64,000 nucleotides of DNA, from NCBI GenBank assembly GCA_948144175.1, contig CANXME010000249.1:55898-119897 (forward strand), given 5' to 3'. Of the stretch, positions 1 through 64,000 are shown piece by piece. Position 1 is the first letter of the stretch, and every line of letters starts with the position of its first letter. The notes beneath the pieces are model-generated. The model was not told where the DNA came from, did not search any database, and saw nothing but the letters and a program-made list of their open reading frames with translations. The DNA comes from Closterium sp. NIES-65 (taxonomy: Eukaryota > Streptophyta > Zygnematophyceae > Desmidiales > Closteriaceae). The position numbers and the translations under genes were made by a program.

Positions 1-1089
1 GCTGACTCACCGCCATGGGATGGGTGACTCATCTCCATGGCAGAGCCTGGACAGCAAAGATGGTGAGAGCAGCTCCCTTAGCCACATGAGCGCCCCCAGG
101 TCAACAAAGGGGTATGCCTGAAGTCCTTGTCAGGCGTGACAGCACTGAAAGTGGCAGTCGCAGCAAGAGACTGATGGCGTGATACCGGAGGCTGTGACTC
201 AAAAGCATCCCGACTTTCAGTGTGCCTACCAGTTTTCAAGGTCCTTGCTCCTGCTACTTCTCTGAGTCTTCCCCTTCCCTCTCTACTCCTCATCGTATTG
301 CCGCTTTCTCATGCCGCAGCAGCAGCAGATTCTTGTGATAGGGTTCGCAAATAATGGAGATATGGAGAAAACCAGATGGGACCAGATGTGTCCCTAGCAT
401 TTGGCCGGCTAAACGGGGCACATCAGCAGCAGCAGCAGCACCACCACCAGCTTCACCAGTAAGAGAAGCAGAGGGCACAGCAGCAGTGGCTAGCAAAAAA
501 GCAGCAAGCACTGGATTTCCACACTTCCCAAACAGCAACCACCAGATTTTCCACTTCCCAAACGGTCTTCGACCCAAACCAGTAGCACAGAACATCGATC
601 TGAGGCTCGTCAGACCCTCTAGAGGGTTTGGGGTTTACCACCGGGTTCAGCACTAGGCCTAGCACTCTGCACCTCCCTTCCCTGCTGTATGCTTTAAGAC
701 TCGCCTCACAACTAGCACCAGCCGCTCCACTCATGCAAGCACTCGCTAAAGCAGCAGCTGCTTTACCACCAGCAGCAATTTTAGCTGCTGCGGTCGTTGC
801 TGCAGTAGCTGCTGGTACCCTGGATTCTCTAGGGTTATTCGAGTCGAATCCCCGAAGACCTCCGGACCCATCCAGTCAGTATTAAAGAGCAGGAAAGGAA
901 CTATATGAGGCAGGTTAAGGCCGTGCCCGCAAGCACACGAAGCACGGTTGGAAACACCTGCTGCAATGAACTGACCTGTGTAGAAAATCAGACCTATATG
1001 CACAATGTGCACAAGGAGAAGCTGGTTCTGAGATGTTGAAAAAGGTCTACAAACAGAAAGTTAACTGAAGTGATGAATACAAGCAAAAC
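1..1089. other. Unassigned flank
   Basis: No gene is recognised here. The longest open frames are short, overlap on both strands and resemble no family I know. There is mild CAG/GCA richness around 420-500 and 750-815. The stretch could be a decayed transposon or an intron of a gene lying to the left; nothing in it decides the matter. Confidence 0.4.
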
Positions 1090-1567
1090 AAAAGCTAAAA
1101 TAGGCAGAAAGTGAAGAGAGCTAGCTTGGAGGCGACTTGGGCTCGTCCAGGTGAGAAATTTGGTACCCAAGGGACTTGGGGTGGCCAAATGGGTGCTCAA
1201 GTCGCCCACAGTCAAGATGGGGACGTGAGGGACCCTCAAAGTGGGCCTGGAAGCGCCCCCTCTAGTGGAACCGCGATTCCACGAATTGGAAACGCGAATT
1301 CCAAGCTGGAGCCGCGTTTCCAATGTTGAAATTCGTGGGTCCAGGCTGGAGCCGCGTCCCCAAGGATGGGAAACGTGCTGGGGTGCCCCAAAGCCGAATT
1401 TGGGGTGCCTAGCACTTGATAAAGTCACTCAGGGGGCACCCTATAACTAATATAACCCAACCCCTATTGTCTACACTATTATAATGTAAGCAAATACATA
1501 CAAACCATAAAACAAACTAGTGAACTAACCTTCAGCATAATTAAAGGAAAATAAGTACCTAACAACA
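1090..1567 (-). mobile_element. Putative 3' LTR of the left-hand Copia element
   Basis: Read on the minus strand, the Copia pol stop codon is followed by a G-rich polypurine tract (complement of 1568-1576) and then by TGTTGTTAGG starting at 1567. This is the usual order of stop, polypurine tract and LTR start. The other LTR edge is not defined because no second copy exists in the window. The stretch 1259-1370 inside it holds a degenerate inverted and direct repeat (CCACGAATT near 1277 against AATTCGTGG near 1330, and CTGGAGCCGCG twice). Confidence 0.35.
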
Positions 1568-1574
1568 CCCCCCC

Positions 1575-3247
1575 TTAGGGTGACACAGAGGGAGAGATCA
1601 AAGAAGAAGTAGCAGGGCGAAGGCCGATGCAGGACTGTAGACACTGAAGTGTGTCACGAGGGAGAGGCTTGGTCCCCAAATCAGCAAGGTTATTACGGCT
1701 AGGGATGTAGTGCAGCGAGATATGCCCTTTGTCAACATGATCACGGAGGAAATGGTGGCGGATGTCGATGTGTTTGGCACGGGCATGGAAAACACCAGCG
1801 TCCTTTGCCAAGACAATGGCGCTAGTGTTGTCACAGAGCAGCGGGGTGGGACCAGTGGGGGGAAGGCCGAGAGAGCAGAGGAGAGTACGGAGCCAAAGGG
1901 CTTCGTGGGTTGCCGCACCAAGCGCGTAGTATTCAGCTTCACAAGAGGATGTCGCAACCACACATTGCCGCTTGGATTGCCAAGAAATCAGAGAAGGTCC
2001 CAGAAAAAACAGGTATGCAGTGAGGGAACGACGATCCTCACTTTCGGAAGCCCATGAGGCATCACAATACCCGACCAGCTGGAGGGAGGCGGGATTGCCA
2101 CCAAGAAGCAGCCCATGGGAAGAAGTCCTGTTGAGGTAACGGAGAACACGTCTAGCAGCCAGCCAATGAGGATCCGACCAAGAATGGAGGTGACGTGAAA
2201 GGAGTCCAGTAGAATGGGCTATGTCAGGGCGAGTGGCAACCATTGCGTACATGAGAGAGCCGACTAAAGAGGGATATGGGAAGGGTTCAGAGGGTGGCAA
2301 TAAGGAGCGTGTTGGAAGGAGGAGCTTAGAGTCCATGGGGGTGTGGCTGGGGTTGGCGTGGCTGAGATTGAAGGTAGAGAGGAGTGCAGAAATAAATTTG
2401 GACTGGTGGATGAGGAGGGTTCGAGAAGAGCGGTCGCGGTCTAAGTGGAGGCCGAGGTAATAAGTTAATGGGCCAAGGTCACGAAGTTTGAAGCGAGTGG
2501 ACAGAGAAGTCTTGAAGGTGGTAAGGGGAGTGATGGTGGTGGAAAGGATGATGAGATCGTCGACATAGACTAGGACAAGGAAGAAGTGGGAAGGATGTGG
2601 AAGAAGAGGTGAGGAGGGTGCAGCAATGAAAAGTCCGGGGTCGGCAGCGGAGGTGTGAAGGCCAAATGTGAGAAGCTCCGATTTCAGTTTTTTGTACCAA
2701 CACTGAGGAGCCTGCTTGATGCCGTACAAGGGCTTGTGCGGGAGGCAAACTTGAGGAGAGCCGTTGGCAGGAGGGAGTTCAAAACCGGGTGGTTGGGTCA
2801 TGTAATTAATCTCGTCAAGGTCGCCATTGAGAAAGGCATTGGAGATGTCGAGTTGATGCATCTCAAGATCAAGGGCAGCAGCAAGGGTGAGGAGCAAGCG
2901 AAGCGTAGCAAAGCGAATGGTGGGTGCAAATGTCTCAGTGTAGTCAATGCCCTCACGTTGCTTAAAGCCTTTAATGACCAAACGGGCTTTATAGCGCTCG
3001 ATGGACCCATCCGGGTTCTCTTTGACCTTGAAAACCCATTTGCAAGGGATAGGAGTGCAGCCGGGCGGTTTGGGCACAACGCTGTAAGTGCGGTTGGCTA
3101 GGAGTGCAGTAATTTCAGCGTCAGCAGCAGCAAGCCATTGGGGAGCAGCGGGGCAAGAGCGGGCAGCAGTAATTGTAGGTGGCTCGTAGTGGGAATGAAG
3201 AGCAATGTAGGCAAAGTCATGAAAAAAATGGGCTGACTCGCGATCAC
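1575..3247 (-). pseudogene. Copia retrotransposon pol, RT and RNase H, 5'-truncated
   Basis: This encodes the C-terminal part of a Copia polyprotein. In order there are: the RT entry KWVFKVKENPDGS, the fingers motif YKARLVIKGFKQREGIDY, the palm motif QLDISNAFLNGDL, the conserved LYGIKQAPQCWY, the catalytic YVDDLIIL, and an RNase H domain with YCDASWA and a final RAKHIDIRHHF. Integrase, protease and gag are missing: the frame enters foreign CCCGA-repeat sequence at 3248, where the foldback unit starts. The RT-RNase H part is open with no internal stop, so it decayed by truncation rather than point mutation. It is a different Copia lineage from the four related elements at 31-64 kb. Confidence 0.85.
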
Positions 3248-4139
3248 GCATGATCATCCTGCCCCGGCGGGTCGGGTCGACCCGACCCGACCCGGGTTTT
3301 GACCCGGATCGGGTCAGGCATTTTGAAGCGCTGGCTTGGCCGGGTCGGGTCGGGTTTACCCGGTCGGGTCGGGTCAACCCGACACCCGAAACCGGGTCGG
3401 GTCGGGTCGGGTCAGATTTAGACCCGAAGTCGTACCCGACCCGGTTTCGGGTACCGCGCCCTAAGTCGGGTCGAGTATTTGGCCCGACCCGACTTTTCCT
3501 CCCTCGACAATTTGCACTAAAGCAGATCGCGAAGTCAATGTCTAGGGTTTGTTTGTTCCCTCGACATTGACTTCGATCTGCAATACCTATGCAGCTAGCA
3601 AGCAATCGTTCTCAAGCTCTACTACTCTCTAAACCCGCGCCCATGTTAAGGAACATTATTACTAGTGTTTCCATGTTGGCGTAAGGGTCTTTTTAACCTA
3701 GCGCGACCAGGCAGAGATATTCGATTCTATAGAAATAGTTATTCTTAGCTCTCACAAGCGACTAAACTCTGGTCCCGCGTTCTCATCGCCCCCTGCGCGC
3801 CTACCAGGCCCGCATCGATAGTGACGCGACCCCCCATAGTCTAGTTACAAAATGGAGGACGTTCATATAATAATACTACACAAATATTCAATCAGTGCAA
3901 CACCGCACAGTAGTAAGGAGAACCTCTTACCCTGCATATGGGGTCCTGGCCCGACCCGACCCGACCCGGCCCCTACCCGACCCGACCCGGGGGCGGGTCA
4001 CGCCTGACCCGGCACCCGATACCCGGGTCGGGCCAGGATTTTTTGAAGTTCCGACCCGACCCGACCCGACCCGACCCGGAACCCGGCTGGCCCGCCCAAG
4101 TCGGGTCGGGTCGGGTCGGGTCGGGCCTAATGATCATGC
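3248..4139. mobile_element. CCCGA-rich foldback unit with 10-bp terminal inverted repeats
   Basis: The unit begins GCATGATCAT (3248-3257) and ends with its exact reverse complement ATGATCATGC (4130-4139). Just inside each end is a block (about 3260-3500 and 3945-4125) made of runs of the pentamer CCCGA and its complement. Both blocks share spacer words such as GGATTTTTTGAAGTT or GCATTTTGAAGCG in inverse orientation. The middle (3505-3940) is ordinary sequence. It separates a truncated Copia on the left from a 5'-truncated non-LTR element on the right. No matching target-site duplication was found. It could be a foldback or MITE-like transposon, or an inverted pair of satellite blocks. Confidence 0.4.
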
Positions 4140-4144
4140 TTGCA

Positions 4145-6916
4145 CGTACCTGACACTCAGGGCATCCTTGCTAGAGCGGAGGGACTGGCCAAGCGTGGTA
4201 ACCTGGCCAAGTCACTACAGTCTCTCCAAGCCACTCCAGTCTCACCTGCCTCCTCCGAAGTGTACGCGGCATTAGCAGCACGACACCCGCAAGCACTCCA
4301 GCCCTTACCAGAATGGATACGCACCTTCTCCCCCGAGAAAACCCCTTCGATAGAGCCGCGCGACTTCAGGCGCATCGTAGCCAAACTCCCAAACGGGGTG
4401 GGAGCAGGGCCCTCAGGCACAACCTTCGAGCACATACGCGATGCTGCACTCGGAAATCCAGACATCTTCGCCCATCTCCTCGCACTTACCAATACAGCTA
4501 TAGCCGGGAAACTCAGCAGCGAGGCCACCGAGCTCCTCACAGCCTCACGGCTCTTGGCCTTCACAAAACCGCAGGGGGGGACCCGACCGATAGTCGTGGG
4601 CGAATGCCTTCTTCGCATGGTGGCCAAGGCAGCACTGTTCCTGACCGGGGCGGCGGCACGATCACACTTCGCGCCTCTATAGTTCGGGGTAGCAGTGGCT
4701 GGAGGGATTGAGGCGGCCATTCACACTGCGCGCACATACCTGGAGGAGAACCCGGGCTCGGTGGCGCTGCAGATTGACCTCGCCAACGCGTTTAACGCGG
4801 TGGAAAGGGCGGCGGTATTCGAGGGGCTCAAGAACGAGTCCCTTGAAAGCCTTCTGCCCCTTGTCCGCCTCTCCTACGGAACTCCCTCAGCACTCCACCT
4901 CGACCATGACTTCGGCGTGGCTCCACTGCTAATGCTAGAGGCGTCCGCCAGGGGGACCCTCTTGGCCCCTTGCTCTTTGCGGCAAGCATCCACCCACACC
5001 TTACCGCAACGGCACTAGCTCACCCAAGGGTCGTCATTCTCGCCTACGCAGACGACATAACGCTGCTAGGCGAAGTAGAAGCGTGCACGGCGGCATTTAC
5101 ACACCTCACTGCCGCACTGATCCACATAGGCCTCGAGCACAACCTTGGGAAGTGTGAGGCTTGGTCTGCAACCGCCATAGACCCCGCCTCTCTCCCTCCG
5201 AGCTTCCCCATTGCAGCAGACGGACTGCGGATATTAGGAAGCCCAATCGGGACCTCAGATGGCTGTGCCGCCAGAGTAAGGGAAAGGCTTGCAGCAGCAG
5301 CAGAACCCTTGCCGCTCCTGGCCCAAATGGACCCCCAATTGTGCCTGCTGCTACTCACCCGCTGCGTGGGCCGGCGAGCATCCTTCCTGGCCAGAACCAC
5401 TCCGCTAGAGGCACTACGTGAGGATGAATGGGCGGCATGGGGGGAGCAACTACTGCATACCTTCCCGGACGCGGCCCATATCATGCTGCCAAGGAGTGAC
5501 GCGGAACAGAGGAGAATCTGGAGGCAAGCGGCGCTGCCCGTAACATTGGGGGGGCTTGGCATTACAAATCCTGCAGTTGAAGGGAGCTATGCGTACCTTG
5601 CGTCGGTGGTGGGCACCTCCCACTTACTGCACTCCCTGGCCGAGGCACTCCACCCAGATGTAGCAGCCCTCCTCCCCCTAACGGACCCCACCTCCGGCTC
5701 CGCGCACGCCCTGCCTGCACGCCTTGCAGCAGCGGAAGCAGCCCTCCCCCCCGAGGCTCTAGAAGCTCTCCAGGTCGGGAAAGCAGACCCACAGGGCCTC
5801 AAGCTGCAGCAGTCTCTAGCGCTGGCGGTTCAGACACGCCGCTTCCTGAGGGTCATGAACGAGGCAAGGCGGATGCGCCCCAACCCCCTCTCTGGCCATG
5901 CCCAGAGAATGCAGTCGGTGCTCGGCCCTGGTGCGGGAGATTGGCTGCTGGCACTACCCATCATACCCTTGCTTAGGATGGGACCCTCCCAGCTCTCCTC
6001 CGCTGCTGCGTTCCGCGTGGGCCTCCCCCTACCTGTCCCTAGGCGCTGCGACTGCCGCTACCGCACCAAACTCCCTGATGACCGCCTCCCAAACCATCTC
6101 ATGCGCTGCGAGAAAGGGGGGGAAGGATTGCGACTCACCATGCGCTCAGGGACGAGATTGCTTTGATTGCGGCAGAGGCGGGATTCACGGTGCACAAAGA
6201 AACCTATGTATACTCTCTCGTTGAAAACCTGAAGGCGGACGTCGCAATCCGCCATCCCCGGACGGGAGAGGTTTGGATGTGCGACGTGACAGTGACGGAC
6301 CTCGTTTCTCACCAAGATGAGAACTGCAATAGAGCACCGGGGTGGGCGGCTAGGGCAGCTGCGGACAAGAAGGAGCAGAAATACGTGCGCCGGAATGCGT
6401 GGGTGGGCTTTCATGCCCTAGCGGTAGAGACATATGGGTACCCCTCGCCCGGGGTGTTGGCATTCTTGCGGCAGTGCGCGGAGCTGGCGGCCAAGTTGCG
6501 ATTCAACGCAGCCCCCAACTCCTACGAGGCCGCCAAGCTGCTGACGGAATACCGCCAGCGCTGGAGCGTGTGCCTCCAAAAAGCACAAGCCAACACCCTC
6601 CGCTGCAAGACCAACGAGGCGATAGCAGCGGACGAGCTCGGCATGCGGGGCCCCTTTGCCCCCCTTAGCGAAGGCCAGCTCTACCAGCAAATAGAGCCCT
6701 CGTTCGACCTTTAGGGTCGGACGGAGGGGGCGGGAGGGAGTAAGGGAATGAGGTAGTTAGGTAGACCGAGTGTTATGTCTGGGTTTGCATGTGTTTGCAT
6801 CTTCCCATGTATCTCCCATCAATCAATACCAGGACCATTCGAGAGAGAGAAGGACTAGCTTAGACTAGCTTAGTACCAATGACTGTACCTTGATGCTATT
6901 AATACGAAGGACCGTT

Positions 6917-6917
<1 letters not shown>
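4145..6917 (+). mobile_element. Non-LTR retrotransposon copy A, 5'-truncated
   Basis: This is a member of the same family as copies B and C. It begins abruptly at the word ACAGGGCATCC/CTCAGGGCATCC, which lies inside the RT protein of copy B, so its 5' part is missing. That is the typical outcome of incomplete target-primed reverse transcription. It ends in the family 3' sequence AGGACCRTTCGAGA, present twice (6831-6844 and 6907-6920), followed by a GA run. Confidence 0.8.
4146..6714 (+). pseudogene. Non-LTR reverse transcriptase/endonuclease, copy A
   Basis: Read in pieces, the product covers most of the RT protein of copy B: a GILARAEGLAKRGNL start, the palm block LQIDLANAFNAVERA near 4765, YADDITLLG near 5043, a CDCRYRT zinc-finger start near 6047 with HLMRC near 6098, and the endonuclease block LKADVAIRHPRTGEVWMCDV near 6229. 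It is broken by a TAG at 4680-4682, where copy B has a Gln codon (HFAPL-stop-FGVAVAGG), by frameshifts near 4930-4980 that destroy the RGVRQGDP block, and by another frameshift near 6130-6165. It cannot encode a full enzyme. Confidence 0.85.

Positions 6918-6978
<61 letters not shown>
6831..6978 (+). repeat. Composite 3' tail and (GA)n tract
   Basis: Two family 3' ends follow each other. AGGACCATTCGAGAGAGAGA at 6831-6850 resembles the end of copy C. It is followed by about 65 bp matching the end of copy B (GACTAGCTTAGTACC ... TACGAAGGACCGTTCGAG) up to 6920. A pure GA run continues to 6978. The simplest reading is a minimal, heavily truncated B-type insertion into the GA tail of copy A. Confidence 0.6.
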
Positions 6979-6981
<3 letters not shown>

Positions 6982-7034
6982 TCCCTTAGCCCTCTGCCCT
7001 CTGCCTCATCCCTCTGCCCTCTGCCCTCCAAAGC

Positions 7035-7041
7035 TATTTAA
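7035..7041 (+). promoter_or_regulatory. TATA-like box upstream of ORF1 of copy B
   Basis: TATTTAA lies in CTATTTAAGGGTTGTCTCACCC, about 180 bp before the ORF1 ATG. It is in the only non-repetitive stretch between the GA tract and the ORF. A similar TATA-plus-CACCC arrangement occurs on the opposite strand near 8810. This is suggestive only. Confidence 0.25.
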
Positions 7042-7219
7042 GGGTTGTCTCACCCTCCTTCTCCTCATTATTTTGTGTGGAGTTCATTTTCGGTGGCTCG
7101 CGCCGGCGGCCTTCGGCCGCGCGCTCCTGGTGGCAAGGATTTCAAGCGACAGCATCGGAATAACGGGGTTCAAGCACACATCAACAGGAAGGGAGAGGGG
7201 ATCTACCTAAAAGGGCGAC

Positions 7220-9079
7220 ATGCAATACTACATGCGGCGGAAGCCTACATCATGTACGGCTCCTCCCCCTCCACCTCAAGCATCGAACGCATGCACGTTG
7301 ACACCGCCAGAAGGAGCTGCGCCGACGACTGAAGCGTGCGCACCGGGGTCCCCTCTTGGGCGGCCACAAGAAGATCCTCCACGTAGCGGGGGAAGGTACG
7401 CGCTAAGGGCGCTACCCCGGCGGGCGCTTCCAACACGGGCGCCAATAGTGGGGCGAGGGCTTCTGCCCAGGTCGCGCACGATCCTCGGGGACCTGGAGCG
7501 AAACTGCCCGGAGAGTTTCGCATGGCCCCACACACCGCCATCTGCAGGTTCGCCACCACCTCGCACGCCTCCGCAAGATTCAGCGTCCGGCACATGGTCA
7601 GCATGGAGTCTCTCCCCGCGCGAGTGGGGGGAGGTGCAATCGGAGCCTCACGCTGATATGCTGTCTCCCGGCCCGGAAGTCGGCCTCCCGAGAAGGGCTG
7701 CGCGGAGAAGCCAGGGACCTGCCGAGGGGTGCGGAACAGCGCCCTCCCCTCCCGCACGGGCAGATACTCGCTCAATACCGGCGCGCGCAGAGGGGCCGCG
7801 ACGTCAGGGGCTAGGGCGTGAGAATGACCGTTGGTCACTTCGATGTGGACGTGAGTTGGCTCACCAGTCGCTCGCGCCTGGTGCATCGCCGCTGCAAACA
7901 CATTCACGGCTTCACCAACCACAGGATCCTCCCCGCGACCAGCTCCGCCGCGACCCGCTCCATTCCGCCGACCCTGACGGCCACCAGAGCCCGCCGAGTG
8001 CGGAGGGGGGGGGGATTGCTCGCGACGCCCAGAATCCCATCGTCGCCCAGGAGAACCCCTCCCCCGCCTCGCCGGAGATCGACGCGGAGAGCGCTGCGTG
8101 GGGGATCGCGCTTGCGGTGAGCGCTGGGCTGCCCGATCTTGGGGAGATCGGTGACGGGGAGAGCGGGGGCTCGCAGGCGACAGCTGATCGCCAGCTCCGT
8201 GGCGGCGAAGCTCGCGTTGACCAGGAGAGCGACGTCGAGGGGAACGTTGCTGCTGGGGCTGGCGCTGCGGCGATCGCCCACGCTCATGAGGCGGCTGTCC
8301 AACCGGACGATTCGACCCAACGCGGGCCGGCGCCCACGAATACTCAGGAGAGTTTGGGCGCGCGCTCGCCTGATGAGGTAGAGACAGCCCGCGCTCCAGA
8401 CGCCGCACGGGCTCAGACGCGGATGGATGCGCAGGAGCGCGGAGACGGGGGGCAGCGGGCGCCTGAGGATGGGGGCCTGCGCTGTCCGCCGTACTCACTT
8501 GCGCGTGGTCGCGACCCGCGGAGGGGTCCATCACGCCCGAACGAACCGCCGCGGACGCCAGCGGGCCGTCAAAGGAGGGGCCTTGGTACCGCCTCGGCGC
8601 CACAATCGACACGCAATATTGCAGCGGCGGCCTCCGCGCAGCACGGAATCTGCGTAGGAAGAGGAGGGAGTCGGGGTGGTCGTAGAGGAGGCGCTGCGGT
8701 TCAACGACGGGGTGCTAGTAGCTTCGCGAGGGCTGCTCACAGGATCCTGAGGGGAAGGGCTAGAGATGGGGAAGAATCGAGTGACGAGAACTCTGTGGGT
8801 GACCCTCTATTTAACCCTGAAAGAGAGGGTAGCCCCAGTCCCTCCCCCGAGTTAGAAGAGGCAGAGCAGGCTCGAGATGTGGACCGAACTCCAACACCGA
8901 GCCGAGCCGCATCTGCGATCCGAATTGGAAGACAGAGCCGAGTCGGGGGGGGGAAACCAAGCCACACAAATTGCAGATGGCACCCCAACTCGGGCCAATC
9001 AGCAGAGTGCAGATGCACCCACAGGCCTGCCCCTGTTCAGTGCAGGCGACCTGGAAAAACGCCAGGACCTTTTCGCTGA
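7220..9079 (+). CDS. ORF1 of non-LTR copy B, low-complexity RGG-box protein
   Basis: An open frame of 619 codons from ATG. It is rich in Pro, Arg, Ala and Ser for the first 450 residues and has no fold I recognise. Near residue 480 it carries an RGG cluster (GRGGSRGGRRGG), then a short helical, acidic stretch (FARAAHRILRGRARDGEESSD) and a GDPLFNPEREGSPSPSPE segment. Copy C has a recognisable counterpart (RGRRGGGRGRGG, later PLGDQSYTLSREGIPSSE), so the 3' third is under some family constraint. RGG boxes often bind RNA, which would fit a nucleic-acid-binding ORF1p. The frame overlaps ORF2 by about 200 bp in another frame. The GC-rich opposite strand is also open, so the N-terminal part may not be the translated strand. 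Confidence 0.5.
   Translation: MQYYMRRKPTSCTAPPPPPQASNACTLTPPEGAAPTTEACAPGSPLGRPQEDPPRSGGRYALRALPRRALPTRAPIVGRGLLPRSRTILGDLERNCPESFAWPHTPPSAGSPPPRTPPQDSASGTWSAWSLSPREWGEVQSEPHADMLSPGPEVGLPRRAARRSQGPAEGCGTAPSPPARADTRSIPARAEGPRRQGLGRENDRWSLRCGRELAHQSLAPGASPLQTHSRLHQPQDPPRDQLRRDPLHSADPDGHQSPPSAEGGGIARDAQNPIVAQENPSPASPEIDAESAAWGIALAVSAGLPDLGEIGDGESGGSQATADRQLRGGEARVDQESDVEGNVAAGAGAAAIAHAHEAAVQPDDSTQRGPAPTNTQESLGARSPDEVETARAPDAARAQTRMDAQERGDGGQRAPEDGGLRCPPYSLARGRDPRRGPSRPNEPPRTPAGRQRRGLGTASAPQSTRNIAAAASAQHGICVGRGGSRGGRRGGAAVQRRGASSFARAAHRILRGRARDGEESSDENSVGDPLFNPEREGSPSPSPELEEAEQARDVDRTPTPSRAASAIRIGRQSRVGGGKPSHTNCRWHPNSGQSAECRCTHRPAPVQCRRPGKTPGPFR
7245..8612 (-). CDS. Opposite-strand ORF in copy B, SP/RS-rich with helical C-terminus
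   Basis: An open frame of 455 codons on the strand opposite ORF1. The N-terminal half is rich in RS and SP dipeptides (GRSPQRQPQQQRSPRRRSPG). The C-terminal 130 residues look globular and helical (EVVANLQMAVCGAMRNSP, then ALAPLLAPVLEAPAG). The broken minus-strand frame of copy C has the same order: an SP/RS-rich segment, then EVVTNVLEAALGAMEDCP. Several shared residues are encoded by different third bases in the minus frame (GAG/GAA, GCG/GCC, GCC/GCG, CCG/CCA), which argues for coding on this strand. The function is unknown. It may still be a shadow of ORF1 in GC-rich DNA. Confidence 0.4.
   Translation of the reverse strand: MSIVAPRRYQGPSFDGPLASAAVRSGVMDPSAGRDHAQVSTADSAGPHPQAPAAPRLRAPAHPSASEPVRRLERGLSLPHQASARPNSPEYSWAPARVGSNRPVGQPPHERGRSPQRQPQQQRSPRRRSPGQRELRRHGAGDQLSPASPRSPRHRSPQDRAAQRSPQARSPTQRSPRRSPARRGRGSPGRRWDSGRREQSPPPPHSAGSGGRQGRRNGAGRGGAGRGEDPVVGEAVNVFAAAMHQARATGEPTHVHIEVTNGHSHALAPDVAAPLRAPVLSEYLPVREGRALFRTPRQVPGFSAQPFSGGRLPGRETAYQREAPIAPPPTRAGRDSMLTMCRTLNLAEACEVVANLQMAVCGAMRNSPGSFAPGPRGSCATWAEALAPLLAPVLEAPAGVAPLARTFPRYVEDLLVAAQEGTPVRTLQSSAQLLLAVSTCMRSMLEVEGEEPYMM
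8802..8822 (-). promoter_or_regulatory. TATA-like motif facing the opposite-strand ORF, copy B
   Basis: On the minus strand GGGTTAAATAGAGGGTCACCC lies about 190 bp upstream of the minus-strand ATG at 8612. Copy C has GGTATAAGATTGGTCACCC at the equivalent place (about 13957-13978). A TATA-like word followed by GGTCACCC is thus kept in both copies on this strand. Confidence 0.25.
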
Positions 9080-11987
9080 TGTCGCAACTTGGGACCTACA
9101 CCCCCTTCGCAACAGCAGGCAACCACCTCTCGCGCATCACTCACCTCGCACTCTTCGCGAATCTTTCGCAGCCTGCCTTCTCACCCCGCTGCTACACCTC
9201 GCAAAAGATCCTAACTCGCCCGCAGGCTGGAGACTGCTCATATTCCTCCCGCGCATCCTCTTGCGCACCTCATCAGCCAAGCGCCCAGATTGGTCGAAGG
9301 TAGGAGCCAGGCTGATAAGGTTCCGCCAAGGCCAGTGACGGAGCCTGTACGACGAGGCGGCTGACGCAGTATCCCAACCACCCCAGCCACGCCATGCGCC
9401 AGACACCACAGGCATCCTGGCAAGGGCAGAGGGACTCGCCAAACGAGGGAACCTAGCAAAATCCCTCCAATCCCTCACGGCCACGCCAGTCTCCCCCCCC
9501 TCAACTGACGTGCTTCGGGCTCTCTCAGCTCGACACCCCCCTGCGCGCCAATCCATCCCGGAGTGGGTGTCGGATTTCACCACAGAGTGCACCCCTTCAA
9601 TCCCTCCACGCGACTTCAGACGCATTCTCGCCAAATGCCCGAACGGAGTGAGCGCTGGTCCCTCGGGGACCACCTTCGAACACCTGAGGGACGCAGCAGT
9701 TGGGAATATGGACATCTTCCTGCAATTGCACGCACTCACAAACACGACGTTAGCCGAAAAACTCAGCGCGGAAGCAACAGAACTCCTCACTGCGTCACGC
9801 TTACTTGCTTTCACGAAGCCCCATGGGGGCACACGGCCTATAGCAGTAGGCGAATGCCTGCTCAGATTAGTAGCAAAAGCGGCTCTATTCTTGGCGGCTG
9901 AGAGAGCACACAATCACTTCGCACCGCTACAATTCGGGGTGGCGGTAGCAGGAGGCATCGAGGCGGCGGTGCACACGGCAAGGACATACCTGGAGGATAA
10001 TGACGGGGCTGTGGCGCTACAAATCGACCTGGCAAACGCATTTAATGCGGTCGAGCGGGCAGCAGTGTTCGAAGGCCTCAAGGGGACCACCCTGGAATTC
10101 ATGGTGCCCCTGGTCCGGCTCTCCTATGGTGTCCCCTCGGAACTGCACCTCGACCACGCGTTTCATGCCCCCCCCCTACAATCCGCACGCGGCGTACGCC
10201 AAGGGGATCCGCTGGGCCCGCTCCTCTTCGCCGCCAGCATTCACCCGTGCCTGGTAGCCGCGGCGGAGGCGCACCCAGAAGTCGTCATCCTCGCCTACGC
10301 GGACGACATTACGCTCCTGGGGGAAGCTGAGGCGTGCACAGAGGCATTCAATCACCTCACCAGGGCGCTGCTTCCCCTAGGCCTGGAACACAACCCCGAG
10401 AAGTGCGCAGCATGGTCGGCTGCGCACATTGACCCCGCCTCTCTTCCGCCGCATGTACCTTTCTTGGCGGACGGGATCCGCGTCCTGGGGAGCCCAATAG
10501 GCCCGCAGGCGGGATGCGCGGCGTTGGTACAGGAGCGCCTGTCAGCAGCAGCAGAGCCACTTCCGCTACTGTCACAAATGGACCCGCAGCTGTGCCTGCT
10601 ACTCCTAACACGGTGCGTGAGCCGCCGCGCCTCCTACCTCATTAGAATGATGCCCTTGGAGGTGCTGCCAGCGGACACCTGGTCAGAGTGGGGGGAGCAG
10701 CTGCTACACACTTACCTGACGGCGGCACACACGACGATACCCAGGGAGGAAGAAGAGCGGGGGAGAATCTGGCGGCAGGCCGCCCTGCCCGTGACGCTGG
10801 GCGGCCTCGGCATCACCAACCCAGCCACGGAAGGGGTGTTCGCTTACCTAGCCTCGGTCATTTCCACGGCCCACCTGCTGCGCTCGTTTGGCGACACGTT
10901 GCACCCCTCAATCGCCCAGATGCTGCCGCTACTAGATGCAGACGCGAACTCACCCTCGGTCCTGCCAAGGCGCCTCGTAGCGGCAGAAGCCACGCTGCCC
11001 CCAGATGGACTAGAAGCTCTACAGGCCGGCCGACACGGGATGGATGGCCCGAAGCTACAGCAGGCCCTGTCGCTGGCCGTCCACACAGCCCGCTATATTG
11101 AGGTGCTCGATGCCTCGCGGGAGATGCCCCTGAACCCGCTCTACGGCCACACCCAACGCCTGCAGTCACTCCTCGGCCCCGGGGTGGGAGATTGGCTGCT
11201 AGCCATCCCCCTGGTCCCGGCTCTTCGCCTCGGCCCCTCGCAGCACTCCACTGCATCCTCCTTCCGCCTAGGCCTCCCCCTTCCCGTCCCTCGGCACTGC
11301 GACTGCCGCCACCGCACGACCTTCCCTGACCACCGCCTACCCAACCACCTCATGCGTTGTGAGAAAGGCGGGGGGAGGATTGCCACTCACCATGCTCTTC
11401 GGGATGAGTGTGCGAAGATCGCAGCAGAGGCAGGCTACACGGTGCACAAGGAATCCACAGTGTACTCACCGGTCGAAAACCTCAAAGCAGACGTTTGCAT
11501 CCGCCATCCCGACACCGGCGAAGTCCACATGTGCGACATCACCGTGACGGACCCGGTCTCTCACCAGGACGAGTTTGCGCGGAAGGCGCCTGGGTGGGCT
11601 GCAAGGATGCAAGCCGCCAAGAAAGAAGACAAGTACGCGCGGCGGAACGCGTGGGTGGGCTTCCATGCCATGGCGGTTGAGACGTACGGCTACCCGTCCC
11701 CGGGAGTGCACGCCTTCCTCCGCAGCTGCGCCGAGCTCGCGAGCAAGCGGCGGTTCAACGCTGCGCCAAAGTCAAGGGAGGTGGCCAGGCTCCTTACGGA
11801 GTACCGTCAGCGCTGGAGTGTGACACTCCAGCGCGCCCAGGCCAATGCCCTTCGCGACAAGACCCACGAGGCCATTGCCGCGGATGAGCTTGGCCTGCAA
11901 GGCCCGTTTGGCAGCTTGGGTGAGGAGCAGTTGTACCAGCTGCTGGAAGACCCCACAGGCCAGCAGGGCCGTGGGGAGAAGGGGTAG
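8877..11987 (+). pseudogene. ORF2 of non-LTR copy B: reverse transcriptase with C-terminal restriction-like endonuclease
   Basis: One frame of about 1036 codons runs from the ORF1 overlap to 11987, interrupted once by TGA at 9336-9338 where the context (RFRQGQ-stop-RSLYDEA) suggests a lost Trp. The N-terminal part has LLTPLLHLAKDPNSPAGW. The RT core follows: LQIDLANAFNAVERAAVF near 10020, RGVRQGDPLGPLLFA near 10190 and YADDITLLG near 10298. After a long thumb comes a CDCRHRT ... NHLMRC zinc finger (11296-11360). A PD-(D/E)XK-type block follows, KADVCIRHPDTGEVHMCDIT (near 11488), then KKEDKYARR. The order RT, zinc finger, restriction-like endonuclease is that of R2-like non-LTR elements. From 9339 on there is no lesion, so a single base change silences an otherwise intact enzyme. 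Confidence 0.85.
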
Positions 11988-12166
11988 GAGTGGGATGAGT
12001 AGTGGTACCTTTGTGTGTTTTCTTGGTTGTTGGCTTGCCTGTTTGTCGTTTGATTGCCTAGACTAGCTTAGTACCCAGGTCTGTACCTTGATGATACTAA
12101 TACGAAGGACCGTTCGAGATGACAACAATAGAATACAAGTATCAGGCTAGATCACCGTAGGAAAAC

Positions 12167-14050
12167 ATGACCGGCCTGCCCACCATCAAGGGCCCAAGCG
12201 GGCCGCAAACGCTATGCTACCGCCGCCGCGAGCGGCCTACACAAACTCTGTCACACCCGCCAGCTGAAGCACGCTGGCGACAACCTTATCGCCCAGGCGG
12301 AGTGCGGACACGCAGCCGTCTACAACAGCTACAGCTGATGCCGACTGCACCTTCATCCCCCACCTCCTCGAGGACGCATGCCTCCCCAACGCCCGAGCCC
12401 AACTCCCCATCGGGCCCAACCAATGTCCGCTCCAGCTCGTGCACCAGGTCACGCACTGCAAGCTGGCACCGCTCAGTCCGATCAGCATCCATCCTACAGT
12501 GCGCAGCTGGGCAGTCTTCCATCGCCCCCAGCGCGGCCTCCAGCACGTTCGTCACCACTTCAACAAATGCCCGCCCGTGCCACAAGCGCACTTCAACAAA
12601 CGCCCGCCCGTGCCACAAGCGCACAAGCACCTTACTCGACAGCTGCAGCGAGCGAGGAGGGGCACGGGTCCGCGCCCGGATCCGCTCCACGATCACGCGA
12701 GAGCTCAAGCGGACCCCCACGGACCGACGACGCGGAGGGCGGATGTCCCGAGGCATCGGCGCGGCGGCCGACTCACCAGCATCAAGATCCACCCCCTCTG
12801 TTGCTCCCACCACCGCAAGTGGAGCTGCAGGCATGGGGCCGGGGACAAGAGGTGGGTGAAACGGAGCACGCCCGGAGGCATACTCAAACCCGGGAAGCTG
12901 AGGCACAAGAACCGGAGGCGCAGGAGGCGGCGCGGGCCGCTGCGGGAGGTGCGCCGGATGAAGCGTCAGCTGACCAGGAAGAAGGGGTGGCGCAAGACCC
13001 CCGTTGTGGAAGGGATGGAACTGGGCCTGACCGCCGGGAGCAACATCCCACACCCCCAGTGGACCCACGTGCAGAGGGAATGGAACGCTAGGAGGAGGCG
13101 CAGGAGGTTGTGGCAGCTGCGGAGCGGGAGGCGGTGCGGCAAATGACACGGGATCTGCAGTTGGGGGATTCGGCAACAAATCAAGCAGAGGGGGTATCTG
13201 ACGCACATGCGCAGGCGCGGGAACGCGGCCTGGCGCCATCGCACCATCGGGAAGCGCCGCTAGCGCCCGCACAACAGCCGCGCCGTGGCGGCATCCGTCC
13301 CCGCTGCCGTGGCAGCGGCGGCCGCCACTGGAGCAGGATCAGCCGGCTGCTGCTGGAGATGATGCGCGCGCCAATAGCGCCGGGGCTGATTTCGTCGCCC
13401 ATGATTGTTCGCTGGCTGAGACCGCTGGGGAGAGGAGGGACGCCAGGGAGACTGCTGGCGCGGAGACGATCGACGGGGGGATGCCTGCAGCGACGATGAC
13501 GGCCGGGACGGAACAGGCGCGGTCACGGCAGACCGCTCGGACGCACGAGCCACCTCTGGCCACAGCGCCGGCGACTGGGCAGGACGCCACGACGACGGAC
13601 TGCGACGCTCCCCGTGTGCCCGGGATGGGGACTGTTCCCGCCCTCGCGAATGCGAGCCCGGCATCGCCCAGGCGGGCTGTTGATCAACTTCAGTGGTGGT
13701 CTCCGCAACTGCAACGCTCAAACTTGATGCACACGAGGGGCCAGGCAAGCAGCTCCAGGGGACGACGTGGAGGCGGGCGCGGAAGGGGAGGCCGCGAGAG
13801 CCCCCAGACAAGAGGAGGGGGCTATGGCCAAATTGCGAGGCGCTTAATCGCCGAGGAAAACCTACTAAGGGGAGCCGCAGCGTGTAACGGGCAAAGGCCG
13901 GAGGAGAGGGCTGATGGAGAGGAGAGGGTGAGCGAGGAACTGAGGAATGAGCCCTTGGGTGACCAATCTTATACCCTCTCGAGGGAGGGTATCCCAAGCT
14001 CAGAAACCGAGGAACAAGGCGAACAAGGGGTGGAGGAGGATGTTCACTAA
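12167..14050 (+). pseudogene. ORF1 remnant of copy C
   Basis: The plus-strand frames are broken here. The clearest part is 13481-14050 (189 codons). It holds RGRRGGGRGRGGRESPQTRG, then IARRLIAEENLLRG and PLGDQSYTLSREGIPSSE, and corresponds to the RGG box and GDPLFNPEREG segment of ORF1 in copy B. Upstream, 12439-13146 and 12378-13091 are open in other frames but low-complexity. A 24-bp tandem duplication coding for CPPVPQAHFNK/RPPVPQAHK lies near 12575-12625. Confidence 0.45.
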
Positions 14051-14129
14051 GGTGGGGGTCGACAAATTCGCCGAAGCGCATCTGAATTTCCCCCCCGAAT
14101 TCCAACCCGCGCGGCTGCCAGACCTGCAC
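12286..14129 (-). pseudogene. Broken counterpart of the opposite-strand ORF, copy C
   Basis: Two overlapping minus-strand frames (14129-13260, 289 codons, then 13272-12286, 328 codons) together mirror the opposite-strand ORF of copy B. First comes an SP/RS-rich part (SHSRGREQSPSRAHGERRSP, SPRRSSPRQQSPWRP), then a Pro-rich part, then a helical end containing EVVTNVLEAALGAMEDCP and LAVRDLVHELERTLVGP. One frameshift near 13265 separates them. The parallel with copy B is the main reason to take the opposite strand seriously. Confidence 0.35.
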
Positions 14130-14189
14130 CCCGAGCCAACCAAGTCAATCGACTCCCGCCAGAAAGAACGCCCCAACCACATTTCTCAC

Positions 14190-16235
14190 CGAAGCAGCTA
14201 GCTGGTGACAATGCGAAATTTGCGGAAATTGGCAGTTGGGACATCCAGGTGCTCCGTGACTCTTGCCAAACACCACTCGCCCGCCACCTGCCTCCTGACC
14301 CCCCTGCTGCGATTGGCCAAGGAACCTGACTCAATCCAAGCCTCCGTGACTCACCCTTGGAGTTCCTAGTCCCCTTCACCCGAAGCTCATATGGCGCGCC
14401 GTCCGAACTTATCATCGATGCCGCCTTCCATGCCAACAACCTCTGCTCCTCGAGGGGAGTACGCCAAAGGGACCCCATGGGCCCCCTTCTCTTCGCCGCC
14501 ACAATCCACCCCGCACTAAGGGCAGTAGCCGCCGCCAATCCCACAGTCGTCGTTCTCGCCTATGGAGACGACATCACACTACTCGGCCCTGAACCCGACT
14601 GCACCGCCGCCTTCAACGGCCTCACCGCGGCGCTAGCCCCACTCGGCCTCCACCACAACGCCGCCAAATGTGCGGCCTGGTCACCCACGTCATCTCAACT
14701 CCAGCACCTGCCGTCAGGAGTGCCATGGTCGCCCTCTGGCCTCAAGGTTCTGGGCAGCCCCGTGGGTCCGCCCGAGGACTGCGCCACGTTTCTTCGCACC
14801 CGAATGGCCGAGGCTGTGGAGCCATCGGCACTCCTCTCCGAGCTGGAGCCGCAAGTATGCCTCCTACTTCTTACGCGCTGCATCAGCCGCCGTATCTCCT
14901 ACATCCTCCGCACTACCCCCCCGGACTCCCTTCCCCTCGCTGACTGGGACTCCTGGGGGGAAGGAAACTTCCACACCCTCCTAGCATCCGCCGCCATCCC
15001 TCTGCCACGCCACCGCCCTGAGCAGCTGCGGGTCTGGCGCCAGGCCTCCCTCCCACCTACACTTGGAGGCCTAGGCATTGCCGACCCCGCCTTGGAGCGG
15101 TTCGCGAGCTACCTAGCCTCAACCGCGGCCGCCTTTCACCTCCTCTCCGCGTCTTCCTCTCCCTCCCACTCCCAAGTGCTGGCACTCCTCCCCCTCTTCT
15201 CCGCTGACGCCTCAAGCCGCTCCCAGCTCCCTCTCCGTTTGGCGGCCGCGGAGGAGACCCTGCCACGAGAGGCAATTGGCATTCTACAGAAAGTGCGGGA
15301 GGGGGGGGGATTTCTTGAAACTTCAGCATGCAATCTCCCTCCACGTCCATGCAACAAGGGCAACTGCTGCGGTGCAGGAGAGCAGGGTGATGGCACCAAA
15401 CCCCCTGCTCGGCCATATCCAGCGGCTACAGTCCCTCACAGGACCAGGGGCAAAGGACTGGCTCATGTCCCTGCCTATCAACCGACCGCACCGCCTGCCA
15501 GCCCACTACTTCACCTCTATGGCTGCTTTCCGCCTTGGCATACCCCAGCTCGTCCCGGCCTTCTGTGACTGCAACGACCAAGTGGAGATACTCGACCCAC
15601 GCCTACCTAATCACCTACTTCGGTGCGGAACGGGGAAGGGCAGAACGGGCACCCACCATGCGCTAAGAGATGAGTGCGAGCGGATCGCGACGGAGGCGGG
15701 CTTCGCGGTCCAGAAGGAGACAACAATTTACACACCGGTGGAGGGCTCAAGGCGGACCTCGCCATACGCCACCCCGACTCAGGAGCCGTGTGGCTCATTG
15801 ACGTAGCAGTCACGACCCCATTTCCTCCAGGACGAGACGGCCAGGCGGGGAGTGGGGTGGGCAGCCAGGGCGGCGGCAAGGGCGAAAGAGCATAAGTACC
15901 GCAACCGGCAGCAGTGGGTGGGGTTCATAGCAATGGCAGTAGAGACTTACGGGTGCTGCTCCCCCGGAGTATTTGAGTTCATGCGCCTATGTGCTAACCT
16001 GGCGGCGAAGCGCTTCCATAATGCCGAGCCTTCTTCACGAGAGTCAACAAACTGTTCCATTCGTACCGCCAAAGGTGGTCCATTGCCTTGCAGAGGGGCC
16101 AGGCGAACGCCCTATGCGCCAAGACCCTGGCGGCCTTCGAGGCCGAGGCACCGACTTGTGCCTACCAGGATGAGCCCCTTGACACGGGCGACCTTCTGCA
16201 CATTCTCGAGCTGGACTTTGAGCTGCCTTAGGTAG
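14190..16235 (+). pseudogene. ORF2 remnant of copy C (RT and endonuclease)
   Basis: After SWDIQVLRDSCQTPLARH and LLTPLLRLAKEPDS the sequence jumps over the first half of the RT. It then continues as SSRGVRQRDPMGPLLFAATI (14445), YGDDITLLG (about 14560) and the thumb to 15290. It is frameshifted at a G run near 15302 and continues to a CDCNDQ ... HLLRC zinc finger (15565-15625). The endonuclease block LKADLAIRHPDSGAVWLIDV near 15750 lies in another frame, and ARAKEHKYRNRQQWVGF follows in a third. The RT box reads YGDD instead of YADD, which is tolerated in related enzymes. The copy is clearly dead. Confidence 0.8.
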
Positions 16236-16322
16236 CTCTCTTGCATGTCTGTGCCTGAATATATAAACTACACCGATGTATTGCATGCTACATCCAATGA
16301 AGGACCATTCGAGAGAGAGAGC

Positions 16323-17163
16323 AAGCAAGTTATGCACACTACGAGTGTGCTTCGTGTCTCGTCACCCCTGTGCACCACTCAACAGTTGACTCTCCTATCC
16401 ACGCACGGGAATCCCCCATATCCACCCACCCATACCCACATCCAGACACCTCCGGCAAGGCGTATGAGAGTGCTGTATGGAGCAGCGTCGATGACATTGC
16501 AGCAGCACCAGCAGAGGCAGATGCAGCAACGCCCTCTGTAGCAGCAGCAGCAGCCGGGGCAGAAGCAGCAGCGGGGCCAGCTGAAACGCAACCCAGAAAG
16601 GCAGCAAGGGGGAGGAAGACGAGAGGGCGGCGGATGGTGGCGCGTGGTGGAGAGAAGAAGGAGGGCGAGATGAACGGTGGGGAGAGGAGAGGGAGGGAGG
16701 CAGCGAGCAGGGGGAGCAGTGGAAGAAGAGGGTTGCAAGGTGGTGGGGGGACAGAGGGGGGCAAGATGGGTCAGGGAGGAGGAGTTGGAGGGGGAGGAGG
16801 GGGAGGAGGGGGAGGAGGAGGAGGAGGAGGAGGAGGAGGAGGAGGAGGAGGAGGAGGAGGAGGAGGAGGAGGAGGAAGAGGAGGAGGAGGAGGAGGAGGA
16901 GGAGGAGGAGGAGGAGGAGGAAGAGGAAGAGGAGGAGGAGGAGGAGGAGGAGGAGGAGGAGGAGGAGGAGGAGGAGGAGGAGGAGGAGGAGGAAGAGGAA
17001 GAGGAGGAGGAGGAGGAGGAGGAGGAGGAGGAGGAGGAGGAGGAGGAGGAGGAGGAGGAGGAGGAGGAGGAGGGAGCGGGCAGGAAGGGGATGCTACTGT
17101 TGTGCTGGGAGGGTGGCAAGGTGTGGGGGGGGCTCGTGGCACTGGTGCTGCTGGCGCCGACAG
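16323..17163 (+). other. Interval between non-LTR copy C and the first mannosidase exon
   Basis: The first 450 bp contain GCA-rich sequence that reads SGKAYESAVWSSVDDIAAAP on the plus strand near 16450. It could be a small exon or the edge of one, but no splice sites or homology support it. A GGA run fills 16781-17072. The N-terminal glycosidase exons expected before exon 1 were looked for here and not found. Confidence 0.35.
16781..17072. repeat. (GGA)n microsatellite
   Basis: About 290 bp of GGA triplets with scattered GGAAGA interruptions, a purine-only strand. It lies just before the first recognisable mannosidase exon and could form triplex or G-rich structure. The long Gly, Glu or Ser/Pro frames across it are repeat artefacts. 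Confidence 0.95.
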
Positions 17164-17277
17164 GGGCGGTGGGGAGCGGGCGGCGTTGCGCTGCGCGTCT
17201 CGTTCTCCAAGTCAGCGGCGGGCATGCAACGGGTGGAGCTGGTCTCTCGGAGTGCGAATGTCATGGGGGAGACTGTG
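17164..17277 (+). CDS. Mannosidase exon 1 (first visible)
   Basis: The acceptor CGACAG precedes 17164 and the donor GTGAGT starts at 17278. The 38 codons include VALRVSFSKSAAGMQRVELV, which fits the strand preceding the YIFRP region of GH38 enzymes (a hydrophobic xVSFS...GxxxR pattern). Both ends are phase 0. The match is weaker than for later exons. Confidence 0.55.
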
Positions 17278-20200
17278 GTGAGTGGTGTGGCGAAAGAGAA
17301 AGGGGTAAGGGTTGGGTGGTGATGGGATGGGAATGGGTGTCTAATGAGGGCAAGGGACTGGCAGCATGACAAAAATCAGTTGTGTGAAAGATGGGTGGTT
17401 TTGAGACGCCTCAAAACAACCCTTCTTTCACGTGAGGGCAAGGGACCGGCAGCATGACAAAAACCAGCTCTTGAGAATAGCAAGGATCAAGCTGGTATTT
17501 TCCTGCAAGCCAATATTGTCTCTCTTTTCTCTCTCTTTTCTGTTCTTTTTGTCAGATTATCATCTGCATTGTAACCTGCATCTATCCTATAAGTTTTGGT
17601 CAGAGATAGGCACCCAAAATTAGTTGGGGTGCACAACTAGGGTTAACCCTAGTTTGAGGTTGGAACCCAACCTTGGCCCAATTATTGGGCCCCCAAGGTT
17701 GGGTTGGGAGATGATTGCCCCCCTTCAATAATGTTGACCCACTTTGGTCAACATTATTGGTCCCCCCAATAACTCCTCAACCCAACTTATTGGTGGGGGG
17801 CAATAATGTTGGCAAGGTTCCCAACCATACCGCCCATCCTAGCTCAACTATGTATACCCGCATGTGTCCTAAAGCAACCATCAGTTCCGCTTCAATATTT
17901 GTGACATTTTTCGTTTGTATACAGTATAAGTAGTATGACAAAGCAAGACACACTCACACTGATAAGACTCTGCAGTCTGTTGAACACTCTCTTTCCGGCC
18001 TCATAAGCATGTGTGATGATGCCCTTTGCACTCCTGCTACATGCCCTGTGCACTCCTGTTACATGCCCTGTGCACTCCTGTTACATGCCCTGTGCACTCC
18101 TGTCACATGCCCTGTGCACTCCTGTTACATGCCCTGTGCACTCCTGCTTCATGCGCTGTGCACTCCTGCTTCATGCGCTGTGCACTCCTGCTTCATGCGC
18201 TGTGCATTCCTGCTTCATGCGCTGTGCACTCCTGCTTCATGCGCTGTGTCATCTGCTCTGCTACCACGCCATCCCTCACCTGCACATGTTGCCATGCCAC
18301 GACGTGCCATGCCATCACATGCAATATCACGCCATGCCATGCCGTGCCATGCCATGCCACGCCATCGCATGCAATATCACGACATGCCATGCCATGCCAC
18401 ACGATTGCTAGCAATATCACGCCATGCCATGCCATGCCACACCATTGCATGCAATATCACGCCATCCCATGCCATGCCACGCCATCGCATGCAATGTCAC
18501 GACATGCTATGCCATGCCATGCCACGCCATCGCTAGCAATATCACGTCATGCCATGCCATGCCATGCCATGCCACACCACCGCATGCAATATCACGCTAT
18601 GCCATGCCATGCCATGCCACGCCATCGCATGCAATATCACGCCATGCCATGCCATGCCACGCCATCGCATGCAATATGACACCATGCCATGGCATGCCAT
18701 ACCACGCCATCGCATGCAATATCGCGCCATGCCATGCCATGCCATGCAATATCACCCCACGCCACGCGTTCATGCCATTCCACGCCAATCCACGCCCTGC
18801 CACGCCATGGCAGCTGGTGGGCAAGGCAGTGAGCGCCAGCATGATGGAGTATGCAACATTGGCTGGTGGCACATACATCTTCCAACCCTCCTAGCCAGCT
18901 GCGCCCATCACAAACAACGCCACCTCCCAGGTCAGTAGGCGGGTCGGTCACAAACGCCCCACCACAGGGCACCATGCCTCTCGCGCACTGCACTGGTGGC
19001 GCCACTGGCGTTCGAGTCCATTCAAGTCACAGGCAGACACACACAGTGCCTGCCTTGATGTGCAACATGCTTCACCTGCTGCATTAGTGGTGCCAGTGCC
19101 TCGAATCTAATCTGCTCAAGCCATGGGCCAGGCACCGCCTACCATGATGCACCATGCCTCTCCCGCACTGCCAGTGCCAGCTGTGCCGTACCTTCAGTAT
19201 GGAGTGGCTTCTGATGGGTGGAGTGGAGTAAAGCCGCTTTGCAAGAGGCCTTTGATTTTTGTCGCTTCTTCCTGGCTGATCTGCTGACGTGGAACCAGGT
19301 GCCCATTCACATCCAGCGTGGACCAATCGTGGAGGAGTACAGCCGCCAGGTCACTCCATGGATCTCTGAGGTGAGTGCACCAACACCACCACCACCACCA
19401 CCACCACCACCACCACCACCACCACCACCACCACCACCACCACCACCACCACCACCACCACCACCACCACCACCACCACCAACACCACCACCACCACCAC
19501 CTCCACCTCCTCCTCCTCCTCCTCCTCCTCCTCCTCCTCCTCCTCCTCCTCCTCCTCCTCCTCCTCCTCCTCCTCCTCCTCCTTACCTCCTTCACTTTCT
19601 TGATTCTGGCTTGGTGTTTTGAGAACGTTTGGAAACCTTCCACCTCCGCACCTCTTGCCCCTGCCTTGTCTGATATGCTTTTCGGTCCTTTTTGCACTAT
19701 TCACGCTGCTGTACGCTATTTATCACAGCGACACGCACGCACATACATTGCTCGATTAATGATTGCGTAATGATCGCACAGCCACACTCAGTGCACGTGT
19801 GTCTACGCCACACTCAGTGCACGAATGTCTACGCCACACTCAGTGCACGTGTGTCTACGCCACACTCAGTACACGTGTGTCCACGCCACACTCAGTACAC
19901 GTGTGTCCACGCCACACTCAGTGCACGTGTGTCCACGCCACACTCAGTGCACGCGTGTCTATGCCACACTCAGTGCACGTGTGTCTATGCCACACTCAGT
20001 GCACGTGTGTCTACGCCACACTCAGTGCACGTGTGTCCACGCCACACTTAGTGCACGTGTGTCTATGCCACACTCAGTGCACGTGTGTCTACGCCACACT
20101 CAGTGCACGTGTGTCTACGCCACACTCAGTGCACGTGTGTCCACGCCACACTCCGTACACATGTGTCCACGCCACACTCCGTGCACGTGTGTCCACGCCA

Positions 20201-23200
20201 CATTCAGTGCACGTGTGTCTTCGCCACACTCAGTGCACGTGTGTCTTCGCCACACTCAGTGCACGTGTGTCTTCGCCACACTCAGTGCACGTGTGTCTTC
20301 GCCACACTCAGTGCACGTGTGTCTACGCCACACTCAGTGCACGTGCGTCTACGCCACACTCAGTGCACGTGTGTCTTCGCCACACTCAGTGCACGTGTGT
20401 CTTCGCCACACTCAGTGCACGTGTGTCTACGCCACACTCAGTGCACGTGCGTCTACGCCACACTCAGTGCATGTGTTTCTACGCCATACTCAGTGCATGT
20501 GTGTCTTCGTCACACTCAGTGCACGTGTGTCTACGTCACACTCAGTGCACGTGTGTCTACTCCACACTCAGTGCACGTCTGTCTACGCCATACTCAGTGC
20601 ACGTGTGTCTTCGCCACACTCAGTGCACGTGCGTCTATGCCACACTGAGTGCACGTGTTTCTTTGCCACACTCAGTGCACGTGTGTCTACGCCACACTCA
20701 GTGCACGTGTGTCTACGCCACATTAAGTGCACGTGTGTCTACGCCACACTCAGTACACGTGTGTCCACGCCACACTCAGTGCACGTGTGTCCACGCCACA
20801 CTCAGTGCACGTGTGTCCACGCCACACTCAGTGCACGTGTGTCCACGCCACACTCAGTGCACGTGTGTCTTCGCCACACTCAGTGCACGTGTGTCTATGC
20901 CACACTCAGTGCACGTGTGTCTTCGTCACACTCAGTGCACGTGTGTCTACGCCACACTCAGTGCACGTGTGTCTACGCCACACTCAGTGCACGTGTGTCT
21001 ACGCCACACTCAGTGCAAGTGTGTCTACGCCACACTCAGTGCAAGTGTGTCTATGCCATACTCAGTGCACGTGTGTCTACGCCACACTCAGTGCACGTGT
21101 GTCTACGCCACACTCAGTGCACGTGTGTCTTCGTCACACTCAGTGCACGTGTGTCTACGCCACACTCAGTGCACGTGTGTCTACGCCACACTCAGTGCAC
21201 GTGTGTCTACGCCACACTTAGTGCACGTGTGTCTTCGTCACACTCAGTGCACATGTGTCTACGCCACACTCAGTGCACGTGTGTCTACGCCACACTCAGT
21301 GCACGTGTGTCTACGCCACACTCAGTGCACGTGTGTCTTCGCCACACTCAGTACACGTGTGTCCACGCCACACTCAGTGCACGTGTGTCCACGCCACACT
21401 CAGTGCACGTGTGTCCACGCCACACTCAGTGCACGCGTGTCTATGCCACACTAAGTGCACGTGTGTCTACGCCACACTCAGTGCACGTGTGTCTACGCCA
21501 CACTCAGTGCACGTGTGTCTACGCCACACTCAGTGCACGTGTGTCTATGCCACACTCAGTACACGTGTGTCCACGCCACACTCAGTGCACGTGTGTCCAC
21601 GCCACACTCAGTGCACGTGTGTCTACGCCACATTCAGTGCACGTGTGTCTACACCACACTCAGTACACGTGTGTCCACGCCACACTCAGTGCACGTGTGT
21701 CCACGCCACACTCAGTGCACGTGTGTCGACGCCACACTCAGTGCACGTGTGTCCACGCCACACTCAGTGCACGTGTGTCTTCGCCACACTCAGTGCACGT
21801 GTGTCTACGCCACACTCAGTGCACGTGTGTCTTCGCCACACTCAGTACACGTGTGTCCACGCCACACTCAGTGCACGTGTGTCCACGCCACACTCAGTGC
21901 ACGTGTGTCCACGCCACACTCAGTGCACGCGTGTCTATGCCACACTAAGTGCACGTGTGTCTACGCCACACTCAGTGCACGTGTGTCTACGCCACACTCA
22001 GTGCACGTGTGTCTACGCCACACTCAGTGTACGTGTGTCTATGCCACACTCAGTACACGTGTGTCCACGCCACACTCAGTGCACGTGTGTCCACGCCACA
22101 CTCAGTGCACGTGTGTCTACGCCACATTCAGTGCACGTGTGTCTACGCCACACTCAGTACACGTGTGTCCACGCCACACTCAGTGCACGTGTGTCCACGC
22201 CACACTCAGTGCACGTGTGTCGACGCCACACTCAGTGCACGTGTGTCCACGCCACACTCAGTGCACGTGTGTCCACGCCACACTCAGTGCACGTGTTTCT
22301 ACGCCACACTCAGTGCACCTGTGTCTTCGCCACACTCAGTGCACGTGTGTCTACGCCACACTCAGTGCACGTGTGTCTTTGCCACACTCAGTGCACGTGT
22401 GTCTACGCCACACTCAGTGCACGTGTGTCTACGCCACACTCAGTGCACGTGTGTCTACGCCACATTCAGTGCACGTGTGTCTACGCCACACTCAGTACAC
22501 GTGTGTCCACGCTACACTCAGTGCACGTGTGTCTATGCCACACTCAGTGCACGTGTGTCCACGCCACACTCAGTGCACGTGTGTCCACGCCACACTCAGT
22601 GCACGTGTGTCCACGCCACACTCAGTGCACGTGTGTCCACGCCACACTCAGTGCACGTGTGTCCACGCCACACTCAGTGCACGTGTGTCCACGCCACACT
22701 CAGTGCACGTGTGTCTTCGCCACACTCAGTGCACGTGTTTCTACGCCACACTCAGTGCACGTGTGTCTTCGCCACACTCAGTGCACGTGTGTCTACGCCA
22801 CACTCAGTGCACGTGTGTCTTTGCCACACTCAGTGCACGTGTGTCTACGCCACACTCAGTGCACGTGTGTCTACGCCACACTCAGTGCACGTGTGTCTTC
22901 GCCACACTCAGTGCACGTGTGTCTACGCCACACTCAGTGCACGTGTGTCTTCGTCTCACTCAGTGCACGTGTGTCTACGCCACACTCAGTGCACGTGTGT
23001 CTTCGCCACACTCAGTGCACGTGTGTCTTCGCCACACTCAGTGCACGTGTGTCTACGCCATACTGAGTGCACGTGTGTCTACGCTGCATTCAACTGCCTT
23101 TTCTGAGATGCTTTGTGTGACTCCTTTGCTCCGTTTCACCCTCCCATAAGACATCCAACGCAGTGGTGCGTAAGTTGCTTGCTTGCTGTTCAATTTACTC

Positions 23201-26200
23201 GCCACTCTCAATGCGATTGCTTTTGATTCGACTCAAAAGCAAACTCCCAATGCGAGGTTTTTCCACTGCCTGCCTGCTCCCTCTGATAACGCACCACCCT
23301 TCATCCTCCCTCTCCCTGTGCCTCTGCCGCTCTGCACCGCTCCCAACTCCCAGGTCTTCAGAGTGTATCCAGGGAAGGACTACGCTGAGCTGCACTATTC
23401 CGGGAGTGCTGTTTGATACCATTTCTGTTCGCTGTTCACTGCTGTCTCAAGAATCCTCAACAGCCAACCCTGCAATCGTCTCACAAGACGTTGACCCGCT
23501 TCACCACTCTCGCTGCTTGCCAAATCAAAGCGTATGCTACTCGCTCACAGCCACCCCACCCCTCATTGTTGTCCATACTGTGCCTGTGTGTGAGGGGGTT
23601 GCACTGCACAGGTGGGTCCGTTGCCCTCCAAGGGTCACAACCACGAGGTGGTGACTCGCTTCGTGTCGCCCATCAACAGCAGCAGGACCTTCTACTCCGA
23701 CTCCAATGGCCGCAGCTACCTCAAGCGGGTGAGAGGCTTTAACCTTGGAATGAGTGCACATGAATGGATGAATGTCAATGCCTGGAAGCTCTCTTCACAG
23801 CGCCCATCAACAGCAGCAGGACCTTTTACTCCGACTCCAATGGCCGCAGCTACCTCAAGCGGGTGAAGGTTTCTTGTTTTCGAATGAGTGCACACAGTCC
23901 TTTCAAATGAGTGCACACAGTCCTTTCAAATGAGTGCACACAGTCCTTTCAAACGAGTGCACACAGTCCTTTCAAATGAGTGCACACAGTCCTTTCAAAT
24001 GAGTGCACACAGTCCTTTCAAATGAGTGCACACAGTCATTTCAAACGAGTGCACACAGTCCTTTCAAATGAGTGCACACAGTCCTTTCAGATGAGTGCAC
24101 ACAGTCCTTAATTTGATGGTGCCTAGAAGCTCACGTCACAGCTCACTGCAACAGCAGCAACACCTTCTACTCTGATTCCAGTGGCTGGCTGGAGCCGCAT
24201 CAAGAAGGCGAGGCGGTGTTGGGACTGGTCAGCTGTTCCTTCCTTACACACCAGGGAGTCGTGCTTTGAGTCGACTCAAAACACGACTTACACACCAGGG
24301 AAATTCCTCCATACGACAGCAAGCATCCATCAACAGCAGCAAGAAATTTCACTATTACTCCAATCGCTGAAGCTACATTGGATGGGTGGGGCTGCATGCA
24401 TGCATACCCGTCCAAACTTTGTTGGTGCTCTTATATTTGCTTCACTACTTCATCAGCATCAGCACTAGCAGACAGTAATGGAGGTCTGAAATGGCAGTGA
24501 CTGAGTTTTGAAATGGCAGTGATTGAGTTTTGAAATGGCAGTAATCGAGTTTTGAAATGGTAGTGATCGAGTTGAAATGGTAGTGATCGAGTTTTGAAAT
24601 GGCAGTGATCGAGTTTTGAAATGGCAGTGATCAAGTTTTGAAATGGCAGTGATCAAGTTTTGAAATGGCAGTGATCGAGTTTTGAAATGGCAGTGATCGA
24701 GTTTTGAAATGGCAGTGGTCGAGTTTTGAAATGGCAGTGATCGAGTTTTGAAATGGCAGTGATCGAGTTTTGAAATGGCAGTGATCGAGTTTTGAAATGG
24801 TAGTGATCGAGTTTTGAAATGGCAGTGATCGAGTTTTGAAATGGCAGTGATCAAGTTTTGAAATGGTAGTGATCGAGTTTTGAAATGGCAGTGATCGAGT
24901 TTTGAAATGGCAGTGATCGAGTTTTGAAATGGCAGTGATCGAGTTTTGAAATGGCAGTGATCGAGTTTTGAAATGGCAGTGATCGAGTTTTGAAATGGCA
25001 GTGATCGAGTTTTGAAATGGCAGTGATCGAGTTTTGAAATGGCAGTGATCGAGTTTTGAAATGGCAGTGATCGAGTTTTGAAATGGCAGTAAGAGGGACT
25101 AGGAGGTCCAATCCCCGTTCACTGCAGCTCAGCCTTCACTGCAGCTCAGCCTTCACTGCAGATTTGTGTTTCTTTTCTCCATGCCCTCTCCCTCCTTCAT
25201 GCCCTCTCCCTTCTCCATGCCCTCTCCTTGCCCATTCCCTTTGCAACAAACATATACGCGCCCACGAAACCAGTGCCATTGTCCAGCGCTCCTATTCACA
25301 AGCCCCAGAATGCCTTCTGCTCACCATCCCCACCATCCCCACCCCACCACACCACTACCATCTGATTGGAGCCTTAACATCACCGACCCCGTTCAGACCG
25401 CCTCCCTTCTCCATGCCCTCTCCCTTCACCGTTCCCACCCCACCACCCACCCCACCACCATCCCCACTCCACCACCATCCCCACCCCACCACCATCCCCA
25501 CCCCATCACCATCCCCACCCCACCACCGTCCCCACCCCACCACCATCCCCACCCCACCACCATCCCCACCCCACCACCATCCCCACCCCACCACCCCACC
25601 ATTCCCACCATTCCCACCATTCCCACCACCCCACCACCCCACCACCCCACCATCCCCACCCCGCCACCCCACTGTCAGGTGGTGGACTACCGGTCCGACT
25701 GGCACCTTAACGTCACCGACCCCATAGCAGGGAACTACTATCCGGTGAGTCAACGCAAGTCAACAGGGTCAACTCAAGGTCAACCAGAGTCAGCAGAGTC
25801 AACTCGAGGGCAAAACAAAGTTCCCTCGGTTGGAAGTGGTCCTATCTACCATCGAAGGAGTGGCGCTGGCAAGTCAACCAGAGCCAACGTGATGGCAACA
25901 AGAGCCTTTCTCCTCTCTCTCCTGCTTGACGCGCCCTGCAGCTATCGTTCCGTTGTGTTGCTCTTTCTTTGTCTATGAATTGGCACATCTTGGCCTCCTC
26001 CCTTTCTCTCTCCTCGACTCCTTGCTCTTCACTTCAGATAACGGTTGGAGCTTTCATGAAAGACAAAGCAGCCCAGTTGTCGGTGCTTGTGGACCGGGCG
26101 GCAGGCGCTGCCAGGCTGGCATCTGGCCAGATGGACGTTATGCTTCACAGGTGACGTCATGCTTCATAGGTGACGTCATGCTTCACAGGTGACGTCATGA

Positions 26201-29200
26201 TTCACAGGTTAGGTCATGCTTCACAGGTGTGGGAGGGCTCTGTAGCACAGGGGGGTGCATGCAGTGCTGCCATGGTGCATGCAGTGCTGCTGTGGTGCAT
26301 GCAGTGCTGCCATGGTGCATGCAGTGCTGCCATGGTGCATGCAGTGCTGCCACCATGGTGCATGCAGTGCTGCCATGGTGCATGCAAGGAGAATGACGAG
26401 GTGACTTTTGAGTCGACTCAAAAGTCACCTTTTTGCCATGGTGCATGCATAAAAGGTTATGTGTTGGAGCCTTGCCCTCACCTGTGCAACATGGCATGCC
26501 ATGGGCTATGCGCAAGCCATGCTCATGTTGCAAGCCATGCTCATGTTGCAAGCCATGCTCATGTTGCAGCCATGCTCATGTTGCAAGCCATGCTCATGTT
26601 GCAAGCCATGCTCATGTTGCAAGCCATGCTCATGCTGCAAGCCATGCTCATGTTGCAAGCCATGCTTATGCTGCAAGCCATGCTCATGTTGCAAGCCATG
26701 CTCATGCTGCAAGCCATGCTCATGTTGCAAGCCATGTTGCAGCCATGTCCATGACTAGCCCATGGCAAGCCATGGACTAGTCGTCGTGTAGCTCCTTCAT
26801 TCTGATGTGCATGGATAGAGGCGAGCCATGTTTCTCATGCTTTCACACTTCCATCGTTTTCCACCCAAACGTGACATCCAACTCCCCTCATCTTCCCCCA
26901 TCCCCCCCACACATCTCCCCTCATTCCTTCCCATCTCCCCCCAAACCCCCTCCCCCATCTCCCCCCACCCCCCCCCACCATCTCCCCCCATCCTTCCACG
27001 CGGCACCAGGAAGCTGGCATCGCTGGACGACAAGGGCGTGGGGGAGGCACTGGAGGAGAGGATCACACTGGGCAACAAGACCCGCTTCCTCACCGTGAGT
27101 GCTTGCTGCATTATTCACAGCATGACTTTCCACGCTTCCACACTTACCCACTTCCACACTTCCGCACTTCCGCACATCCCCACTTCCGCACTTCCGCACT
27201 TCCACACTTCCACACTTCCGCACTTCCATACTTCCACACTTCCACACTTCCAAACTTCCACACTTCCACACTTCCACACTTCCAAACTTCCACACTTCCA
27301 CACTTCCACGCTTCCGCACTTCCACACTTCCACGCTTCCGCACTTCCACACTTCCGTGCTTCCACACTTCCGCGCTTGGCCACGGGCTCGAATCTCGTGT
27401 AAGCGAGAGATGTCCATTCGGCGACAACTGGATCTCCCCGGCTGCTCTGCAGGGTTCATGGGATCTCTGCGCTTCGAGCTAGCTTGCAGCGCCGCCAGAA
27501 ACGCATGAAACTATCTGGCAGTCACTTCTGAGTCGACTCAAAAGGATCTCGCTGCTTTGAGTTGGTGTGCTCGGTGCTTTGAGTTGGTGTGCTCGCTGCT
27601 TTGAGTTGGTGTGCTCGGTGCTTTGAGTTGGTGTGCTCGGTGCTTTGAGTTGGTGTGCTCGCTGCTTTGAGTTGGTGTGCTCGGTGCTTTGAGTTGGTGT
27701 GCTCGGTGCTTTGAGTTGGTGTGCTCGCTGCTTTGAGTTGGTGTGCTCGGTGCTTTGAGTTGGTGTGCTCGCTGCTTTGAGTTGGTGTGCTCGCTGCTTT
27801 GAGTTGGTGTGCTCGCTGCTTTGAGTTGGTGTGCTCGGTGCTTTGAGTTGGTGTGCTCGCTGCTTTGAGTTGGTGTGCTCGCTGCTTTGAGTTGGTGTGC
27901 TCGCTGCTTTGAGTTGGTGTGCTCGCTGCTTTGAGTTGGTGTGCTCGCTGCTTTGAGTTGGTGTGCTCGCTGCTTTGAGTTGGTGTGCTCACAGTGCGGT
28001 TTAAAAAACGCATGAAGCAAGCCCCTTCCACCTCTCATACCCCTCAACAATCATCGTTCCCCTGCCCTGCAAGTTGACTTTTGACACGTCTCAAAAGTCA
28101 GCAATCATCGTTCCCCTGCCCTGCAAGTTGACTTTTGACACGTCTCAAAAGTCAACAATCATCGTTCCCCTGCCCTGCAAGTTGACTTTTGACATGTCTC
28201 AAAAGTCAACAATCATCGTTCCCCTGCCCTGCAAGTTGACTTTTGACATGTCTCAAAAGTCAACAATCATCGTTCCCCTACCCTGCAAGTTGACTTTTGA
28301 CATGTCTCAAAAGTCAACAATCATCGTTCCCCTGCCCTGCAAGTTGACTTTTGATACGTCTCAAAAGTCAACAATCATCGTTCCCCTGCCCTGCAACTTG
28401 TAGGTTCTCTGCGCTTAGGGCAGCGCACACAGCCACTCATAACCCCTCTTCACTTTGCCTTTTCACTGTTGAAGTCAGACCTTTCCATCTCTCCCACCCT
28501 ACAACAACCGTCTCTCCCACCCTGCAACAACCGTCTCTCCCACCCTGCAACAACCGTCTCTCCCACCCTGCAACAACCGTCTCTCCCACCCTGCAACAAC
28601 CGTCTCTCCCACCCTGCAACAACCGTCTCTCCCACCCTGCAACAACCGTCTCTCCCACCCTGCAACAACGGTCTCTCCCACCCTGCAACAACCGTCTCTC
28701 CCACCCTGCAAAAACCGTCTCTCCCACCCTGCAACAACCGTCTCTCCCACCATGCAACAACCGTCTCTCCCACCCTGCAACAACGGTCTCTCCCACCCTG
28801 CAACAACCGTCTCTCCCACCCTGCAACAACCGTCTCTCCCACCCTGCAACAACCGTCTCTCCCACCCTGCAACAACCGTCTCTCCTACCCTGCAACAACC
28901 GTCTCTCCCACCCTGAAACAACTGTCTCTCCCACCCTGCAACAACCGTCTCTCCCACCCTGCAACAACTGTCTCTCCCACCCTGCAACAACCGTCTCTCC
29001 CCTTCCCTGTAGGTTGTGGGCTCTCTGCGCTTTGGCCTGCACCCCAACACAGACTCTGAAGAAAGTGCAGGGGAGCAATGGGGGCAAGGGGGGGATTGTC
29101 TATGGTTGGGGCGGGGCAGCGAGTGGAGGAGGGAGCATGCCCAACGGCTCCTAACCCCTCTGCAGCTCGCCTTTGCTGTTGAAGTGAGCCGTGCCATTGT

Positions 29201-31260
29201 CATCCCCCTTTCTATCATCTATCTCTTCCATTCGCACAACGGCTTGGCTCCTAGCGTTCTCTTTATACTTTCTAAGCATGTCCCACACGCACAACGGCTC
29301 TAATCAATCAATTCAACTCTTATTCTGAAACCCTCTCCATCACACTATGATCCCCACCTTTTCCATGCGCTCCCACTCATGCTCTGCGTTCCCTGCAACC
29401 CTCCCAGCTTCTGTTTCAACCCCCAATACACTCGAATCTCTCTCCATCCATCCCAACCCCGTCATATCTCTATCCCTATGCCTGCAGACTCAAAAGTCCA
29501 TCAGGGCAGCACAAGGCAGCTACACGTGGCACTACTCCCTCACCCAGCCACCCTCCACGTCAGCATCATCCACGTCATCCAGCAGCCTTGACACCTACTC
29601 GGTCCCTCCCAACGCTGCTGTCATTTCGATGCAGGTAACAGCCTCCTCGTTGCAAGCACAGTGTTTCATCCATGCTAAACAAAGGTTGTTTAGGCGCCTC
29701 AGAACCTTCCTCCTACTAGGCCCTCCCAACGTTGCTGTCATATCGTTGCAGGTATCAGCCACCTCATTCCAAGCATTGTGTTGCGTTGTAAGGGGCGCCT
29801 CAAAAGCACTGTGTCTCGTTCCTACTGCACTCATGTATCCTTCACTTCAGTAATCATTTCCACGGAACTCACCTTGCACGGAACTTGCCTTCCTTTTCAC
29901 CCTCCTACAACACGCGTAGTTGACTGCCCCCTCACTCATCATCACCCCCGTTTTCTCACCACCAGCAGTCACACGAGAACTTCTATCAGAGGATGCTGTA
30001 CTGTTCTGTGCTGTGCTGTGCTGTGCTGTGCTGTGCGGTGCTGTGCTGTGCTGTGATGCTACCATTTCTTTTTGAGAAATATCAAAGACCGATTGTACTA
30101 AGGTTGGCCCACCTCTTTCTGCCACTGTCTCCTTTCTTTGATGATGCACTCGCTTGTGCCACTGTCACGTGCAGGAGCTCTCCCCAAGCAAGGTTGTTCT
30201 GAGACTAGCTCACCTATACGAGGTGATTCCTACACTCACACCCCTTCTCACTCACATTCCCCCTCGCTCACACCCCTTCCACACTCTTCAACCACACTCA
30301 CGCTCCCTCCTCTCTCACACCCGTGCTTCGCTCATGCCCTTCACACTCACATCTCCCCACACTCGGCCTTCTCTCCGTCCTACTTCACTTCTACATTCTC
30401 CCTCACATCCGCCCTCCTCTTACCACTCACATCCACGCTCCCCTGTCAAAATACCTCCTGTCGTCTCACTATCCCCTCATAAAAATTCGTCAAGATCCTA
30501 GTTTCAGGTGACGTAAATCCACGCCCCCTTCATGCCTTATATGTGCCTCTTCCCTGCCTCGTCTGCCTCCCTGCCCCATGTGCTTCCCTGCCTATCCTTG
30601 CCTACAGCCTGGCGAGCATGCTGTCTTGTCTCTCCCAGCTCAAGTGGACCTTCGGAGATTGTTTGGAGCAAAACAAGTAACCGTTTTTGTTACCCTGCCA
30701 CTCAGCATAACAAGTAACGGGTCTGCAAACCTTATATTCTCACCTGCTATCACATGCTATCGTGGTCATCCCTTAACAGTTGTTTCTTTGCAACAAGCCA
30801 CGTCTCTGGTTACCCTTCATCCCTCTCTCCTGCTCTCACACCTTTTCTCACAGGTGCTTTGTAAAAGGTGTACTTTTCTGTCAACCAAGAACCATAGTGT
30901 AATACAATCACACTCCAGGCTGTATTATTCCTTTCCTGCTCATTCCACAATCACACTTCATATCTTCATGCCTCTAAACGCAACATTCCGTACTGTCACA
31001 TTGCCATCCACCCATAGCAGATCCACGAGGTGACAGAGTTGAGTCTGATGGCCAATCAGAGACGAGCAGATATGCGGCAGCCTCTCTCCTGGAGAGTGGA
31101 TGGAGAGGAGGAAGTTGGGGCAGCAGTTGATGAAAATAGGTCAGCCCAAGAATCTTTCCTTCATTCTGACTCTCTTGTAGTGGAGTTGAGGCCTGCAGAA
31201 ATTCGCACATTTTTAATCAAGCTACAAGGTACACACATGAGTACTAAACTCAATGGTTGA
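17164..31260 (+). CDS. GH38 alpha-mannosidase gene, C-terminal half, 13 exons
   Basis: Thirteen small exons joined by GT-AG introns give about 465 residues matching the middle and C-terminal beta domains of plant lysosomal/vacuolar-type alpha-mannosidases (glycoside hydrolase family 38, N-glycan breakdown). Landmarks in order: GTYIFQP, VPIHIQRGPIVEEY, VTPWISE, FRVYPGKDYAELHY, NSSRTFYSDSNGRSYLKR, VVDYRSDWHLNV, AGNYYP, LSVLVDRAAG, GSLRFGLHPN, LVLRLAHLYE-like VVLRLAHLYE, VTELSLMANQRRADM and LVVELRPAEIRTF. Every junction keeps the frame (all phase 0 except exon 7/8, phase 2). The N-terminal catalytic domain with the nucleophile Asp is not visible, so the gene either starts left of the window beyond retroelement-filled introns or is truncated. 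Exon 2 contains TAG. Otherwise all exons are open, so it may be a recent pseudogene or hold one assembly error. Confidence 0.85.
18018..18249. repeat. 22-bp minisatellite in intron 1
   Basis: About ten copies of a unit containing GTGCACTCCTG and a second half that is either TTACATGCCC or TTCATGCG. The first five copies are one type and the later ones the other, so the array grew from two local expansions. Confidence 0.9.
18285..18800. repeat. CCATG pentamer array with higher-order spacers, intron 1
   Basis: Runs of GCCATGCCATG are separated every 50-60 bp by a spacer around CGCATGCAATATCACG. The array ends a few bases before the possible acceptors of exon 2 and includes a GCATGC palindrome in each spacer. 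Confidence 0.9.
18826..18930 (+). CDS. Mannosidase exon 2, with in-frame TAG
   Basis: The 3' edge is clear: ACCTCCCAG then GTCAGT at 18931. The frame reads ATLAGGTYIFQPS, then TAG (18892-18894), then PAAPITNNATSQ, and joins in phase to VPIHIQRGP of exon 3. The family has a YIFRPN-type segment at this place. The start is uncertain: AG sites at 18813 and 18825 both give phase 0. Confidence 0.65.
19299..19370 (+). CDS. Mannosidase exon 3
   Basis: 24 codons between AACCAG and GTGAGT: VPIHIQRGPIVEEYSRQV then TPWISE. This is the well-conserved RGPxVxE segment of GH38 enzymes. Phase 0 at both ends. Confidence 0.9.
19377..19582. repeat. (CAC)n followed by (CTC)n, intron 3
   Basis: About 120 bp of CAC triplets run directly into about 85 bp of CTC triplets, starting 6 bp after the exon 3 donor. 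The strand is almost purine-free. Confidence 0.95.
19781..23090. repeat. 26-bp satellite array of about 127 units, intron 3
   Basis: The unit contains CACACTCAG and TGCACGTGTGTC and then a variable TACGC, CACGC, TTCGC, TATGC or TTCGT ending. Each full unit has one CACGTG and usually one overlapping GTGCAC. Because 26 is not a multiple of 3 and the unit lacks stops on the plus strand, all three plus frames are open for up to 700 codons; these are not genes. A 494-bp (19-unit) higher-order repeat is visible (CTAAG variants at 21451 and 21945). Confidence 0.97.
23354..23410 (+). CDS. Mannosidase exon 4
   Basis: 19 codons after CTCCCAG: VFRVYPGKDYAELHYSGSA. It ends before a weak GTTTGA donor at 23411, the only GT that keeps phase 0 with exon 5. 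The family motif is RVYKGKxHxExEF. Confidence 0.8.
23612..23728 (+). CDS. Mannosidase exon 5
   Basis: 39 codons between GCACAG and GTGAGA. They contain HEVVTRFVSPINSSRTFYSD and NGRSYLKR, the FYTDSNGRDFLKR block of plant alpha-mannosidases with an N-glycosylation-type NSS. Its 3' half is copied three times into the following intron. Confidence 0.95.
23797..24376 (+). repeat. Three partial copies of exon 5 in intron 5
   Basis: The second half of exon 5 (coding INSSRTFYSDSNGRSYLKR) recurs at 23797-23870 with its own GTGAAG donor. It recurs more decayed at about 24140-24185 (NSSNTFYSDSSGW) and more decayed again at 24325-24376 (CATCAACAGCAGCAAGAAAT). Copy 2 is nearly identical to the exon but its likely acceptor (TTCACAG) gives a different phase. 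Confidence 0.85.
23878..24105. repeat. 23-bp minisatellite in intron 5
   Basis: About ten units containing GAGTGCACACAGTCCTTTC. They follow the donor of exon-5 copy 2 (GAATGAGTGCACA). The words GGAATGAGTGCACATGAATG after the true exon 5 donor suggest the unit derives from intron sequence next to the donor. Confidence 0.92.
24486..25090. repeat. 22-bp minisatellite in intron 5
   Basis: About 27 units containing GATCGAGTTTTGAAATGGC, very homogeneous. The minus strand is open in more than one frame, which is a by-product. Confidence 0.95.
25421..25668. repeat. CCACCACCATCCCCA-type array before exon 6
   Basis: A near purine-free tract of 15-bp and related units that runs to within 10 bp of the exon 6 acceptor CTGTCAG, so it serves as an oversized polypyrimidine tract. 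Confidence 0.9.
25679..25744 (+). CDS. Mannosidase exon 6
   Basis: 22 codons between CTGTCAG and GTGAGT: VVDYRSDWHLNV followed by TDPIAGNYYP. It matches the DYRxDWxLxVxxPVAGNYYP signature of the family. Phase 0 at both ends. Confidence 0.95.
26038..26150 (+). CDS. Mannosidase exon 7
   Basis: 37 codons plus two bases after CACTTCAG: ITVGAFMKDKAAQLSVLVDR, then AAGAARLASGQMDVMLH and the first two bases of Arg. The donor GTGACG at 26151 is followed by four 19-bp copies of the same exon end and donor. Ends in phase 2, matching exon 8. Confidence 0.93.
26151..26226 (+). repeat. 19-bp tandem copies of the exon 7 donor
   Basis: Four units of GTGACGTCATGCTTCACAG (with small changes) directly follow exon 7, whose last bases are ATGCTTCACAG. 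Each unit therefore repeats the exon end and a GT donor, and carries the palindrome TGACGTCA in the first three. Confidence 0.93.
26256..26745. repeat. 20-bp and 18-bp minisatellites in intron 7
   Basis: 26256-26390 holds about seven units of GTGCATGCAGTGCTGCCATG. 26512-26745 holds about thirteen units of CATGCTCATGTTGCAAGC. Between them lies a 32-bp perfect palindrome centred at 26415. Confidence 0.93.
27010..27094 (+). CDS. Mannosidase exon 8
   Basis: Starts in phase 2 after GGCACCAG and completes Arg. It reads KLASLDDKGVGEALEERI then TLGNKTRFLT and ends before GTGAGT. It matches RRLxxDDxRGVGEALxE of GH38 enzymes and contains an NKT sequon. Confidence 0.93.
27123..27375. repeat. 8-bp repeat CTTCCACA in intron 8
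   Basis: About 31 units of CTTCCACA with CTTCCGCA variants, starting about 30 bp after the exon 8 donor. Confidence 0.95.
27453..27490 (+). repeat. Echo of the exon 9 acceptor and 5' end, copy 1
   Basis: CTCTGCAG is followed by GGTTCATGGGATCTCTGCGC, translating to a GSLRFEL segment, against GTTGTGGGCTCTCTGCGC and GSLRFGL at the true exon 9. It has a usable AG but diverges after about 25 bp. Confidence 0.75.
27551..27995. repeat. 22-bp minisatellite in intron 8
   Basis: About 20 units containing GCTTTGAGTTGGTGTGCTCG, in two alternating variants (CTCGCT, CTCGGT). The minus strand is open in two frames as a by-product. Confidence 0.95.
28071..28402. repeat. 54-bp repeat with an internal palindrome, intron 8
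   Basis: Six units, each holding a near-palindrome GACTTTTGACACGTCTCAAA and the pyrimidine-rich ATCGTTCCCCTGCCCTGCAA. Because 54 is a multiple of 3, one frame is open (18-residue period). The last unit runs into a decayed echo of the exon 9 start (TTGTAG, then GTTCTCTGCGCTT) at 28398-28420. Confidence 0.92.
28486..29000. repeat. 23-bp minisatellite forming the exon 9 polypyrimidine tract
   Basis: About 22 units containing CTCTCCCACCCTGCAACAA. The last unit (CTCTCCCCTTCCCTGTAG) is the exon 9 acceptor itself, so the array appears to be an amplification of a 3' splice-site region. Both strands have long open frames, which are artefacts. Confidence 0.93.
29013..29183 (+). CDS. Mannosidase exon 9
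   Basis: 57 codons after CCCTGTAG: VVGSLRFGLHPN, a low-complexity acidic/Gly stretch, then GSEWRREHAQRLLTPLQLAF and AVE, ending before GTGAGC. It corresponds to the family's GAKWRR ... SPLLLAF segment. The middle insertion (about 20 residues) is unusual. Its 5' end is echoed twice upstream (27453 and 28403). Confidence 0.88.
29488..29634 (+). CDS. Mannosidase exon 10
   Basis: 49 codons after CCTGCAG: TQKSIRAAQGSYTWHYSLTQ, a Ser-rich loop, then LDTYSVPPNAAVISMQ before GTAACA. The ending matches the SLPDNVALLTLQ segment. A second copy of the last 33 bp plus donor lies at 29719-29760. Confidence 0.9.
29719..29760 (+). repeat. Duplicate of exon 10 end and donor
   Basis: CCCTCCCAACGTTGCTGTCA followed by TATCGTTGCAG and GTATCAGCC repeats the exon 10 end and its GTAACAGCC donor 118 bp downstream. 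It would code PPNVAVISLQ in place of PPNAAVISMQ. As a donor it looks at least as good. Confidence 0.85.
30004..30056. repeat. (GTGCT)n pentamer array, intron 10
   Basis: About ten GTGCT units. About 30 bp further, 30085-30115 echoes exon 11 (codes IVLRLAHL against VVLRLAHL). Confidence 0.85.
30175..30222 (+). CDS. Mannosidase exon 11
   Basis: Only 16 codons between GTGCAG and GTGATT: ELSPSKVVLRLAHLYE. This is the near-invariant LLRLAHLYE motif of plant and animal lysosomal-type alpha-mannosidases. Confidence 0.95.
30608..30676 (+). CDS. Mannosidase exon 12
   Basis: 23 codons after CCTACAG: PGEHAVLSLPAQVDLRRLFG then AKQ, ending before GTAACC. It matches the GExxxLSxxVxxxLxxLF segment. The words around the donor recur at about 30703-30718. 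Confidence 0.9.
31021..31260 (+). CDS. Mannosidase exon 13 (terminal) and stop
   Basis: 79 codons then TGA at 31258-31260, after CATAGCAG. It begins IHEVTELSLMANQRRADM and ends SLVVELRPAEIRTFLIKL followed by a short extension. The end LVVELxPMEIRTF is that of plant alpha-mannosidases, so the C-terminus is complete. A TIR transposon starts 30 bp after the stop, so the 3' UTR and polyadenylation site must lie inside or beyond it. Confidence 0.95.
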   Translation: MHEVTELSLMANQRRADMRQPLSWRVDGEEEVGAAVDENRSAQESFLHSDSLVVELRPAEIRTFLIKLQGTHMSTKLNG

Positions 31261-31858
31261 TGTGTGTTCACACCTTGAAATTAAGCATGCTACCGTCATA
31301 CCCCGGATATACCCCCATGGGGGGCAATAATAAAACAGGTTTTTTTGGGGGGGATGGGCTTATACTCGAGTAAATTTATAAGCGCCGGTGTCTAAAAAAT
31401 GACATATGTTTTTTTATATTTTTTAACACCAAACTGTAGATCTCGTGCTTGCTTTTTCAATCCAGTCGAAGTTACATGGGGTCGTCTGTGAAATTCTCGC
31501 GCGCGCTGGGAGATACACCCAATCTGACTCACATCCAGCTCCTGACAGCTCTTGCTGACTGGACCCGCATCCAGTGCAGGGTCCGAATGTGAGCGGAACC
31601 GAATCTGCAACACATCCGCCTGCTAAAGTAAACATCGTTACAGCGTTTTGAACACATTTCAAAATTTAAAGTTTATGTGCGCTTATAATAAAACAAGTTT
31701 TTTCAATGGGTGCGCTTATAATCGAGTAGGGGATTGTCAGATATATATGACTTAGTCTTTGTAGGCTCTGGTGGGGTTGACACTAAGGGGTACAGGTTTC
31801 TAGGGTTTCATATTTGTATCCAACATTTTCCTAGTTCAATCATTCCTCATTCTTCACA

Positions 31859-31872
31859 TGGTATAGAGCGAG
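31859..31872 (+). promoter_or_regulatory. Primer-binding site of Copia-1
   Basis: TGGTATAGAGCGAG directly follows the 5' LTR and resembles the TGGTATCAGAGC site complementary to the 3' end of plant initiator Met-tRNA. Copia-2 has TGGTATCGAGCAGG at 39298. Confidence 0.8.
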
Positions 31873-31972
31873 TTCCCTACTGGGACCATTTCTTCCAAGG
31901 GCCCACCTTTGAAAAAAATTTTGGACTGCCCGAAGCGCGCTTCGCATCCTGCCCTAAAATTTCGCTGCCCCT

Positions 31973-32330
31973 TAGCGGCCTGCCCCTTCGCGGCCCCTTA
32001 GCGGCCCCTTCGCGGCCCCTTTAGCGGCCCCTTCGCGGCCCTCCTTCACGGCCCCGTCGCGGCCCCTTCACGGCCCCTACGCGGCCCTCTTGCGACCCCT
32101 TCGCGACCCCTCTTAAGGCCCTTCGCGGCCCCCTCACGGCTCTTCACAGCCCCTTCGCGGCCCCCTCTCGGCCCTTCGCGGCCCCTTCTCAGCCCCTTCG
32201 CGGCCCTTCGCGGCCCTTTGCGGCCCCTTCTCGGCCCCTCTGCGGCCCTTTGCGGCCCCTTCGGGCCCCTTGGCGGCGCTTTCGCGGCCCCCCCTCCCCC
32301 TTCGCGGCTCTTCGCGGCCCGTCGTCGCCG
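31973..32330. repeat. Leader tandem repeat of Copia-1
   Basis: Degenerate repeats of CCCCTTCGCGGCCC (about 11-16 bp period) fill the space between the primer site and gag. The related elements have leaders of equal kind but with a different repeat unit. Confidence 0.85.
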
Positions 32331-32706
32331 CCTCACCAGCAGCTGCCGTCACCCTTACTGCAACTGTAGCGGACCTCTCGCCTCGTCGTCCCTGTTCCTG
32401 CAGCAGCGGCCGTCCCTGCAGCAGCTGCCGTCGCCGTCCCTGCCGCCACAGCAGCTGCCGGCCCTGCTGGTGTCGCGAGCCGCCGCCACTGCTGCGGTCC
32501 CTGCTGCCCCGGCCCTGACCTGCAGCCGAGCCGCGGTCCTACCCTGCTGCCCCGTTGCGGCCCCGACCCTGCCGGCGCACCTCGGCCCTGCCACTCCTGT
32601 CGCGGCCACCCTACCCACTCGCCACTGGTAAGCGCCCTGCCGAGCCGCGCCCCCTTTAGCCGACTCATGCTGCCGCTACTGCTGCTAGCCTGCTGCTGCT
32701 GCTGTC

Positions 32707-34200
32707 ATGGCTACCCCCAATGTGCTCACCTTTGATGATGAGGGTCGTGCTGTCGACTTTGAGGTCTGGGTCGATGATCTGCAGCTTTTCCTGCAGTGCG
32801 ATAGAAAAGACGGTCTCTCACTGTTCGATCTCACATCTGGCGCCTTTGCTGCCCCTACTGCCGATGCTGACAGTACTGTACGCTCACAGTGGGCAACACG
32901 GGATGCTGCTGCTCGTCTTGCTTTGCGTAGTCACCTGCCGTCCACTGAGTGCGCGCACTTTAGTCAGTACAAGAGTGCTAAGACCTTGTACAACGCTGTA
33001 GTTGCACGCTACTCTTCCCCTGCCACTGCTGCCCTTAGTCGCCTCATGCTGCCGTACCTGTTCCCTGACCTTGCCGCCTTTCCCACAGTCGCTGACCTCA
33101 TTACGCACCTCCGCACTAGTGACACCCGCTACCGCGCTGCGCTTCGTGCTGAGTTTTGCGCCAAGAACCCCCCCCCCCCATGTACATCACCCTCTACTAC
33201 CTAGTCACCCGGCTCCCTGACTCCCTTCGCTCGGTCAAGGACCACTTCCTCTCTGTTTGCCCCACCACACTCACCGTTGACCTCCTCGAGGAGCGCCTCC
33301 TTGTAGCTAAGAAGAGTATAGTCGTTGGAGCCTCTCGTGGTGACCCTCGTACCCCCTCCTTTGAGGGGTGCTCCCCCATTCCCCTTTTGCCCTCTGTTGC
33401 CTCTGCTGCTGCTGTCGACCTCGTTGGCACTGAGCCGGTCGGCGCTGCGTCTGCCTCTAGCGGGAGACGCCGCAACGGCAAGGGCAAGGGGGGCAACGGC
33501 GCTGGAGGAGCTGGCGGGGGCGGTGGTGGTGGTGGTGGAGGCGGCGGAGGGGGTGGGGGTGGCGGTGGGAGTGGTGGCGGGGGTGGGGGCTTCGGTGGCA
33601 GCAGTGGAGGCGGAGGCAGAGGCGGCGGTGGCGATGGGAGGGGAGGAGGCGTTGGTTGCGGCGGTGGCGGCAGTGGCGCTAGAGCTGGTTGGGGTGGCTC
33701 TGTGCAGCGGGGAGGCTTCGGTGGTGGTCAGCGCCAGCACCAGCAGCGCGCTCGTGAGACCCCGCCCCCCCAGCAGCTTCGTGAGTGGTACGCTGCGCGT
33801 CAGCGGGGTGGGGGTGCAGGTCCCTGTGCCTACGTCCTGCGTACTGGCGACCGCAATGGTGAGCCGTGCGGCGGCCCGCACGCCACCCAGCGCTGCTTTG
33901 GCCGCCTGACGTACGCCTGGCGTCTCCAGTTCCCTGACGCCACTGAGATCCCTCGCTGGGGCGAGCTGCTTAGGTCGAGGGTTGCTCTCTTTGATCTTGA
34001 TTATGATGCTATTCTTGCTGCCATGTATGTCGTGTCTACTAGTGACGACGGTGACTGTTACTTGTGTGTGCCGCCTGACCCGGGCATTGAGGCTGCTGCT
34101 CTAGGTGCTAGTGAGTCTGCTGCTCTAGATGCTGGTGAGTCTGCTGCTCCAGGTGCTGGTGAGTCTGCTCTCTCAGGTACCACATCGGCTCAGGTTTTGC
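32707..34200 (+). pseudogene. Copia-1 gag
   Basis: ATG at 32707 starts MATPNVLTFDDEGRAVDFEV, followed by a UBN2/gag-type helical region (FSQYKSAKTLYNAVVARYSS). The frame shifts at a run of 12 C (33168-33179); Copia-2 has 10 C there and stays open. Then come YITLYYLVTRLPDSL, a Gly-rich tract, PPPQQLREWYAARQRG and a cysteine/histidine cluster CAYVLRTGDRNGEPCGGPH then ATQRC, which looks like a widened zinc knuckle. It ends in repeats of ALGASESA type before the protease. Confidence 0.85.
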
Positions 34201-35700
34201 ACACCTTCACTCTTGACTCGGGTGCTTCCCGCTCCTTCTTTCGAGACCTCACCACACTCACGCCGCTTAGTCGACCAGTTGCAGTCTCCCTGGCAGACCC
34301 CTTTGGGGGTCCTGTCCTTGCCCACTTCTCCACTGTCCTACCGTGTCCGGCGGCCCTTTTCTGGCACCCTGTCAGGTCTTTACCTCCCCTCGTTCTCTAT
34401 GAACTTGGTGAGTGGTGCTGACCTTCAGGATGGGGGGGTTGACCAGTTCACTCCTGCGAGTCAGCGAGTGACCCACTGTACGTGTACTCGGACGGGCCGA
34501 CACTTGGCCACGTTTACCCGTCAGCCGGGGTCGAGCGTGTACACACTGACTACCGAGTCTCCTCTGGTTCCTATGTCTGGTCAGGTAGCTGCGTCAGGTC
34601 ATGTGTTTGCTGCAGCAACCAGGTCCGGTCCTGAGTCTGCCCCCAGCTCGTGGCGTCTCCTGTCCCACCAGACTCTCCTCTGGCACCACCGCCTTGGTCA
34701 CCCCTCCCTGCCTCGTCTCCGAGGCATGGTCTCCCGTGTCCTTGTCTCTGGTCTCCCCCGGTCCCTCCCTCCCCTTCCTCCGGGGCCTGCCCCTACCTGC
34801 GTTCCCTGCGTCGAGGGGCAGCAGCGCGCCGCTCCTCACTCCGAGTTTCATCTGACAGAGGCTCCACTGCAGATGCTTCACATGGACGTGTGGGGCCCAA
34901 CCCGCGTCCGTGGACGGGGTCACGAGCGTTACTTCCTGCGGGTGGTTGACGACTACTCGCGTTACACCACAGTCTTCCCCTTGCGCAGTAAGGGTGAGGT
35001 CACTGAGGTGTTGATCGACTGGATCCGCGGTGCTCGTCTCCAGCTCAAAGAGAGTTTTGGCTCGGACTTTCCTGTTCTGCATCTGCACTCCGACAGAGGT
35101 GGAGAGTTTTCCTCTGACCTTCTGCGAGCCTTCTCTCGTGCGGAAGGCATCCGCCAGGCGTTCACGCTTCTGGCCTCTCCACAGCAAAATGGGATTGCTG
35201 AGCGCCGCATTGGCGTGGTCATGGACGTCGCTCGTACGTCCATGATCCATGCGGCTGCCCCCCAATTTCTGTGGCCGTTCGCGGTTCAGTACGCGGCGCA
35301 TCAGATCAACCTTCAGCCAAGGGTCTCCATGCCGGAGACCTCCCCTGCTCTGCTGTGGACCGGGAAGGTTGGCGATGTGTCGGCGTTCCGTGTCGGGGGA
35401 TCTCGAGCTTTCGTCCGCGACTTGTCTACGGACAAGCTGTCCTCGCGTGCTGTTCCCGGCGTTTTCTTTGGCTTCCCGTTTGACGCGCCTGGTTGGCAGT
35501 TTTACCACCCCACCTCGCGCCGTGTTCTGTCCTCTCAAGACGTCACGTTTAACGAGCCGGTTCCCTACTACCGTCTCTTCCCCTACCGTTCTGCTCCCCT
35601 TCCCCCCCCGCCGCTCTTCCTTGCGCCAGGTCCCCCCCCCGGTAGACCCCCTCCCCCCCCAGGGTCCTGCCCCCTCAGGTGTGTCCCAGGTAGACGCGGT
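34201..35700 (+). pseudogene. Copia-1 protease and integrase
   Basis: Protease motif TFTLDSGASRSFFRD (near 34207). After a one-base shift near 34360 come the GAG-pre-integrase zinc site (LWHHRLGHPS, CVPCVEG) and the integrase catalytic core: LHMDVWGP, VVDDYSRYTTVFPL, LHSDRGGEFSSDL and SPQQNGIAERR, that is D, D and E in the usual spacing. Another frameshift lies in C runs near 35635, at the start of the Gly/Ala/Glu-rich linker. Confidence 0.88.
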
Positions 35701-38700
35701 CGAGCCTGTCGAGGTAGTTGTTGACTCTGGTGCTGCTAGGGGTGCTGAGCCTGCGAGTGCCGGGTCTGGGGGTGCTGAGCCTGAGCGTGCGGAGCCTGGG
35801 GGTGCTGAGCCTGGGGGTGCTGAGTCTGGGGGTGCTAAGCCTGGGGTTGCTGAGTCTAGGGGTGCGGAGCCTGAGGGTGCTGGGCCTACTCGTGTGGAGT
35901 CTGGTGGTGCTGGGCCTAGAGGTCCTTCAGGTGCTTCATCCCGGCGGGAGCCAATCTCTCCGCAGGAGCTGCGCGAGTGGTTTGCTAGGCGCTGGCGCCG
36001 TGCTGCTGGAGCTGGTGGTGCTTTCAGCGCTGAAGGTTTGGCTGCGGCTGGGGTTCCTTCTATTGCTGGGGCTGCTGGGGAATCTGGAGCCACGGGTCCC
36101 GGAGGTGCTCTTACAGGATATACTGGAGCTGCCGGGCCTGGTGGTGCTACTGGAGCTGGAGCTAATGGCCGTGCTGGAGCCGGCGTTGCTGCTGGAGTAG
36201 GTGCTGCTGGAGGTACTGGAGCGGGAGCTGCTTTGTCTTCCAGTGGTCCCGCTGGAGCGAGAGCTACTTGCGGTGCTGGAGCTTGGGGTGCTGCTAGAGG
36301 TGCAGCTGGAGGTGCTGGAGCTGGAGGTGTTACTGGTGCCGGGGCTCCTGTGGGTGCTGGAGTTGGCGCTACTGGAGCAGCTGGTGGAGCTGCTGGAGCT
36401 GTTGGAGCTGACGCAGGGGGTGCTGGTGCTGTCCCTGCTGGATCTCGAGGTGCTGCGCGGCCACGGCTGTACTTCGTTCCGCTCCTTGAGCAGGTTCTTG
36501 GTCTTCCGCCCTCTCCTGGTCCTGCTCCTCCCTTAGAGTGTCCACCGCCTGTCCAGTCCGAGTCACAGTTACAGCCGCCTCCCCGAGGCCTGCTCCTTCT
36601 CCCTACACTGGTCCTACTGGAAGTCTTGCTGAGCGTCGTGAGCCTGCGTCTCGTCCTGCGTCGCCTGTTCGTGCTGCTCGCACTTGGCGTCGTGTTCCGC
36701 GTCAGCGTCCTCCTGCGGTCCAAGGCACGCACCAAATGGCAGTGCGTCCTTCTACTGCTTCACTGCGTGTCCCCTTGCCATCTCCTCCAGAGTCCTCTCT
36801 TCCTGCTCTTGCCGACCCGGAGTCGGTCTCCCTTCGTGCTGCCAGCCCTGCTGTCACGCGTCTCCTGGCTACTGTTGTCACTGACCCTTCCTTTGAGACC
36901 ACTGCTGTGTCTGCCTTAGTCACTGAGCTTGTCGACTTTGCTGCTCACTTTCGTCTAGAATACGCCACTAGTCTCGTTGCAGAGTCTGAGTTTGTCTATC
37001 CTCCATCCGTCAGGGGTGAGTGTGCTCTTAGCACAGACGTCCTTGAGGACAGGCAGGAGGAATTCCAGTGTTTTGCTGCTGCTTTACCTCATCTTGTGTC
37101 CATGCTGATTGCACCTGAGGGAGACCCGGATGCACCAGACATCCCGACTCCGCGCTCTAATGCAGAGGCGATAGAGGGTCCCTACTCCTCTCAGTGGCAG
37201 TCAGCCATAGACGCAGAGATGGCTTTGTGGAAGTCCACAGGCACCTACGTCGACGTGGTTCCCCCACCTGGGGCGAACATCGTCAGTGGCATAAGGATTT
37301 TCAGGGTGAAGCGGCCGCCGGGCTCTCCGCCTGTCTTCAAGGCGCGTTACGTGGCTCGAGGCTTCAGTCAGCGGCAGGGAGTTGACTACTTTCAGACCTT
37401 CTCTCCCATCCCAAAGATGACCACTCTTCGGGTGCTGCTGCACATAGCCGCTCAGCGCGACTACGAGCTTCACTCTCTTGACTTCAGCACTGCTTTCCTA
37501 AAGGGCAGCCTGCACGATGAGATCTGGCTGTGCCGCCCACCTGGCTTCACTGGGTCGTTTCCTCCTGGTACCCAGTGGAGCCTCCGGCGGCCAGTCTACG
37601 GTCTCCGCCAGGCCCCCCGTGAGTGGCACGACACACTGAGGACTACACTTGCGGTTCTTGGCTTTGCTCCTTCCACTGCTGACCCGTCGCTGTTTCTCCG
37701 AACCGACACTACTCTGCCGCCGTTTTACATCCTTGTGTACGTCGACGACTTGGTCTTTACTATTGCTGACACTAAGGGACTCGCCCACGTGAAGTCGGAG
37801 CTGCAGAAGAGACACACGTGCACAGACCTAGGTGAACTGCGCAGCTACCTTGGCTTGCAGATCACCCGGGACAGAGCACGGCGCACCATTACCCTGACTC
37901 AGTCACACATGGTGCAGCAAGTCCTTCAGCGCTTCGGCTTCACGTACTCCTCGCCTCAGGTCACTCCTCTGCCTACTTGCCACTCACTCTCAGCTCTGCC
38001 TTCGGATAAGTCCGTAGAGTCGAGTGGCCCGTACCCAGAGCTTGTTGGCTGCCTCATGTACCTGATGACCTGCACTCGACCTGACCTGGCATACCCTCTT
38101 AGCATCTTGGCATGCTATGTTGCTCCTGGGAGACATCGACCAGAGCACATGGCTGCAGCAAAGAGGGTGTTGCGCTACTTGTGCAGTACGTCTGGCATGG
38201 GGCTCGTGCTTGGAGGGCGGAGTTTAGTGGTCCTCACTGGTCACGCAGACGCGTCTTGGGTTGACGACCTGGCTATGCAGCGGTCGTCACAAGGTTCCAC
38301 CTTCAGCCTTGGTTCCGGCTCTGTTTCGTGGCGGTCTATCCGCTCGTTTTCTGTTCTCAGTTCCAGCTATGAGGCTGAGATCTTCGCAGGGGCCATGGCT
38401 GCACAGGAGTTACGCTGGCTCACTTACCTGCTGACTGACCTAGGAGAGCCGCCTCGTTCTCCTCCAATTCTGTACGTAGATAACAAGGCCATGCTGGCCT
38501 TGTGTCGGGAGCACAGACTGGAGCACAGAACGAAGCACATTGCTCTTTGCTACTTCCTTGCTCATGAGCTGCAGCAGCGTGGTGAGTTGCGTCTTGCTTA
38601 CGTGGCCTCTCAGGCCAACACTGCTGATATCTTCACCAAGGCACTTCAGCCTTGTGATCATCAGCGCTTTTGTACGATGTTAGGTCTTGTGCCTAGTTGG

Positions 38701-38721
38701 CCTCACTTGCTTACTTCTTGA
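35701..38721 (+). pseudogene. Copia-1 linker, reverse transcriptase and RNase H
   Basis: A linker of EPGGAES-type repeats contains the motif ISPQELREWFARRWRR. After a frameshift near 36540 one frame runs to the stop at 38721: SVDAEMALWKSTGTY-type RT start, FKARYVARGFSQRQGVDY, LDFSTAFLKGSLHDEIW, YGLRQAPREWH, the catalytic LVYVDDLVFT, and RNase H with GHADASWVDD, YVDNKAMLAL and EHRTKHIALCYFLAHEL. The RT and RNase H domains themselves are open over about 720 codons. Confidence 0.9.
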
Positions 38722-39404
38722 CCTTCCTTGTACTGTGATCTATATATACCTGCTCTTGCTTGCTTACCTTTATATATATGATCCTGCATGTGAACTGGCC
38801 TTGTGGCTTTTGAACCGATGCACGGAATGTGTGCTGACGTTTGAACCGTTGCTTTGCTTGACTGGTCTTGTCACCCCTAGTTCTCCCCCACTTTGCCTAT
38901 GGAGGTGTGTCAGATATATATGACTTAGTCTTTGTAGGCTCTGGTGGGGTAGACACTAAGGGGTACAGGTTTCTAGGGTTTCATATTTGTATCCAATATT
39001 TTCCTAGTTCAATCATTCCTCATTCTTCACAGGGATATAAGCGCCACACGCCAATTAAAAGCGTCAGGCGCTTATCCGAGGGTGGCGCTAATATCCGGGG
39101 TATGACGGTATCTCAGCGGATGTTTTCTTGTATAAAAAAATTTCAGGTTTGATTTGAAGCATCATGTTGCATATGGTGTCAAATTATAATATTGTGTAGG
39201 CTATAGTGGGGTAGCCCATATGGGGTACACATTTCTAGGGTTGCATATTTGTATCACTTCCATTCCTTAGTCAATCATTCTCGTTCTACTTTTCTCATGG
39301 TATCGAGCAGGTTCCCCCGTGGGAACTGTGCCTAGGGCCCACCACATCGATCTTTTTTTCCTGCCGGAAGCGCGCTCAGCCCGAGTCGCGCTCCGGGCTC
39401 TCAC

Positions 39405-40235
39405 CTCTTCGAGCCGCCCTTCTCAGCGGCCCCGCCGCCCTTCGCTGCGGCCCTGCCGCCCCACATTGCGGCCCCGCCGCCCTTCTTCGCGGCCCTGCCG
39501 CTCTTCGCTGCGGCCCCACTGCCTCACGTTGCGGCCCCGCCGCCCTTCGCTGCGGCCCCGCCGCCCGTCTCAGCCGCCCCGCCGCCCGTCTCAGCGGCCT
39601 CGCCGCCCGTCTCAGCGGCCCCGCCAACCGTCTCAGCGGCCCCGCCGCCCTTCGCTGCGGCCCCGCCGCCCTTCATTGCGGCCCGGCCGCCTCTCTCGCT
39701 GCGGCCCCGCCGCCCTACTCAGCGGCCCCGCCGCCCTTCACTGCGGCCCCGCCGCCTCTCTCGCTGCAGCCCCGCCGCCCTACTCAGCGGCCCCCGCCGC
39801 CCTTCACTGCGGCCCCGCCGCCTATCTCGTTGCGGCCCTGCCGCCCTACTCAGCGGCCCCGCCGCCCTTCTACTGCGGCCCCGCCGCCCTTCTCAACGGC
39901 CCCGCCGCCCTACTCAGCGGCCCCGCCGCCCTTCTACTGCGGCCCCGCCGCCCTTCTCAGGGGCCCCGCCGCCCTTCTCAGCGGCCCCGGCGCCCTTTAC
40001 CAGCGGCCCTGCCGCCCCTTCACTGCGGCCCCCGCCGCCCCTTTCACCAGCGACCCTGCCGCCCTACACCGCCCGCGCCGCCCGAGCCGCCCGAACCGCC
40101 CGAGCCGCCGAGCCGCCCGAGCCGCCCGACTCTCCCGAGCCGCCCGAGCCACCCGACCAGCCCGAGCCACCCGAGCCGCCCGAGCCGCCCGAGCCACCCG
40201 AGCCGCCTGAGGAGCCGAGCCACGGAGCCGCAGTT
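39405..40235. repeat. Leader tandem repeat of Copia-2
   Basis: About 45 units of a degenerate GCGGCCCCGCCGCCCTT type, then CGAGCCGCC units from 40070. It occupies the same position as the leader repeats of the sister elements but has its own unit. Confidence 0.9.
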
Positions 40236-40374
40236 GCTGCCGTGCTGTCCGAGCAGCCGTGTTGCCGTGCTGCTGTACTGCTGAGCTGCCCGACCCGCCC
40301 TGTCTGGTAAGAGCAGCGCTTTTGTCACTGCACTGCCCCTGTCCTACAGTTGGTATTGCTAGTCTACTACTGTC

Positions 40375-41724
40375 ATGGCTACCCCCAGTCTTCTCGCTTT
40401 TGACGCTGAGGGTCGAGCCATTGACTTTGAGGTTTGGGTAGATGACCTGCAGCTTTTCCTACAGTGCGATAGGGCAGACGGTCTCTCCCTCTTTGACCTC
40501 ACCTCTGGTGCTTCCCCTGCCCCTGCTGCCGATGCCGACGCCACTGTTCGCTCACAGTGGGCCACTCGCGATGCTGCTGCACGTCTTGCTGTGCGTCGCC
40601 ACCTGCCTACCACTGAGCGCGCGCACTTTAGTCAGTACAAGAGTGCTCAGACCTTGTACGACGCTGTAGTTGCACGCTACTCTTCCCCTGCCACTGCTGC
40701 ACTGAGCCGCCTCATGCTACCGTTTCTCTTTCCTGACCTTGCTGCCTTTCCCACACTCGCTGACCTCATTACGCACCTCCGCACTAGTGACACTCGCTAC
40801 CGCGCCGCGCTTCCTGCTGAGTTTTGCGCCAAGAACCCCCCCCCCATGTACATCACTCTCTATTATATAGTCTCCCGCCTCCTTGACTCCCTTCGCGTAG
40901 TCAGGGACCACTTTCTCTCAGTCTGTCCCACCACTCGCACTGTTGACCTCCTCGAGAAGGCCCTCCTAGCAGAGGAGAAGAGCATAGTCGCTGTAGGAGC
41001 CTCTCGTGGTGACCCACGCACCCCCATCTTTGAGGGGTGTTCCCCTTCCCCCTTGTTACCCTCTGTCGCCTCAGCTGCTGCGGCCGACCTTGTTGGTCTT
41101 GAGTCGGTCGGTGCGGCGCCTGCCCCTAGCGGGAGACGCCGCTCTGGCAAGGGCAAGGGGGGCAAGGGCGCGGGTGGAGCTAGCGGGGGTGGTGGAGGTG
41201 GCGGTGGAGGCGGCGGAGGGAGTGGGGGTGGTGGTGGGAGTGGTGGCGGAGGTGGAGGTGTCGGTGGCAGCAGCGGAGGCGGAGGCGGCGGAGGCGGTAG
41301 CGGTGGGAGTGGAGGCGGCGCTGGTGGCGGAGGTGGAGGCCGCGGTGGTGGAGGAGGTGGAGCTGGTCGGGGTGGTGCTTCGCAGCGGAGCGGCTTCGGT
41401 GGTGGTCAGCGCCAGCAGCAGCAGCAGCAGCAGCAGCGTTCTCGGGACATCCCCCCTCCTCAGCAGCTCCGTGAGTGGTACACGCAGCGTCAGCGTGGTG
41501 GGGCTTTTGGCCCGTGCACCTACGTCCTTCGCTTCGGCGACCGCGGGGGTGAGCAGTGTGGGGGTGCCCACTCTACCCAGCGCTGCTTTGGCTGCCAGAC
41601 GGACGCTTGGCGTCAGCAGTTCCCGGAGGCTAGTGAGATCCCCCGCTGGGAGAGCTGTCTAGGGCAGGTGTCGCCATCTATGAACTTGACTTTGATGCTA
41701 TCCTTGCTGCCATGTATGCTGTGA
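40375..41724 (+). pseudogene. Copia-2 gag
   Basis: Starts MATPSLLAFDAEGRAIDFEV and stays open through the 10-C run at 40836-40845 that breaks Copia-1. It has the helical gag region, a long Gly tract (GGGGGGGGGGSGGG type), PPPQQLREWYTQRQRG, and the CTYVLRFGDRGGEQCGGAH then STQRC cysteine/histidine cluster. A one-base loss near 41660 (ESCLGQVSP against ELLRSRVAL) ends the frame before the protease. Confidence 0.88.
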
Positions 41725-41859
41725 CTATTAGTGATGAGGGTGACTGTTTTACCGGTGTTTCCCGCCCGACCCGGGCATTGGTACTGCTACGCTAGGTGCT
41801 AGTGAGGCTGTTGCTCTAATTGCCAGCGCGTCTGCGCCCTCAGGTACTGGTGAGGCTGC

Positions 41860-43627
41860 GCTCTCAAGTACCGCATCGGCTTCGGCCTCCCTCACCTTCA
41901 CACTTGACTCGGGGGCTTCTCGCTCCTTCTTTCGAGACCGCACCACACTCACGCCACTTGGTCGGCCGGTTGCAGTCTCCCTGGCAGACCCCTCTGGGGA
42001 ACCTGTCCTCTGTCACTTCTCCACTGTCCTCTCGTGTCCGGCTGCCCCCTCTGGCACCTTGTCTGGTCTTTACCTCCCCTCGTTCTCGACGAACTTGGTG
42101 AGTGGTGCTGACCTGCAGGATGCGGGGGTTCACCAGTTTACTCCTGCGAGTCAGCGGGTGACCCGTTGCTCGGACGCACGCACGGGCCGACACCTGGCCA
42201 CGTTTTCGCGTCGGCCGGGGTCGAGCCTCTACACACTGACCACTGGGTCCCCTCCTGTCCCTGCTTCTGGCCAGGCAGCTGCGTCGGATCAGGTGTTTGC
42301 TGCAGCGTCCAGGTCTGGTCCTGAGTCTGCCCCCTGCTCGTGTCGCCTCCTGTCTCACGAGACTCTCCTGTGGCACCACCGTCTTGGTCACCCCTCCCTG
42401 CCTCGTCTCCGAGGCATGGCTTCCCGTGTCCTTGTCTCTGGTCTTCCCCGGTCCCTCCCTCCCCTTCCTCCGGGGCCTGGTCCTTCCTGTTTCCCCTGTG
42501 TCGAGGGGCGGCTCCAGGCTGCCCCTCACTCCTCTCAGTTTCCCCCGACAGAGGCCCCGCTGCAGACGCTTCACTTGGACGTGTGGGGCCCAGCCCGCGT
42601 CCGTGGACAGGGTCACAAGCGCTTCTTCCTGCTGGTGGTTGACGACTACTCGCGTTACACCACAGTCTTCCCCTTGCGCAGCAAGGGTGATGTCACTGAG
42701 GTGTTGATCAACTGGATCCGCGCAGCTCGTCTCCACCTCATGAGGAGCTTCGGCTCAGACTTTCCTGTTCTGCATCCGCACTCTGACCGAGGCAGAGAGT
42801 TCTCCTCTGGCCTTCTGCGAGCCTACTGTCGTGCGCGAGGCATCCGCCAGACCTTTACGCTTCCGGACTCTCCACAGAAAAATGGGATTGCTGAGCGCTG
42901 CATTGGCATGGTCATGGATGTCGCTCGTACGTCCATGATGCATGCGGCTCCCCCCATTTTCTGTGGCCGTTTGCGGTTTGGTACGCGGCGCATCAGCTCA
43001 ACCTTCATCCCAGAGTCTCTAAGGCCGGAGACCTTCCCAGCCTTGCTGTGGACGGGGAAGGTCAGCGATGCGTCTGCGTTCCGTGTCTGGGGATCTCGGG
43101 CGTTTGTCCGCGACTTGTCTGCGGACAAGCTGTCCCCTCGTGCTACTCCCTGTGTCTTCCTTGGCTTCCCCCCTGACGCCCCTGGGTGGCAGTTCTACCA
43201 CCCCACCTCTCGTCGTGTTCTGTCCTCCCAGGACGTCACGTTCGACGAGTCAGTCCCCTACTACCGCCTCTTCCCCTACCGCACTCCTTCCCTCCCCCCG
43301 CCACCGCACTTCCTTGTACCAGGTCCCCCTCCGGTAGACCCCCTCCCCCCTCAGGGTCCTGCCCCTTCAGGTGTGTCCCAGGTAGACGCAGTCGAGCCGG
43401 TCGAGGTTGCTGGTGACTCTGGTACTGCTGCGGGTGCTGAGCCTGGGGGTGCTGACTCTGGGGGTGCTGCGCGCGTGGGTGCTGAGCCTGGGGGTGCTGA
43501 GTCTGGGGGTGCTGTGACTGGGGGTGCTGAGCCTGGGGGTGCTACGACTGGGGGTGCTGAGCCTGGGGGTACTGCGACTGGGGGTGCTGAGCCCGGGGGT
43601 GCTACGACTGGGGGTGCTGCACCTGGG
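41860..43627 (+). pseudogene. Copia-2 protease, integrase and start of linker
   Basis: TFTLDSGASRSFFRDRT (protease), then in one long frame LWHHRLGHPS, CFPCVEG, LHLDVWGP, VVDDYSRYTTVFPL, PHSDRGREFSSGL and SPQKNGIAERC. A paired shift near 42950-43000 (PPIFCGRLRFGTRR) replaces the expected FLWPFAVRYAAHQ, so the integrase is damaged. The linker of GGAEPGG-type repeats is cut at 43627 by the Gypsy insertion. Confidence 0.88.
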
Positions 43628-44000
43628 TGTGAGGATCTGGGATCGAGCTCAGAAAAGATGATTCAAATTGAATTGAATGATCACCTGGGTACAACACGAG
43701 GCTATATATAGGCTCGACACAAGGCCCCGTAACCAGGTGTTATGCGAAGGTTCCGCGGGTCGCGAAGCGTCCCGAACAGATCCTTACCGAATTCGGTAGA
43801 AGGCAATTCGGTGGCAACCGAAAAGCCAGAATTCGGTGCACGCAACCTAGCTCGGTGCTATAACTATAATAAAATATAGGAAAGCACCTAGCCTAGGAAA
43901 TCAAGCAATTCATGCATGCATATGATTATCCTATGCTAGAAATAGCATGATACAATAAAGGCAAGCAAGCATAGCTGGCATAAGCCGTCGTACTCTCACA
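43628..44000 (-). mobile_element. 3' LTR of the Gypsy element
   Basis: 373 bp bounded by TGTGAGG and CTCTCACA (inverted TGTGAG ends), preceded on the minus strand by the polypurine tract TTTGAGGGGGGGACG (complement of 44001-44016). It contains repeated GAATTCGGT words near 43795-43840. Confidence 0.8.
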
Positions 44001-44088
44001 CGTCCCCCCCTCAAAGCTGGGTGGCGTGAGATACACCCTGCTTGACAAGATATTCCTTGAGAGCACGGCGTGCGTTGCCAATATCAGC

Positions 44089-45320
44089 TTATGCAACCCA
44101 ACTGTCCTCAGTGGGGTCGTATCCCTTCCAGCGTATCAGGAACTCGAGGGTCTTGCCGCCGCGGCGCCGATGAGAGAGAACGCGCTCGATCTCGTACTCG
44201 GGTTCATCCTGTATGAGAACAGGTGCTGGTGGCGGTAGTTGCCGTCCCTGGAACTGTTGGTTGGGGTCCTTGTAGGGCTTCAGTAGCTGGACATGGAAAG
44301 CGTTGTGAAGCTTCCATGTATCTGGTAAGCGCAAGCGGAATGTAACTGGTGTCACCTGTGCCTCAACGAGAAAAGGACCACAGAAGCGAGGCCGGAGTTT
44401 GGATGGGAGGTGAGACAGGTTCAAGTTGCGCGTGTCAAGAAGCACCTGATCTCCGACTGCTACTGAGTGATCACGTCGCTGACGATCGGCATACTGCTTC
44501 TAGGAGTTTTGCATCGTTGTGAGACGTCGCTGAGTCTTCTCCCATAGCTGCTGCATGGTGGTGACGAAGTCATGTGCGGCTTGGACGTCTGCCGGTGTGG
44601 TTGGCTGCTGTGGTGTGAGTGGTTCCCGTCCGTAACACAGGAAGAAAGGAGTTTTCCCTGTGGCCGCATGTGATGCGTTGTTGTAAGCGAACTCTAGGGT
44701 TGGTAACTGTGTGTCCCAGTGGCTGACGTCGTCCTTGCAAGCTGTGCGCAGTAACTATTCAACCACTTGATTGAGTCGCTCTGTCTGTCCGTCAGTCTGG
44801 GGGTGGTATGCTGAAGACATTGCAAGCTTTGTCCCCAACAGTCCCATGAGCTCCTTCCAGAACTTACTCGTGAATTTGGGGTCTCTGTCTGAGATGAGTG
44901 TAGCGGGGATGCCGTGGATGGTGATGATGCGGTCGAAGAAGAGTCGAGCAGTTGCTTCAGCTGTAGCTGTGGCGTTGGTCGGTATGAAGTGACCCATTTT
45001 GGAGAACTTATCGATCACCACGAGGATGGAATCATGTCCCCGTGAGGTCGAAGGAAGTCCTGTGATGAAGTCGAGGCTAACGACCTGCCATGGCTGCTCC
45101 GGTACGGGTAGAGGCTGAAGTAACCCTGCTTTTTTCTGCTTGCTGCTCTTCATCCGCTGGCACGTGTCGCAAGAGGTGACGAACTGCTGCACGTCTGCTG
45201 CCATCCCGGGCCAGTAGTAATACTTCGCTATCCCTGCTAACGTCTTGTTGCTCCCGAAATGTCCCGCGTAAGGTACGTCGTGAAACTCCTCCAATAGGAT
45301 CTGCCGTAGCAGGGCGTAGT
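44089..45320 (-). pseudogene. Gypsy integrase and chromodomain
   Basis: The integrase starts EEFHDVPYAGHFGSNKT with the HHCC zinc site ending CDTCQRMK, then LDFITGLPSTSRG, VVIDKFSKMGHF, LISDRDPKFTSKFW and HPQTDGQTERLNQVVE, the D-D-E core of chromoviruses. It is broken at 44755 and in 44460-44750 by stops. A C-terminal segment follows, with GPFLVEAQVTPVTFRLRLP and a chromodomain EYEIERVLSHRRRGGKTL then EFLIRWKGYDPTEDSWV. Chromodomains direct such elements to marked heterochromatin. Confidence 0.9.
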
Positions 45321-45697
45321 TGTCAAAATCCCAACCACTAGACCATTGGGATCAAAGGGCTTGTTTCAGTAGCGGGTCAGTGCGCCCATAACCCCCCAAG
45401 CAAACGCGCCTGTAACCCCCCCTAGGATCGATCGGGGATCTCACAGTGTAGCTCTACTGACACCCCCCCACACTGGGAGGCCCAGGACTGAGCACAGTGG
45501 CAACGGCCAACATGTGCATACACCGGGATTCGAACCCGAGACCGCTCTGATACCATGTCAGAATCCCAACCACTAGACCATTGGGATCAAAGGGCTTGTT
45601 TCAGTAGCGGGTCAGTGCGCCCATAACCCCCCAGGCAAACGCGCCTGTAACCCCCCCTAGGATCGATCGGGGATCTCACAGTGTAGCTCTACTGACA
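45321..45697 (-). mobile_element. TRIM (terminal-repeat retrotransposon in miniature)
   Basis: A 377-bp non-coding element. Two 142-bp terminal repeats (45321-45462 and 45556-45697, TGTCA...TGACA, two A/G differences) enclose 93 bp. Read on the minus strand, the interior begins with a perfect primer site TGGTATCAGAGC and ends in a G-rich polypurine tract (complement of 45463-45477). Flanks GTAGT (45316-45320) and GTAAT (45698-45702) are a 5-bp target duplication with one change. Removing it restores the Gypsy reading frame as VPNYALLRQ. It depends on other elements' enzymes for movement. Confidence 0.92.
45526..45586 (-). promoter_or_regulatory. Pol III-type A box and B box across the TRIM LTR/primer-site junction
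   Basis: On the minus strand TGGTCTAGTGG (45580-45570, near the end of the 5' LTR) matches the tRNA A-box consensus TRGYNNARNGG. GGTTCGAATCC (45536-45526) matches the B-box consensus GGTTCGANNCC. Their starts are 44 nt apart, exactly as in a tRNA gene without intron or long variable arm, with the primer site between them. The A box also sits in a hairpin (TCCCAA...TTGGGA, 45564-45586). The head resembles Glu-tRNA (TCCCAATGGTCTAGTGGTT). Confidence 0.7.
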
Positions 45698-47916
45698 GTA
45701 ATTCGGTACCCAAATCTTTCCTGAACCCTTCCTTACAGCTAAGTCTTTCTCCCACTGTAATAGCTTCTTACTGAGGTAGGCGATGGGCTGCAAACTGCGT
45801 TCGTGATGCTGCATCAGTACTGCTCCGACTGCTTGGTCACTAGCGTCTGCTTCCACCACATAGTCTCTGTCTGGATCCGGTAGGATGAGTACTGGCGCTA
45901 TAGTCAGTGCTGTCTGTTTGTTCAATGCGCGGTAGTCGATGCACATCCGTAAACTACCGTCTGGCTTTGGAGTGAAGAGAACTGGTGCACCGTAGGGAGA
46001 GGTGGATGGGCGGATCAGTTGTCTATCTAGTAGATACTCTATCTGTTTTTCATGTCTGTCAGTTCAGTCGGGCTCAGTCGGTATGGTGCACGTGAGACGG
46101 GTTTCGCACCTGGTTCCTCCACGATCTCGTGCTTGTGGGTGCGTGCTGGAGATACGCCTGTGGGTAGGTTGTCGGGCATTATATCCTTGTACTGCTCCAA
46201 GACCTCCTCTGCTGCTGCTATAACCAGTGCTAAGTAACCCGTGTTACTCTCGTTCACTGTCCGTTCGAACCGTGCCAGTGTCGTTTCAGGAACGCTCCCT
46301 GTATCCGTCAAGCTTCGCAGCTCCACTCGTTTCCCGTTGTTGTAGATGCACGTTTTCCGGTTGACCCAGTTGATCTTGGGGTTGAACCGCTTCAGAAAAT
46401 CTTGCCCCAAGATGAAATCTAATCCCTTGATGTTCGTGATCGGCAACGTCGGCTTCCACCTCAACGCCCTTATCTGCAGCTGCAATGTTGACTTTCCGTG
46501 GATGGGAAGCTTCGTACCGTCCACCATCGTTGCTATAAACTGGGTTTCTTCTTAGGATTCTCCAATTTTCTCCAACGTCCCGCGGTCGCACACCGAGTGG
46601 GACGCACCACTGTCCACCAGGGCCTGGAGGCGACGCCCGTTGCAGATCACCTCGAGTACTAGTGGTTGCTGCTGCTCCGAGTATCCGTAGATGGTATCGC
46701 TTATAGAATCGTAGGGTACGTCGAATATGTTATCCCTAGGTCCTGCGCTCAAAGATGCAGCTTCAGTATCAGTTTTCAACTGAGAAAGGTTAGAAGGATT
46801 TATCCGAGGCCGATTCGGCTTCTCTTGGGCCTGGAACCTTCCACTAAGCCTTTGCAGCTGTGTAGGCTTCATCTGTGGGGAACAGGGAGCCTTTAAACAG
46901 TGCTGTTGGGAGAGAATATTAACTCCTCGGAACGCTCGACCCGTATTAGCGCTCTGGAGTTGGGTCCCCATAATACCCGGTACCGGTTTAATTTCTGACT
47001 CTCCCTTAATAAAGGCTTGAAACCCACGAGAAGTAATATTCTTACTTGTCGGGGTATACGGCTGGAGTTTCCCGGTCGGTGCAGGGTCTTGTTTCGCGGA
47101 TCCTCCATTAGTCTCGGCGATTTCCCCTGGTGCCGGCTGGTCGTGACGTTTTAAATTTGCGCCACCATATTCTCCTTTTTTCGCCCTCTCCGAAGTTGCC
47201 ACGTTGTCCGTTTTCTGCTTCGGGGGTGCCGCACTGTTCTTGTCCTTCAGCTCCGCACACCTTCTCTTCATTTTCCAACACGCCAAGATACGATGTCCTG
47301 TAGCGCCGCAAAATTTGCACGTCTCATTATTTGCTAGCCGCTGCTCCACATAGCCCTCGTCGTTCTCCATGGGGTCGGCAGTCGTGGGTGGTGCCAATCG
47401 CCCCATGCCACTAGTTGGCTTGTTGCGTCGTGTTCCGTAGTAGCTACTGTTCAACGTGTCGAACTGTTCGATCAGTGCTGCCGGAACCTGCGCCCACGTC
47501 CCCTCGCCTTGGACTATTCTGTTGTTGATCCACTCTAGAGCTGGGCCTCGTAACAGTGTTGCTGCGAGCCGTATGCGCATTGCGTCTTTTGCCGGGGTCG
47601 TGCATCTAACGGCTTCGAAGTAAATTTCAAGTTCAGCTACAAATCGACGAACGTCGTTCCTTTTTACTGTAGGATCAAACGCCTCCGGTAGCCTCAGCTT
47701 CACTGCTTCGAGGTTAACTGTAGCTGCTGCCGTTGTCGCATGTAGAATTGTCGGTGTAGCCGCTGCTGCTGCTGCTACTGTTGTCGCTGCTGCTGTGGCG
47801 GTTGCCGACTGGTTCGCAAGGAGTTTTTCGAGTCGTGGGAGCGCTGCACGTATTTGCTTATGCTCAGCACGTAGCTCCGCGATTTTCTGTACTGAAATAT
47901 CTCTTTTTTCCTCCAT
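45689..47916 (-). pseudogene. Gypsy gag, protease, RT start and RNase H fragment
   Basis: gag starts at 47916 (MEEKRDISVQKIAELRAEH), has the retrotransposon-gag helical region (RLPEAFDPTVKRNDVRRFV) and a canonical zinc knuckle CKFCGATGHRILAC. The protease has ALVDSGASHSVCD, a TAA at 46552-46554 where the frame otherwise continues, then GLDFILGQDFLKRFNPKI. The RT begins EEPGAKPVSRAPYRLSP and CIDYRALNKQT, but the palm with YVDD is deleted: the sequence jumps to RNase H (VVEADASDQAVGAVLMQ, PIAYLSKKL) and again to the pre-integrase VRKGSGKIWVPNY. The element had no working RT before the TRIM inserted. Confidence 0.88.
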
Positions 47917-48258
47917 TTGGCGATTTACAGGAAGATGCGAGACGAAAATAATCGAATTCTAGGTGCTGGTCGACTTACTGCGAGTCAAATTGACTGTAGA
48001 ATCGAGGAGCCCGAATTTTGTAGGTTGCGTAAATCTCCCTTAGGCGAAATTCGCGTCCGATCTTGGCCGTTCAGGGGAAAATCGATCTGACGCTCCAAAT
48101 TCCAACTTTTTGGGGCGAAATTCTCAGGGCAGTTGAGATGAAACTCGATCGAACGGTCGAAACTCCAACCTTTCCACCAGTAAATCTGAGGGGTGTTCGA
48201 AAACCGAATCGAGGGGGACTTCGAAAATTGCGCGCAACTGGTTTTACATACCCGTATC
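47917..48258 (-). mobile_element. Gypsy leader
   Basis: Non-coding sequence upstream of gag on the minus strand. No LTR or initiator-tRNA-like primer site is present, which marks the element as truncated at 48258. Confidence 0.6.
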
Positions 48259-50962
48259 TGAGCCTGGGGGTGATGCGTCTGGAGCTACTAAGCCTAGTGG
48301 TGTGGAGCCAGCGGCCGCTGGACCTGCTCGTGTGGCGTCTGGCCGTGTTGGGCCTGGAGGTTCTCCGGGTGCTTCGTCTCGGCGGGAGCCACTCTCCCCA
48401 CACGACCTGCGCGAGTGGTTTGCCCGGTGCTGGAGGCGTACTACTGGAGCTAGAGCTTCTTCGGCCGCTGAGGGTACTGGTGTCGCCGGTCCCGGAGGTA
48501 CTCGCCCAAGGAGTGCTGGAGCTGCTGGGCCTGCGGGTACGACTGGAGCTGGAGCAGCTGAGGGTGTTGGCGCAGAGGCTACTGCTGTCAGTCCTGGCGG
48601 TGGTCCTGCTGCGGGTGCTGCTGGTACTGCTGGAGGTCCTGCAGCTGGAGGTGCTGTTGACACTGGTGCTGCCGCTGAGGGTGCTGGTGCTGTCCCTGCT
48701 GTGTCGGGAGTCGCCGCGCGACCTCGGCCGTACTTCGTTCCGCTCCTTCAGCAGGTTCTTGGTCCTTCTCCTCCTGTACAGTGTCCACCGCCTGTCCAGT
48801 CACAGTCACAGTTACCGCCCGCCTCCCCACTGCCTGCTCCCTCTCCTTACACTGGTCCTACTGGAGGTCTTGCTGAGCGTCATGAGCCCGCGTCTCGTCC
48901 CGTGTCGCCTGTTCGTGCTGCTCGTGCTAGTGGTAGCGGTTTGCATCAGCGTCCTCCTCCTGTCCCTGGCACGCACCGGATGTCTCTGCGTCCGTCCACT
49001 GCTCCTCTGCGTGTCCCTTTGCCTTCTCCTCCTGAGTCCTCTCTTCCTGCGCTTGCCGACCCGGAGTCGGACTCTCTTCGTGCTGCCAGTCCTACCGTCA
49101 CGCGTCTCCTTGCTACTGTCGTCACTGACCCCTCTTTTGAGTCCACTGCTGCGTCTGCTCTTGTTGCTGAGCTCGTTGACTTTGCTGCTCGCTGTCGTCT
49201 AGACTACGCTGCTAGTCTTGTTGCTGAGTCTGCGTCTGTCTGTCCTCCGTCCGTCAATGGTGAGTGTGCTCTTGGCACGGACGTCCTTGAGGACAGGCAG
49301 GAGGAGTTCCAGTGTCTGGCTGCTGCTTCACCTCATCTCGCGTCCGTACTGCTTACCCCTGAGGGAGACCCGGATGCACTAGACATCCCGACTCCGCGCT
49401 CTTACGCGGAGGCCGTAGAGGGTCCCTACTCCTCTCACTGGCAGGCAGCTATGGATGCAGAGATGGCTTCCTGGAAGTCCACAGGCACCTACGTTGACGC
49501 GGTTCCTCCTCCTGGGGCGAACATCGTCAGTGGCATGTGGATCTTCAGGGTGAAGCGGCCGCCGGGCTCTCCACCTGTCTTCAAGGCGCGGTACGTGGCT
49601 CGTCGCTTCAGTCAGCGGCAGGGAGTTGACTACTTTCAGACCTTCTCTCCCACCCCGAAGATGACCACTCTTCGGGTGCTGCTACACATAGCCGCTCAGC
49701 GTGACTACGAGCTTCACTCCCTTGACTTCAGCACTACTTTCCTGCTGGGTAGCTTGCACGAGGAGATCTGGCTGCGCCGTCCACTTGGCTTCACTGGGAC
49801 TTTCCCACCTGGCACCCAGTGGAGCCTCCGACGGCCAGTCTACGGTCTCCACCAGGCACCGCGCGAGTGGCACAACACACTGAGGACTACGCTTGCGGCT
49901 CTTGGGTTTGCTCCCTCTACTGCTGACCCGTCGTTGTTTCTGCGCACCGACACCTCTCTGCCGCCGTTCTACATCCTCGTGTACGTCGAGGACTTGGTCT
50001 TTGCCACAGCTGACACTGCTGGACTCGCCCACGTGAAGTCCGAGCTGCAGAAGAGACACACGTGCACAGACCTCGGTGAACTGCGCAGCTACCTTGGCTT
50101 GCAGATCACCCGGGACAGAGCACACCGCACCATTACCCTGACTTAGTCACACATGGTGCAGCAGGTCCTTCAGCGCTTCGGCTTCACGTACTCCTCGCCT
50201 CAGGCCACTCCTCTGTCTACTCGCCACTCGCTCTCAGCTCTGCCTTTGGATGAGTCCGTAGAGTCGAGTGGCCCGTACCCAGAGCTTGTTGGCTGCCTCA
50301 TGTACCTGATGACCTGCACAGGACCTGACCTTGCATACCCTCTTAGCATTCTTGCACGCTATGTTGCTCCTGGGAGACACAGACGTTACTTGGCTGCAGC
50401 GAAGAGGGTGTTACTCTACTTGTGCATTACGTCGGGCATGGGGCTAGTGCTTGGAGGGCGGAGTCCAGTGGTCCTCACTGGGCACGCGGACGCTTCTTGG
50501 GCTGACGACCAGGCTACGCAGCGGTCGTCACAGGGTTAGACCTTCAGTCTTGGTTCCGGCTCTGTTTCGTTGCGGGCTACTCGCTCGTCTTCTGTTCTCG
50601 GCTCCAGTTGTGAGGCTGAGATCTACGCCGGGGCCATGGCTGCACAGGAGCTTCGCTGGCTCACCTACCTGCTGACTGACCTCGGAGAGCCGCCTCGTTC
50701 TCCTTCAGTGCTGTACGTAGACAACAAGGCCATGCAAGCCTTGTGTCGGGAGCAGCGCCTGGAGCACAGAACGAAGCACATTGCTCTCCGCTACTTTCTT
50801 GCTCGTGAGTTGCAGCAGCGTGGCCAGTTGCGACTTGCGTACGTGGCCTCTGAGGCCAACACTGCTGATGTTTTCACCAAGGCACTTTCGCCTTGTGATC
50901 ATCAGCGCTTCTGCACTCAGCTGGGTCTTGTGCCTGTCTTGCCTCACTTGCTCACCCCTTGA
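48259..50962 (+). pseudogene. Copia-2 linker end, RT and RNase H
   Basis: The linker resumes with EPGGDASGATKPSG and SPHDLREWFARCWRR. The RT frame holds FKARYVARRFSQRQGVDY, LDFSTTFLLGSLHEEIW and LVYVEDLVFA: the catalytic YVDD is changed to YVED (GAC to GAG near 49988). TAG at 50144-50146 replaces a Gln codon (LT-stop-SHMVQQ). Another TAG at 50537-50539 lies in the RNase H (SSQG-stop-TFSLGS). The end, TKHIALRYFLARELQQRG to the stop at 50962, is intact. Confidence 0.92.
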
Positions 50963-51149
50963 CCTTGCTTGTACTCTAACATATATATATACCTGCTCTT
51001 GCTTGTTTAGCCTTATATATATATATATGTGTGTACTCCTGCATGTGAACTGACCTTGTGGCCTTGACCTTGTGCTCGGACTGTGTGGTGACGTTGTGAT
51101 CCACCCTGAGCTTTGTCTGCTTTGCTTGACTGGTCTTGTGACCCCTTGT

Positions 51150-51175
51150 TCTCCCCCACTTTGCCTATGGGGGTG
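51150..51175 (+). promoter_or_regulatory. Polypurine-tract region of Copia-2
   Basis: CCCCCACTTTGCCTATGGGGGTG directly precedes the first T of the split 3' LTR. The same word is found before the LTRs of Copia-1 (38886-38907), Copia-3 and Copia-4, so it is a conserved family feature and a likely plus-strand priming site. Confidence 0.65.
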
Positions 51176-51585
51176 TTCTCAGAATAGTAGATTAATCTTA
51201 GGCGCCATGGCTAGGTTTTTGAGGAAAACGAGAGTAGCGAGGGAGAAGTTGTACCAACAAAAAGAGGGTGATTCAATATTGAGCGAGGGTACAAATACAA
51301 CCCTAGAAAGCTGTACCCCATATGTGCAACCCCACTATAGCCTACAAACATGCATCAGCTATAATACTCTGACACACCCCCATAGGCTAAGTGGGGGAGA
51401 ACAAGGGGTCACAAGACCAGTCAAGCAAAGCAAAGCAAAGCAAGCTCAGGGTGGATCACAAAGTCACCACACAGTCCGAGCACAAGAGGAGGGCCAGAGG
51501 CCAGTTCACATGCAGGAGTACTGACATATATATAAAACTAGACAAGCAAGAGCAGGTATATATATATGTCACAGTACAAGTGAAG

Positions 51586-53739
51586 TCAAGAGGAGAGCAA
51601 GTGAGGCAAGACAGGTACAAGACCCAGCTGGGTGCAAAAGCGCTGATGGTCACAAGGCGCGAGTGCCTTGGTGAACACATCAGCAGTGTTGGCCTCAGAG
51701 GCCACGTACGCAAGTCGCAACTGACCACGCTGCTGCAGCTCACGAGCAAGGAAGTAGCGGAGAGCAATGTGCTTCGTTCTGTGCTCCAAGCGCTGCTCTC
51801 GACACAAGGCCAGCATGGCCTTGTTGTCTACGTACAGCACTGGAGGAGAACGAGGCGGCTCTCCAAGGTCAGTCAGCAGGTAGGTGAGCCAGCGAAGCTC
51901 CTGTGCAGCCATGGCCCCGGCGTAGATCTCAGCCTCACAACTGGAGCCGAGAACCGAAGACGAGCGAGTAGACCGCCACGAGACAGAGCCGGAACCAAGG
52001 CTGAAGGTGTAACCCTGTGACGACCGCTGCGTAGCCTGGTCGTCAGCCCAAGAAGCGTCCGCGTGGCCGGTAAGGACCACTGGACTCCGCCCTCCAAGCA
52101 CTAGCCCCATGCCCGACGTACTGCACAGGTAGCGCAATACCCTCTTCGCTGCAGCCATGTGCTCTGGTCTGTGTCTCCCAGGAGCAACATAGCGTGCAAG
52201 AATGCTCAGAGGGTATGCAAGGTCAGGTCGTGTGCAGGTCATCAGGTACATGAGGCAGCCAACAAGCTCTGCATACGGACCACTCGACTCTACGGACTCA
52301 TCCGAAGGCAGAGCTGAGAGTGAGTGGCGAGTAGGCAGAGGAGTGGCCTGAGGCGAGGAGTACGTGAAGCCGAAGCGCTGAAGGACCTGCTGCACCATGT
52401 GTGACTGAGTCAAGGTAATGGTGCGGCGTGCTCTGTCCCGAGTGATCTGCAAGCCAAGGTAGCTGCGCAGTTCACCCAGGTCTGTGCACGTGTGTCTCTT
52501 CAGCAGTTCGGACTTCACGTAGGCGAGTCCAGCAGTGTCTGCTGTGGCAAAGACCAAGTCGTCGACGTACACGAGGATGTAGAACGGCGGCAGGGAAGTG
52601 TCGGTGCGAAGAAACAGCGACGGGTCAGCAGTAGAAGGAGCAAACCCAAGAGCCGCAAGCGTAGTCCTCAGTGTGTCGTGCCACTCACGCGGTGCCTGGC
52701 GGAGACCGTAGACTGGCCGTCGGAGGCTCCACTGGGTGCCAGGAGGGAAAGTCCCAGTGAAGCCAGGTGGACGGCGCAGCCAGATCTCCTCGTGCAGGCT
52801 ACCCTGCAGGAACGCAGTGCTGAAGTCGAGAGAGTGAAGCTCGTAGTCGCGCTGAGCGGCTATGTGCAGCAGCACCCGAAGAGTGGTCATCTTCGGTGTG
52901 GGAGAGAAGGTCTGAAAGTAGTCAACTCCCTGCCGCTGACTGAAGCCACGAGCAACGTACCGTGCCTTGAAGACAGGTGGAGAGCCCGCCGGCCGCTTCA
53001 CCCTGAAGATCCACATGCCACTGACGATGTTCGCCCCAGGAGGGGGAACCGCGTCAACGTAGGTGCCTGTGGACTTCCAGGAAGCCATCTCTGCATCCAT
53101 AGCTGCCTGCCACTGAGAGGAGTAGGGACCCTCTACGGCCTCCGCGTAAGAACGCGGAGTCGGGATGTCTAGTGCATCCGGGTCTCCCTCAGGGGCAAGC
53201 AGTACAGACGCGAGATGAGGTGAAGCAGCCGCTAGACACTGTAACTCCTCCTACCTGTCCTCTAGGACGTCCGTGCCAAGAGCACACTCACCCCCGACGG
53301 ACGGAGGACAGACAGACGCAGACTCAGCAACAAGACTAGCAGCGTAGTCGAGACGACAGCGAGCAGCAAAGTCAACGAGCTCAGCGACTAGAGCAGACGC
53401 AGCAGTGGACTCAAAAGAGGGGTCAGTGACGACAAGAGCAAGAAGACGCGTGACAGTAGGACTGGCAGCGCGAAGAAAGTCCGACTCAGGGTCGGCAAGC
53501 GCAGGAAGAGAGGACTCAGGAGGAGAAGGCAAAGGGGCACGTAGAGGAGCAGTGGACGGACGCAGAGACATCCGGTGCGTGCCAGGGACAGGAGGAGGAC
53601 GCTGACGCGAACCGCGACCACTAGCGCGAGCAGCACGAACCGGCGACGCGGGACGAGACGCAGGCTCACGACGCTCAGCAAGACCTCCAGTAGGACCAGT
53701 GTAAGGAGAGGGAGAAGGCAGAGGAGAGGAAGGCTCCAA
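51586..53739 (-). pseudogene. Copia-3 RT and RNase H
   Basis: From 53739: LADPESDFLRAASPTVTRLL, then TAG at 53251-53253 where sisters have Gln (VLEDR-stop-EELQC). An open frame of 504 codons follows with MDAEMASWKSTGTYVDAVPP, FKARYVARGFSQRQGVDY, LDFSTAFLQGSLHEEIW, the intact catalytic LVYVDDLVFATAD, GHADASWADDQATQ, YVDNKAMLALCRE and TKHIALRYFLARELQQRG. Apart from the one stop, every RT and RNase H motif is intact. Confidence 0.93.
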
Positions 53740-54640
53740 CAGTGACTGCGACTGGACAGGCTGTGGACACTCTACCGAAGGAGAAATACCAAGAACCTGC
53801 TGTAGGAGCGGAACGAAGTACGGCCGAGGCCGCGCGGCAGCTCCAGACTCAGCAGGGACAGCACCAGCACCCTCAGCGACAGCACCAGCGCACCAACACC
53901 TCCAGCGGCAGGACCTCCAGCAGCACCAGCAGCAGAACCACCGCCAGGACAGACAGCAGTAGTCTCAGCACCAACACCCTCAGCAGCTCCAGCTCCAGTA
54001 GGACCCGCAGGCCCAGCAGCTCCGGGACCGGCAGCACCAGCACCCTCGACGGTCGACGAAGCTCCAGCTCCAGCAGCACTCCTCCAACGGCGAGCAAACC
54101 ACTCGCGCAGCTCCTGTGGAGAGAGGGGCTCCCGGCGAGACGCAGCAGCAGGAGAAAACCCCAGGCTCAGCAGCTCCAGACTCAGCACCCCCAGGCACAG
54201 CAGCTCCAGACGTAGCACCCCCAGGCTCAGCAGCTCCAGACTCAGCACCTCCAGGCTCAGCAGCTCCAGACTCAGCACCCCCAGACTCAGTAGCTCCAGC
54301 TCTAGTAGGACTCGCAGGCCCAGCAGCTCCGGGACGGCAGCACCCTCAGCAAGCGAAGAAGCTCCAGCTCCAGCAGCACGCCTCCAGCGGCGAGCAAACC
54401 ACTCGCGCAGCTCCTGTGGAGAGAGCGGCTCCCGCCCAGCAGTCGCAGGCTCCGCACCTCCAGGCTCAGCACCCCCAGGCTCAGCAGCTCCTGACGTAGC
54501 ACCCCCAGGCTCAGCACCCCCAGCAGCAGCACCCCCAAGCTCAGCACCCGCAGGCGTAGCACCCCCAGACTCTCCACCCGCAGCAGGACCAGACTCAGCA
54601 GCAACCTCGACTGGCTCGACTGTGTCTACCTGGGACACAC
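53740..54640 (-). pseudogene. Copia-3 low-complexity linker
   Basis: It lies between integrase and RT. It consists of repeats coding EPGGAEP/LSLELLSLGVL in different frames, with the SPQELREWFARRWRR motif present twice (near 54420-54380 and 54120-54080), so the segment has been duplicated. Frameshifts make the true frame uncertain. Confidence 0.75.
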
Positions 54641-56192
54641 CTGAAGGGGCAGGAACCTGAGGGGGAGGGGGTCTACCGGGGGGGGAACTGGCACCAGGAA
54701 GTCCGGTGGGGGGGGGAGGGAAGGAGTACGGTAGGGGAAGAGGCGGTAGAAGGGGACTGACTCGTCGAACGTGACGTCCTGGGAGGACAGAACACGACGA
54801 GAGGAGGGGTGGTAGAACTGCCACCCTGGAGCGTCAAGGGGGAAGCCAAGGAAGACACAGGGAGCAGCACGGGGGGACAGCTTGTCTGCAGACAAGTCGC
54901 GGACAAACGCCCGAGATCCCCAGACACGGAACGCAGACGCATCGCCGACCTTCCCCGTCCACAGTAACACTGGCGACATCGCGGGCCGAGAGACCCTGGG
55001 GTGAAGGTTGAGCTGATGCGCCGCGTACCGAACCGCAAACGGCCACAGAAAATGGGGGGCAGCCGCATGCATCATGGACGTACGAGCGACATCCATGACC
55101 ATGCCAATGCGGCGCTCAGCAATTCCATTTTGCTGTGGAGAGTCCGGAAGCGTAAAGGTCTGGCGGATCCCCTGTGCACGACAGTAGTCTCGCAGAAGGC
55201 GAGAGGAGAACTCCCCACCTCGGTCAGAGTGCAGACGGAGAACAGGAAAGTCCGAGCCGAAGCTCCTCCTGAGCTGGAGACGAGCCTCGCGGATCCAGTC
55301 GATCAGCACCTCAGTGACAGCACCCTTGCTGCGCAAGGGGAAGACTGAGGTGTAACGCGAGTAGTCGTCAACCACCAACAGGAAGTAGCGCTCGTGACCC
55401 TGCCCACGGACGGGGGCCGGGCCCCACACGTCCATGTGAAGCGTCTGCAGAGGAGCCTCTGTCGGGGGAAACTGGGAGGAGTGAGGAGCAGCCCTGAGGC
55501 GCCCCTCGACACAGGGGACACAGGAAGGTCCTGGTCTTGAAGGAAGGGGAGGGAGAGACTGGGGAAGACCAGAGACAAGGACACGGGAAGCCATGCCCCG
55601 AACACGGGGCAAGGAGGGGTGGCCTAGACGGTGGTGCCACAGGAGAGTCTCGTGAGACAGGAGGCGACACGAACAGGGGGCAGACTCAGGACCAGACCTG
55701 GACGCAGCAGCAAACACCTGACCCGACGCTGCTACCTGACCGGACGCGGGGACAGGAGGAGACTCAGTGGTCAGGGTTGTAGAGGCTCGACCCCGGCCGA
55801 CGCGAGAACGTGGCCAGGTGCCGGCCTGTGCGTGCGTCCGTGCAGTGGGTCACCCGCTGACTCGCAGGAGTGAACTGGTGAACCCCCGCATCCTGTAGGT
55901 CTGCACCACTCACCAAGTTCGTCGAGAACGAGGGGAGGTACAGGCCAGACAGGGTGCCCGAGGGGGCAGCCGGACACGGGAGGACAGTGGAGAAGTGAGC
56001 GAGGACAGGACCCCCAGAGGGGTCAGCCAGGGAGACAGCAACCGGCCGACCAAGCGGCGTGAGTGTGGTGCGGTCCCGAAAGAAGGAGCGAGAAGCCCCA
56101 GAGTCAAGTGTAAAGGTGAGGGAGGCCGAAGCCAACGCTGGTACCTGAGAGCGCAGCCTCACCCGCACCTGAGGAAGCAGACTCACTAGCAC
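54641..56192 (-). pseudogene. Copia-3 protease and integrase
   Basis: From 56192: LTFTLDSGASRSFFRDRTT (protease). In a second frame from 55717: LWHHRLGHPSLPRVRGM, CVPCVEGR, LHMDVWGPAPVRG, VVDDYSRYTSVFPL, LHSDRGGEFSSRLL, SPQQNGIAERRIGM and the full FLWPFAVRYAAHQLNLHPR. The zinc site and D-D-E triad are present and open, making this the most complete integrase in the window. Confidence 0.9.
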
Positions 56193-56787
56193 CTAGAGCA
56201 GCAGCCGCACCTGTACCAGGAGCAGGAGACTCACTAGCACCCAGAGCAGCAGCCTCACCAGTAGCTAGAGCAGCAGGTCCTATACCTGGGTCAGGCGGAA
56301 CGCACAGGTGACCGGCATGGTCAGCACTAGTAGGCAATGCATACATGGCAGTGAGAATAGCATCATAGTCAAGAGCATATATATCTACCCTCTGCCTAAG
56401 CAACTCCACCCAGTCGGGAAGCTCAGCCTCGTCACCAAACACGGTACGCCAGGCGTCGCTCAGACGGGCGAAGCAGCGGGACTGTGTATGACTACGTGTC
56501 TCACAAGGCTGACCAGTCCGAGTACCAGTGCGAATCACGTAAGAGCAGCGAACAGCACTGAGAGACCCTCCACTCTGAGCGTACCACTCACGAAGCTGGC
56601 GAGGCGTGAGAGACACGCGAGAGGGTCGCGGGAGCTGCATCTGGCCGCCACCACGAGTAGAAGCAGCAGGAGTGGTAGTAGGAGTAGCGTCGCCACCCCT
56701 ACAGCCCCAACCAGCGTACCACTCACGCAGCTGCTGGGGCGTGAGGGACTCACGCAGGCGTCGCTGGGGCTGCATCTGGCTCCGCAA
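56104..56787 (-). pseudogene. Copia-3 gag C-terminal remnant
   Basis: LTPQQLREWYAGWG and LTPRQLREWYAQSGG (a duplicated motif), then the cluster CSYVIRTGTRTGQPCETRSH and TQSRCF, then WVELLRQRVDIYALDYDAIL and LCVPPDPGIGPAAL. The N-terminal gag domain found in Copia-1 and -2 is absent from this element. Confidence 0.85.
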
Positions 56788-57429
56788 GTAGAAGCAGGAG
56801 CAGGACTAGCAGCAGGAAGGCAGGCAGCCAGGCAAGCCAAAAGGCAGGCAGGCAGGCAAGCAGGCGACGCGCAGCGTGCTAGCAGGGCAAGAGCTCACCA
56901 GTGGTGGGAAGAGTAGGCTCGGCGACTCAGCGGCTCGGCAGCTCGGCGGCTTGGCGGCTCGGGCGACTCGGGCGGCTCGGCGGCAAGGCGGCTCGGCAGC
57001 AACTGCAGCTCAGCAGCTCGGTGACTCGGCGGCTCGGCGGCAGGGCGGCTCGGCAGCAACTGCAGCTCAGCAGCTCAGCGACCCGGTGGCTCGGCGACAG
57101 GGCGGCTCGGCGGTGGGGCGGCTCGGCTGCTGCAGGTGAGCGATGAAGGAGGAGGAGAAGCAGAGGAGGCCACACACCTGCCACCCCTCTGCTGGCCTCT
57201 CAGGTCGCCTCGACAGGCGACGGGAAAAAGGGGGGGGTGGGTGGTGGGGGCCGGTAGGTGCAGCGGCGGGGCCAGCAGGTGCAGTTGCGGGGCCGGTAGA
57301 AGGGGACGGCAGCCTGGGCGGTCGTGGGCGGCTCACGCTGGGCGGGTGCACGGGCGGCTCGGCGGGCGGCGTACAGGCAGCTCACGGGCGGGCTGCGACG
57401 GGCGGCTCGCGGGCGTCGGGCGCTAGGGC

Positions 57430-57991
57430 GCTGGGGCGACGACGGGCGGCGCTCAGGCGTCAGAGCGGGCGGCCGTCAGGGCGCTAGGGCGGGCTGCGCT
57501 CAGGCGTCAGGGCGGGCGGCCGTCAGGGCGCAAGGGCGGGCGGCGCTCGGGCGCTAGGGCGAGCGGCGCACGGGCGCTAGGGCGGGCGGCCGTCAGGGCG
57601 CTAGGGCGGGCGGCGCTCGGGCGCTAGGGCGGGCGGCGCTCCGGGCGCTAGGGCGGGCGGCCGTCAGGGCGCTAGGGCGGGCGGCGCTCGGGCGCTAGGG
57701 CGGGCGGCGCTCGGGCGCTAGGGCGGGCGGCCGTCAGGGCGCTAGGGCGGGCGGCCGTCAGGGCGCTAGGGCGGGCGGCGCTCGGGCGCTAGGGCGGGCG
57801 GCGCTCGGGCGCTAGGGCGGGCGGCCGTCAGGGCGCTAGGGCGGGCGGCCGTCAGGGCGCTAGGGCGGGCGGCGTTCGGGCGCTTAGAGCGGGCGGCCGT
57901 CAGGGCACTAGGGCGGGCGGCCGTCAGGGCGCAAGGGCGGCGGCGCTCGGGCGCTTAGGGCGGGCGGCCTTCAGAGCACTAGGGCAGATCG

Positions 57992-58032
<41 letters not shown>
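57430..58032. repeat. Leader tandem repeat and 41-A run of Copia-3
   Basis: About 20-25 units of GGGCGCTAGGGCGGGCGGC with CCGTCA or GCTCG variants (57430-57975), then an uninterrupted run of 41 A (57992-58032). In sense orientation this is a poly-T next to the GC-rich leader. Confidence 0.92.
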
Positions 58033-58033
<1 letters not shown>

Positions 58034-58655
58034 GAGCGGAATAGGGGGCCGAAACGGAGGCGCGACGAGGCGACGTCGGGGCAGCGTGGCCGCGAACGAC
58101 GGGGCGACGAGCAGCGCGTCGAGCAGAGCGCCGCCTTCGCCCCGTCGATCGCACTGACGATTGAAACCGTCGCGGATTTTCACGCGACGGTCGCACTGAC
58201 GGCCCGATCGCAGTAGAAAGTCGTTGGGAGGGAGGGCCGCCATGACAGGGTCGAAAATTGGTGGGCCCATTGATCGAAATCTAGCTCGATACCATCTCAG
58301 AATAGTAGATTAATCTTAGGCGCCATGGCTAGGTTTTGAGGAAAACGAGAGTAGCGAGGGAGAAGTTGTACCAACAAAAAGAGGGTGATTCAATATTGAG
58401 CGAGGGTACAAATAGGAAAGAACCAACAAGAAAGGTGCACCACCAACTAAGAGAATGCTATAACTACAGTAACCCAATCCTACAGGCAGTTACATATAGA
58501 AAATATTAACTTATATTTTCCGACAGGTGTGTCAAATTATAATATTGTGTAGGCTATAGTGGGGTAGCCCATATGGGGTACACATTTCTAGGGTTGCATA
58601 TTTGTATCACTTCCATTCCTTAGTCAATCATTCTCGTTCTACTTTCCTCATATGG

Positions 58656-59751
58656 TTCCTTCCATGTTTTGAGAGCTTTTTTAAGATAGCATAATAAGGT
58701 TACCAGAAAGAATGGAATGACAATGCTGGTTGCATGAGGGGTAAAAGCGAATAGTTTGTACAAATGTGGGCGACCTACCGTAATCAGCAACCAGGGCTCT
58801 AGATATCAGCCTTTTTATGCTGAGTCAGAGTTAGATCAAGTTTTTTTTTTAGGAGCTTGGCTGAATCCGTTTTTTTTGTTATCTACCTTGGCTGGATTAT
58901 CACAGTTTTTTTCACTATGGTAGCTTTTTCAGCCTTTTTGTATGAGTGTAGGCTGTGCACTCAGCCTTGTATAGGGGTTGCACGCACACCGAAACCGGCA
59001 TTACAGGAATTTCCGTCAGCTTGGCTTAGTTTAGGACTGATGCCGTCAATCGTGGGCGGGAAATTGAATTCCCCCGCGCGGCATCGCACACTCTCGTGAG
59101 ATCAGCTGCAAGTCTGACAAATCGGGGTTTGCGCAGCAGGGAGGTGTTGGCGAGATTTGTTGCCAACATATGGCTTGCAGCGCGCTGCGCCTCGCACGAT
59201 GCCACAAACATCCACCCCACCCCACCTTTCCTCAAACACAACCACGTGAGGTGCATGCAGGGACCACCAGGGAGATGGGAGGTTCTATTACGAGGGGCCT
59301 CTTCCACGCTGCCTCATCCTCACCGTCACGCCTATTCCCTCTATCGCCTGCCAACTCTCGCTTCACTTCAGTGCTGACTTGAACCCTTGTTTAGGGTTTA
59401 GGGAGTGAGACTGCTTATGCCAGAACTGTGGCCACCAAACTGAGAGCGGCACGCACTGCAGGCACAGCGTCAGGAATGGTTGATGTCTCTGTGCACTCTG
59501 TTTCATGCAAATGAGCCGCCGAGATCCTACGAGGTTAGCTATATTAAATATGCTAGACCAAGCATTGAAATCCGGGCCATAACTAATCCCCTCCAATGTT
59601 CTGTTATTCGCAGGCATTGACAAGAAAAGGGCATTGAAGGAGCTGAGGTCTCTGTGCCCGGTCCTGGGCAGGTGAGGAGGAGGAGAGACTGTGGAGGAGA
59701 GAAGATGGGAGGCGACTGCTGACGCTGCAAACACACAGACGAGGTGTTGGC
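58656..59751. other. Unassigned host sequence right of Copia-2
   Basis: This continues the host sequence from 39111-39176 and is less GC-rich than its surroundings. No protein family was recognised. A possible small exon (59614-59671) is listed separately. It may include the downstream part of the mannosidase 3' UTR. Confidence 0.4.
59614..59671 (+). other. Possible orphan exon
   Basis: Bounded by TTATTCGCAG and GTGAGG, it reads IDKKRALKELRSLCPVLG plus a split Arg codon. Consensus splice sites on both sides and a sensible peptide make it a candidate, but no partner exon or family was identified. Confidence 0.25.
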
Positions 59752-60075
59752 TCAGTGGCTACCGGAACAGTGCTCCGGACTACTGGAGTAACTGGCCCCG
59801 CGGCTAAAAGTAGCGGCAGACGAGCAACGGACCCACGGGCGACTGGCGACTACCGGAGATTGTAGCCTCCGGACTGCTGCTGCTGCTGACGACAAGACTG
59901 CTGCTCCACTCAACCTCCCCAGCTGCCCAACGCCCCCTCTCACACACCCCTTGCTCAAACCCTAGCCCTACACCCAGAGCACCCCCTTAAACCCTAAACC
60001 CCAGACTCCCACACATCCACCCCCCTCAGCGATAGCTGCAGCAGTGGGAGACGAAGGAGGAGGAGGAGGAGGTGA
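59752..60075. other. Unassigned GC-rich stretch
   Basis: Nothing recognised. It contains a CTGCTG run near 59875 and CCCTAAACCCTA-like words around 59960-60000 that are too few to be telomeric. Confidence 0.35.
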
Positions 60076-60159
60076 CGGGACGCACAACCGACACCCCCAC
60101 AACCATCACCCCCACACCCACCCCCCCACGGCTGCACCGGGTCCAGGAGCGGCTGCTGC

Positions 60160-60915
60160 AGAGGCCAGGGCGGCTGCTGCTGGGGCGGTTGCTCCAGGGG
60201 CTGCTGCTGCTGGGGCGGCTGCTCCAGGGGCTGCTGCTGCTGGGGCGGCTGCTCCAGGGGCTGCTGCTGCTAGGCGGCTGCTCCAGGGGCTGCTGCTGCT
60301 GGGGCTGCTCCTGCTGGGGCGGCTCTTGCTGGGGCGGCTGCTCTAGGGGCTGCTGCTGCTGGGGCGGCTGCTCCAGGGCTGCTGCTGCTGGGGCGGCTGC
60401 TCCAGGGGCTGCTGCTGCTAGGGCGGCTGCTCCAGGGGCTGCTGCTGCTGGGGCGGCTGCTCCAGGGGCTGCTGCTGCTGGGGCGGCTGCTCCAGGGGCT
60501 GCTGCTGCTGGGGCGGCTGCTCCAGGGGCTGCTGCTGCTGGGGCGGCTGCTCCAGGGCTGCTGCTGCTGGGGCGGCTGCTCCAGGTGCTGCTGCTGCTGG
60601 GGCGGCTGCTCCGGGGGCTGCTGCTGCTGGTGTTGCTCCTGCTGGGGCGGCTGCTGCTGGGGCGGCTGCTGCTGGGGCGGCTGCTCCAGGGGCTGCTGCA
60701 GCTGGGGCGGCTGCTGCTGAGGCGGCTGCTCCAGGTGCTGCTGCTGCTGGGGCGGCTGCTCCAGGGGCTGCTGCTGCTGGGGCTGCTGCTGCTGGGGGCG
60801 GCTGCTCCAGGGGCTGCTGCTGCTGGGGCGGCTGTTCGAGGGGCTGCTGCTGCTGGGGCGGCTGCTCCAGAGGCTGCTGCTGCTGGGGCGGCTGCTCCAG
60901 GGGCTGCTGCTGCAG
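60160..60915. repeat. 30-bp tandem repeat, leader of a fifth Copia relative
   Basis: About 25 units built of GCTGCTGCTGCTGGGGCGGC plus TGCTCCAGGG. The long frames on both strands (Ala/Gly-rich on plus; SSSPWSSRP-type repeats on minus) follow from the 30-bp period. Its position next to an LTR (61269-61488) parallels the repeat leaders of Copia-1 to -3. Confidence 0.88.
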
Positions 60916-61268
60916 CGGAAATTAGGAGGGAGGGGAGGGGAAGGGCGCGGCCCCCAGGGTGCCCTGACGGGCGACGTGCTAGGGAGCTGCGCAGGCCCCC
61001 GAAAGTTCCCCGACGGGCGACGGGAGGGGACCGCGCGCATGCCCCTCAGGCGCCGTGACGAGGCGACGGTCGGGGCCAGTGCGCGGGCCCCCAAGACGCC
61101 GCGACGAAGTAGGAGCCCCGCCGCGCGCCTCGGGGCGCACGGCGGGCAGAAAACCGCCACGCATTCCGAGCGCGTGGCGGGAAGAAAATAGAATGTCGCG
61201 CGCCACAGGGCGCGCGACACACAGTAGGGCAGCCGAAGCAAGTGGGCCCACAGGCCAGGAGCTTTAAG

Positions 61269-61488
61269 CTCAGATAGCATATTAAAGTTCTAGAGTGTAG
61301 TAGGCTTAGAAGCCATAGTTTAGGTGCCTTAGTAGCTTAGGTTTTAGGGTGTAAGGAAAATGTCAAGAAAGTTGAAAGGAGAGAATGTGATTCACTAGCA
61401 AGAGTTGGGATACAGTACAACACCCTAAATTGGTTGTACTCATTATAGAGTACCCCACTGCAGGCTAGACAGCAAATACATTCTGACA
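61269..61488 (-). mobile_element. LTR of a fifth Copia relative (truncated element)
   Basis: Read on the minus strand it starts TGTCAGAATG and has the family pattern GTGGGGTAC...TAGGGTGTTGTAC. It ends near CTATCTGAGC, like CTATTCTGAGA in Copia-3. A GC-rich leader follows, but no gag or pol. The primer site is not recognisable. It is therefore the 5' end of a truncated minus-strand element. Confidence 0.6.
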
Positions 61489-62169
61489 CTTGGTCCCCTT
61501 CGTTTCCCATATCTGCACCCCCACTTTCATTTTTTCATTCAATTACTTGCTCTAGCCCGCCTAGCTGGCGAAGCCATGGTGGAATTCATAGGGACCCACT
61601 TCCATTTTAAGAAGAAAATGAAGCGCACGTGGCGATTACCAACGACGGGTGGTATACCGTGAGCCTCCAGACCCTCCTGAACCACCAGCGCCTCCAGCGC
61701 CGTCTGCACCGCCCTTCCCTCCTGCTCCTTCTGCTCCTCCCGCTCCTCCTGCTCCTCCTGCACCGCTTGTTAACTGTTCTGCGTACACGCGCAATCGGCC
61801 ATGCTCCAGCTCCTGCTGCCAGCTACTTTCACGAATGAATGTCAGAGCTGGAGTCCACAAGCCCACTGATGTGTACGTCCCACCTTCACCGCCGGCACCA
61901 CGATGGGATAGCCCAGAGACTGTACGTGGGACGAGTCGGCTGTGGCGCCGATGACGTTGTTGCTCCCGATGATGAGCCCTACGGCAATAGTGGAGAGCGT
62001 GTGGCAAAGGTGAAACGAGCGCCGAGGCTAGCACATAGTCGGACTTGTTCCTAGAGGGCGGCGCAAGTGCTGCGGACAACGACGGCGTGGAGTCTTACAT
62101 ATCCCCCGGTTAACAAATTAAGTCCCCACCTCTCTGTTGAGAACCGGATGCCCGCCCCCCCTCTTGTAG
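61489..62169. other. Unassigned interval
   Basis: No family recognised. 61690-61770 is a CTCCTG-rich tract. Short frames on both strands (for example 61649-61954 plus, Pro/Ala-rich) are probably artefacts of it. Confidence 0.35.
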
Positions 62170-62186
62170 GCATAAGCTGACACAAC

Positions 62187-62663
62187 GTAAGCGGCTCTCG
62201 TACACCGCCCAGGAGAAGCTTAAGTGGCCTCGTGCGCTTGGAAGTTGCAGCATCAATAAGCGAGGTGGCGCGGGAGTCCGACATCCACCGCAAGTACCTG
62301 AATGAGTGGAAGCAGCACGCAGACCAGCTTAAGGACGCCCACAGCGCATGGAAACGTTTACACGGCCGCTGGAGAGCTTCGTGGGTACTGTTTGATGGAG
62401 ATGAAGGTCTACGTGCACTCCTCGACTGGCGGCGCCGGGGTGTTGCACTTTCGGTCGGCAAACTGCAATGGTCTGGCGAGGTGATGAAAGTGCTGTTTCC
62501 AGACGTGAAATGGAAAGGGAGTCAGCGATGGTCGCAGCGGTTTCGTAAGCAGTGGAACCTTAGCGTCCGCATGAAACCAAGGTGGCGCAGAAGACTCTAC
62601 AATGTACATGCCTTGTGTTGTTTGAAGCACGCTCAAATTTGCTTGGTGTTTTTATTGATTTGA
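62187..62663 (+). pseudogene. Pogo/CENP-B-like DNA-binding domain fragment
   Basis: A frame beginning RKRLSYTAQEKLK (62187) shifts near 62228 into 62232-62663. The latter reads VAASISEVARESDIHRKYLN and EWKQHADQLKDA (a Psq-type helix-turn-helix), then ALLDWRRRGVALSVGKLQ and FPDVKWKGSQRWSQRFRKQW followed by NLSVRMK. That final pattern (F...W...F...NLS.R.K) is the second helix-turn-helix of pogo transposases and CENP-B. No DDE nuclease domain follows. It is either a truncated pogo transposon or a relic of a CENP-B-like gene. Confidence 0.55.
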
Positions 62664-62734
62664 GTGCGCCCATATGTGTGTATCATGTTACTAACTTGCC
62701 TTCCCCTTTGACATTTCATCCCCATGGCGCAGAC

Positions 62735-64000
62735 TGAGAAACTGAACGAGAATGAATCGACTAAGGGAAACTTGGGTACAAGTGCAAACCCTAGAAAACT
62801 GTACCCCATATGTGCTACCCCACTATAGCCTACAGTAACTATGTCATATAAATCTGGCACACCCCTATCGGCAAAGTGGGGAGAACAAGGGTCACAAGAC
62901 CAGTCAAGCAAAGTAAAGCAAGCTCAGGGTGGATCACAAAGTCACCACACATTCCGAGCACAAGTTCAAGGCCACAAGGCCAGTTCACATGCAGGATTAC
63001 ATATATATATAAGGCTAGACAGCAAGAGCAGGTGTATATATATATGGCAACAGTATAAACAAGGTCAAGGGGTGAGCAGTTGAGGAAGGTAGGCACAAGA
63101 CCCAGCAGAGTACAGAAGCGCTGATGATCACAAGGCGCAAGTGCCTTGGTGAAGATATCAGCAGTGTTGGCTCAGAGGCCACGTACGCAAGCCGCAGCTG
63201 ACCACGCTGCTGTAGCTCACCGAGCAAGGAAGTAGCGGAGAGCAATGTGCTTCGTTCTGTGCTCCAGTCTCTGCTCTCGACACAGGCCAGCATGGCCTTG
63301 TGGTCTACGTACAGCACTACAGAACGAGGCGGCTCTCCGAGGTCAGTCAGCAGGTAGGTGAGCCAGCGAAGCTCCTGTGCAGCCATGGCCCCGGCGTAGA
63401 TCTCACCTCACAACTGGAGCCGAGAACAGAAGACGAGCGGGTAGCCCGCCACGAAACATAGCCGGAACCAAGGCTGAAGGTGTAACCCTGTGACGACCGC
63501 TGCGTAGCCTGGTCGTCAGCCCAAGAAGCGTCTGCGTGCCCAGTGAGGACCACTGGACTCTGCCCTCCAAGCACAGCCCCATGCCCGACGTACTGCACAA
63601 GTAGCGCAACACCCTCTTCGCTGCAGCCATATGCTCCGGTCTGTGTCTCCCAGAGAAACATAGCGTGCGAGAATGCTAAGAGGATATGCAAAGTCAGGTC
63701 GTGTGCAAGTCATCAGGTACATGAGGCAACCAACACTTTGGGTACGGGCCACTCGACTCTACGGACTCATCCGAAGGCAGAGCTGAGAGTGAGTGGCGAG
63801 TAGGCACAGGAGTGGCCTGAGCGAGGAGTACGTGAAGCCGAAGCGCTGAGAACCTGCTACACCATGTGTGACTGAGTCAGGGTAATGGTGCGGCGTGCTC
63901 TGTCCCGAGTGATCTGGAAGCCAGGTAGCTGCGCAGTTCACCCACGTCGGTGCACGTGTGTCTCTTCTGCAGCTCCGACATCACGTGGGCGAGTCCAGCA
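62735..64000 (-). mobile_element. Copia-4, 3' end, continues beyond the window
   Basis: 3' LTR at 62735-62859 (125 bp on the minus strand, TGCCAG...TTTCTCA), preceded by the family polypurine word. Next comes pol of the same family as Copia-1 to -3. Left flank CAGAC (62730-62734) would be the target duplication. The element exits the window at 64000. Confidence 0.9.
63060..64000 (-). pseudogene. Copia-4 RNase H and RT end
   Basis: Homologous to Copia-3 RT/RNase H but with many single-base losses: GHADASWADDQATQ, GSGYVSWRATRSSSV and MAAQELRWLTYLLTDLGEPP are present, and the YVDNKAM region reads YVDHKAML. At least six frameshifts occur in 900 bp, far more than in Copia-3, so this copy is older or its sequence quality is poorer. 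Confidence 0.88.

Follow-up and report, generated by a model that had tools for sequence, protein, structure and literature searches.

A TRIM element of Closterium sp. NIES-65 with a predicted tRNA-type Pol III promoter split over the junction of LTR and interior

Within a 64,000-nucleotide stretch of the Closterium sp. NIES-65 genome (the window), we characterized a TRIM element whose 5' LTR ends in a perfect A box and whose interior carries a perfect B box just past the primer-binding site, with starts 44 nt apart, as a preliminary description of this DNA had reported. It is probable, in our judgement, that Copia-type machinery mobilizes the element in trans and that Pol III transcribes it from a type-2 promoter split over the LTR/interior junction. 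We lean, less firmly, towards a more detailed version, in which LTR and interior would form a composite Pol III promoter with the primer site in place of the anticodon arm, in which promoter, primer site and terminal repeat R would be nested in about 75 nt, and in which solo LTRs would be silent. The parts of the model that we infer are Pol III use, the start, the stop, R, the Copia helper and activity of the 5' LTR only.

The element occupies 377 bp of the minus strand (45697 to 45321) and comprises a 142-bp LTR, a 93-bp interior and a second 142-bp LTR, the two LTRs being 99% identical. Its features, with the basis of each in brackets, are as follows.

45698..45702, minus strand: target duplication copy ATTAC (sequence)
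45556..45697, minus strand: 5' LTR, TGTCAG...CTGACA, 142 bp (LTR comparison)
45595..45598, minus strand: CAAG, putative RNA start region (sequence; hybrid LTRs L034, L037/L184)
45588..45591, minus strand: proposed terminator, TTTG here and TTTT in most near-identical places (copy comparison)
45563..45587, minus strand: hairpin ATCCCAA/TTGGGAT, the loop of which holds the A box (folding)
45570..45580, minus strand: A box TGGTCTAGTGG of the 5' LTR (motif, element position 118)
45546..45562, minus strand: anticodon-arm-like hairpin TCTGA/TCAGA across the LTR-primer site junction (folding)
45463..45555, minus strand: interior, 93 bp, with no room for genes (sequence)
45543..45555, minus strand: primer-binding site TGGTATCAGAGCG, element position 143 (13-nt complement to the 3' end of the genome's initiator tRNA-Met with CCA)
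45526..45536, minus strand: B box GGTTCGAATCC in the interior (motif, element position 162)
45523..45539, minus strand: T-arm-like hairpin containing the B box (folding and tRNA model)
45463..45473, minus strand: polypurine-type tract GTGTGGGGGGG adjoining the 3' LTR (read by eye)
45321..45462, minus strand: 3' LTR, 142 bp (LTR comparison)
45353..45356, minus strand: the same proposed-terminator site in the 3' LTR, TTTG (copy comparison)
45335..45345, minus strand: A box of the 3' LTR, with no B box downstream (motif, element position 353)
45316..45320, minus strand: target duplication copy ACTAC, one mismatch (sequence)

The element is short, has two LTRs, a primer site and a purine tract, lacks genes and belongs to a family with 5-bp target duplications, so its earlier designation as a genuine TRIM stands. 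The 5-bp duplication claimed for it has one mismatch in the window copy (ATTAC/ACTAC, a 4/5 match). Among 30 near-identical places that we fetched, a set chosen by similarity and comprising 28 distinct flanks, 26 have duplications matching at 5/5, three at 4/5 and one at 0/5; two of the three 4/5 cases are the window locus and its identical twin, and the 0/5 place adjoins another tandem unit. The LTR pairs are identical in 23 of these 30 similarity-selected places. The window copy is flanked by an RNase H domain on one side and by integrase H2C2 and core domains on the other, and, judged by these domains, the host sequence looks like a Gypsy-type pol.

The joint occurrence of the two boxes is not expected by chance. 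The window has 33 A-box-like matches where 200 first-order Markov windows predict 33.0; an A box by itself is therefore uninformative. The single B box compares with 0.09 expected from the same number of Markov windows. One A+B pair spaced 30-60 nt apart occurs in the window and none across the 200 Markov windows, which rules out chance pairing.

The family is very common in the 874-Mb genome. Exact 25-mers of the LTR end gave 3377+3530 = 6,907 matches, 24-mers of the LTR-primer site junction 1324+1381, a pattern of the core from A box to B box 1346+1424 = 2,770, and a pattern of primer site plus B box 1582+1676; every control, including the reversed core pattern, gave 0+0. All 100 listed of the 2,770 cores have the LTR end together with the primer site or a mutated form of it. 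With 40 of 1851 candidates scored, at least 42 full-length matches were listed at 98-100% identity, a count that includes twins and overlapping tandem units. By eye, no fewer than three types of LTR and two lengths of interior can be told apart. Some of 20 LTR ends chosen because no partner was listed at element spacing are solo LTRs flanked by matching 5-bp duplications, such as L151 (CAGGT) and L167 (TAAAT). The thousands of copies descend from one lineage, and the counts are therefore not independent tests.

Several copies are unusual in structure or position. At L108, an array of LTR-interior-LTR-interior-LTR was inserted as a single unit with ACGCG duplications. The LTRs of one subfamily (L087, L097, L098 and L106) end in CTGAGA, thus TG...GA and not TG...CA, with matching 5-bp duplications at both ends. 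Copies L008 and L010, oppositely oriented, share their insertion point to the nucleotide in Gypsy-like flanks that resemble each other, and both have GTAAT as their duplication; in ungapped comparison these flanks are 72-74% alike over 100 bp on each side and show no likeness farther out, and from sequence the two look like independent insertions at one site. Separately, plastid-type genes occur in both orientations within single contigs (C113, C155, C1848, C1956 and others), as in concatemers or assembly joins. Plastid-type sequences of the assembly include rbcL and a tRNA cluster. The rbcL sequence matches 9chz, 4hhh, 8q04 and 1aa1 best and 1gk8 slightly less well; 4hhh and 1aa1 come from flowering plants and 1gk8 from Chlamydomonas. 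Together with an initiator tRNA of land-plant-like appearance, this suggests a green and probably streptophyte host.

Both boxes recur across the family. We read 52 distinct sites with primer site and B box, taken from the first 54 listed places with two left out. A script recognized the TRIM LTR end at 43 of the 52, and L099, which has one base deleted, was added by eye. The A-box consensus is present in 40 of the 43 ends (34 with the exact 11-mer) and absent from three. The two boxes start 44 nt apart at 25 of those 40 sites and 47 nt apart at the other 15, which form a subfamily carrying three additional bases behind the primer site. Both boxes also persist in subfamilies that diverge in U3, spacer and length of the interior, and no base varies in either box among the 30 near-identical places, a set picked by similarity. 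As a side observation, eight of the 52 sites (L032, L036, L037, L075, L084, L089, L094 and L096) have another or a truncated LTR end, which suggests frequent template switching at the primer site.

The reverse comparison, made by hand on the first 75 listed LTR-primer site junctions (down to contig 84), found the B box intact in 56. The preliminary description had proposed to check whether boxes and spacing are conserved across copies; this was borne out as a spacing of 44 or 47 nt and thousands of cores, but not in the 19 junctions that lack an intact B box. Read individually, most of these 19 carry one or two changed bases in the box; one continues into a foreign interior, and in two a short interior is followed by other sequence. 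The boxes thus recur in amplified types and are unprotected in single copies. In 49 LTRs not followed by a primer site, the A-box block is well conserved, and positions 61-90 are as conserved as positions 101-130. Given box decay in copies and equal conservation of U3, purifying selection specific to the boxes after insertion is unsupported, and the conservation of U3 positions 61-90 is outside what the Pol III model explains.

The genome's initiator tRNA, found as 26 matches to a pattern, pairs with the TRIM primer site over 13 nt, and the primer-site 12-mer occurs 8646+8779 times in the genome (control 2+6). We sampled the first 47 listed: six had already been read, all with a B box, one at a contig end was skipped, and 40 were fetched. 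Four of the 40 have a TRIM LTR end, with a changed B box in L129, L141 and L144 and a foreign interior in L140. The remaining 36 are parts of other LTR elements, which a crude grouping sorts into about 18 sequence types, one of them occurring 10 times. In none of the 36 does a B box follow the primer site within 38 nt or an A box precede it within 45 nt. As a general trait of initiator-tRNA primer sites the B box is thereby ruled out, and on this sample it appears to belong to the TRIM.

Two further observations concern the primer site. A variant with an extra C (TGGTATCCAGAGC) is found in six of the 100 listed cores (C43:221343, C43:274541, C43:701877, C73:1230383, C74:27612 and C83:44430), and recurs although the tRNA should renew primer sites in each cycle. 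In L129 and L177, the TRIM LTR, primer site and B-box region run straight into TGTCAGAATAATATA-type sequence, which is perhaps another LTR family.

We propose the following cycle for the TRIM. TFIIIC would bind the A box, at the end of the LTR, and the B box, just past the primer site, and transcription by Pol III would begin near CAAG, about 16-20 nt upstream of the A box. The polymerase would then read through the primer site, the interior and the U3 of the 3' LTR and stop at the single T4 of that LTR. The resulting RNA would measure about 245 nt, and its terminal repeat R (AAGCCCTTTT) about 10 nt, a length that we consider sufficient for first-strand transfer. With cDNA primed by initiator tRNA-Met, both LTRs would be rebuilt and the promoter would be restored in each cycle. 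Solo LTRs and the 3' LTR, which have the A box only, should be silent.

The distribution of T4 runs can accommodate this scheme. The majority sequence derived from the near-identical places contains T4 only at positions 107 and 342, once per LTR, and no TATAA/TATAT, AATAAA or ATTAAA, the only Pol II signals sought. The run sits 7 nt before the A box in the main type; it does so in the 5' LTR too, which counts against the model, since Pol III would have to read past it at about +7 to +10. TTTT is present at this position in 27 of the 30 near-identical places and T4 in 40 of the 43 sampled TRIM ends, and the window copy and two relatives have TTTG in both LTRs. The window copy also carries, near its 3' LTR end (45325-45328, minus strand), a C-to-T change that creates a new TTTT; its usual T4 sites are TTTG.

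CAAG lies at element positions 100-103, and plant tRNA genes often start at CAA. A start near CAAG and a stop at the T4 of the 3' LTR would define the R of about 10 nt. Two natural hybrids have joints in this region. In L034, a non-TRIM U3 is joined to the TRIM at AAACAAGCCC; in L037, both outer LTRs pass from TRIM U3 to a non-TRIM U5 at ACAAA, and TAGCT is the target duplication. A second occurrence of the L037 insertion, L184, differs from it at 7 of 651 bases. The joints of L034 and L037/L184 both fall 18-22 nt before the A box, at the proposed 5' end of the RNA, where template switching by strong-stop cDNA would produce them. The two hybrid LTRs are thus suggestive of an RNA start near CAAG. 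A non-TRIM U3 was seen at one of the 137 A-box sites examined, the near-identical set included.

Natural mutants are in line with the proposed promoter and terminator. The hybrid without an A box gave four pattern matches, which represent one insertion seen twice. The TTTG form gave 33 matches and occurs in both LTRs at 235 nt in only three places (the window copy, its twin and L008), all one insertion in a Gypsy-like element. As the model predicts, neither the A-box-less hybrid nor the TTTG copy shows a sign of amplification, and a single failed copy proves little.

Mixed elements, in which TRIM interiors are joined to other LTRs with the same primer site, bear on the helper. The other-element interior of one of these, L036, has a Copia-type gag-like ORF (PF14223, E 1.3e-05, 25.1 bits against a cut-off of 27). 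Together with the 5-bp duplications, this ORF points to Copia-type trans-mobilization, with a Copia-type element as a candidate helper. The other LTR that is joined to the TRIM interior in L036 (about 1230-1500) seems, by eye, to have a near-palindromic centre.

The likeness of the element to tRNA is partial. The Rfam tRNA model matched it at 16.4 bits (cut-off 29; E 1.1 over all families) over model positions 7-64 only, and the acceptor stem is absent. With ARAGORN finding no tRNA gene and the Rfam score below its cut-off, a full functional tRNA gene is ruled out. No Rfam family reached its gathering score in the window, and no 5S family was among the four weak matches of the element. A search for a tRNA donor with one exact tRNA-Glu-like pattern gave no match. 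Like the TRIM, tRNA-derived SINEs have tRNA-like A and B boxes and no genes; unlike it, they are moved by non-LTR elements and lack LTRs, a primer site and a purine tract. The comparison with SINEs of the same genome that the preliminary description had proposed came out empty: none of the 100 listed of the 2,770 matches is a SINE that combines these boxes with an ordinary anticodon region.

The same sequence might serve as RNA structure and not as a promoter, a tRNA-like three-arm leader of a Pol II transcript aiding primer annealing, packaging or dimerization. At lowest energy, the 67- and 71-nt core does fold into three hairpins like the D, anticodon and T arms, the middle one spanning the LTR-primer site junction, but with flanks other folds win: a 90-nt stretch folds differently, and the z-score of an 88-nt stretch of the window copy is -1.2. 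Paired changes occur in the stem of one hairpin, where pair 7 is A-T in 82, G-C in 5 and A-C in 1 of 88 occurrences and a single copy additionally carries T-A in place of C-G at pair 5; as read from the sequences, however, this covariation may reflect one or two events. Moreover, structure alone needs neither an 11/11 B box nor an A box at tRNA spacing nor a lone T4, and the main type lacks TATA, AATAAA and ATTAAA, so we regard a purely structural role as unlikely. A far slighter chance attaches to the B box being a primer activation site that pairs with the T arm of the initiator tRNA to position the primer. Retroviral and Ty RNAs make extra primer contacts, and the B box lies 7-10 nt past the 12-nt primer site. 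Against this, complementarity to the tRNA outside the primer site extends over at most 6 nt, where shuffles average 6.2 (393 of 500 were at least as long), and over 5 nt in the B region, and the 36 sampled elements with the same primer do without a B box; with complementarity no higher than in shuffles, we reject an extra tRNA contact.

A relic of tRNA-derived sequence, in which the promoter is dead and RNA arises by Pol II read-through or from a TATA-less U3 promoter, is likewise improbable. Loss of the acceptor stem, strong conservation of the U3 block at 61-90 and decay of the boxes after insertion would all suit such a relic; it is opposed by the invariance of both boxes in the 30 near-identical places, albeit places picked by similarity, and by their retention in subfamilies that differ in U3, spacer and interior length. 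The split Pol III promoter remains our preferred reading. The preliminary description had already seen a tRNA-type promoter across the junction, and the recurrence of the boxes, the absence of the B box from all 36 sampled other elements, the lack of TATA, AATAAA and ATTAAA and a workable T4 strengthen that view, but its novelty proves smaller than supposed.

TRIMs with tRNA-like Pol III promoters, named Helenus (TRIMp3), were described by Kojima 2024, and according to excerpts of that paper Helenus and Ajax add tRNA- and 5S-promoter TRIMs to Cassandra (PMC10886601). As the same excerpts present it, Helenus resembles the element here in being a TRIM with tRNA-like A and B boxes, 5-bp duplications (in Helenus of plants and fungi), a primer site and a purine tract, and in having a Pol III promoter predicted from sequence; its only plant member, from Selaginella, has an LTR of 120 bp and an interior of 85 bp, compared with 142 and 93 here (PMC10886601). 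The tRNA-like sequence of Helenus is excerpted as lying inside the LTR, and hence in both LTRs (PMC10886601), whereas in our element the primer site separates an A box in the LTR from a B box in the interior. Compared by published description, the element does not have both boxes inside the LTR; it would thus fall outside Helenus as defined, and would be a TRIMp3 if Pol III use holds. Cassandra, in the quoted parts of the literature, shares with it the TRIM form, a methionine primer site and a short R, Pol III use being predicted here, and differs in having a 5S rRNA promoter inside the LTR (PMC10853983, PMC10886601); our element has no 5S rRNA sequence in its LTR. Cassandra RNA is summarized as starting in the 5' LTR and ending in the 3' LTR, with an 18-bp repeat (PMC10886601). 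TRIMs occur in land plants and algae, by excerpts of a paper in which the terms polymerase III, promoter and tRNA do not appear (PMC4717578). In partial texts of the open-licence PMC literature we found no description of a promoter split over LTR and interior, the excerpts of PMC10886601 included. What stood of the earlier novelty claim is thus this division, which, judged by these texts, appears to be new here; tRNA-like Pol III TRIMs as such had been published in 2024.

If the model is true, it would add a second route by which LTR elements exploit Pol III, with a promoter assembled only in full-length copies. The host would be spared transcription from solo LTRs and 3' LTRs, the activity of the element would depend on an intact LTR/interior junction, and one sequence would serve both TFIIIC and the primer tRNA. 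With its abundance, near-identical copies, natural hybrids and box mutants, the family makes the relation between promoter state and amplification directly testable.
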